From contig JAUXSK010000018.1 in the NCBI GenBank assembly GCA_030679995.1, forward strand, positions 1-41,827: a stretch of DNA of 41,827 bases. The letters run 5' to 3'. How positions within the stretch are numbered: the first letter of the stretch is position 1; each line of letters opens with the position of its first letter. The stretch comes from Candidatus Moraniibacteriota bacterium. GTDB taxonomy: Bacteria > Patescibacteriota > Minisyncoccia > Moranbacterales > UBA2206. Below the pieces are notes generated by a model. The model was not told the origin of the DNA. It saw only the letters and a list, made by a program, of their open reading frames with translations, and searched no databases. This document shows positions 1 to 41,827 of this stretch, piece by piece. The translations under genes were made by a program, and so were the position numbers.

Positions 1-24
1 CATTAATAAATTTCTAAAAACCGT

Positions 25-2193
25 ATGGCAAAAATCAAAAACAAAAGGGGGGCGAAGAAAGTCGGGGGGAAAAAGAAGGAAGTGAAAAAAGGCGTGGCTG
101 GGAAACCGGTCGCGAAGGAAAAAACCGTCAAGAAAACGGAAGCGGCGATGAGGGTGATCAAACGGAGCGGGAAGGTCGTGGCTTTCGACCAGGGCAAGGT
201 CGCCAAGGCGGTCGGCAAGGCTTTTGCGGCCACCGGTGAAGGAAGCGAGGCGGATGCCAAGAAGGTCGCCGCCAAGGTCGCCCAGCTTTTGAATAAGGGT
301 TATAAAAAGGGTTATGTTCCAGGCGTGGAGGAAGTGCAAGATTTAGTGGAAAGGGTGTTGATGATCCTGGATTTCGACGAGACGGCCAAAGCTTATATCC
401 TATACCGTGAACAGCATAGGAAAATCCGTGAAACGGAGGAATCATTGAGAGACGCGGTGGATCTGGTGGACAAATATATCCAGGAAATCGACTGGAAGGT
501 CAAGGAAAATGCCAATATGGCATATTCGCTCCAGGGCCTTAACAATTATATCGCGTCGATCGTCAGCTCCAATTATTGGATGAACCGCGTCTATACCCGG
601 GATATCCGCGAAGCGCACGAAGGCGGGGATATCCATATGCATGATTTGCAGTTGGTGGCGGCCTATTGTTGCGGTTGGGATTTGCAGGATTTGATCCGCC
701 GGGGATTCACAGGCGTGGCCGGCAAGGTGGCTTGTAAGCCAGCGAAGCATTTCGGCTCGATTCTGGGACAAATGGTAAATTTCATCTACACATTGCAAGG
801 CGAGGTGGCCGGCGCGCAGGCTTTTTCCAACTTTGATACGCTGCTGGCTCCGTTCGTGCGGTATGACAAGTTGAGCTATGCCAAAGTGAAACAAGAAATC
901 CAGTCCTTTGTATTTAATATGAACGTCTCAACCCGGGTCGGATTCCAAACGCCTTTTTCCAATATAACGATGGATATCGTAGCGCCGAAAAACATAGCCA
1001 AGGAAACGGTGATTATCGGCGGAGTGCCGCAAAAGGAAACTTATGGCGATTTCCAAGAAGAGATGAATTTGATCAACCGGGCTTTCGCCGAAGTGATGAC
1101 AGAGGGCGATGCCAGCGGCAGGATTTTCACTTTTCCGATTCCGACTTACAATATCGATAAAAATTTCGATTGGGACGACAAGCGCTTCAATGCGATTTGG
1201 GAGATGACTGCCAAATATGGTATCCCGTATTTTGCCAATTTCATCAATTCCGATATGGATCCGGATGACGCGCGCAGTATGTGTTGCCGGCTGAGATTGG
1301 ATAACCGTGAATTGAGAAAGCGGGGCGGCGGTCTGTTCGGCGCCAATCCGTTGACGGGCTCGATCGGGGTGGTGACGATAAATATGCCGCGCCTGGGTTA
1401 TGTTTCAAACAATAAAAAAGAATTTTATCAGAAACTCGACCGTTTGATGGATATCGCCAAAGACAGTCTTGAGACCAAGCGGAAACTGGTTGAAGGCCTG
1501 ACGGAAAAAGGTTTGTATCCATACACGAAATTTTATCTGGATGCCATCAAGATGCGGCGGGGAGAATATTGGGCGAACCATTTCTCCACCATCGGCCTGA
1601 TTGGGATGAACGAAGCGTTGCTTAATCTGATCGGCAAGGATATCACCACCAAAGAAGGGCAGAAATTCGCGGAAGAGGTCCTGGTGCATATGCGCAACCG
1701 GATGATAAAATACCAGACTGAGACGGGCAATATGTATAACCTGGAGGCGACGCCGGGAGAGGGCACTTCCTACCGCTTAGCTAGGATGGACAAGAAGAAA
1801 TTCAGTTCGGATATGATTTTCGCCAATGACAAAGCTGTTAAAGAGAAGGGTGCCGAGCCATATTATACCAATTCTTCCCAGTTGCCGGTCTATTTCACCG
1901 ATGATATTTTTGAAGCGCTGGATTTGCAGGAAAATATCCAGACCAAATATACCGGCGGTACTGTGCTCCATGGATTTTTAGGAGAACGAGTGATGGATAT
2001 TGAAACGACCAGGAATCTGGTGCGTAAGATCGCGGAGAACTATTCCTTGCCGTATTTCACCCTGACCCCGACTTTCAGCATCTGCCCGGTACATGGATAT
2101 CTCAATGGCGAACAATCCAATTGTCCCAAATGCGTAGCGGAACAAAGTGAGAAGGGATATTTGAAAGCGGTTCCGGCCAAGGTTGAAAAATAA
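25..2193 (+). CDS. nrdD: Anaerobic (class III) ribonucleoside-triphosphate reductase, large part: ATP-cone + barrel + zinc site, lacking the glycyl-radical tail
   Basis: ATP-cone (MRVIKRSGKVVAFDQGKV...), MCCRLRLDNRELRKRGGGLFGANPLTGSIGVVTINMPRLGY, C-terminal SICPVHGYLNGEQSNCPKC. An alternative start at 148 would remove a Lys-rich leader. Confidence 0.93.
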   Translation: MAKIKNKRGAKKVGGKKKEVKKGVAGKPVAKEKTVKKTEAAMRVIKRSGKVVAFDQGKVAKAVGKAFAATGEGSEADAKKVAAKVAQLLNKGYKKGYVPGVEEVQDLVERVLMILDFDETAKAYILYREQHRKIRETEESLRDAVDLVDKYIQEIDWKVKENANMAYSLQGLNNYIASIVSSNYWMNRVYTRDIREAHEGGDIHMHDLQLVAAYCCGWDLQDLIRRGFTGVAGKVACKPAKHFGSILGQMVNFIYTLQGEVAGAQAFSNFDTLLAPFVRYDKLSYAKVKQEIQSFVFNMNVSTRVGFQTPFSNITMDIVAPKNIAKETVIIGGVPQKETYGDFQEEMNLINRAFAEVMTEGDASGRIFTFPIPTYNIDKNFDWDDKRFNAIWEMTAKYGIPYFANFINSDMDPDDARSMCCRLRLDNRELRKRGGGLFGANPLTGSIGVVTINMPRLGYVSNNKKEFYQKLDRLMDIAKDSLETKRKLVEGLTEKGLYPYTKFYLDAIKMRRGEYWANHFSTIGLIGMNEALLNLIGKDITTKEGQKFAEEVLVHMRNRMIKYQTETGNMYNLEATPGEGTSYRLARMDKKKFSSDMIFANDKAVKEKGAEPYYTNSSQLPVYFTDDIFEALDLQENIQTKYTGGTVLHGFLGERVMDIETTRNLVRKIAENYSLPYFTLTPTFSICPVHGYLNGEQSNCPKCVAEQSEKGYLKAVPAKVEK

Positions 2194-2274
2194 TTTTTTC
2201 AATATAAAAACTAAAAAACTAAATGTATTTTGATCCGGAGTCGCGATAAGACGCCGGGCCAAAAACGAAAAAAG

Positions 2275-2538
2275 ATGGAAAAATACATCTGCCACGATTG
2301 CGGAAAGACGATCGAACACGACGAAGAATATATGCCCTACAAGGTGGGAGCCGATATCTATATGAAATGCAAGGCTTGCCATCAATCCGATCCGGTTTTG
2401 AGGAATTTCCAGAAAGCCGAGGTGTATTCGCGCGTAGTCGGTTATATCCGCCCGGTCACCCAATGGAACAAGGGCAAACAGGCTGAATTCGGGGATAGGA
2501 CGGAGTTCGTAGTGAGCGAGGCGGCTTGCGGCTGCTAA
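2275..2538 (+). CDS. Detached glycyl-radical domain of class III RNR with N-terminal zinc ribbon
   Basis: AEVYSRVVGYIRPVTQWNKGKQAEFGDR matches the NrdD C-terminal glycyl-radical motif; preceded by CHDC...CKAC. Lies 3' of the nrdD stop codon in a separate ORF. Confidence 0.85.
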   Translation: MEKYICHDCGKTIEHDEEYMPYKVGADIYMKCKACHQSDPVLRNFQKAEVYSRVVGYIRPVTQWNKGKQAEFGDRTEFVVSEAACGC

Positions 2539-2560
2539 GTGAGTTAGAAAAAAGATAGCG

Positions 2561-2600
2561 GGGCGACCTTGATTTTCAAATCAAGGTCGCCCTGATTTAA
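2561..2600 (+). terminator. Strong hairpin downstream of the nrdD pair
   Basis: GGGCGACCTTGAT-tttcaa-ATCAAGGTCGCCC, 13-bp perfect stem; only a weak T-rich tail. Confidence 0.6.
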
Positions 2601-2603
2601 AGA

Positions 2604-2711
2604 TAATTTTAAATTACAAATTTTAAATTTTAAATCAATTTCAAATTGAAAAATGTTTAAAAATTTAAACAATTTGGATTTCAATTAAAATTTAAAACTT
2701 AAAATTAAAGG
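2604..2711. repeat. AT-rich palindromic intergenic repeat, copy A
   Basis: Shares attttaaatta[c/cc]aattttaaattttaa with 21092-21120, and tttggatttcaattaaaatttaaaa is the exact reverse complement of a segment there. Confidence 0.6.
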
Positions 2712-2713
2712 TT

Positions 2714-3409
2714 ATGATTCTTGGTGGCTTCCAAAAACTGACATTGCTTGATTATCCCGGCAAAATTGCCGCGACGGTTTTTACGGTGGGTTGCAGCTTC
2801 CGTTGCCCGTTTTGTCACAATCCGGAACTGGTGGATTTGCGTTTGGTGCATAACGAGGAATCGGAAAAAGAATTTTTCAAATTTTTGGCCAAGCGGAAAG
2901 GTAAGTTGGAAGGGGTCTGTGTCACGGGTGGGGAACCCACTATCCAGCCGGACATCATCGGTTTCATAAAAAAAATAAAGAAACTCGGATTCATGGTGAA
3001 GTTGGATTCCAATGGTACGCGGCCGGATGTCTTGAAGAAATTGTTCGACCAAAAATTATTGGATTACGTGGCGATGGATATCAAGAATCATTTGGAAAAA
3101 TATGCTGAAACGACCGCCACCAAAGTTGACAAGGACCGGATAAGATTGAGCGTCAATCTGATTATGCACAGCGGGATCCCGTATGAATTCCGCACGACCG
3201 TGGTGCCGGGATTACATACTGAAGAGGATTTCGACGAAATCGCCAAGTGGATTTCCGGAGCCCAGGCCTATTATTTGCAGGAATACCGCGAGGAGCAGAA
3301 GATTCTCGACCCCGGGCTTAAAAAGAAAACCAAAGGCCGGAAAATCGATTTGGAAAAAATCCGGAAAAAAATCGGGAAAAACTTCGGAAAAATCGGGATA
3401 AGGAGATAG
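2714..3409 (+). CDS. nrdG: Anaerobic ribonucleoside-triphosphate reductase activating protein (radical SAM)
   Basis: FTVGCSFRCPFCHNPEL (CxxxCxxC), VCVTGGEPTIQPD; adjacent to nrdD. Confidence 0.9.
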   Translation: MILGGFQKLTLLDYPGKIAATVFTVGCSFRCPFCHNPELVDLRLVHNEESEKEFFKFLAKRKGKLEGVCVTGGEPTIQPDIIGFIKKIKKLGFMVKLDSNGTRPDVLKKLFDQKLLDYVAMDIKNHLEKYAETTATKVDKDRIRLSVNLIMHSGIPYEFRTTVVPGLHTEEDFDEIAKWISGAQAYYLQEYREEQKILDPGLKKKTKGRKIDLEKIRKKIGKNFGKIGIRR

Positions 3410-3445
3410 GGAACGGTCGGAGGATTATTTTAGCGCACGAACGCT

Positions 3446-3757
3446 ATGGCAAGAAAGATGAAAATTTTAGGAGTAACAGTGTCCGTGGTTTTTTTGATCC
3501 TGGTCGGGCTTTGGGCGGTCCTAATGATGTCGCATCCGGATGAGAAAGTTTTCGGATTCGTCCGGGATAGTTCCGGGCACTGGAAAATAAAATTCGGGAA
3601 AACGGAAGAGGCTTTTTTAAAAAACATGGCGAAAAAAACCGAAGAAATCATCTATAGGGAAGCGACGGAACACAACCCTGAGGGCGATTTTTTGCCTGAT
3701 GGGGTCGATGACGCGATAAAAGAGGAAATTAAAAACAGGACAAGTCAAAGCTTATGA
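3446..3757 (+). CDS. Small single-TM hypothetical protein
   Basis: N-terminal TM segment (ILGVTVSVVFLILVGLWAVLMM); overlaps the start of the DUF167 gene. Confidence 0.55.
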   Translation: MARKMKILGVTVSVVFLILVGLWAVLMMSHPDEKVFGFVRDSSGHWKIKFGKTEEAFLKNMAKKTEEIIYREATEHNPEGDFLPDGVDDAIKEEIKNRTSQSL

Positions 3758-3972
3758 GGATTTATGTCAAAGTTTCACCTCGTTCTTCTAAAAACGAAGT
3801 GGTTAAAATCGCCGAAGGGGAATATAAAGTGCGGTTGACCGCTCCGCCGGTCGATGGCGAGGCCAACGCTATGCTGATAAAAGTCTTAGCGGAATATTTC
3901 GACGTGGCCAAAAGTTCAGTGGCTATTATCGGCGGAAAATCCGCCAGGACCAAAATAATCGAAATATGTTGA
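3754..3972 (+). CDS. DUF167 / YggU-family protein
   Basis: MRIYVKVSPRSSKNEV...YKVRLTAPPVDGEANAMLIKVLAEYFDV...IIGGKSARTKIIEI is typical of the family. Confidence 0.88.
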   Translation: MRIYVKVSPRSSKNEVVKIAEGEYKVRLTAPPVDGEANAMLIKVLAEYFDVAKSSVAIIGGKSARTKIIEIC

Positions 3973-4007
3973 ATTTACAGTGATTTTTGCGGATTTTAGT
4001 TGGGCTC

Positions 4008-4035
4008 TTTACAATTTTTTCAAAGCGGATATAAT
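4008..4035 (+). promoter_or_regulatory. Candidate promoter of a short-ORF locus
   Basis: TTTACA - 16 nt - TATAAT. Confidence 0.5.
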
Positions 4036-4188
4036 TAGGGATATGGAAAAAAGTTTTTTCGAAATGAATAATCAACAACAACAAAACTGGCTAATAAGGC
4101 AGCTTGTTTTCTGATTATTTTTTTCGAAGATATAATAGAAATCGGCTGTCGGGCCGGTTTTTTTGTTTTTAAAACAGAAGGAGGGGTT

Positions 4189-4359
4189 ATGAAGGATACA
4201 TGCTTGGCGGTAAATGAAAAAAAGGCAGTGAAAAAAGAGGAAAAAGGTAAAAAGCCAGCAAGTAGAGAAAAGGCCACAATTGCAGAGAAATATTTCTCTA
4301 AATATGGCGTTTTGCCGATTGACTTTATGGACGCGTGTCGAGCGGGGTTACCATTTTGA
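4189..4359 (+). CDS. 56-aa Lys-rich small protein
   Basis: Strong Shine-Dalgarno (aggaggggttATG); MKDTCLAVNEKKAVKKEEKGKKPASREKATIAEKYFSKYGVLPIDFMDACRAGLPF; followed by a terminator. Confidence 0.45.
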   Translation: MKDTCLAVNEKKAVKKEEKGKKPASREKATIAEKYFSKYGVLPIDFMDACRAGLPF

Positions 4360-4386
4360 CCAAGAACTCTTGGCAAAAGGCGGAAC

Positions 4387-4426
4387 AGCTCCGGTATCTA
4401 GTATGATACCCGGGCTGTTTTTTTAT
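4387..4426 (+). terminator. Intrinsic terminator upstream of comEC
   Basis: AACAGCtCCGGTATC-tagtat-GATACCcGGgCTGTTTTTTT. Confidence 0.75.
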
Positions 4427-4442
4427 CTGTTATAATCAAGAA

Positions 4443-5945
4443 GTGAATAAAGCTAAAATATTCCTGCTGCTAGCGTCGGGTTTTATCGGGGGGATTTTTG
4501 GCGTTTCTTTCTGCTATCCGCTGATCGCGGATAGTTTTTATTTGTCTGTGATTTCACTGCCGCCGCTGATCGCCCTGTTTGTTTTCTATAAGGACAAGAA
4601 GGTTTATCTGGCGGCTTTCACACTTCTGTTTTTTCTTTCCGGAAGCTGGCTGACAAGCGTCAGGCTGGAAAAAATAACCAGGCTTGACGTCGGAAGCAAG
4701 AATTTTTCCGGAGAAGTCGTAGTGGTAGGAGAGCCGGAAATAAAAAACCGGATGCAAAAAATAACTGTGGAAGACGGCAGTGGGGATATGAAATTTCTGG
4801 TAGTGACCAACGCTTACGCGGCCTATGGTTATGGCAATAAGTTGAGGTTGGATTGCGTCTTGGAAATCCCGGAAAATAAAGACGGCTTCGATTATCGGAT
4901 GTATCTGGCCAAAAATTCCATTTTCTATTTGTGCAAGAATCCGAAAATCGAATTGTTGGAAAGCGGCCGGGGGAGCCGGGCCTATGGCGCGATTTTGAAA
5001 ATAAAAAAAGAATTGCAGGAAAAAATCGCCGCTTTGTTGCCGGCGCCCCAATCCGGACTGCTGACCGGTCTGATCCTGGGCGGGGACGATGAATTGTCGG
5101 AAAGCGTCCAGACGGATTTTTCCATGACCGGACTCACGCATATCGTGGCGGTGTCGGGCTATAACGTGACGATCGTGGCGGAATATCTGATGCTGCTTGG
5201 GATTTTCCTGGGGCTGTGGCGCAAACAGGCTTTCTGGTTCGCTATCGGCGGGATTTTTCTGTTTGTGCTGATGACGGGTTTCCCGGCCAGCGCGGTGCGG
5301 GCGGGCGTGATGGGCTCGCTTATTTTGTGGGCGATGAAAAACGGCCGTTTGGCCAACGCGCAAAATTCGGTTCTGTTCGCGGCGGCGGCGATGCTTCTTT
5401 GGAATCCGTTGCTTTTGCGGTGGGATGTAGGTTTCCAATTGTCGTTCTTGGCGACGCTCGGCATCGTCTATTTCTATCCGCTGATCGAAAAATATTCCAT
5501 TAAAAAACAGGGCATTTCATTTTTCAATGAAATTTTATTCCTGACTTTGAGCGCGCAGGTTTTCGTCCTGCCGATCCTGCTGAATGATTTCCAACAACTT
5601 TCCGTCATAGCGCCTTTGGCTAATTTGCTGGTCCTGCCGGTCATCCCGTTGGCGATGCTTTTGGGATTTTTGACGGTCGTTTGCGCGTTCATTTTTCCAC
5701 CACTGGCTGTGGTCTTGGCCTGGCTGGCTTTTTTGCCGCTCAAATATGTGACGGTCGCCGTCGGGTTTATGGCCGGCTTGGAATTCGCTTCGGTGGAAGT
5801 CTTGGATTTTTCTTGGGCGTGGGTGGCAGGGTGGTATATAATTTTAATAGGTATCGTATTTTTTTCAAAGCGGGTTAGACAGGGATATAATAATCCGAAT
5901 ATTTTGATGGATAATATGTTATCGGAAGATGATTTACAACGCTGA
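4443..5945 (+). CDS. comEC: ComEC/Rec2-family competence membrane channel
   Basis: Multi-TM; LLTGLILGGDDELSESVQTDFSMTGLTHIVAVSGYNVTIVAEYL signature of the competence domain; GTG start. No C-terminal MBL domain. Confidence 0.88.
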   Translation: MNKAKIFLLLASGFIGGIFGVSFCYPLIADSFYLSVISLPPLIALFVFYKDKKVYLAAFTLLFFLSGSWLTSVRLEKITRLDVGSKNFSGEVVVVGEPEIKNRMQKITVEDGSGDMKFLVVTNAYAAYGYGNKLRLDCVLEIPENKDGFDYRMYLAKNSIFYLCKNPKIELLESGRGSRAYGAILKIKKELQEKIAALLPAPQSGLLTGLILGGDDELSESVQTDFSMTGLTHIVAVSGYNVTIVAEYLMLLGIFLGLWRKQAFWFAIGGIFLFVLMTGFPASAVRAGVMGSLILWAMKNGRLANAQNSVLFAAAAMLLWNPLLLRWDVGFQLSFLATLGIVYFYPLIEKYSIKKQGISFFNEILFLTLSAQVFVLPILLNDFQQLSVIAPLANLLVLPVIPLAMLLGFLTVVCAFIFPPLAVVLAWLAFLPLKYVTVAVGFMAGLEFASVEVLDFSWAWVAGWYIILIGIVFFSKRVRQGYNNPNILMDNMLSEDDLQR

Positions 5946-5972
5946 TTTTTCTTAAAAGAAAAATCCATCGCG

Positions 5973-6154
5973 CCATTTTTCTTTTCCCAAAAGAAAAGTG
6001 GCAAAAAAGAAAAAGGCCGCACGGCTGCATACCAAGACAAATTTTCAATTTATTCTCTAAAAAATACCGGTTGCCCCGCGGCGGACCGGTATTTTTTTAC
6101 GCTCATAAATCTCAATTTGTAGCTTGGTATTACGCTAGTGCGGGAATAGTTTTA
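5973..6154 (+). repeat. Dispersed palindromic repeat, copy 1 (partner at 20483-20672, opposite orientation)
   Basis: gcgccatttttcttttcccaaaagaaaagtggcaaaaaagaaaaaggccgcacgg(g)ctgcataccaagacaaattttcaa matches the reverse complement of 20594-20672 apart from a 1-nt indel; the other end (tcaatttgta.cttggtatt.cgc.agtgcgggaata) also matches. Confidence 0.8.
6059..6097 (+). terminator. Terminator inside repeat copy 1
   Basis: AAAAAATACCGGT...ACCGGTATTTTTT. Confidence 0.75.
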
Positions 6155-6552
6155 AAATTAGAAAAATCCGCACCTTGGCGCAGTGCGTTTCTAAATTCCA
6201 GCGCGGGAGCGTTAAGAAATTTTTACGCCTCTATGGCCGCATTAAAAATTTTAGCGACCAAACTAGGAATTTAGACAGCACAAGCCGGTGCCGGCGGTTT
6301 CTTTTTGCCACTTTCTTTGCCGCCAAAGAAAATGGCGAACAATCGTTTTTTCTGTGAAGAAAAATTAGCGGTGCAAAAAAATATTCAAAAATCCGATATT
6401 CCAACATACCTTATCCAATCCGATCTTCAAAAAACCCCTCAGAAGTCCAAATTTTACGTCACCTTTTTTAGGTCAATTTAACCCAATGTTTATGGGCTAT
6501 AAATGATGCGAAAAAAAATATAAAAGGGGAACGCGATATTTTTCCTGCCCAC

Positions 6553-6583
6553 AAAAAAGACGGGCTTGGCACCCGTCTTTTTT
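6553..6583. terminator. Bidirectional terminator downstream of gyrA
   Basis: AAAAAAGACGGG-cttggca-CCCGTCTTTTTT. Confidence 0.8.
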
Positions 6584-6597
6584 AATATCCGTATTTT

Positions 6598-9030
6598 TTA
6601 CAAGACTGTCGTAGCGGCGACCTTGTCTCCAGTTTGCGGCTTCATCACCCGCACGCCTTGCGTCGCGCGCCCAAGAACCGAAACGCTTTTCAAGGGAATC
6701 CTGATTATCTGGCCCTTATTGGAACTCAGTATCAGATCCTCTTCCATCTCATCGACATTTACGATATTGGCTCCCACTACATTACCAGTCTTGCTGGTTA
6801 CATTGGCTGTTTTAATCCCGGAACCGCCACGTTTTTGGATTTTATATGCCTTAAGGTCCGAGCGCTTGCCATAACCATTTTCAGTTATGATCAATAGTTG
6901 ATTGCCTTTCTGATTTTTGAAGACCGCATCCATCCCTACGACCTTATCATCCTTGCGCAATTTTATTCCGCGCACTCCCGCCGCACTGCGTCCCATCGGT
7001 CGGACATCTTTTTCTTTAAAATGGATGGCTTGTCCCTTAGCAGTTGTCACAATGATTTCATCCTCACCTGTCGTAGCCTCAACCCATTTCAATGTATCTC
7101 CCTTAGCTAGGCTGATAGCGATAAGACCGGACCGTCTCACGTTATCGAAATCTTCCATCGGGGTTTTCTTGACCGTTCCCATTTCCGTCGTCATCAGAAA
7201 ATATTTGAAATTATCCTCTTTATTAAACGGGATAATGGCTGTTACGGTTTCCTCCTGGGAAAGTTGCAAGAAATTCACCACTGATTGGCCCTTGGCCACC
7301 CGGGATGAAGGGGGGATTTCATAGGCCTTTGTTTGAAAAACCTTGCCTGAATCCGTAAAAAACAACAAGTCATCATGCGTCATCACGGCCAACACTTTCT
7401 TGATCGTATCCTCCTCCTTGGTAACAGCGCCGATCACACCTTTGCCTCCGCGCTTTTGAACTTTATAGACAGTCGGATCCATCCGTTTGATGTAGCCTTG
7501 GTCGGTAATCGTGATAATAGCTTCTTCGTTCGGTATCAAATCTTCCTGTTTGAATTCACCGACGCCGGATTTTACGACCTTAGTCCGTCTTTCATCGCCG
7601 AATTTTTCCTTGACGCGCAATAATTCGTCCTTTACGATTGCGAGGATTTTTTTCTCACTCTTTAAAATCGCTTCCAATTCTTTAATCAGGGCCATTTTCT
7701 CCTTAAGTTCATCCTCGATTTTTTTCCTTTCCAATCCAGCCAATGTTTGCAAACGCATTTCCAATATGGCGGTGGCTTGCCGTTCTGACAACTTGAATTT
7801 TTTCATCAAACTGGCATGGGCGATTTCCTTGGTTTGCGACTTCCGGATCGTATCAATAACCTCATCGATGTTATCCAAAGCTATTTTCAATCCTTCCAAA
7901 ATATGCGCACGATCACGGGCTTTATCCAAATCAAATTGGGTCTTGCGCGTCACCACGATTTTGCGATGAGCGATATAATATTCCAAAATGGCCTTGAGAT
8001 TCAAAACTGTCGGCTCAATTCCATCCACCAAAGCCAGCATATTGACTCCGAAGTTTTTTTGCAGATCGGTCAGGGAATATAGCTTATTTAAAACTTTTTG
8101 GGGATATGCGTCTTTTTTCAGGTCGATTACCAAGCGCACTCCGTCTTTGTCTGACTCATCGCGGATATCCTTAATGCCCACGATTTTTCCTTCATGCACC
8201 AAATCAGCCATTTTTTCTATCATCGCCGCTTTATTGGTAGCATAGGTCATTTCCGTGATGATAATCTGGAAAGCACCCGCCTTCGTTTCTGAAATATCCG
8301 CCTTGGCACGGGTCAATATCTTGCCTCGTCCGGTCTTATAGGCTTCAACGATGTCTTTTTTATTATAAATGATTCCACCTGTAGGAAAATCTGGCCCCTG
8401 TATAAATTTTGTCAAATCCTCGACTGTAGCTGATGGATTATCAATCAGATGGGAAATGCCGTCGATAAGTTCGCCCAAATTGTGCGGAGGGACATTCGTA
8501 GCCATACCGACCGCAATTCCCATACTTCCATTTAAAAGAAGTTGTGGCAGATTAGCCGGCAGAACCGTAGGTTCTTTATGCTGTCCATCGAAATTAGGTA
8601 CGAAATCAACCGTGTTTTTTTCGATATCCGCAAGCATCTCTTCCGCCATTTGAGAGAGCTTAGCTTCGGTATAACGATAGGCAGCTGCGCTATCTCCATC
8701 CATCGAACCGAAATTTCCCTGACCCTTCACCATCGGGTAACGCAAGGAAAAGTCCTGCGCCATACGCACCATCGAATCATACACGGCAACATCACCATGC
8801 GGATGATATTTACCCAACACCTCTCCGACTACGGTAGCTGATTTGCGGAATTTAGCATTGGACCGCAAGCCCGTGTTCCACATCGAATATAAGATCCTTC
8901 TATGTACTGGTTTGAGACCGTCACGCACATCCGGCAAAGCTCGTGAAACGATGACGCTCATCGCATAGTCCAAATATGACTGTGACATTTCCTTAGTAAT
9001 TTCCCGCGCGTTGATATTTCCGATTTCCAT
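6598..9030 (-). CDS. gyrA: DNA gyrase subunit A
   Basis: [48 protein letters not shown], catalytic [11 protein letters not shown], beta-pinwheel C-terminal repeats. Confidence 0.96.
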
Positions 9031-9054
9031 AAGATAAAATTTAACTGCTTAGAT

Positions 9055-9363
9055 TTATTTATTTAAATTCTCCTTTACATTGCCATCTTGCATCTTATTG
9101 ACGACATCCTGGCCGATAGCGTTTTTGACATTATCAACCGTGGCTTGCACCGAATCTTTTTGGATCTCAAACTGATTGGCGACATCCGATAGGTTATCAT
9201 AAGAACCTGGTTTCATCACCTGATCGGAAGTCCAATCCTCAAATGAAAAAACCCAAATCATCATAATAAAAACCATACTCACGCCCACAAAAAACCAAAC
9301 ATACCTTCTGCGGATATGTTCAGGTTTTTTCCTTATTTCTTCGATTTTCTCCATTAATCCCAT
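9055..9363 (-). CDS. Small single-TM hypothetical protein
   Basis: MGLMEKIEEIRKKPEHIRRRYVWFFVGVSMVFIMMIWVFSFEDW; start chosen by TM topology; between the MBL gene and gyrA on the same strand. Confidence 0.55.
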   Translation of the reverse strand: MGLMEKIEEIRKKPEHIRRRYVWFFVGVSMVFIMMIWVFSFEDWTSDQVMKPGSYDNLSDVANQFEIQKDSVQATVDNVKNAIGQDVVNKMQDGNVKENLNK

Positions 9364-9418
9364 ATTCAGCAGCAGAAACAAGCCTTGGCAACTGGATGGT
9401 TTCACCGCTTGGATGGAA

Positions 9419-10078
9419 TCAATCGATAGTCATAACCATCACTTCCATATGCTTTTCCTCCAAATCCTTCTTCTTGATATTGAGTTTAGAAGTTCTGGAC
9501 GCGGAACAATTTCCAATTTCACTGCAAAATTCCTTTTCATCCGCGATATCCGCTGTCGTGCCATTTATTTTATAGTGCATCGGTATGACGACCTTCGGTT
9601 CCAATTTCCTTATGATTTCGATAGCCTTTTTCGCGTTAATCGTAAACTTCCCGCCAATCGGAATCATCAGTATATCCACACCATCTAAAATCTCCATCTG
9701 TTTTTCCGTCAAATCAGTTCCCAAATCACCTAAATGGCAAATTTTCATATCTTCAGTATCTATCAAATATATCGTGTTCAATCCGCGTTCTAGGCCACCT
9801 TTATCATCGTGGTAAGTCCCGATTCCGACAATATTGATTCCTTTGACTGAATATTCACCCGGAATATCGATGATAGCCGGACTTCCTTTCAACGCCTCGA
9901 CGTTATTATGATCCGGATGGTTATGCGTAACCATCACGATGTCCGCTTGTCCCTGTGGAGGGCGCAAACCAATCGTCTTGCCAAACGGATCTATGAAAGC
10001 ATTGATGTCCTCCTGGCCTCTTCCAGCCGGCTTAGTGGTTATTTTAAAGCAAGAATGGCCATAGTATTGGATATTCAT
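9419..10078 (-). CDS. MBL-fold metallo-hydrolase (Zn-dependent, UPF0173-like)
   Basis: MNIQYYGHSCFKI...DIVMVTHNHPDHNN...HLGDLG...VVIPMHYK. Confidence 0.88.
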   Translation of the reverse strand: MNIQYYGHSCFKITTKPAGRGQEDINAFIDPFGKTIGLRPPQGQADIVMVTHNHPDHNNVEALKGSPAIIDIPGEYSVKGINIVGIGTYHDDKGGLERGLNTIYLIDTEDMKICHLGDLGTDLTEKQMEILDGVDILMIPIGGKFTINAKKAIEIIRKLEPKVVIPMHYKINGTTADIADEKEFCSEIGNCSASRTSKLNIKKKDLEEKHMEVMVMTID

Positions 10079-10414
10079 CGAGGTTTTATCTTTTATAGTT
10101 ATGAAGGTATTTTAGCACAGGTGAAATCCGCTGTCGAGATAAGACGCGTCTGGACTTGCCAAACCGGAAAATTTGTTTTAAACTTGATCCAAGGTTAATT
10201 ATTAAGAAAATTGAATAAGAGATGCCCGCCAAAAGCGGATATTAGCCAATCTCTTGATAAAAACTTCCTAATAATTTCCTCGGGGAAATTTTTTGTTTTT
10301 CCCGGACACATCGGCGCTTTTAATACTTAACGCGATTTGGCGCCCATCGCAAAATTAGCGCATAATAGCCAAAAAAGCCATCATTATGGCTAAACAGGCG
10401 AGTAACGCTGATAA

Positions 10415-11704
10415 TTGAAAACTATGGCCAATATATTGGACACATTAGCGACGGAAGTCGACAAGATTCCCACACGTCCAGCCAGCACAAAGGAAGCGGA
10501 AACAACCCAATCTGACACCCAAAATCCACAAATCGAACCAGTCGAGCTGTCGGTGATGGACCAGCTTTTGGGCTCAGTCGAGCTGCATTTTCCAAAAATA
10601 AATGACGTGGTGGAAGGTACCGTCATTGAAGTAGGCTCAAATGCCATCTATCTGGATATCGAACCGTTCGGAACCGGAATCGTCCTTGGAAGGGAAATTA
10701 AGGATGGTATGGGTTCCGCCAAACTGAAAGAAGGCAGTCGGGTTGCCGCCACCATTATCGACCTTGAAAATGAAGATGGATACATTGAACTTTCCGTCCG
10801 GGAAGCTTCTTATGAAAAAGCTTGGGAAGATATTGAAAGCAAGCGCGATACGCAAGAAAAAATCACGACGAAAGTCCTTAGCGCCAATAAAGGCGGGCTT
10901 CTGGTGGAAGTCAATGGAATTTCCGGCTTTCTGCCTGTTTCCCAGCTTTCCAGCAAAAATTATCCGCGAGTTGATGATGGCGACAAGAATAAAATCCTTA
11001 CCTTATTGAAAAAATTGATCAGCCAAGAACTTGAGGTCCGCATTTTGGATGCCGACCGCGAATCGGAAAAACTTATCGTAAGTGAAAAGGCGGCCCAGAG
11101 CGAAAAAGACCGCGAAACGATTTCTAATTTGAAAGTGGGAGACGTGGTTGAAGGAGAAGTCAGCGGCGTAGTCGATTTCGGAGCCTTCGTCAAATTCCTG
11201 CGCCCTAATCCGGAAAAGTCCGAACTTATCGAAGAGGATAGACTGGAAGGATTGGTGCATATTTCCGAACTGGCATGGCAATTGATTGAAAACCCACGTG
11301 ACATAGTGAAAGTCGGGGACAAAGTCCAAGCCAAGATTATCGGCATTGACAATGACAAAATTTCCCTTTCGATGAGAGCTCTGCAAAAGGATCCTTGGAG
11401 CATCGTTGAGGAAAAATACCACATCGGCGATGTCGTCAAAGGCACCGTCAACCGGATCAATCCTTTCGGCGCTTTCGTCTATCTCGACCGCGATATCCAC
11501 GGTTTGGCGCACGTCAGTGAAATGTCAGAAATGTTTCCTGGAAAAAGCATCGATGAGATAATCAAGACTGGCCAGGAGTATGATTGGAAAATTCTCTCTA
11601 TTGAACCGAAAGAGCATCGTATGGGACTAGCTTTGGTCATCAAAAAGAACAAAAAAGAGAAAAACGATGTCCCTGTTGAGGAAAAACCAGCCGAGAAAGA
11701 ATAA
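10415..11704 (+). CDS. rpsA: S1 RNA-binding domain protein, 30S ribosomal protein S1-like
   Basis: Several S1 repeats (GDVVEGEVSGVVDFGAFVKF...GLVHISELAW; GDVVKGTVNRINPFGAFVYL...GLAHVSEMSE). Start may be the second ATG at 10424. Confidence 0.88.
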   Translation: MKTMANILDTLATEVDKIPTRPASTKEAETTQSDTQNPQIEPVELSVMDQLLGSVELHFPKINDVVEGTVIEVGSNAIYLDIEPFGTGIVLGREIKDGMGSAKLKEGSRVAATIIDLENEDGYIELSVREASYEKAWEDIESKRDTQEKITTKVLSANKGGLLVEVNGISGFLPVSQLSSKNYPRVDDGDKNKILTLLKKLISQELEVRILDADRESEKLIVSEKAAQSEKDRETISNLKVGDVVEGEVSGVVDFGAFVKFLRPNPEKSELIEEDRLEGLVHISELAWQLIENPRDIVKVGDKVQAKIIGIDNDKISLSMRALQKDPWSIVEEKYHIGDVVKGTVNRINPFGAFVYLDRDIHGLAHVSEMSEMFPGKSIDEIIKTGQEYDWKILSIEPKEHRMGLALVIKKNKKEKNDVPVEEKPAEKE

Positions 11705-11734
11705 TCCGACCAGGTCCGCGATTCCGACAATGGA

Positions 11735-11765
11735 AAAAGGTTCCGATAGACATCGGAACCTTTTG
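11735..11765 (+). terminator. Intrinsic terminator of rpsA-like gene
   Basis: AAAAGGTTCCGAT-agac-ATCGGAACCTTTTG. Confidence 0.8.
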
Positions 11766-11831
11766 TTTTCCCTTATTGATTATTCTTTTTAATGGTACTA
11801 TACTGGTATAACGTTAATTTCAAACAAATAT

Positions 11832-12407
11832 ATGGTAAAAAATAGATTAATAGTTTCTTTCAACGGACAAGAAGGGTCCGGCAAGAGCACCATTGCCGCT
11901 TTAGTGGCCGAAAAGATGGGCATTCCGCGTTATTATATGGGTCAACTTTTCCGCGATATGGCGAAAGAACACGGACTAACATTGCCGGAATTCCGGAAAA
12001 TCTGCGATCAAGACCCGAGTTTTGACAAAAAAGTCGACGACTACGTCACCGCCTTGCCGGACAAACACGAAAGTTTCGTCATAGAAAGCCGCACGGCTTG
12101 GCATTTTATCCCGCAATCGATAAAAATTTACCTTCAAGTCGAACCAGAAGCGGCAGCGGAAAGGATATTTAAAGGACTGGATGGGAAGAATAATCGCGGC
12201 AATGAAGACACCAATCTCAATACGGCTGAAAATATCCGCAAAAGCATTATAAAAAGACGTTTGGAGGACAACGAAAGATATTTCGCGCTCTACGGGATAC
12301 GCCAGGATGAAATAAAAAACTACGATTTTATTATCGACACCACAAACCTGACCATCGCGGAAGTTTTTGAAAAAGTCATCACGTTCATCAATGAAAAATC
12401 TGCTTAA
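11832..12407 (+). CDS. Cytidylate-kinase-like P-loop nucleotide kinase
   Basis: LIVSFNGQEGSGKSTIAALVAEKMGIPRYYMGQLFRDMAKEHG; YLQVEPEAAAERIF. Confidence 0.75.
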   Translation: MVKNRLIVSFNGQEGSGKSTIAALVAEKMGIPRYYMGQLFRDMAKEHGLTLPEFRKICDQDPSFDKKVDDYVTALPDKHESFVIESRTAWHFIPQSIKIYLQVEPEAAAERIFKGLDGKNNRGNEDTNLNTAENIRKSIIKRRLEDNERYFALYGIRQDEIKNYDFIIDTTNLTIAEVFEKVITFINEKSA

Positions 12408-13341
12408 AAAAATTCAGACCGCTTCCCACCAATATGGTCTCTGGGATACCGGTTCCAAAATAATCCTGGGTGTTTCCGGCGGACCGGATTCCACCTGCCT
12501 GTTGGATATTTTTTTACGTCTCCAAAAAACCTATGCTTTCAAGCTTCGGATCGCCCATATCAATTATGGCTTGCGCGGGAAAGACAGTGCGTCAGATGAA
12601 AAATTCGTGCAGGAGCTGGCCGGAAAATACGGCCTGGCCCTCGACGTTCTGCGGCCGGAAATAACCTCGTCTAAGAATTTAGAAAGCCGCCTGCGGGATA
12701 TCCGCTATGATTTTTTTGAAAAAATCCGGCAAAAAAACCATTTTGATCTGGTTGCCGTCGCGCATAATCTCGATGACCAAGCTGAAACCGTCCTGATGCG
12801 CCTGATGCGGGGTTCCGGACTTGCGGGTTTGAGCGCTATGAAATTTAAAAGCGGAAACATCATCCGCCCTCTGCTTGCGACTTCGCGCCAGGAAATCACG
12901 GACTATTTGAAAAACCGCGGATTGGAGTCCAGGATCGACAAAACGAATTTCGAATCTGATTTTTTGCGTAACAAAATCAGGCATAAACTGATTCCCTATA
13001 TTGAAAATAACTATAATCCCGACATCAAGAAAACTTTGTCCGTCTCGGCTATCTCCATCGCCGAAGATCATTCCTTCATCAACGACTTTGCGGAAAAAAC
13101 ATTCCAAGCGCATCGGGAACTCTCCGCTAGAAAAATATTATCCTTCCATCCGGCCATCCAAAGAAGAGTCCTGCGTTTGGCCATCGCGGAAAAAAAACAA
13201 AATATCAAGGATATCGGAATGTCCCATATCGAAGAAATTCTTAAAGCCCTCAGAAGCACTAAGAGCAAGAATCAAAATGTGATATTCAAAGGGTTGAAAA
13301 TGAGCCGAAAGGGTGATAAAATTACTATCAGCAAGCTATAA
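12391..13341 (+). CDS. tilS: tRNA(Ile)-lysidine synthase
   Basis: IILGVSGGPDSTCLLDIFLRL PP-loop, RIAHINYGLRGKDSASDEKFV, LVAVAHNLDDQAETVLMRLMRGSGLAGL. Confidence 0.94.
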   Translation: MKNLLKKIQTASHQYGLWDTGSKIILGVSGGPDSTCLLDIFLRLQKTYAFKLRIAHINYGLRGKDSASDEKFVQELAGKYGLALDVLRPEITSSKNLESRLRDIRYDFFEKIRQKNHFDLVAVAHNLDDQAETVLMRLMRGSGLAGLSAMKFKSGNIIRPLLATSRQEITDYLKNRGLESRIDKTNFESDFLRNKIRHKLIPYIENNYNPDIKKTLSVSAISIAEDHSFINDFAEKTFQAHRELSARKILSFHPAIQRRVLRLAIAEKKQNIKDIGMSHIEEILKALRSTKSKNQNVIFKGLKMSRKGDKITISKL

Positions 13342-13461
13342 TTATTTATAAATTTTTGAATTCGTATATTCGTATATCCTTCCAGCCGATTATCCCTGGC
13401 ATAACTATCAAAGACAGGACGAACGGCAATAGGTACGAGATTCGCAGTTCGGAGAGAACTT

Positions 13462-15426
13462 ATGAAAAACCTAACCAAGCACACCAGTTTGACCATCGCA
13501 TTTTTGATACTTGCCCTAGGATTATTAGTCCTTTACAACGGCCCGAAGGAAAAACCGGCTGAGATATCCTTAAGCACCTTGGTCTCGCAGATCAACAACG
13601 GCCAAGTGAAACAAATCACGGTTGATGAAAACAAGTTGGAAATCCTATTGAACGACAGCAAAACGGAAACCTCGATCAAAGAAAAGGAAATCGGCATCAC
13701 CGATTCATTGAAAAATTACGGGGTCGACCCGGCCAAGCTGACCACTGTCAATATCGACATCAAAAGCAATGCCTCCTCATCCTTTTGGCTAGGAACGGTC
13801 TTGCCTTTCCTGTTGCCCTTCCTGCTTATTGCCGGATTTATCTGGTTTATGCTAAAACAGGCCCAGAAAGGCAACAACCAAGCTCTATCCTTCGGTTCAT
13901 CACGCGCCAGAGTCATCGATCCTAAAGATAAACGTCTGCGGACATTATTCAAGGATGTAGCGGGAGCCAAAGAATCTAAGGAAGAATTGATGGAAATCGT
14001 CGAATTTTTGAAACATCCGAACAAATTTTTGAAATTAGGAGCCAAAATTCCCAAAGGAGTCCTTCTGCTAGGTCCTCCAGGAACTGGTAAAACCTTAATT
14101 GCCAAGGCAGTGGCAGGTGAAGCCAATGTCCCGTTCTTCAATATCTCCGGCAGCGAATTCGTAGAGATGTTTGTCGGAGTCGGAGCCTCGAGAGTCAGAG
14201 ACTTATTCAAACAGGCTAAGAAAAATTCGCCAGCCATCGTTTTTATCGATGAGATCGATGCTGTCGGCAGACATCGCGGCGCGGGACTCGGCGGCGGACA
14301 TGACGAGCGGGAACAAACATTGAATCAAATCTTAGTTGAAATGGATGGTTTTGACACTAATACCAATGTCATCGTTATCGCAGCCACCAATAGGCCGGAT
14401 GTTCTCGATCCCGCCTTACTGCGCCCTGGACGCTTTGATCGCCGCGTGACTATGGATTTGCCTGACATCGAAGAAAGGATAGAGATCCTGAAAATCCATG
14501 CTAAGAACAAGCCTATCACCAAAAATATAGACTTGCGCGTAATCGCCGAGCGGACATCCGGTTTTTCCGGAGCTGATTTGGCGAATCTTCTTAATGAAGC
14601 GGCGATTCTCTCCGCCCGTAGGGAAAAGAAAGAAATAGCTATGCCAGAATTGACGGAATCCATTGAAAAAGTCATCCTTGGGCCGGAACGGCGAAGCCGC
14701 AGGATCGACGAGGACGAGAAAAAAATCATCGCCTACCATGAAGCTGGCCACGCTTTAGTCGGAGCTAGCCTGAAAAATGCCGATCCGGTCCAAAAAATAT
14801 CCATCATTTCCCGCGGACATGCCGGCGGATATACCCTTAGCGCTCCCGCCAAAGACAAACGACTGCTTTCCCGTAATTATTTCATCGATGAGCTTTCGGT
14901 ATTTTTAGGCGGATATGTCAGTGAAAAATTAGCCTTTGGCGACGTGACCACTGGAGCTTCCAACGACCTAGAAAGAGCTACAGCCATGGCCAGGAACCTG
15001 GTTACCCGCTATGGGATGAGCGAGCTTGGACCGAGGACTTTCGGCCACAAGGAAGAATTGGTTTTTCTAGGTAAAGAAATGCACGAAGAAAAGAACTATT
15101 CCGAAAAAACCGCTGAAGACATCGACAAGCAAGTCACTAAATTTATCGCTAACGCCTATGTCGTAACTGAAAAGATACTTACTGAGAAAAAGGTTGAGCT
15201 GGAAAAAATCGTGGCGGCGCTGATTGAAAAAGAAACGATGGAACAAGAGGAATTCAATGCTATTATGGGTATCAAAAATAGGGAATCCGCTCCGATCGAG
15301 CCCGATATGGACAAACCGGAGCCTATCAAACCGGAAACTGAAAATTCCCCAGTTCAAGACAAAGACAAGTCAACTGAACCAGAAGCGAAAACCGCTCCAA
15401 AGCCAAGTCCGGTTGAAAACTTCTAA
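13462..15426 (+). CDS. ftsH: ATP-dependent zinc metalloprotease FtsH
   Basis: [58 protein letters not shown]+ second region of homology. Confidence 0.98.
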
Positions 15427-15445
15427 ATACCCCACTAGCCCAACA

Positions 15446-15476
15446 AAAAAAGTCCGAAAGTTCGGACTTTTTTTTA
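15446..15476 (+). terminator. Intrinsic terminator downstream of ftsH
   Basis: AAAAAAAGTCCGAA-agt-TCGGACTTTTTTTT. Confidence 0.85.
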
Positions 15477-15480
15477 TTAG

Positions 15481-15552
15481 TGGGACCAACTGGATTCGAA
15501 CCAGTGACCAAGCGATTATGAGTCGCCTGCTCTACCGCTGAGCTATGGTCCC
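15481..15552 (-). tRNA. tRNA with CAU anticodon; possibly tRNA-Ile2(CAU) rather than elongator Met
   Basis: GGGACCATAGCTCAGCGGTAGAGCAGGCGACTCATAATCGCTTGGTCACTGGTTCGAATCCAGTTGGTCCCA folds as a cloverleaf; loop CTCATAA; no encoded CCA. Confidence 0.93.
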
Positions 15553-15617
15553 AAGACATATCGGATTAAAAAGGAAATTACACAGGATACTGTAATTTCC
15601 ATCATAAAACCAACTTG

Positions 15618-15691
15618 TGGACGCGAGAGGACTCGAACCTCTGACCTTTTCCATGTCAAGGAAACGCTCTAACCAACTGAGCTACGTGTCC
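15618..15691 (-). tRNA. tRNA-Val (anticodon GAC)
   Basis: GGACACGTAGCTCAGTTGGTTAGAGCGTTTCCTTGACATGGAAAAGGTCAGAGGTTCGAGTCCTCTCGCGTCCA; loop TTGACAT; no encoded CCA. Confidence 0.92.
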
Positions 15692-15781
15692 GATTATGTT
15701 AAAATCCGCAGTTGACCGCTTATTTAGATCAAACGGGTGACATTTATAATTCTACTCAAAAAACTCTTTCCAGTCAATAAA

Positions 15782-16729
15782 TCAGCTCCTTTTCCGTCTT
15801 CTAGCATGGAAAGCCTGATGCACTTCCTTTAATTGCCTGTTGGTAACATGGGTATAAACCTGGGTTGTAGTTATGGAAGCATGTCCCAGCATCGCTTGTA
15901 CGCTGCGGATATCAGCCCCATTCATCAACAAATCCGTAGCAAAGGAATGCCGCAGAGTATGTGGATGTACATCTTTGATGATTCCCGCCTTGGTAGCATA
16001 GTGTTTGACGATCCTTTGCACGCTTCTAGGCGTCAATCGCAATCCATCGGCCTTATTTTCCTTGTTTTTTACCGCAAATTTAGCCAAACCTTTTTCATCC
16101 CGTACAAATAGCGCCGGGTCGATATCCATCCTCTTCTCCAAATAGCGCCGCAAGGCCGTGGCCGCCCCATCCGAAACGAAAACCACACGCACCTTATCAC
16201 CCTTCCCGCGCACGCTGAATTCCCTGTTTATCAAATCCAATTTATCCCGGTTAATATTGGTCAGTTCTGAAACACGCAGTCCGGCTGAAAAAAGAAGTTC
16301 CAACATAGCCCGGTCACGCAAAGATTTGAAGTCAGCGCCGTTAGCAGCCGCCAATATCCTCTCTACCTCCTCTGCCTCCAAAAATTCCACCTCTCTGCCG
16401 GCGCTTTTCCCAATTTCAATCTTCTCAGCCGGCAAGGACTTTATATCCCTTTTAGCTAGGTATTTCAGAAAACTTCGCAGAGCGATCACGTAGTAATTCT
16501 GGGTGATTTTTTTTAAGGGTACTCTTTTATCATTCTCGAACCTGCTTAGATAAACTCGGAAGCCACGGATCAGATCATCCGTAATGTCACCAGGATCCTC
16601 GATATCAGCCCAAGCCAAAAACCTTTCTAAATAGTGGTTATAATTTTCAATCGTCTTTTGCGATCTATTTCTTTCAATTTCCAAATACTCCAGAAATTGA
16701 CTTTTTAGTAATTTTATGTCCATATTCAA
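15782..16729 (-). CDS. Tyrosine recombinase, XerC/XerD family
   Basis: SAM-like N-terminal domain; GLRVSELTNINRDKLD, HTLRHSFATDLLMNGADIRSVQAMLGHASITTTQVYTHVT. Confidence 0.94.
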   Translation of the reverse strand: MNMDIKLLKSQFLEYLEIERNRSQKTIENYNHYLERFLAWADIEDPGDITDDLIRGFRVYLSRFENDKRVPLKKITQNYYVIALRSFLKYLAKRDIKSLPAEKIEIGKSAGREVEFLEAEEVERILAAANGADFKSLRDRAMLELLFSAGLRVSELTNINRDKLDLINREFSVRGKGDKVRVVFVSDGAATALRRYLEKRMDIDPALFVRDEKGLAKFAVKNKENKADGLRLTPRSVQRIVKHYATKAGIIKDVHPHTLRHSFATDLLMNGADIRSVQAMLGHASITTTQVYTHVTNRQLKEVHQAFHARRRKRS

Positions 16730-16889
16730 AAAAACTTATCCCCGTGCGCTTCAGATTGTGCGACACTTATATTTCTATCTTACTCCGAAAATCTGAAAAA
16801 ATAAACCCCTTGCCGATATTCCCAAATGACTCGGTCTTCCCCCGATCAAAGCCCTGGCCTGACTTGCAATATCCGCCTTGTTTCCACGT

Positions 16890-16918
16890 TTGACAGCCAT
16901 TTCTATTCCTTGTATACT
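16890..16918 (+). promoter_or_regulatory. Consensus-like sigma70 promoter for the LysM-CHAP gene
   Basis: TTGACA - 17 nt - TATACT. Confidence 0.8.
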
Positions 16919-16946
16919 ATTTATTAATAAAAATTAGGGCTCTGGG

Positions 16947-18200
16947 ATGATGAACAAGGCTGTCCACAAGGCATCCATTCTAAGACCAGCGCCAAAAGGA
17001 AAGATCAATGTTATCAGTAGACTATTCATTGCATTATCCAGAAACTTGCCAGACAGGGACAATCTAAAAAATCTGCTTACACAGATACACATAGGACAAA
17101 AGAATATCATCCAATTCATAAAGGAACGCCGGACAATAAAATTACTACATATCTTCAGAAATTATTCCGCTCTTATCGTAGTTATTTCCAGCGCCCTTTT
17201 AGTTTCAGCTACAAATCTGGCTGCCGGAAAAGAATCCAGCGGCTTCTTATTTGGCTATCTCGGCTCAACCACCGACAATTATTCAAATCCCCTCGAAAAT
17301 AAGATGTTTCTTGAAACTGATAAAAAAAACGGTTTGGCTCTGGTCCCGTTAGCCCAAACCAGCACCGCCCCTGATCCAAGTTCAAAAGGAAATTCTGATG
17401 ACGAATCCAGCCTGATGACTATGCAGGGCCAAGCGCTTATCGCCGGAACAAGCCCGATCAAAAAGGATCCGGAAGAAGACGGAGGCGTGGATATTTATGA
17501 AGTACAACAAGGCGATACCATCGGCGGCATTGCCGCGAAATTCCACATCACTACTAATACCATTTTATGGGCTAATGAAATCGACAACATCGATTCCATA
17601 ATGCCTGGCGATAAAATCTTCATCTTACCTGCCTCAGGATTGTCCTACATGGTCAAGAAAAGCGATACGCTCGATTCTATCGCAAAAAAATACAAAGCCG
17701 ACCGGAGCAAAATCATCTCCTTCAATGACCTGCCTGCCAATGGCGACCTAAAAGAGGGACAAGAAATCATCATTCCGGATGGCCAGAAAGAAATCAGCAA
17801 TCCGCAGCCTACAAACCAAGATTCTTCCAAAATCGCCGCCCGACCATATGAATCATTTTCAGATGTCGGCAAAAAACTTAGCGGCAAGGCTGGAACCGGA
17901 CATAATTTCCCCTATGGTTATTGCACTTGGTATGTTGCCCAGAAAAAATACGTCCCTTGGGGAGGCAATGCCGGAACTTGGCTATATCATGCCAAATCAT
18001 TGGGATATTCAACCGGCAAAGCCCCGCGCATCGGAGCGATTATGGTTTCTTCAGAATCTTGGTGGGGGCATGTGGCTGTCGTAGAAAGCATCAGCGGAAA
18101 CAGCTTTACGGTTTCTGAAATGAATTACAAAGGTTTTGCCAAAAAATCCTACCGGACCATCAGCACCGGCAACCGCGTAATCAAGGGATTTATTTATTAA
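16947..18200 (+). CDS. LysM-domain peptidoglycan hydrolase with C-terminal CHAP domain
   Basis: Two LysM repeats (YEVQQGDTIGGIAAKFHITTNTILWAN; YMVKKSDTLDSIAKKYKADRSKIISFN), CHAP (YGYCTWYVAQKKY...WGHVAVVESISG), one TM segment. Confidence 0.88.
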   Translation: MMNKAVHKASILRPAPKGKINVISRLFIALSRNLPDRDNLKNLLTQIHIGQKNIIQFIKERRTIKLLHIFRNYSALIVVISSALLVSATNLAAGKESSGFLFGYLGSTTDNYSNPLENKMFLETDKKNGLALVPLAQTSTAPDPSSKGNSDDESSLMTMQGQALIAGTSPIKKDPEEDGGVDIYEVQQGDTIGGIAAKFHITTNTILWANEIDNIDSIMPGDKIFILPASGLSYMVKKSDTLDSIAKKYKADRSKIISFNDLPANGDLKEGQEIIIPDGQKEISNPQPTNQDSSKIAARPYESFSDVGKKLSGKAGTGHNFPYGYCTWYVAQKKYVPWGGNAGTWLYHAKSLGYSTGKAPRIGAIMVSSESWWGHVAVVESISGNSFTVSEMNYKGFAKKSYRTISTGNRVIKGFIY

Positions 18201-18213
18201 CTTCCGGATATTC

Positions 18214-18245
18214 AAAAAGCCTGGCTGATCAGCCAGGCTTTTTTA
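18214..18245. terminator. Bidirectional terminator between LysM-CHAP gene and uvrD/pcrA
   Basis: AAAAAGCCTGGCTGATCAGCCAGGCTTTTTT. Confidence 0.85.
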
Positions 18246-18271
18246 TTTTTCACTAAAAACCGGAGTTTTAA

Positions 18272-20413
18272 TTATAATTTCCGTAACGGCGCGATCGAGG
18301 CTGAAAGCTTTTTGAGTCCTGCCTTTGAAAACGCGACTGTCAATATATCGCCCTGGATCGAAACAATCAAACCGGGACCGAACGCCGGATGATCAACCCT
18401 GTCCCCATCTTTAAAATTGACCATCCGCACCGGTTGGTTCGCGCTTTTTGGGCTTTGCCGGGGACCTGGGTCTTGGGTTTTGGAATTTTCCGCAGCTTGG
18501 GTAAGATGCGACGGGATATCATCGATAAAACGCGAAGATGAGTTGATTTGCAAGGAACCATAAATATTCCGTTCCCGCGTATGGATCAAATAAACTTTTT
18601 CCTTAGCCCGCGTAATCCCCACATACATCAGCCGTCTTTCTTCCTCCATCTCATCGTAATCTATCAGGCTTCGCGAATGCGGCAAAATACCTTCTTCCAG
18701 CCCGACAATAAAAACTACCTTGAATTCCAACCCTTTGGCGCTATGCAAGGTCATTAAATGCACCGCTTCGCTCGATTGGTCGATATTGTCCGTATCCGCA
18801 ATCAAAGCCACTTCCTCCAAAAACAGACTCAAACCTTCCGTGCCATCATATTCATCGTATTTTTTAGATACCGTCAACAGCTCCCGCACATTCTCATAGC
18901 GCGCCTGTCCTTCATCCGTGCCGTCCAACAAAAATTTTTCATAGCCGCTTTCCGCAAAAATAAATTCAATCAGGTCCGTAATTTTGGTTTTAGCGATTTT
19001 TTCCGCGCCACGCACAATCAAATCACAAAAATTCCTGATAGCCTCGATTTTACCAGCATTCAATTTAAAGCTCCCATCCATCACCAGTCCAGCCTCGATA
19101 TAATTCAAGCCGCCCGCCCGCGCAAAATCCAGCCATTTTTTCAAACTCACTTCGCCCACCCCCCTGCGAGGCTCATTTATGACCCTCTCCAATGCCACTT
19201 CGTCACTGAAATTTTGGATCAAACGCAAGTAAGCGATTAAATCCTTGACTTCCTTGCGCTGATAGAATTTCATACCGCCGATAATGCGGTATGGCACGGA
19301 ATTCCTAAGCATCGCTTCCTCCACGATACGGGATTGCGCGTTAGTGCGGTACAAAACCACAAAATCGCTCAGACTGCACGCCTGTTTTTCCTTATATTTG
19401 ATAATCTTGGCAATTATGAATTCCGCCTCATCCCTCTCATCGCGCGCCTCATAGACAGTCAGTGCCTGTCCGCCCTTATTCTCAGTCCAAATTTCCTTGT
19501 CCTTGCGGTTCACATTCTTGGAAATCACGCCGTAGGCCGCATCCAGGATATTTTGCGTGGAACGGTAATTCTGTTCCAATTTAACCACCTTGGCTTGCGG
19601 ATAATCCTTTTCAAAATCCAGAATATTTTGGATATTGGCTCCACGCCAAGAATAGATGCCCTGCCAATCATCGCCCACTACGCAAATATTACCCCACTTC
19701 CGGGCCAACATCCGCACCAAGATATATTGCGCATGGTTGGTGTCCTGATATTCATCCACCATTATATAGCGGAAAAGATTTTGGTATTTTTCCAAGACCT
19801 CCGGAAATTTCTGGAAAACCGTCACGATCAACATCAAGATATCGTCAAAATCCAACGCATCCTGCTCTTTCAATCTTTTTTGATAAGCCGTATAGACCTT
19901 GGAAATTATTTCTTCATAATAGCCGCCGATTTGCGACGCGAAGCCTTCCGCGCTCACCAATTCATTTTTGGCCTTGGAAATCGCGCCCAGCATCGCCTTG
20001 GGTTTGAACTGGTCCGGATTGATTTCCAATTCCTTCATCACCTTCTTCACTAGCGACTCCTGGTCTTGCGTATCAAAGATATTGAAAGTCTTCTTATAAC
20101 CGATTTTTTCTATTTCCTGGCGCAAAATCCGCACACAGATGGAATGGAAAGTTCCGACCAGCGGCAGATGATCTTTATTATTATCCAATAACCCCAGGAT
20201 CCGCTCTTTCATCTCTTGCGCCGCCTTATTAGTGAACGTCACCGCCAAAATGTTCCGCGGCGCCACGCCTTTCTCACGAATCAAATAGGCCACCCGATGC
20301 GTCAAAGCTTTGGTCTTGCCCGAACCTGCCCCCGCAATTACCAAAACCGCCCCCTCGGTCGCCACCACCGCCTCCTTCTGGGCCGGATTCAAAGTTTCTA
20401 AGATATTAAGCAT
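18272..20413 (-). CDS. UvrD/PcrA superfamily 1 DNA helicase
   Basis: LNPAQKEAV, VIAGAGSGKTKALTHRVAYLI, VDEYQDTNHAQY, GDDWQGIYSWRGA, LMTLHSAKGLEFKVVFIVGLEEG; start set at MLNILETLNPAQ. Confidence 0.95.
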   Translation of the reverse strand: MLNILETLNPAQKEAVVATEGAVLVIAGAGSGKTKALTHRVAYLIREKGVAPRNILAVTFTNKAAQEMKERILGLLDNNKDHLPLVGTFHSICVRILRQEIEKIGYKKTFNIFDTQDQESLVKKVMKELEINPDQFKPKAMLGAISKAKNELVSAEGFASQIGGYYEEIISKVYTAYQKRLKEQDALDFDDILMLIVTVFQKFPEVLEKYQNLFRYIMVDEYQDTNHAQYILVRMLARKWGNICVVGDDWQGIYSWRGANIQNILDFEKDYPQAKVVKLEQNYRSTQNILDAAYGVISKNVNRKDKEIWTENKGGQALTVYEARDERDEAEFIIAKIIKYKEKQACSLSDFVVLYRTNAQSRIVEEAMLRNSVPYRIIGGMKFYQRKEVKDLIAYLRLIQNFSDEVALERVINEPRRGVGEVSLKKWLDFARAGGLNYIEAGLVMDGSFKLNAGKIEAIRNFCDLIVRGAEKIAKTKITDLIEFIFAESGYEKFLLDGTDEGQARYENVRELLTVSKKYDEYDGTEGLSLFLEEVALIADTDNIDQSSEAVHLMTLHSAKGLEFKVVFIVGLEEGILPHSRSLIDYDEMEEERRLMYVGITRAKEKVYLIHTRERNIYGSLQINSSSRFIDDIPSHLTQAAENSKTQDPGPRQSPKSANQPVRMVNFKDGDRVDHPAFGPGLIVSIQGDILTVAFSKAGLKKLSASIAPLRKL

Positions 20414-20482
20414 TTTTATTGTATTTTTAATTTCTAACTTGTTAATTTTAGCATATCCGAAGCAATAGATAAAAAAGATACG

Positions 20483-20672
20483 AACGATATTCCCGCACTT
20501 GCGGAATACCAAGGTACAAATTGAAACTTTTGAGCGTTAAAAAATTTCCTACTAACAATCTTTTTTGCCTTTTCGGGAATTTTAGCTCAAAAGTTGAAAA
20601 TTTGTCTTGGTATGCAGCCCGTGCGGCCTTTTTCTTTTTTGCCACTTTTCTTTTGGGAAAAGAAAAATGGCG
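20483..20672 (-). repeat. Dispersed palindromic repeat, copy 2
   Basis: See copy 1 at 5973-6154. Contains inverted arms 20506-20535 (ataccaaggtacaaattgaaacttttgagc) and 20585-20613 (gctcaaaagttgaaaatttgtcttggtat). Confidence 0.8.
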
Positions 20673-20788
20673 CCCCGCGGCAGCGAAAACTGGACAATTC
20701 CCGCCATCCATGCTACAATTATTGTATTAATAACTCATTAGCAAACTTCAGTTACGGCCTAGCCTAACTCATGTTTAGCCGAAAAACC

Positions 20789-21058
20789 ATGACACTCACG
20801 CACAAACAGAAGGAAAAAGTCACCACCGACGTTAAAAGGCACGAAAAGGACACCGGATCTCCGGAATACCAGATCGCCCTTTTCACAGAAAAGATTAAAA
20901 AACTGACCTCGCATCTCCAGAAAAACGCGAAAGATTTCCATTCCCGCCGGGGACTGCTGAAAATGATTTCAAAAAGGAAGAGATTGCTGACATATCTGCA
21001 AAAGGTCAATGAAAAAGCTTACAAGACACTTATCAAAAAACTTGAACTCAAAGGATAA
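20789..21058 (+). CDS. rpsO: 30S ribosomal protein S15
   Basis: KDTGSPEYQIALFTEKIKKLTSHLQKNAKDFHSRRGLLKMISKRKRLLTYL. Confidence 0.96.
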   Translation: MTLTHKQKEKVTTDVKRHEKDTGSPEYQIALFTEKIKKLTSHLQKNAKDFHSRRGLLKMISKRKRLLTYLQKVNEKAYKTLIKKLELKG

Positions 21059-21087
21059 CTATATTTTAAAAACGGGTGAAAGCCTGT

Positions 21088-21181
21088 TTTTAATTTTAAA
21101 TTACCAATTTTAAATTTTAATTGAAATCCAAATTTAAAAATTTTTAAAATTTAGACGATTTAAAATTTAAAATTCAAACAT
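21088..21181. repeat. AT-rich palindromic intergenic repeat, copy B
   Basis: Near-identical segments to 2604-2711 in direct and inverted orientation. Confidence 0.6.
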
Positions 21182-21184
21182 ATT

Positions 21185-21682
21185 ATGGCAAAATTCAAAG
21201 AACAGCGCGTCGGCGTCCTGGTAGATATCCAAAATCTCTACTATTCCGCCAAAGTCCTGCACAAAAAGAAAGCTAATTTCGGGGCGCTCCTGAAAGACGG
21301 GGTCGGCGAACGGAAACTTATCCGCGCCATCGCCTATGGCATCAAGACCTTGGAAGGCCAAGAAGAAAAATTCTTCGAAGCCCTCGGCAAACAAGGTTTT
21401 GAAGTCAAAACCAAAGATTTGCAGATCTTCCCCGGCGGCGCCAAAAAGGGCGATTGGGACGTCGGCATCACTGTCGATGCCATCAAGATGTCCAAAAGTC
21501 TGGATGTCATCATCCTGATGAGCGGGGACGGAGACTATATCCCGTTGGTCAATTATATTCAAAGCACCACCGGCTGCCGAGTCGAAGTTATAGCCTTCCT
21601 TGAATCCACCAGTGCCAAATTAGTTGAAACAGTCGACGAATTCACCAACATCAGCGCCGACAAAAAGAAGTTTTTAATTTAA
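21185..21682 (+). CDS. NYN-domain (LabA/DUF88-like) putative nuclease
   Basis: VGVLVDIQNLYYSAK...KKGDWDVGITVDAIKMSKSLDVIILMSGDGDYIPLVNYIQ. Confidence 0.85.
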   Translation: MAKFKEQRVGVLVDIQNLYYSAKVLHKKKANFGALLKDGVGERKLIRAIAYGIKTLEGQEEKFFEALGKQGFEVKTKDLQIFPGGAKKGDWDVGITVDAIKMSKSLDVIILMSGDGDYIPLVNYIQSTTGCRVEVIAFLESTSAKLVETVDEFTNISADKKKFLI

Positions 21683-21771
21683 TCCTACCCGTGTCCACCC
21701 TAGGCGGATTTACGAGGCGTGAGTACAAAAAAGTTTTTGATATAGGGAGATAATTCATTAGGAATAAAAAA

Positions 21772-22185
21772 ATGGATAGTAAAGAACCCCAGATAGGCTC
21801 ATCCTCGCGGGAAATGAGGGAGGAGCGACTCTTGCAAAGTGTTGACTCTAGCCAAGATGAGATATCAAAAAACACATCTGCCGAAAAATCGTTGGCAGAG
21901 CCAGAAGAAAAGAACGGCTATCACAATATCTATGATAAATTCAATGTTAAGGAACAAGAAATCGTAAAGCTTGTCAGCGCATTGGAAAGCATCCGATCTG
22001 AGATAAAAAAACCGATGCCAAACAAAGAGGCTATAAATATCTTGCTTGACATAGCGATGATCCATATCGAATCAGATGCGCTATTAGGACAAGATCAGCA
22101 ATCAGAACCTTTCAAAGAAGCCAGAAGAAAAGGTATGCGCATAGAATCCCTGGCAAGACTCTTCGGATCCGATCGTTCAAACTAA
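21772..22185 (+). CDS. Hypothetical charged protein
   Basis: 137-aa ORF, plus strand, in line with flanking genes; no recognised domain. Confidence 0.45.
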   Translation: MDSKEPQIGSSSREMREERLLQSVDSSQDEISKNTSAEKSLAEPEEKNGYHNIYDKFNVKEQEIVKLVSALESIRSEIKKPMPNKEAINILLDIAMIHIESDALLGQDQQSEPFKEARRKGMRIESLARLFGSDRSN

Positions 22186-22330
22186 TGATTGACTGGATCG
22201 GAGCTACTTCGGATAGGCTCGACCTCCCTTATGGGAGTTGGACCTCCATCGGTTGTCTGAAACAAATTAAGTCAACTTAGCATAACCGATATCGCCATTT
22301 ACAATTCGATTTTTATTACAAAAATAATTA

Positions 22331-22349
22331 CCCGCTTTGGCGGGTTTTT
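22331..22349 (+). terminator. Intrinsic terminator
   Basis: CCCGC-ttt-GGCGGGTTTTT-type hairpin. Confidence 0.7.
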
Positions 22350-22401
22350 GTTTTGACAAACAAGCCCTTTGAATCCATAATTACCATAAAGAATCATATA
22401 T

Positions 22402-23037
22402 ATGCTTTCGAACCAGGAACTGGCGGACAAATTCATAACATCAATAGAAGATTTTAAAAAAATCAAACCGGACAACACGTGCAAGTTGTTTGCTATCAGC
22501 TATATCGGCACGACCGGCGTCGGCAAAACGACCATTAGCCAAAAATTAGCAGCCAGACTTGGCTTTTACGTAGCCAACAGTGATGAGATACGGCGTTTTC
22601 TGAACAGAGAAGGCTTTCCCGGCAAATTTCCCGACCAAGATTTGGTCAATTTTATGGGTAAAAAAGTTTCGGAATTTCTGTATAAGACAAAAACGAGCCA
22701 CATTATTGACGCGGATATGATCCGCTTCTATGACAAAGCTCTGGCTAACGCTACCGGCAACGGGGCAAAATTACTGGTCATCCATCTTGTCTGCCCGGAA
22801 GAAATAATCTTAAAAAGGCTCGAGGAAAGACAATCCAAAATAAACGAGGGCGGCTCGCAAAATTATTCAGAGGTAGGTTTTTCCCTTTCCGTAAAGGAAG
22901 AATATCTGGAAAGAACCGCAATGCACAATGGATTGCCATTGCCCAAGGACATTTATTTTAGGATAAATACATCTGAAAATTTTGATTCACAACTTAACCA
23001 TTTGATTATCCGCCTAAGGGAGGACCGCTACTTATGA
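22402..23037 (+). CDS. P-loop kinase (AAA_33 / zeta-toxin-like fold)
   Basis: FAISYIGTTGVGKTTISQKLAARLGFYVANSDEIRRFLN; SHIIDADMIRFYDKAL. Confidence 0.72.
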   Translation: MLSNQELADKFITSIEDFKKIKPDNTCKLFAISYIGTTGVGKTTISQKLAARLGFYVANSDEIRRFLNREGFPGKFPDQDLVNFMGKKVSEFLYKTKTSHIIDADMIRFYDKALANATGNGAKLLVIHLVCPEEIILKRLEERQSKINEGGSQNYSEVGFSLSVKEEYLERTAMHNGLPLPKDIYFRINTSENFDSQLNHLIIRLREDRYL

Positions 23038-23579
23038 ACAAAAAAAATAAACTGATAGTCTTGGGTGGCTTCGCCGGCGCCGGTAAAACCACTCTGGCTG
23101 AAAAGCTGGCGGCTGATTTTAATTTTTCTTTTTTCAATCCGGATGATTTTAACACCGCGCTAAGAAATGTCTTGGAAAAAGATTTCCATGAAGTGTCTTT
23201 TATGGCCTACGACACGCTTTGGCATATCCTAAAAAAAAATATCGGTATGGGGGCCACTTGTGTTTTAGATGCCAATATGTGCAATGACTTCACCTGGAAA
23301 ACATTAGATGGAGTTAAAAAAGAATTTAAACATTTGGAAATCATTCCTATAATATTGGAATGCACTTTGGAAACGCACAAACGAAGGATAGAAAAACGAG
23401 GTATTAAAGATAAAGAACACTTAAATCTTGGCGGCGATAAATTTGAAAACATTTTGCATAAATACGAATTCATAACCAAACTTGACCGGACCGATATCGT
23501 CCGCGTAGATGCCAATGGATCGCCTCGGGAAGTTTATGAAAAAGTATTGGAAATTTTGAGCTTAAAACCGCAATTATAA
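23034..23579 (+). CDS. Second P-loop kinase (AAA_33-like), translationally overlapped
   Basis: LIVLGGFAGAGKTTLAEKLAADFNFSFFNPDDF; TCVLDANM; ATG overlaps the upstream stop codon. Confidence 0.72.
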   Translation: MNKKNKLIVLGGFAGAGKTTLAEKLAADFNFSFFNPDDFNTALRNVLEKDFHEVSFMAYDTLWHILKKNIGMGATCVLDANMCNDFTWKTLDGVKKEFKHLEIIPIILECTLETHKRRIEKRGIKDKEHLNLGGDKFENILHKYEFITKLDRTDIVRVDANGSPREVYEKVLEILSLKPQL

Positions 23580-23603
23580 ATGTTTAAATAACTTGCCAAA
23601 AAA

Positions 23604-24629
23604 ATGAACGAGCATGAAATATTTGCCCAACCCAGCACAGGGACCGATCCGGAAACCGCCTCGGAAAAAAAAGAAATGTCAGCGGAAGAAATTTTAAAAG
23701 AGAAGCTGACGATTCTGCGCGGCGGCATTATCAAAGCATTGGGATCGGAAAATTACAAAAAAACTTCCCAGTGCCTCTACACGGTACTTTACCATCAGGA
23801 AGATATTGAAAGATTGATTGCGGATCTGGGAATTGAAGATACGAAAGCTTTCCCAAATCGCACATCGACCCTAAAAATGCCCCTGGCAACCTCCGCCAAA
23901 AGCACTCCTGATGAAGAAGATTTTATAGCGAGTATAACGAGAGCCTTGGCAGTTGAGCCTGATTTCAAAGAATGCGTCTATGCCGGAGCAGAAGAACAAC
24001 TTACCAATATGGCCCATATGGGTCCGGTGCGGATTTGGACAGCCGGCGACGCTCACGGATTGACTGACACCGACGGAAAATTCATACCCGGAAGCAAGGG
24101 GCAATTAAAAAAAATCAGTTTGGCTGGCAATTTGAATGAAATGCGCAAAAATATCGCCCAAGAGTCAAAGCAACAACATCCGGAAGCGCCTCGGGAAAGA
24201 ACAGACATTCTGACCGTTTTGGCGACAGAAAATAAATTTTCACTTATTTCTTCCATCGGGGAAGAATTCCAAAAGAAAGGCATAAAAATTGTTGCAATAA
24301 TGGAGGACAATTTGAAATACCTTATCCGGGCGGAAGAAGCCATTAAAAAATTCAATTTGGAAGTTTTGCCGATTTGGATACGCCAGGGAGACCGCAAAAA
24401 CAGCATCCCGAAGGATTCCGGAAAAGACCTGGCTTATTATTTGGAACGCTACAATGCCCAGGATAGCGTGGAAGGTATAGGCGGAGTCCTTGAAAAACAT
24501 AGGATTTCTGCCGAATCCCAACCCGGCTTCATCGTGGATTATGACGAAGTTATTATGGATAGCTCCAAAAAATTAGCTGCTCAAGAAGAAGCTGTGTTTG
24601 CCGCTTTAAAAAAACGGGATTGGATATAA
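23604..24629 (+). CDS. HAD-like protein, possibly circularly permuted
   Basis: HAD-type motifs in the order II (VRIWTAGD), III (KGQLKKI), IV (IVAIMEDN), then I at the C terminus (FIVDYDEVIMDSS). Confidence 0.5.
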   Translation: MNEHEIFAQPSTGTDPETASEKKEMSAEEILKEKLTILRGGIIKALGSENYKKTSQCLYTVLYHQEDIERLIADLGIEDTKAFPNRTSTLKMPLATSAKSTPDEEDFIASITRALAVEPDFKECVYAGAEEQLTNMAHMGPVRIWTAGDAHGLTDTDGKFIPGSKGQLKKISLAGNLNEMRKNIAQESKQQHPEAPRERTDILTVLATENKFSLISSIGEEFQKKGIKIVAIMEDNLKYLIRAEEAIKKFNLEVLPIWIRQGDRKNSIPKDSGKDLAYYLERYNAQDSVEGIGGVLEKHRISAESQPGFIVDYDEVIMDSSKKLAAQEEAVFAALKKRDWI

Positions 24630-24686
24630 AAACAGACATTAAGATAATTATTCCCCGCAAGAAACTTGCGAGGAATCCAATTTGCT

Positions 24687-24715
24687 TTGACAAAAACCCC
24701 CGGATAAGCTACTAT
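24687..24715 (+). promoter_or_regulatory. Consensus-like promoter upstream of pnp
   Basis: TTGACA - 17 nt - TACTAT. Confidence 0.75.
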
Positions 24716-24835
24716 ACAGCCAGTTAATAATTTAATATTTGCCTTGTTTAATGCGTAAAAGGCACAATAATGCGTTCAAATTTTGAACTCAATATCGTGT
24801 TTATAACGTCATTAGCGCAAGGCTGGACGTTTCTT

Positions 24836-26944
24836 ATGGAACAAAAAAAATGGTCTCTCCAAATCGGAGGACGAGTGCTTGAGGTCGAAACCGGTCTTTT
24901 AGCCAAGCAGGCCAACGGATCCGTGACTGTGCGTTATGGCGACACCGTAGTATTGGCTACGGCCGTAATGAGCAAAGGGCTATCCCGCATCAGCGGCTAT
25001 TTCCCTTTAATGGTAGATTTCGAGGAGCGATACTACGCTGCCGGAAAAATCAAGGGTTCAAGATTTATCAAAAGAGAGGGACGCCCATCTGATGATGCCG
25101 TTCTGACTGGCCGCGTCGTTGACCGGACTATCCGACCGCTTTTCAACTCAAGAATGCGAAATGAAGTGCAAGTGATTGTGACTGTTTTATCAATTGACGG
25201 AGAGAACGATCCGGACACAATTTCCGTGATTGCCGCTTCAACCGCCTTGGCTATCTCCAATATCCCTTGGAATGGGCCGGTGGCCGCCGTGCGAGTCGGA
25301 CAAGTCAATGGTGAATTTATCCTAAACCCAGTGGCCGCTGAAATTGCGGAAAGCAATTTAGATTTGATTATTTCCGGCACTAAAGACAAGATCAATATGC
25401 TGGAAGCCGGCGCCAAAGAGGTTCCTGAATCAGAAATCGTAGCCGCTTTTGCTTTTGGACAAGAAGCTATCACAAAAATCGCCAATTTTATTGAAGATAT
25501 CGTCAAAGAAGTCGGCAAAGAAAAGGTTACGCCGATTCTTTTACAGGGCGAGCCTGAATTCGAAGCTAAAGTCAAAGAGATTTTATTGGCTGAAAACCTG
25601 GCCGAAGCCCTCTATGATCCGAAAAAGACCGTCATCGAAGAAAAGACCAAGGATATCCAAGAAAAGGTTAATGAATATATTTCCGCTAATTTTACCGAAG
25701 GTATTGATAAATTAAAGGAAATTGCCACGCAAGTTTTTGAAGAGACTTCTGATGAAATCGTCCACCAAAATATTTTAGACAAAGAACAACGCCCGGATGG
25801 ACGCAAACTGGATCAAATCCGCCACATCGATTGCCAAGTCGGTATTTTGCCACGAACCCATGGCACCGGACTTTTCACCCGCGGCGAAACCCAAGCCTTG
25901 ACCGTAACAACCCTAGGCTCACCCGGAGACGAACAAGTCATCGATACGATGGAAGTGGATATGAAAAAACGCTATATCCACCACTACAATTTTCCACCAT
26001 ATTCAGTGGGCGAAGTACGTCCGATGCGCGGACCAGGCCGACGGGAAATCGGCCACGGCGCTTTGGCGGAAAAAGCTTTAGTTCCGGTTTTACCAGCCAA
26101 GGAGGTTTTCCCCTACACTATCCTTTTAGTTTCCGAAGTGCTTGAATCAAATGGTTCCTCTTCGATGGCTTCAACCTGCGGTTCCACATTGTCGCTTATG
26201 GATGCCGGCGTACCGATTACCCGCCCGGTTTCCGGAATCGCGATGGGAATCATTGTCGGTGCTGATGGGAAATTCAAAGTTTTGACCGATATCCAAGGAT
26301 TGGAAGATCATTACGGCGATATGGATTTCAAAGCCGCCGGCACGACTGTCGGAATCACCGCTTTGCAAATGGATGTCAAAGTACAAGGCGTGACTTTGGA
26401 AATGCTTACAGCTGTCTTGGAACAATCACACAACAACCGCTTGGAAATTATGGACAAAATCACGACTGCCATCCCGACGCCACGCGCCGAAATGAGCCAA
26501 TATGCTCCGCGCATCATCATTATGCATATCAATCCGGATAAGATCAGGAACGTTATCGGCACCGGTGGCAAGATCATCAATGCCATTATCGATGAAACTG
26601 GCGTACAAATCGACATCGAAGATGACGGATCGGTTTTCATCACCTCACCGGATGCCCAAGCTGCCAAGAAGGCTCAGGAATGGATCGATAATTTGACGCA
26701 CGAAGTCAAGGCCGGCGAAGTGTTCCAAGCTAAAGTCACCAAAATTATGACTTTCGGAGCTTTCGCGGAAATCCTGCCGGGACAGGAAGGATTGATCCAT
26801 ATTTCCGAACTGGCTGAGCGCCGGGTGGAAAAAGTCGAGGATGTGGTTGCCATCGGCGATATCGTACCGGTCAAGGTCAAAGAAATAGATTCTCAAGGCC
26901 GCATAAATCTGTCTATGAAAGCCGCCGCGAAAAAAACCGAATAA
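24836..26944 (+). CDS. pnp: Polyribonucleotide nucleotidyltransferase (PNPase)
   Basis: Two RNase PH domains, KH (MHINPDKIRNVIGTGGKIINAIIDETGVQIDIEDDG), S1 (GEVFQAKVTKIMTFGAFAEILPGQEGLIHISEL); start set at MEQKKWSLQIGGR. Confidence 0.97.
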   Translation: MEQKKWSLQIGGRVLEVETGLLAKQANGSVTVRYGDTVVLATAVMSKGLSRISGYFPLMVDFEERYYAAGKIKGSRFIKREGRPSDDAVLTGRVVDRTIRPLFNSRMRNEVQVIVTVLSIDGENDPDTISVIAASTALAISNIPWNGPVAAVRVGQVNGEFILNPVAAEIAESNLDLIISGTKDKINMLEAGAKEVPESEIVAAFAFGQEAITKIANFIEDIVKEVGKEKVTPILLQGEPEFEAKVKEILLAENLAEALYDPKKTVIEEKTKDIQEKVNEYISANFTEGIDKLKEIATQVFEETSDEIVHQNILDKEQRPDGRKLDQIRHIDCQVGILPRTHGTGLFTRGETQALTVTTLGSPGDEQVIDTMEVDMKKRYIHHYNFPPYSVGEVRPMRGPGRREIGHGALAEKALVPVLPAKEVFPYTILLVSEVLESNGSSSMASTCGSTLSLMDAGVPITRPVSGIAMGIIVGADGKFKVLTDIQGLEDHYGDMDFKAAGTTVGITALQMDVKVQGVTLEMLTAVLEQSHNNRLEIMDKITTAIPTPRAEMSQYAPRIIIMHINPDKIRNVIGTGGKIINAIIDETGVQIDIEDDGSVFITSPDAQAAKKAQEWIDNLTHEVKAGEVFQAKVTKIMTFGAFAEILPGQEGLIHISELAERRVEKVEDVVAIGDIVPVKVKEIDSQGRINLSMKAAAKKTE

Positions 26945-27034
26945 TCAAATATTGAAATAGTTTTACTAAGCAAACCCGCATTACCATCAAATAAATCCCT
27001 TGCGGGATAGTCAAAAATTGATTTTCATTGTAAG

Positions 27035-27070
27035 ATAGAGACAAGTCGATTGTCTCTATTTTATTTTTTA
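27035..27070 (+). terminator. Intrinsic terminator downstream of pnp
   Basis: ATAGAGACAA-gtcga-TTGTCTCTATTTTATTTTTT. Confidence 0.8.
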
Positions 27071-27111
27071 AAATATCCTCCCGCTTATGCGAGCGGGATT
27101 AAAACAAAAAA

Positions 27112-28254
27112 ATGTTTAAAAATCCAAATTCGACAGATCCGCAAGATGCGGTCAATGTCCAACAGCAAAATTTCAGCCAAGACAAAGATTTAAAAATTGA
27201 AGATGTCCCGATCCATACGATGGCGCAGGACCTTTATGAAATCGAACATCCCAATGAAAAAAAGGATATTGCCCAGGAAATACCCGTAAAAACCGTTATC
27301 GCTCAAAGCTTGACTGAAAAACAAAAAACCAGCCCATTCCTCAATCCTATCAAGGAAACAACACCGGAAAAGATCACACCCCAAGCAAAAACAGAGACAG
27401 CACCGGAACTGTTCAAAATAGATTCGCAGAAAAATACCGAGCCCGCAAGCAAAAACGGCGCGCTGGCGATTCTCGCTTCCATACTTATCCTTACGATTGT
27501 CGGTGCTGGTGTTTATTATTTCCTCTCGATCCAGAAAAAAAATATCGAGCCGGCCGTTGTCGTATCTCCTGAACCGGCCGCACCGGAGCCGGCCGTCGAG
27601 CAAGTTCCGGCGCCTGCCCCTGAATCGGCACCGGAATTATCCACAACGAATCCGAATTATTTGCCGATTGATATTGAAAACTCCGACAGCAACACCCTGA
27701 AAAATACGCTCGATGAATACGCGCAAAAAGTACAGAGCTCCGCAATACCCACATCAGTAGAATTTCTTATAGTCGACCAAAAAAATAATCCTATCACTTT
27801 TGACGTTTTCGCAAAAAAGCTTGGACTGGCCCTTTCCCCGATAGTTATGCAGAATATCGGCGCCGACTTCAGCTTATTCTTTTATAATGACCACTCCAAT
27901 ATGCGACTTGGCCTGGCCATTGATTCCAAAAATAACGCTTTACTAAAAACCAGTTTATCCAAAGAAGAGAAGTCGCTTGCGCAAGAATTACAACCGCTCA
28001 TCCTCCCGACCGGCTACGAATTCAACCCTGCGACCTTCGGTTCAGGCGACTACAACGGAGTGGCTATCAAATATCTGAACGCTTCCGGCATTGCCAATCT
28101 ATCTGTCGATTATGCCATCTCAGGCAAAAAATTGATTATTGGTACCAGCAAAATGACTGCCAGGGCGATTATAGATTATACATTAGCTACCGAGGAATCC
28201 TCAACGGCTGAAAACATAAAAGTCCCAACGGAAGGATCCGCTTTGATAAAATAA
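27112..28254 (+). CDS. Single-TM hypothetical envelope protein with Pro/Ala/Glu-rich linker
   Basis: TM (GALAILASILILTIVGAGVYYFLSI) followed by EPAAPEPAVEQVPAPAPESAPEL; no recognised domain. Confidence 0.65.
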   Translation: MFKNPNSTDPQDAVNVQQQNFSQDKDLKIEDVPIHTMAQDLYEIEHPNEKKDIAQEIPVKTVIAQSLTEKQKTSPFLNPIKETTPEKITPQAKTETAPELFKIDSQKNTEPASKNGALAILASILILTIVGAGVYYFLSIQKKNIEPAVVVSPEPAAPEPAVEQVPAPAPESAPELSTTNPNYLPIDIENSDSNTLKNTLDEYAQKVQSSAIPTSVEFLIVDQKNNPITFDVFAKKLGLALSPIVMQNIGADFSLFFYNDHSNMRLGLAIDSKNNALLKTSLSKEEKSLAQELQPLILPTGYEFNPATFGSGDYNGVAIKYLNASGIANLSVDYAISGKKLIIGTSKMTARAIIDYTLATEESSTAENIKVPTEGSALIK

Positions 28255-28485
28255 ATTCCAATCGCAATCAGAATTAAACACCGCCAATCCGCTATCCCCA
28301 CGGCCGTCACATCATAACCTGTGGATAACTTGTTGAATACGCCCAAAAATAGCCCTGATTTATGGATAAAATAAAAGAGATTTACTTTTTTTATTCGCAA
28401 AGAAATCTGTTTCTGCGTGATATCTCTAAAAATTTATTTTTATAGTACAATAGTCCAGCAATACCGCGATTCCTCTGATACTACA

Positions 28486-28514
28486 TTGACCCAGACCATT
28501 TTTCCTGCTATAAT
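28486..28514 (+). promoter_or_regulatory. Near-perfect sigma70 promoter of a noncoding transcription unit
   Basis: TTGACC - 17 nt - TATAAT. Confidence 0.85.
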
Positions 28515-28520
28515 AAAGAT

Positions 28521-29063
28521 ACTTGAACATTAAAAAGAGAAACAGGAAACGGTAGCGGAGTTTCAATCGCAATTTCCCCCTATTTGCGATTGAAACCTCT
28601 CTACTGTTCAAGCGTTTTGAGTAACATCTCAAAGCCGCCGTCGACTTCTGACCGACGGACCCTAAAACAAAAATAAAAAATTTTACTAAAAACAAAAATA
28701 AAAAGTAAAAAATGTTCTTTAAAACGGTTGGTAACTACCTCGGGCAGCAATTGCAAAATTGCTTCCAGAGGTAGTTACTAGCCACCATCAAAGGTCATTG
28801 ACCAGAGAATGGTTGAGAGAGAAAAGTGCCTAGTAAAGTCAGAAAGGTACAAGCGATATGCGTGATATCAATCACACGCCAGTCTTCTGTGACTCGATGA
28901 TTTCTTCACCCGGAATCAAAAAGTACAAAAAAGGCTCACGCGTCCACATATCGACGAACACTTAGGTGTCTGCATTGAGCCAAATTATATTATTATATTG
29001 GGTTTTCAACTCGCAGACACCTAGGTTTCTATATTTTAGCAGCACCTCAAGGGTGTTTTTTTG
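28521..29063 (+). ncRNA. Unassigned large structured noncoding RNA locus with boxA-like element
   Basis: No plus-strand ORF of 60 aa or more; stems 28522-28528/28606-28612, 28560-28572/28584-28596, 28726-28741/28768-28783, 28747-28752/28757-28762 (GCAA tetraloop), 28961-28973/29013-29025; boxA-like TGTTCTTTAAAA at 28713; terminator at 29043-29062. Confidence 0.7.
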
Positions 29064-29124
29064 TTTTCAAGGATATTTCAGTGTTATACTGCAATAGGAC
29101 GTATGGCATAAACAGGACAAACCT

Positions 29125-29538
29125 ATGGCGCAGGAAAAATCATCCGACAGACAAACAAGCCGCCAAACTGGACAAGATGGGGAGCGGGTGGCTGCCAATT
29201 TTCTCAAGAGCCGCGGTTACCGGATTTTGGATATGAATTTCCAAAACGGCTCCGGCCGCAGGCTGGGCGAAATAGACATTATCGCGAAAGATCCAAGCCA
29301 GAATGAGATTATTTTCGCGGAAGTCAAGACTCGCGAATATACCCGATACAAAAATACTTTACCGGAAGAGAACATAAATCGCCAAAAATTACGCAAGCTA
29401 GACAAAATAGCCGCTTTTTACCTTAAAAAGAACGGTTTAGAAAGCTGCGGATATCGCTTTGATGCCCTATCCGTCTGGCTGGATTATGAAACTAGGCGCG
29501 CCAAAATCAAACATATCCCGAATATTTATCTGCTCTAG
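29125..29538 (+). CDS. UPF0102 / YraN-family putative endonuclease
   Basis: GQDGERVAANFLKSRGYRILDMNF...GEIDIIAKD...IIFAEVKTR. Confidence 0.9.
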   Translation: MAQEKSSDRQTSRQTGQDGERVAANFLKSRGYRILDMNFQNGSGRRLGEIDIIAKDPSQNEIIFAEVKTREYTRYKNTLPEENINRQKLRKLDKIAAFYLKKNGLESCGYRFDALSVWLDYETRRAKIKHIPNIYLL

Positions 29539-29686
29539 CTCTTTATTGGTGCAATTATAAACCCTATCGATTGTAGTATTTGAGCCGTCTCCTTAAAAGG
29601 AGCAGCTTAATAGACATCATATCGATATTTTGATAAGATAAATAAAGATAATCCATAATTTCAGCCCCAAGCTGATTGATAAATAT

Positions 29687-30043
29687 ATGACTATAGATCC
29701 GCAAACGCTTTCCGAGCTCAAAGAAGCTCTTTTGACTGAAAAAACGAACTTGGAAAACAATCTTGGCCGCATCGCTAAGTCAGTCGATTCAAAAATCGGC
29801 GATTACGAGCCGGTATTTGATGAAATCGGCAATGACCGCGAAGACAATACTACCGAAGTGGAAGAATATACCGACAATTTGCCGGTTGAAATAGCACTGG
29901 AAAAGAAACTGCAAAACGTCATTTTAGCTTTATCCAAAATGGAAGACGGGACCTATGGTGTGTGCGAAAATTGCCGACAGGAAATCGCTCTCGAACGGTT
30001 GAAAGCCAATCCGTCCGCCCAAACTTGTATTACCTGCAAATAA
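29687..30043 (+). CDS. DksA/TraR-type C4 zinc-finger protein
   Basis: LSKMEDGTYGVCENCRQEIALERLKANPSAQTCITCK. Confidence 0.88.
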   Translation: MTIDPQTLSELKEALLTEKTNLENNLGRIAKSVDSKIGDYEPVFDEIGNDREDNTTEVEEYTDNLPVEIALEKKLQNVILALSKMEDGTYGVCENCRQEIALERLKANPSAQTCITCK

Positions 30044-30511
30044 ATGTTTTCTTTTGCTTTATTGATCATTGCCGACCAACTAAGTAAATATTTGATCCGC
30101 CATCAGGGCGGATTTTATATTTGCAACCCGGGTATAGCATTTGGCATCAAACTAAATCCCACCGTATTTTATGTTTTGTGGATTTTAATAATTTCAGCCA
30201 TTGGCCTATGGACAATTTCGAAATCCAAAACATCAAACTCCAAACAATCTCAAAATCCAAATATTTTAAATTCAAAACGGTTTTGGGTTTTGGGTTTTGG
30301 GCATTTGGATCTATTTAGGATTTGGAATTTTGAATTTGGAATTTTATTGATCCTTTCCGGCGCTCTCTCAAACATCCTAGATAGGCTTTATTTCGGCTGT
30401 GTTATCGACTTTATCAGCCTGCCATATTGGCCGGCCTTCAATCTGGCTGATGCATTTATCACGATTGGTGTTATAATATCAGTAGTAAATATTAAAACTT
30501 CTAAACCCTAA
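30044..30511 (+). CDS. lspA: Lipoprotein signal peptidase (signal peptidase II) containing a repeat-derived insertion
   Basis: IADQLSKYLI, NPGIAFGI, GALSNILDRL, VIDFISLPYWPAFNLADAFITIG; interrupted by an atypical KSKTSNSKQSQNPNILNSKRFWVLGFGHLDLFRIWNFEFG segment. Confidence 0.88.
   Translation: MFSFALLIIADQLSKYLIRHQGGFYICNPGIAFGIKLNPTVFYVLWILIISAIGLWTISKSKTSNSKQSQNPNILNSKRFWVLGFGHLDLFRIWNFEFGILLILSGALSNILDRLYFGCVIDFISLPYWPAFNLADAFITIGVIISVVNIKTSKP
30205..30345 (+). repeat. AT-rich palindromic repeat inside lspA, copy C
   Basis: Shares the 23-nt atccaaatattttaaattcaaaa with 30537-30559; arms of aaatccaaa / tttggattt type. Confidence 0.75.
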
Positions 30512-30632
30512 ATTCCAAATCTCAAATAATTTCAAGATCCAAATATTTTAAATTCAAAATGGTTTTTTTGGGGGGTTGGATTTTGAACATTGCGATTTGT
30601 TTGGCATTTGTAATTTTGAATTTGTGATTTAA
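30503..30632 (+). repeat. AT-rich palindromic repeat downstream of lspA, copy D
   Basis: Same 23-nt core; CCAAA-type left arm and TTTGG-type right arm. Confidence 0.7.
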
Positions 30633-30636
30633 AAAT

Positions 30637-32163
30637 ATGTCTTCCAAAATATTGTCCGCTGCTGCCATCGGCCTCCAAAGCGAACTGATCGAAATCGAGG
30701 TTGATGCCGTTTCAGCCGGACTCCACCAATTCAACATCGTCGGTTTGCCGGATGCCGCCGTCAAAGAAGCCCGGGACCGCGTAGCGGCCGCTATCCGCAA
30801 CAGTAAATTCAAACCTCCGCATCAATGTGGGCGCATTACCGTTAACCTGGCACCGGCCGATCTCAAAAAAGAGGGTCCGATTTATGACCTGCCGATCGCA
30901 TTGGGATTCCTTTTGGCTACCCGGCAAGTCAAATTCGATTACACCGACAAAATATTTCTAGGCGAACTAGCTCTGGACGGCACGGTCCGCCCAGTCAAAG
31001 GCGTCTTGCCGATGGCTATCCTAGCCAAGAATAAAGCTATCCCGGAAATCTATGTCCCGCGCGAAAACGCAGCCGAAGCCTCGGTTATTGAAGGTTTGAA
31101 TATCTACCCAGTTGACAATCTGCTTTCACTCATCGCACATCTAGTCAGACAAAGGCGGATCGGATCTTTTCCAGCCCTGAATTTAGAAAGCCTTTTCACG
31201 AACACTGAACATTTGTGTGAAATGGCCCACATCAAAGGACAAGAGCATGCTAAGCGCGCCTTGGAAATCGCGGCGGCTGGCGGACACAATGTGATCCTGA
31301 ACGGCCCACCGGGATCAGGTAAGAGCCTCTTGGCTAAAACTATGCCATCCATATTGCCGAAATTGACCATCCCGGAAGCATTGGAGGTCACCAAAATATT
31401 TTCCGTTTCCGGACAATTGCCGAAAGACACCGCCCTTATGACCAAACGGCAATTCCGTTCTCCGCACCATAGCGCCAGCGCGGTTTCCCTGGTAGGCGGA
31501 GGAACTTATCCCAAGCCGGGAGAAATCAGCTTGTCGCATCGGGGTGTGCTGTTTCTGGATGAATTTCCCGAATTCTCCCGCAATGTTTTGGAAAATTTGC
31601 GCCAACCATTGGAAGACGGGGTCATCACGGTTTCCCGCGCCCAAGGCACCTTGGAATTTCCAGCCCGATTCACCCTAATAGCCGCTATGAATCCCTGTCC
31701 GTGCGGCAACGCCACCGATCCGGAAAAGGCCTGCTCCTGTAATCCAGCCCAAATCATAAAATACCAGCGCAAGATTTCCGGACCGATTATGGACCGCATC
31801 GACTTGCATGTTGAAGTGCCCAGGATAAAATTTGAAAAATTAGCCGAAGAGTCAACCGCGGAAAATTCCAAGTCCATCCGGGAACGCGTAGAAAAGGCCC
31901 GGAACATCCAAAAGGACCGCTTTGAAAAATTAAAAATCATTACCAACAGCGAAATGGGCGCCCAAGAAATCAAAAAATTCTGTCAACTCAACCCGGCTTG
32001 CCTCGATCTTATGAAAAGCGCCGTCACCAATCTGCACTTAAGCGCCCGGGCCTATTACCGCATCATCAAAGTCGCCCGCACTATCGCCGACTTGGCGGAA
32101 AACCCAGCAATCGAACCGTCCCACATCGCGGAAGCCATCCAATACCGGTTCAAAACGGAATAG
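30637..32163 (+). CDS. YifB/ComM-family Mg-chelatase-like AAA+ ATPase
   Basis: VGLPDAAVKEARDRVAAAIRNS, NGPPGSGKSLLAKTMPSILP, RPFRxPHHSAS-type motif (RQFRSPHHSASAVSLVGGG), NPCPCG. Confidence 0.95.
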   Translation: MSSKILSAAAIGLQSELIEIEVDAVSAGLHQFNIVGLPDAAVKEARDRVAAAIRNSKFKPPHQCGRITVNLAPADLKKEGPIYDLPIALGFLLATRQVKFDYTDKIFLGELALDGTVRPVKGVLPMAILAKNKAIPEIYVPRENAAEASVIEGLNIYPVDNLLSLIAHLVRQRRIGSFPALNLESLFTNTEHLCEMAHIKGQEHAKRALEIAAAGGHNVILNGPPGSGKSLLAKTMPSILPKLTIPEALEVTKIFSVSGQLPKDTALMTKRQFRSPHHSASAVSLVGGGTYPKPGEISLSHRGVLFLDEFPEFSRNVLENLRQPLEDGVITVSRAQGTLEFPARFTLIAAMNPCPCGNATDPEKACSCNPAQIIKYQRKISGPIMDRIDLHVEVPRIKFEKLAEESTAENSKSIRERVEKARNIQKDRFEKLKIITNSEMGAQEIKKFCQLNPACLDLMKSAVTNLHLSARAYYRIIKVARTIADLAENPAIEPSHIAEAIQYRFKTE

Positions 32164-32210
32164 CCATAGACTGGAAAAAATCCCTTTTTTCTGCTAGAAT
32201 GACTGCACTT

Positions 32211-33173
32211 ATGGGTAGATTTTCCAAACTAAAAAAAGCCTTGCTTATCATAGGCTTTTTGTTTTTGATAGGCCTTGTATATAGGGCGTTTTTCGTAACT
32301 CCTGAAAAAATCAGCCTATCAGCCTTCGATAATATGTCTAAAAAAATATCCGTTAATGATAACGGTCTTTTTTTCACGACCCGCGTCTCAGCTGACACCA
32401 TTAATGGCTTTTTAAAAGAATCCGGCATCGAATTGGACAGATATGATGAAATCATTCCAACTGGAAACACCGAGCTTTATCCAGGCGCGCAAATTATCAT
32501 CAATCGGGCGACCGAGATTGAAATCCAAGTTGACAATACGGTTATTAAAAATTACTCCACCGCCAAAAAAATCGGCGATATCCTAGATGAAAACAAAATT
32601 ACCCTTGGACGGCTGGATAAAGTCTCTCCGGATATCGCTTTCGGACCGCAAGCTGATTCACCCATCATAGTCACGCGCATCAACGTCGAAGAAAAAACCA
32701 TTGCCGAAGATATTGACTTTAAAACGATCACTAACACCGATTCCGAATTGGGCTGGCGGGAAGAAAAAATAACCCAGAAAGGGGAGAAAGGAATAAAAGA
32801 AATAAAATACCGGATAACCTATAAAAACAACAAGGAAATTTCCCGGATCGTCCTGGAAAAAAACATAACCAAAGATCCGGTCACCCAAATCACGACCCAA
32901 GGCACGCATATGGAGCTCGGCAAAACCGCCAAAGGCCAAGCCACCTGGTACGCTTTCAAGGGCGGGATGTTCGCCGCCAGCACCACGATTCCCAAAGGCG
33001 CCTATGCCAAAGTGACCAACACGGCCAACGGCAAATCCATCGTGGTGCAAATCAATGACTACGGACCGCAAGGCAAGGGCCGCATCATCGATCTCGACAA
33101 AGTCGCTTTCGCCAAAATCGCTTCGCTTGGGGCCGGAGTGATCGGCGTCAAAGTAGAGCGGATCTTGAATTAG
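32211..33173 (+). CDS. Secreted/membrane protein with DUF348-like and G5-like domains and C-terminal RlpA-like double-psi beta barrel
   Basis: N-terminal TM; EIQVDNTVIKNYSTAKKIGDILDENKITL; G5-like segment; GQATWYAFKGGMFAASTTIPKGAYAKVTNTANGKSIVVQINDYGP. Confidence 0.8.
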   Translation: MGRFSKLKKALLIIGFLFLIGLVYRAFFVTPEKISLSAFDNMSKKISVNDNGLFFTTRVSADTINGFLKESGIELDRYDEIIPTGNTELYPGAQIIINRATEIEIQVDNTVIKNYSTAKKIGDILDENKITLGRLDKVSPDIAFGPQADSPIIVTRINVEEKTIAEDIDFKTITNTDSELGWREEKITQKGEKGIKEIKYRITYKNNKEISRIVLEKNITKDPVTQITTQGTHMELGKTAKGQATWYAFKGGMFAASTTIPKGAYAKVTNTANGKSIVVQINDYGPQGKGRIIDLDKVAFAKIASLGAGVIGVKVERILN

Positions 33174-33222
33174 ACTCAAAAAAAACGGCGGTGGACTTGC
33201 TGCTGCAAATCCTCCGCCGTGT
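33174..33222 (-). terminator. Terminator for the minus-strand PEP-CTERM gene
   Basis: Minus strand ACGGCGGAGG...CCACCGCCGTTTTTTTT. Confidence 0.7.
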
Positions 33223-33236
33223 ATCCCCACCTCCTT

Positions 33237-33548
33237 TTATTTTTTTTTCCGGGCCACCAACAAGCCCATTAATCCACTTCCCAGAAGCAGGATTGCGGGC
33301 GGCACCGGAGTCGGGGTCGGTTCTTCATGATGACCTCCACTCCCGCCTTGACCGCCACCGCCGCCACCTTTGCCCTTACCCTTGCCACTACCTCCACCAC
33401 TGCAACCGCCGCCTTCCTCATGACTGGAGGACTGGCCTGTGACGAGTTCTTCCGCAAATTCACTGCTGACGACGGTCGCCCGTGCCGCAATCGGCGCGAT
33501 GGCGATCATCGCGAATGCTGCCACTATCGCCAAAACTTTTTTCTTCAT
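33237..33548 (-). CDS. Gly/Lys-rich PEP-CTERM-type sorted protein
   Basis: Signal peptide; GGGCSGGGSGKGKGKGGGGGGQGGSGGHHEE; C terminus PTPVPPAILLLGSGLMGLLVARKKK. Confidence 0.82.
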   Translation of the reverse strand: MKKKVLAIVAAFAMIAIAPIAARATVVSSEFAEELVTGQSSSHEEGGGCSGGGSGKGKGKGGGGGGQGGSGGHHEEPTPTPVPPAILLLGSGLMGLLVARKKK

Positions 33549-33581
33549 TTTTCTACCCTTTTTCTTCATTTTTTAAAAAAA

Positions 33582-33612
33582 CAACGGGGGTTGCCAGATA
33601 GCAACCCTCCGC
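33582..33612 (-). terminator. Hairpin terminator between the two PEP-CTERM genes
   Basis: Minus strand GGGTTGC-tatct-GGCAACCCccgttgTTTTTTT. Confidence 0.65.
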
Positions 33613-33626
33613 CGCCCAGACAAGAC

Positions 33627-34244
33627 TTAGCGCTTTTTACGCTTCAGTCTTGAACTGGCCAAACCGACCATGCCACTGCCGAAGAGCAACATCGTAGCTG
33701 GTTCGGGGACCGGAGCCACACCTCCAGTGGGAGTAATTTCGGCCGAGAAGTACCGGGTGGTATAAGTATCCAACCCATCATTGGTCCAGAGCCAATGTGC
33801 CACGGAATCAATGTTTGGCCGGACACCCCAAGGCACCACGCCGTTAACACCAACATCCGACAACACGCCCAGCGTACCACCGAATCCATTCTCGTAAACA
33901 TTCCAGTCAGTATCAGTAACCATATACCGACTACCATTACTGAAAGAAAAGTCATCATCCGAAAGGGTGAAGTCACCGATAAATCCGGCAATCACACCCC
34001 AGTCCGAGGCGACAACATGAAGATAGTTATTCACTCCCGGTGCGAGTTCGATACCGCTCATCCGATATGTGACCATCCAATTGCTCCCGCTCCCGACGAG
34101 CGATCCCAGCTGAGTATCATCTGTACTGATAAACAGCGAAAATGCGTTGTCAGCCGTCATATCAGCCAGCATCGTCGTCGCTTGGGAGGCGACCGGCACC
34201 AGCGCCATCGCCAGTGCCAACACTACAATTTTCTTCTTCATCAT
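33627..34244 (-). CDS. PEP-CTERM-sorted protein
   Basis: Signal peptide MMKKKIVVLALAMALVPVASQA; C terminus VPEPATMLLFGSGMVGLASSRLKRKKR; SD gaggag upstream of ATGATG. Confidence 0.9.
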   Translation of the reverse strand: MMKKKIVVLALAMALVPVASQATTMLADMTADNAFSLFISTDDTQLGSLVGSGSNWMVTYRMSGIELAPGVNNYLHVVASDWGVIAGFIGDFTLSDDDFSFSNGSRYMVTDTDWNVYENGFGGTLGVLSDVGVNGVVPWGVRPNIDSVAHWLWTNDGLDTYTTRYFSAEITPTGGVAPVPEPATMLLFGSGMVGLASSRLKRKKR

Positions 34245-34305
34245 TTTTCTCCTCTTCTTCAGTTGCACCCGGGAGCCATTCCCCCAGGAAAAAAATATTT
34301 ATCAC

Positions 34306-34334
34306 TTGATTTTTCAAGCGAAATGTGTTATAAT
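34306..34334 (+). promoter_or_regulatory. Promoter upstream of rsmA
   Basis: TTGATT - 17 nt - TATAAT. Confidence 0.65.
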
Positions 34335-34348
34335 GAACAATCCTTACT

Positions 34349-34364
34349 TTACAGCATACTGTAA
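34349..34364. promoter_or_regulatory. Operator-like palindrome between divergent PEP-CTERM and rsmA genes
   Basis: TTACAG-CATA-CTGTAA; 6-bp perfect arms. Confidence 0.5.
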
Positions 34365-34472
34365 CATTTCCAATCCATCTAGTCAAGCGAAATAGCTTGT
34401 AATTTACCGGATTTGATGTAAGATTAATTGATTAACCATATTACAAATTCAGGACGCTATTCTTACATATAT

Positions 34473-35255
34473 ATGAACCGACCTAAAAAATCACTCGGTC
34501 AAAACTTCCTGCGGGACGAAAAAGTTTTGCAAAAAATAATTGATGCTTCCGGATTGGTTTCGACTGACTCCGTGATTGAAATCGGCCCGGGCGAAGGAGT
34601 GCTGACCGGACAACTGGCCAAATATGCCGGGAAAATCATCGCTATCGAACTTGATAGCGATTTAGTGCCGATCATCGCTGAAAAATTCCAAACGACCACG
34701 AACATAGAAATCATCCACGGGGATATCCTTAACATAAACCTGCCTCGATTGTTAGCAGACAGATCGATTGTCGCCTACAAAGTGATCGCCAATATCCCAT
34801 ATTATATAACTTCCCCGATTATCCGCCTATTTTTGGAACAGGCCGTCCAGCCGCAAGAAATGATCCTAATGGTCCAAAAAGAAGTGGCGGAACGGATCGT
34901 AGCCGGACCGGGACAGGGCAGTATCCTGTCGGTTTCCGTGCAATACTACGCCACAACCGAAATCATATTTAAAGTCAGCAAACAAGCCTTTTTTCCGATT
35001 CCCAAAGTTGACAGTGCCGTGATAAAAATCATCCCTACGAAAAAATTCGACAAAGAGGCAGACAAGGTTTTTTTCAGGATCGTCAAGGCCGGCTTTGCCG
35101 CCAAACGTAAAACCCTACTCAATAATCTGTCCAATAGCCTGCAACTGGACAAAAACATAGTTGAAGAAAAATTACAGGCGCTCGGAATCGCGCCGACCGC
35201 CCGCGCGCAGGAGTTAAGTCTGGAAAAATGGAAAGAAGTGGCAAGCCGGTTCTGA
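34473..35255 (+). CDS. rsmA: 16S rRNA dimethyladenosine transferase
   Basis: KKSLGQNFLRD, VIEIGPGEGVLTGQLAKYAGKIIAIELDSDLV, VIANIPYYITSPII; start set at MNRPKKSLGQNFL. Confidence 0.95.
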   Translation: MNRPKKSLGQNFLRDEKVLQKIIDASGLVSTDSVIEIGPGEGVLTGQLAKYAGKIIAIELDSDLVPIIAEKFQTTTNIEIIHGDILNINLPRLLADRSIVAYKVIANIPYYITSPIIRLFLEQAVQPQEMILMVQKEVAERIVAGPGQGSILSVSVQYYATTEIIFKVSKQAFFPIPKVDSAVIKIIPTKKFDKEADKVFFRIVKAGFAAKRKTLLNNLSNSLQLDKNIVEEKLQALGIAPTARAQELSLEKWKEVASRF

Positions 35256-35266
35256 TTTTGAAGGCA

Positions 35267-36907
35267 TCACCCCACAAAAACGATTTTGGCTACGATCAAG
35301 CCATAAATGCCTACGATTCCCAAAACCCACCAAAACACTTGGCGGGGTTTTATTTTTTTAGACACGGTCGCCAAGAAAGCCGCCGAACCAAGCAGAATCG
35401 CCCACCAAAAAAGTTTGGATTCATTCAAAAAAAACACGCTCAAAACGAATGAAACGAATATGCCAGCGGCGATTATTATCCGGCCGATATTTTCTCCCCA
35501 TAAAACCGGCACCGTCCATACATTATCCTTCTTGTCTCCAGCGATATCCTTCAAATCTTTGATGGGCAAGGAAATCGTCAACGCGATCAGCAATAAAAAT
35601 CCCACCCTCCAAGGAAAGAATTTCAAATTGTCCGCTCCGGAAAACAGCACGAATCCCAAAAAAACAACCAAGAGCGAAGCGATAGCGCTGAAAAAAGTCG
35701 CGACTCCCAGAAACCTTTTCAGCCGATAGGGCTCCGCGGAATAAAAACAGGCGATTATCTGATAGATCAGGAGGATTATCGCGAATTTTACTCCGATTAC
35801 CAAGCCGCCTAATAGGGATAGGGCAAAGAATATGGTTCCAGCTTCCTTATATCCATCCGGCGTGAAAATCTTCCTTTGCAACGGCCGTTCAGGATTGGAA
35901 ACAGCATCGACCCTGGAATCATAAAGATCGTTCATGACCACTGACGCCAGCCAAGCCAGCCAAACACTCAGAAGCAATATCGGCACCACCAGAAATGCAA
36001 AAAAATTGAAATGCATATTTTGCGGATAAGCCAGGAAACCCAAGCCTAAACCTACTAAAAATAATCCGGAATGATATACAAGCTGGGGAAGTCTTGCATT
36101 CCCGATAACCGCCCGGAATTTCTTACGACTAGTCGCAAAAAAGGCGATTGCCGACAATCCCAAAAAAAACAGATAGAAAACCATATCCAGGTGATAGGCG
36201 AACGCATATTTCAAAGTATTGGTTTCCAAACCGAAAATCGGGCGTGGAGAACCGAAAAACTGCGCCACCTGGATACCGGAAACAGCCATAACATCCCGCC
36301 CATGGAAAAATTGATAGGCGAAAGTCACCCAAGAAGGAAAGCTTCCCATAAAAAACAAGGCCACATATACTACCAAAGCGCTCAGAAAAGCTTTAATAAT
36401 TTTCTTAGTTTCCAACCAAACAAGCAAAAAGGAAAAAACAACAGCCGCTAAAAACACGATTTTGCTGCCGAAATATACGATTCCCGATGGCAAATCGCCA
36501 AAAACAGTTATAAATTGACGCCACAAACCAAGTGGATCATTTAATAGATAGAAGCTCCAAAAAATATCCCCGCCGGTCTTGGCCATGTCGATAAGCGGAG
36601 GAAGCAAAATCAAAAAAAACGCCCACGGAACGACCGGCGCTATCGTGGCTGGGTTTTTACGTAAAAACCCACTCAATACCAACCAAATCAAAATGAAAGT
36701 GTTGGCAAAAAAAAGAAAGTTATGCAGATATTCCACCAATATCTCTCCGCCAGTGGCTGGCGAATAGGCCAGAAATTTTTCTTCCAACACCCGGATTGCG
36801 ATTATGCCGGAAAAATTCAGAAATAGCAACAAAACGCCAACCTTCTTCGCAAGCGCCCCGTCAACGATCCGCTCGAATTTTCCGACGATTTTTTTGAATA
36901 CATCCAT
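35267..36907 (-). CDS. Polytopic membrane protein with C-terminal UbiA-family prenyltransferase domain
   Basis: NDLYDSRVDAVSNPERPL and DLKDIAGDKKD Asp-rich motifs after ~320 aa of TM-rich sequence. Confidence 0.8.
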   Translation of the reverse strand: MDVFKKIVGKFERIVDGALAKKVGVLLLFLNFSGIIAIRVLEEKFLAYSPATGGEILVEYLHNFLFFANTFILIWLVLSGFLRKNPATIAPVVPWAFFLILLPPLIDMAKTGGDIFWSFYLLNDPLGLWRQFITVFGDLPSGIVYFGSKIVFLAAVVFSFLLVWLETKKIIKAFLSALVVYVALFFMGSFPSWVTFAYQFFHGRDVMAVSGIQVAQFFGSPRPIFGLETNTLKYAFAYHLDMVFYLFFLGLSAIAFFATSRKKFRAVIGNARLPQLVYHSGLFLVGLGLGFLAYPQNMHFNFFAFLVVPILLLSVWLAWLASVVMNDLYDSRVDAVSNPERPLQRKIFTPDGYKEAGTIFFALSLLGGLVIGVKFAIILLIYQIIACFYSAEPYRLKRFLGVATFFSAIASLLVVFLGFVLFSGADNLKFFPWRVGFLLLIALTISLPIKDLKDIAGDKKDNVWTVPVLWGENIGRIIIAAGIFVSFVLSVFFLNESKLFWWAILLGSAAFLATVSKKIKPRQVFWWVLGIVGIYGLIVAKIVFVG

Positions 36908-37058
36908 CTTTTTTTTATTTATTCAACTTTATCAGCCTTGCCGACTTTGCGCAACCAGACATAGACGCAATATCATTCTTATTATTTTTATTTTTATGGT
37001 ATAATTCCACCAAGCGGATTCAAACCATCGCACGCTCCGCCGACTGGCGGACGAATCT

Positions 37059-38138
37059 ATGGAATCTATCCGGATGCGCTTTTTTACAATGCGTTTCCGC
37101 ATATTGATGAAAATAAAAAATATCCAACCATCATTAATAGTCCTGCTCGCGCTGACCATTGCCAGTTTCGCTTTTTTTGTCTCCGCGCAGGAACAAGTCC
37201 GCACGACTAACAACATTTTTCTCGATAGCGACCAGGACGGCCTTTCCGACGCAGAAGAAAAAAGCTACGGCACCGACCCGCAAATCGCCGACACCGATGC
37301 CGACGGATACACGGATGGGGCGGAGGTCAAAAGTGGTTATGACCCTTTGATAAAATCTCCCGGGGATAAACTGATTCCGGACGCGACCACCCTAGCATCA
37401 ACCGCGGATAGCGATCCAAGCCAGCCTAATTTAACCAAGGAGCTGGCCCACAAAATTTCAGCCGTATTGGATGAATCAAGCCAGAACAACGAGGAAATCA
37501 GCCTGGATCAGATCAAAAGCATCGTCGCCGATTCGCTTGAACCGCAAATCACAGCCGATAGCTTGCCGAAAATCTCGACAGAAAATATCAAAATCAAAGA
37601 GCAAAATTACAGCTCGCTTTCCAAAGAAAAAGCTGAGGAAAAAAGGAAGGAAGATTTTACCAATTATATCGTAGGATTATCCTACATACTCTCCAGCAAT
37701 TCACCGGAACCGATAACCTCCACCACCAATATCAACAGTTTGACCGATTCGATTTCCAGCCGGCTTATCGGCGCTATCACATCAGGGGACATATCCTCAT
37801 TGCAAGATTTGGCCGCCAATGGAGAAAAAATAATGCAACAAGTCCAAGATATCGAAGTTCCGGAAGAATTAGTCGATATCCACATAAAGGGTTTGCAATT
37901 GATCCAATATGCCATCAACTTGCAAGATTCAATCTCTCCCAACAGCAATGATCCGATCCTGGATATCACCAATTATTCCAAAATACAAAATTTAGTCGAG
38001 CTTATGATCAGCTACTCCAGCGACGTACAGGAAAAATTCAGCCAATACGGCTTAAAATATGATGAGACTATGCAAGCTAAGTTAGCGGATTACGGCATCG
38101 AAATCAATCCTGATTTATTGGAAAATTTGACACAATAA
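37059..38138 (+). CDS. Secreted protein with DxDxDG-type (thrombospondin type 3-like) calcium-binding repeats
   Basis: DSDQDGLSDAEEKSYGTDPQIADTDADGYTDGAEVKSGYDPL after a signal/TM segment; real start may be further in. Confidence 0.75.
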   Translation: MESIRMRFFTMRFRILMKIKNIQPSLIVLLALTIASFAFFVSAQEQVRTTNNIFLDSDQDGLSDAEEKSYGTDPQIADTDADGYTDGAEVKSGYDPLIKSPGDKLIPDATTLASTADSDPSQPNLTKELAHKISAVLDESSQNNEEISLDQIKSIVADSLEPQITADSLPKISTENIKIKEQNYSSLSKEKAEEKRKEDFTNYIVGLSYILSSNSPEPITSTTNINSLTDSISSRLIGAITSGDISSLQDLAANGEKIMQQVQDIEVPEELVDIHIKGLQLIQYAINLQDSISPNSNDPILDITNYSKIQNLVELMISYSSDVQEKFSQYGLKYDETMQAKLADYGIEINPDLLENLTQ

Positions 38139-38143
38139 CAAAA

Positions 38144-39112
38144 ATGAAAAACATACTCCCCATCAAACTCATATCCGCTGGCATCTTGGCGTTTGTTTTA
38201 GCGGTTATGCCATTCCAAACTCCCAAGTCAGAAGCTTGGTTGGAATTTGCCGGACAGATGATGGCTCACAACCTAGCCATTATGCGGGAAACTATCAATG
38301 GAATCACGATGGGCGCCCTGAAACAGATGGCGATACAAACGATCAACACGGAAATCAGCGTGGCAGTCGGCGGCTCATCCTCGCAAAACAGCCGGCTAAT
38401 CGGAAACTACCGGGATTTCCTGCATATCGAACCGCTTCAAAAGACCAATCGATATATGAATGATTATCTGAGCCAAATCACCCGCGGACGCGGATCTGAA
38501 GCCGGGTATATCCCCAATGAAGGTTTCGGCGCCGGAGCTTTCGTAGGCGGGCTGAACCATGGCAATTATATCGCCCAATTAAGGCAATCCGCTATGGCTG
38601 TGACTGTTGACCGAAGCGAACCGATTCCGACCTACATCGGCAACCCCCGCCAGAATATGTTCGCGAATGGCAATATGGACAATTTCAATCTCTACCTTTC
38701 CGGCGTCAACAATCCATGGGCTTTCAATCTGAACGCGGAACAAAAATATCAGGAACGCCTGGCTGTCGAAAAAGAAGCGGCGCAAACGGAAGCCATCGCT
38801 GGCCAAGGATACAAAGGCACGCGCCAAGGCGACACTATCACGACACCAGGCTCATTGATCAGCGCCACTATGTCCAATGTGCAAAATCTCGGCCTTAGCG
38901 TTTTGGCCAGCGCCCGCAACACGCCGGAAGTCGTCACTGCTACCGTACAAAATATCCTGACCCAATCCATCCAGAACGGTATCGGCAATTCCCAAAGGAA
39001 TGTCCAACGGGAAATCCAAGGCGTCACCAATAAGACCAATCAAGCCATCAATACGGAAGCGCAGACCACCGGTCCGGCCTCGGCCTGGAAAAATCCCAAC
39101 CTAGCCCAATAA
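38144..39112 (+). CDS. Secreted hypothetical protein, possible T4SS/pilus-associated component
   Basis: Signal-peptide-like N terminus; sits between the Ca-binding protein and a polytopic VirB6/TrbL-like protein. Confidence 0.6.
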   Translation: MKNILPIKLISAGILAFVLAVMPFQTPKSEAWLEFAGQMMAHNLAIMRETINGITMGALKQMAIQTINTEISVAVGGSSSQNSRLIGNYRDFLHIEPLQKTNRYMNDYLSQITRGRGSEAGYIPNEGFGAGAFVGGLNHGNYIAQLRQSAMAVTVDRSEPIPTYIGNPRQNMFANGNMDNFNLYLSGVNNPWAFNLNAEQKYQERLAVEKEAAQTEAIAGQGYKGTRQGDTITTPGSLISATMSNVQNLGLSVLASARNTPEVVTATVQNILTQSIQNGIGNSQRNVQREIQGVTNKTNQAINTEAQTTGPASAWKNPNLAQ

Positions 39113-39124
39113 CACCACAAAAAA

Positions 39125-41533
39125 TTGGAAAATAAAAAGTCTAAAAAAATAACCTGTTTGTTTTTAGCGATATTCGTCTTATTCGCCGGTTTTGTATTTT
39201 TACAGGACACTAAAAACATTTGTGCCCAAACGGCGGATCCGTTAGATTCAGTTTTTAATTCAGGCGGGTCCGATCTTACGCTAACACCCGGGGAGTCCGT
39301 ACCTATTCCAAAGCCATCCACCAATCCAACAGATTTGGATAATGCCACATCCGCCATAGCACTCGATTCCAAGGCCACTGCAGGAGAGGCGAGAACGGGC
39401 GGGGTCAGAGACGGAGTTTTGGATTCTTGCGCTAATCCGGTTGGTTTTTTAGGCAGCCCACTTGCTTGTTCGCTCATAGTTGTTTTGCATGTTGCTGGCT
39501 GGGTGTTAAATATTGCCGTCATTCTTTTCGCGTGGATTATCGACGCAGAAAAATTAAGAGCCATTTTAGTGCATCCCGCTATATTTAAATCATGGTCTCT
39601 TGTGCGTGATTTTCTTAATATCGGTTTTATTCTAGTACTACTTTTTTCTGCCTTTTCCACTATTTTCCAGGTAGATAAATACAGCTATAAAAAAATTCTA
39701 CTTTGGCTAGTCATTATGGCCCTACTGGTCAATTTCAGCTATCCCATCACCCGATTCATTATTGACGTCAGCAATACATTAATGTATACCCTCCTAAGTA
39801 GAGAATTCGGATCAGCCGTCAATGAACCGCAAAAATTATTATTTTCTACGAACGCCTTTGATGAGCTCAAGAATATAATCGCACCACCCAATGGCAACGA
39901 CACAAGCCTTTCCCAATTACTAACTTCCGTAATATTTATTTTCCTGCTAGCCTTGACTGTTTTGTCAATGGCGATTTTATTCATAATCCGCACTGTAGCC
40001 TTAGCGATCCTAATCATTTTCTCTCCTGTAGCGTTTATTGGATCGGTCATCGGCAAAGGCGGACAATGGTGGGACTATCTTTTCAAATATGCCCTCTTCG
40101 GTCCGATTATGGTGTTTATGTTGATTGTTTCCACAAAAATTATGGAAGCTATGGGAGATGTCCCTCTTTCCGGCGATGCTTACGGAGGGACAAGTGTGGC
40201 CGACTCATCATTAGTGGCCACTATGGCCCGCTTTGTAATACCGCTTGTCGTGCTATGGATTGGTATGGGCGTAGCGCAAAAGATGGGCATCGAAGGCGCC
40301 TCGATGGCACTGGCTAACGCGCAAGGAATGGCTAAGTGGACGGGCGGGTTGCTTAAAAAAGGCAGCCTTGCTGGACTCAAGGCCGTTGATAGGAATACAT
40401 TGGCAAAATGGCATGTAAGTCCTAGACAATTTCTAAGGGCCTGGAAACAAAGCACTGAAGAAGCGGAATCTGATAAACTTTCTGCTGGCACAGGAATTTG
40501 GCATGACCGGATAAACAAAACTTTCAGCCTTGGTAAGCATAGGACCAATTATGCCGATCTTGAAAGACAGAAGCTGGTGAGCAAAAAATCCAAGGAACTA
40601 AAAGAAATTAGTGAAGAAGCCCCTTATCTGTTAGATAAATTATCCGGATCCATGGGATCAAATTCCCCGGAAGCAGTAGCTGAAATGAAAGCGATTTTCA
40701 GAATAATTTATGGGAACAATGATCAGGATGAACTTATGGATTATATACGAGGCAATATCGCCAAAAAGACTGACGTTGGTAAAAGATTTGAGGCCATGGG
40801 ATTTGATGAAAAAAATTCTACCATTTCAGGTGAAAATGTCAGCAACGCGGTAATCAAGCTTATGGGACATTCGAAAGTTAAGCCCGATGAAATAAACAAA
40901 GAATTGCTGGACTTGGGAAATATAGCGGCAACCAAGGGAGGTATCGGCTATGGAGCCGTTGAATACAACCAAGAAACCAAACAATTTGAACGCGTTGCCG
41001 GAATCAAAGAAAAAGAAGGCAAACAGGCTTGGGCGGTCGCTTCCAAAATCATGACCACGGGTGAAGCGCAAAATATCCCCAAAACGATGCATAGAAACCA
41101 TTTTACAGATCAAGACGAGAGACTGAATGAGGAAGGCAAAGCGCTTCTTCGCAAATATGCCTCTCCGACAGCGATCAAACATATAGAAAGACATAAACCT
41201 GATTTTTACAAATCAATCTGCTTGGAAACCGATGCCAAGGGAGTAACAACAGCTGACAAGATGTTATTATATGCCTCTAATTTGCAAAAGGGAACAGCAG
41301 ATGGCTGGGATCCAACTCAACAAAAACACAGCACTACTTTGCACAACCCCGAACAAGCTCTTAGCGCGGCCGCTTGGACCGTAGCATTACAAACCAGAGC
41401 CGGCGTACCAAAAGCAACTATAGAAAATAAACTAAAAGGTCTATTCAGCAAAGATGATATAGCAAAGATAATAAATCTGTCAACTAATAAAGATGTTGAT
41501 GCATCACCAGACAGTGAGAAAAAAGGAAAATAA
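39125..41533 (+). CDS. Polytopic membrane protein, VirB6/TrbL-like (T4SS-type) candidate
   Basis: Signal segment, several TM helices (ACSLIVVLHVAGWVLNIAVILFAWII; FLNIGFILVLLFSAF; LLWLVIMALLVNFSYPITRFIIDVSNTL), long soluble C terminus; TTG start. Confidence 0.6.
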   Translation: MENKKSKKITCLFLAIFVLFAGFVFLQDTKNICAQTADPLDSVFNSGGSDLTLTPGESVPIPKPSTNPTDLDNATSAIALDSKATAGEARTGGVRDGVLDSCANPVGFLGSPLACSLIVVLHVAGWVLNIAVILFAWIIDAEKLRAILVHPAIFKSWSLVRDFLNIGFILVLLFSAFSTIFQVDKYSYKKILLWLVIMALLVNFSYPITRFIIDVSNTLMYTLLSREFGSAVNEPQKLLFSTNAFDELKNIIAPPNGNDTSLSQLLTSVIFIFLLALTVLSMAILFIIRTVALAILIIFSPVAFIGSVIGKGGQWWDYLFKYALFGPIMVFMLIVSTKIMEAMGDVPLSGDAYGGTSVADSSLVATMARFVIPLVVLWIGMGVAQKMGIEGASMALANAQGMAKWTGGLLKKGSLAGLKAVDRNTLAKWHVSPRQFLRAWKQSTEEAESDKLSAGTGIWHDRINKTFSLGKHRTNYADLERQKLVSKKSKELKEISEEAPYLLDKLSGSMGSNSPEAVAEMKAIFRIIYGNNDQDELMDYIRGNIAKKTDVGKRFEAMGFDEKNSTISGENVSNAVIKLMGHSKVKPDEINKELLDLGNIAATKGGIGYGAVEYNQETKQFERVAGIKEKEGKQAWAVASKIMTTGEAQNIPKTMHRNHFTDQDERLNEEGKALLRKYASPTAIKHIERHKPDFYKSICLETDAKGVTTADKMLLYASNLQKGTADGWDPTQQKHSTTLHNPEQALSAAAWTVALQTRAGVPKATIENKLKGLFSKDDIAKIINLSTNKDVDASPDSEKKGK

Positions 41534-41599
41534 AAACATCCTCAGGAATAATTCTGCACAAAAAACCTAGTCACACAATCAACTGACAAATAAAATCTT

Positions 41600-41827
41600 A
41601 TGGAAGACATAACCACAATAATTCGTGATTCCAAAGACGCTATCAATTTTTGGGATGACACCGAAGCTAAAAAGCTATTGAAAAAAATAGCATCTTTCAC
41701 AACCGCTCAAAATTTAACTCAAACTGATCCGAATACCTATCAAAAATTACAGAAACTTAGTCTCTATCTGAAAATTGTGGCTTTTCCAGGCCTCCCCGAT
41801 GAAGAATCCGCTGAAATATTGCGCAAC
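41600..41827 (+). CDS. Partial ORF continuing beyond the window
   Basis: MEDITTIIRDSKDAINFWDDTEAKKLLKKIASFTTAQNL... open to the end of the window. Confidence 0.6.
   Translation, partial: MEDITTIIRDSKDAINFWDDTEAKKLLKKIASFTTAQNLTQTDPNTYQKLQKLSLYLKIVAFPGLPDEESAEILRN

Follow-up and report, generated by a model that had tools for sequence, protein, structure and literature searches.

The segment at 28521-29062 of the analysed window (the whole 41,827-nucleotide stretch of Candidatus Moraniibacteriota DNA) almost certainly encodes a stand-alone functional RNA, on the strength of sequence comparison. The family to which it belongs appears to be new, in that no relation to any of the known families tested could be detected; the newness claimed is that of the family, function aside. 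The RNA is probably transcribed independently, is probably abundant, and would act in trans as a structured scaffold or riboregulator with a strand-exchange switch, outside the families of Rfam. A sequence-only reading had proposed an undescribed large structured noncoding RNA at this place, with its own promoter, boxA-like site and terminator. What it observed is confirmed and its interpretation was largely right, with exceptions in three of the elements it described.

The promoter is as that reading had described it, with the -35 sequence TTGACC at 28486-28491, a 17-nt spacer, and TATAAT at 28509-28514 inside the extended -10 TGCTATAAT. Among the homologues, TATAAT and the extended TG are each present in 57 of 65, and TTGAC at a spacing of 17 in 54, a few of the others being slips of the locator register onto TATACT-type boxes. 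There are 4 sites matching TTGAC-N15-TGNTATAAT in the 0.98 Mb of the strain's own genome, the promoter of the RNA among them. The 3' stem and the terminator CACC-TCAA-GGGTG-T7 that follows it were also found as proposed. A crude scan detected the terminator in 49 of 67 homologues, and it appears weak in the f137 homologues. The region folds much more stably than shuffled sequence, at -177.9 kcal/mol against -114.7 +/- 6.4 kcal/mol for dinucleotide shuffles (z -9.9; 0 of 100 shuffles as good), and the 13 bp hairpin GTTTCAATCGCAA/TTGCGATTGAAAC is present where it had been put. As had been stated, there is no plausible plus-strand open reading frame: the longest are short (median 49 codons), their positions are unconserved, and a conserved one was not found in the RNA or its homologues. 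A coding gene is therefore rejected.

A scan of a genome collection identified the carriers as Candidatus Moranbacteria / Moraniibacteriota, of the Parcubacteria group of Patescibacteria. The RNA recurs far more widely than chance would allow, blastn recovering it from 36 of the 37 genomes searched in the order. The R1 covariance model, built on the 5' domain, matches 118 of 131 genomes of the order at one locus each; these cover 61 of 66 genera, and among the good-quality genomes the figure is 95 of 105. Many genomes have a second, weaker R1 match, which is the opposite strand of the same hairpin. Over 286 genomes sampled from the class, R1 gave 18 matches, all within the same order. With a model of the hairpin only (R2), further and more diverged homologues were identified in the phylum (genomes G326, G333, G322, G401, G359 and G415), although occupancy outside the order is poorly measured, as class- and order-wide searches around G333 gave that genome alone. 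The conservation in relatives that the sequence-only reading had looked to as support is thus present in the order and, in diverged form, elsewhere in the phylum. Two contigs labelled Micavibrio (L122) and Saccharibacteria (L118) hold the Moranbacteria RNA and are probably misbinned. A single pattern match in IMG/VR is not matched by the covariance model; it is therefore taken as chance, and a viral origin is rejected.

Table 1. Features of the RNA gene; positions are those of the window.
Feature	Position	Strand	Description
Promoter	28486..28514	+	TTGACC-17-TATAAT with extended -10 TG; from sequence and conservation in homologues
Complete structured RNA gene	28521..29062	+	predicted start to terminator end; ~540 nt
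P1, long hairpin	28546..28611	+	lower stem 28550-28558/28598-28606; upper stem 28562-28571/28585-28594
P1 apical loop	28574..28581	+	UUCCCCCU; UCCCCCU (28575-28581) nearly invariant
Putative switch strand	28597..28609	+	can pair with P1 5' strand or with 28807-28819; 28607-28609 as toehold
P2, hairpin	28612..28636	+	7/8 tested pairs covary, two-set E<=0.05
P3, hairpin	28638..28658	+	compensatory changes in 3/4 tested pairs; 28640-28656 covaries
A-rich tract	28661..28711	+	conserved; AAAACAAAAAYAAAAA twice around short U run; takes lineage-specific hairpin insertions
GTTCTTT, boxA-like	28714..28720	+	conserved in most homologues
16-bp stem with GNRA tetraloop	28726..28783	+	lineage-specific insertion; strands 28726-28741/28768-28783
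P4, mini-hairpin	28793..28803	+	GGY-N-RCC, then conserved AGAGAAUGG; 28795-28801 covaries
PX, downstream strand	28805..28819	+	28608-28808 passes all-pairs test (E<0.025); 5/13 PX pairs two-set E<=0.05
P5, hairpin	28826..28850	+	loop GUCAGAA 28838-28844; kissing partner of P3 loop
P6, two-part long helix	28857..28950	+	28868-28945, 28877-28940 and 28878-28939 pass all-pairs test
P7, 3' hairpin	28957..29027	+	28960-29026 and 28961-29025 covary, under all-pairs threshold; CACTTAGGTGTCTGC/GCAGACACCTAGG
Intrinsic terminator	29043..29062	+	CACC-TCAA-GGGTG-T7; from sequence and homologue scan

Covariation was assessed in an alignment of 64 homologues, against a null in which columns evolve independently on the tree. 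The highest scores fall almost entirely on Watson-Crick or wobble pairs, and the P2 pair 28619-28630 has the top score of all column pairs. In the all-against-all comparison of canonically pairing columns only (>=80% canonical, tree-simulated null), 14 pairs reach E<=0.05, so that the covarying pairs anticipated by the sequence-only reading are found under a phylogeny-aware null. P6 supplies three of them. Without the canonical-pair filter a single pair reaches E<=0.05, the tree-based null being heavy. When the proposed helices alone are considered, two-set E<=0.05 is reached by 7 of 9 tested pairs in the lower stem of P1 and by 2 of 9 in its upper stem; among the kissing pairs 2 of 7 are significant, and in P4 1 of 4. 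The support for P3 comes from its compensatory changes and from 28640-28656, apart from the tree-null test. In alignment A2 the 3' half is too gappy for RNAalifold.

The loop of P3 (UUCUGAC, 28646-28652) pairs with that of P5, with covariation at 28650-28840 and 28652-28838. The two loops change together, to UUCUAAC/GUUAGAA, UUCUGAG/CUCAGAA or GUCUUAGC/GCUAAGA, and the two hairpins are jointly absent in L016, L026, L028 and a minimal subgroup. Comparison of the sequences establishes a conserved predicted fold in which several helices covary and the loops of P3 and P5 form a pseudoknot.

Three elements of the sequence-only reading stand in part. The helix CTTGAAC/GTTCAAG, thought to close the 5' domain, is in the sequence but is seen in the closest relatives only; its GTTC instead pairs, with covariation, with a GAA(T/C) about 200 nt downstream. 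The GNRA-capped stem is where it had been placed but is an insertion: of 30 aligned loci, L001-L006 and L008 alone have it. The GTTCTTT is kept in most homologues but is missing from the 16S leader of the same genome (L225, 11678-12112), and its identity as a boxA is unconfirmed. The A-rich tract before it is also present in L063 and L181. Unrelated hairpins have inserted into this tract in L007, L013, L025, L030 and L063, while its A-rich flanks are conserved.

In the homologues compared, the strand that forms the 3' side of P1 proves to be conserved for two predicted pairings, one local, in P1, and one with a strand ~200 nt downstream, in PX. The toehold pair 28608-28808 covaries strongly and lies outside P1. 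For complementarity with the downstream strand, the switch strand scores 9.51, where the best of the shuffles reached 6.95; the shuffle is one that ignores relatedness. The two folds are nearly equal in energy (PX minus P1 = 4.0 +/- 4.4 kcal/mol), and unconstrained folding gives P1 rather than PX in most sequences. In the minimal subgroup the exchange helix has been replaced wholesale, yet kept (CUUCCCCA/UGGGGAG and CUUUUCCG/CGGAAAGG). It is visible outside the class, in L063 and L064, and is less clear in f137. In the f137 loci L181 and L182, the 5' strand of P1, CACCTTTCGACC, can pair with an upstream GGTCGAAGGTG; the strand competition may therefore have shifted to the hairpin's opposite side. 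P1 and PX may well constitute a functional two-state switch.

The RNA usually lies in the order pnp, a membrane-type ORF (27112-28254 of the window), RNA, yraN, traR/dksA, lspA and comM, the Pfam families of the neighbours being UPF0102, zf-dskA_traR, Peptidase_A8 and Mg_chelatase. Counting only homologues whose sequence extends far enough, the upstream ORF is present in 62 of 65, and yraN and traR are present in 56 and 57 of 63 respectively. The gene order is kept around the diverged homologues of G333, G359 and G415; in G326 a cdaA-like gene is followed by the RNA and then traR. This G326 traR locus is a different neighbourhood, beside cdaA and ribosomal protein genes. In several Patescibacteria lineages (L165, L188, L189, L190 and L164) a traR/dksA-type zinc-finger gene is directly downstream. 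The upstream ORF, which has an 'IxTMxxDL' motif and a weak Pfam match only, represents an unnamed protein family linked to the RNA; its homologue in G333 matches DUF3352.

Such strong linkage to yraN and traR makes a role in cis the chief rival explanation. The RNA would then be a leader or attenuator of yraN/traR-lspA-comM, in which the choice between P1 and PX decides termination before yraN or traR. The linkage is kept across classes, the two pairings, of which only one can form at a time, are reminiscent of an expression platform, and the terminator, weak-looking in f137, sits before yraN. However, the terminator stem has no strand in common with P1 or PX, and, at ~540 nt and with its near-consensus promoter, the RNA is long to be an attenuator. 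The RNA has its own terminator and is not always upstream of the same genes, as a riboswitch or cis-acting leader would be: it occurs with neither yraN nor traR in L018, L099 and L091 and amid other neighbours in G034 and G036, and the genes downstream in L018, G034 and G036 are unrelated. The gene yraN has an extended -10 of its own in 19 of 57 loci. The promoter of the RNA, near-universal among homologues, its presence beside other neighbours and the promoter element of yraN favour an independent RNA. By these comparisons it probably acts in trans, and a cis-acting leader is unlikely, although other lineages may use the RNA in cis.

The most constant part of the RNA is the apical loop of P1. 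UCCCCCU is present in 55 of 55 rows of alignment A3, which excluded the three loci known to have lost it (L026, L055 and L056). The pattern scan favours members that keep the loop, and its invariance is therefore judged mainly from homologues found by blastn and covariance models. The loop is kept while the stem below it turns into GAGTACTAA or CGACCACTAA, is retained in G401, G359 and G415 despite a replaced stem sequence, and is unchanged in the f137 genomes, where the stem is now CGACCACUAA/UUAGUGGUCG or GAGUACUAA/UUAGUACUC. Such conservation makes it likely that the loop is the contact for a conserved partner, either a protein or a short stretch of RNA.

The exact 12-nt complement of the loop, AATAGGGGGAAA, occurs in the relatives essentially at the RNA locus alone. 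A long conserved pairing target, rRNA for example, is therefore rejected, and any contact with an RNA partner would have to involve fewer nucleotides. Shorter matches of the loop to E. coli rRNA are uninformative here because the strain's own genome holds only the start of 16S, its assembly (G000) ending within 16S at contig C2. In the 16S leader on that contig (L225:11966-11985) there is AATCGCAATTTTTTGTGATT, a hairpin with nearly the stem of P1 (AATCGCAA/TTGYGATT). This likeness is possibly chance and possibly a shared protein or RNase site.

C-rich seed loops are found in some Gram-positive sRNAs, and the invariant C-rich loop on its stable hairpin resembles these by analogy. It is possible to envisage a base-pairing regulatory RNA, in which UUCCCCCU binds the G-rich, Shine-Dalgarno-like sites of several mRNAs, and partial loop complements of 9-10 nt do occur in the genome. 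These complements are few, however, and none is shown at a conserved start codon. A seed loop would need no pseudoknotted fold of 540 nt, and L055, L056 and L026 have dispensed with the loop. This explanation is improbable, to about the same degree as the cis-acting leader.

For the preferred trans-acting RNA, a mechanism can be suggested. P1 would form first, during transcription. The toehold would then admit the invading downstream strand, and the 5' strand of P1 would be freed. The C-rich loop would be the docking site for the conserved partner, protein or RNA, and the RNA as a whole would serve as scaffold or riboregulator for a housekeeping process in reduced cells. A more specific version, put forward tentatively and with less confidence than the general one, is a bistable housekeeping RNA of Moranbacteria and their diverged Patescibacteria relatives, in which co-transcriptional strand exchange toggles the C-loop hairpin between two states that contact a core partner. 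Candidates for this partner would be the ribosome, RNA polymerase with TraR, or a membrane complex.

No match to 28521-29062 was found among 4227 Rfam families. At gathering thresholds the whole window gave two tRNAs and nothing else, and permissive scans gave nothing credible in the region (up to E=5) or in 14 homologous loci (up to E=0.05). The expectation of the sequence-only reading that Rfam would give no match therefore holds for the window and these 14 loci. OLE, ROOL, GOLLD and raiA gave no match in the Rfam 15 scans, each model being assumed to be in the library copy. A literature search found no mention of the RNA, with thin coverage of subscription papers and preprints. The earlier failure to find signatures of RNase P, tmRNA or SRP RNA agrees with the model scans. 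The RNase P RNA (RF00010) is a separate rnpB gene at G000:C2:28744-29156 (106.9 bits, above the cut-off) and has no match at the element, so this identity is rejected. The tmRNA identity is also rejected: ARAGORN and Rfam (RF00023) are negative at the element, which is without a tRNA-like end, and 33 of the 37 genomes scanned in the order have a separate tmRNA above the cut-off. The strain's own assembly has none above the cut-off, probably an assembly gap because relatives have one. For SRP RNA, the small-SRP model RF00169 has no match anywhere in the own genome, and there is no Rfam SRP match in the window or the 14 homologous loci. The 6S RNA model (RF00013) has no match in the own genome. 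The 6S and small SRP identities are thus rejected or unsupported, since neither model matches and an SRP-type S domain was not seen.

A functional counterpart of 6S RNA, associated with the polymerase and working with the neighbouring TraR/DksA-type protein, is a separate question. Like 6S RNA, this would be a stand-alone RNA of housekeeping type. A traR/dksA gene adjoins it downstream, or lies one gene further, in several Patescibacteria lineages, and the own genome is without a 6S match. Unlike 6S RNA, it has a multi-helix conserved fold in place of the single long hairpin with a central bubble, it is not recognised by RF00013, and it is kept where traR is not adjacent. Such a role is very unlikely. 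That the RNA is a very divergent tmRNA, RNase P or SRP RNA would find some room in the own genome, where neither a small SRP RNA nor an above-cut-off tmRNA was matched, but it is largely refuted by the separate rnpB, the tmRNA genes of the relatives, the Rfam scans, and the lack of a tRNA-like end or SRP-type S domain.

A large part of bacterial diversity belongs to the Patescibacteria, which have genomes of ~1 Mb and usually depend upon a host. A single-copy RNA of ~500 nt that is sustained in ~90% of an order's genomes, and can be recognised in other lineages of the phylum, is likely to have an important role. Large structured bacterial RNAs are rarely discovered and have led to new biology. 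In this case the conserved strand exchange and the near-invariant loop are concrete handles by which the function may be found. If the bistable reading is true, the RNA would be a universal-type component specific to this radiation.

Co-transcriptional strand exchange is known from the folding of E. coli SRP RNA and from the ZTP riboswitch. The Moranbacteria RNA would resemble these in having an early hairpin strand that is later captured by way of a toehold. It differs in being stand-alone and long, with both pairings covarying, and no ligand or expression platform was recognised in it. The raiA motif, too, is a structured non-coding RNA, compact and of unknown function, that is conserved beside housekeeping genes, but it is ~205 nt, has another neighbourhood and shows no similarity in the Rfam scans. 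The sequence-only reading had compared the RNA with the large ornate bacterial RNAs, among which are OLE, ROOL and GOLLD (PMC12286853), and this stands as an analogy. The likeness lies in a length of several hundred nt, an intricate conserved structure with kissing loops, a stand-alone transcript (predicted here) and a function inferred by comparison; there is no Rfam similarity between them. ROOL and GOLLD are largely borne by phages or prophages, near tRNA genes, whereas the gene for the Moranbacteria RNA is chromosomal, single-copy and set among housekeeping genes.
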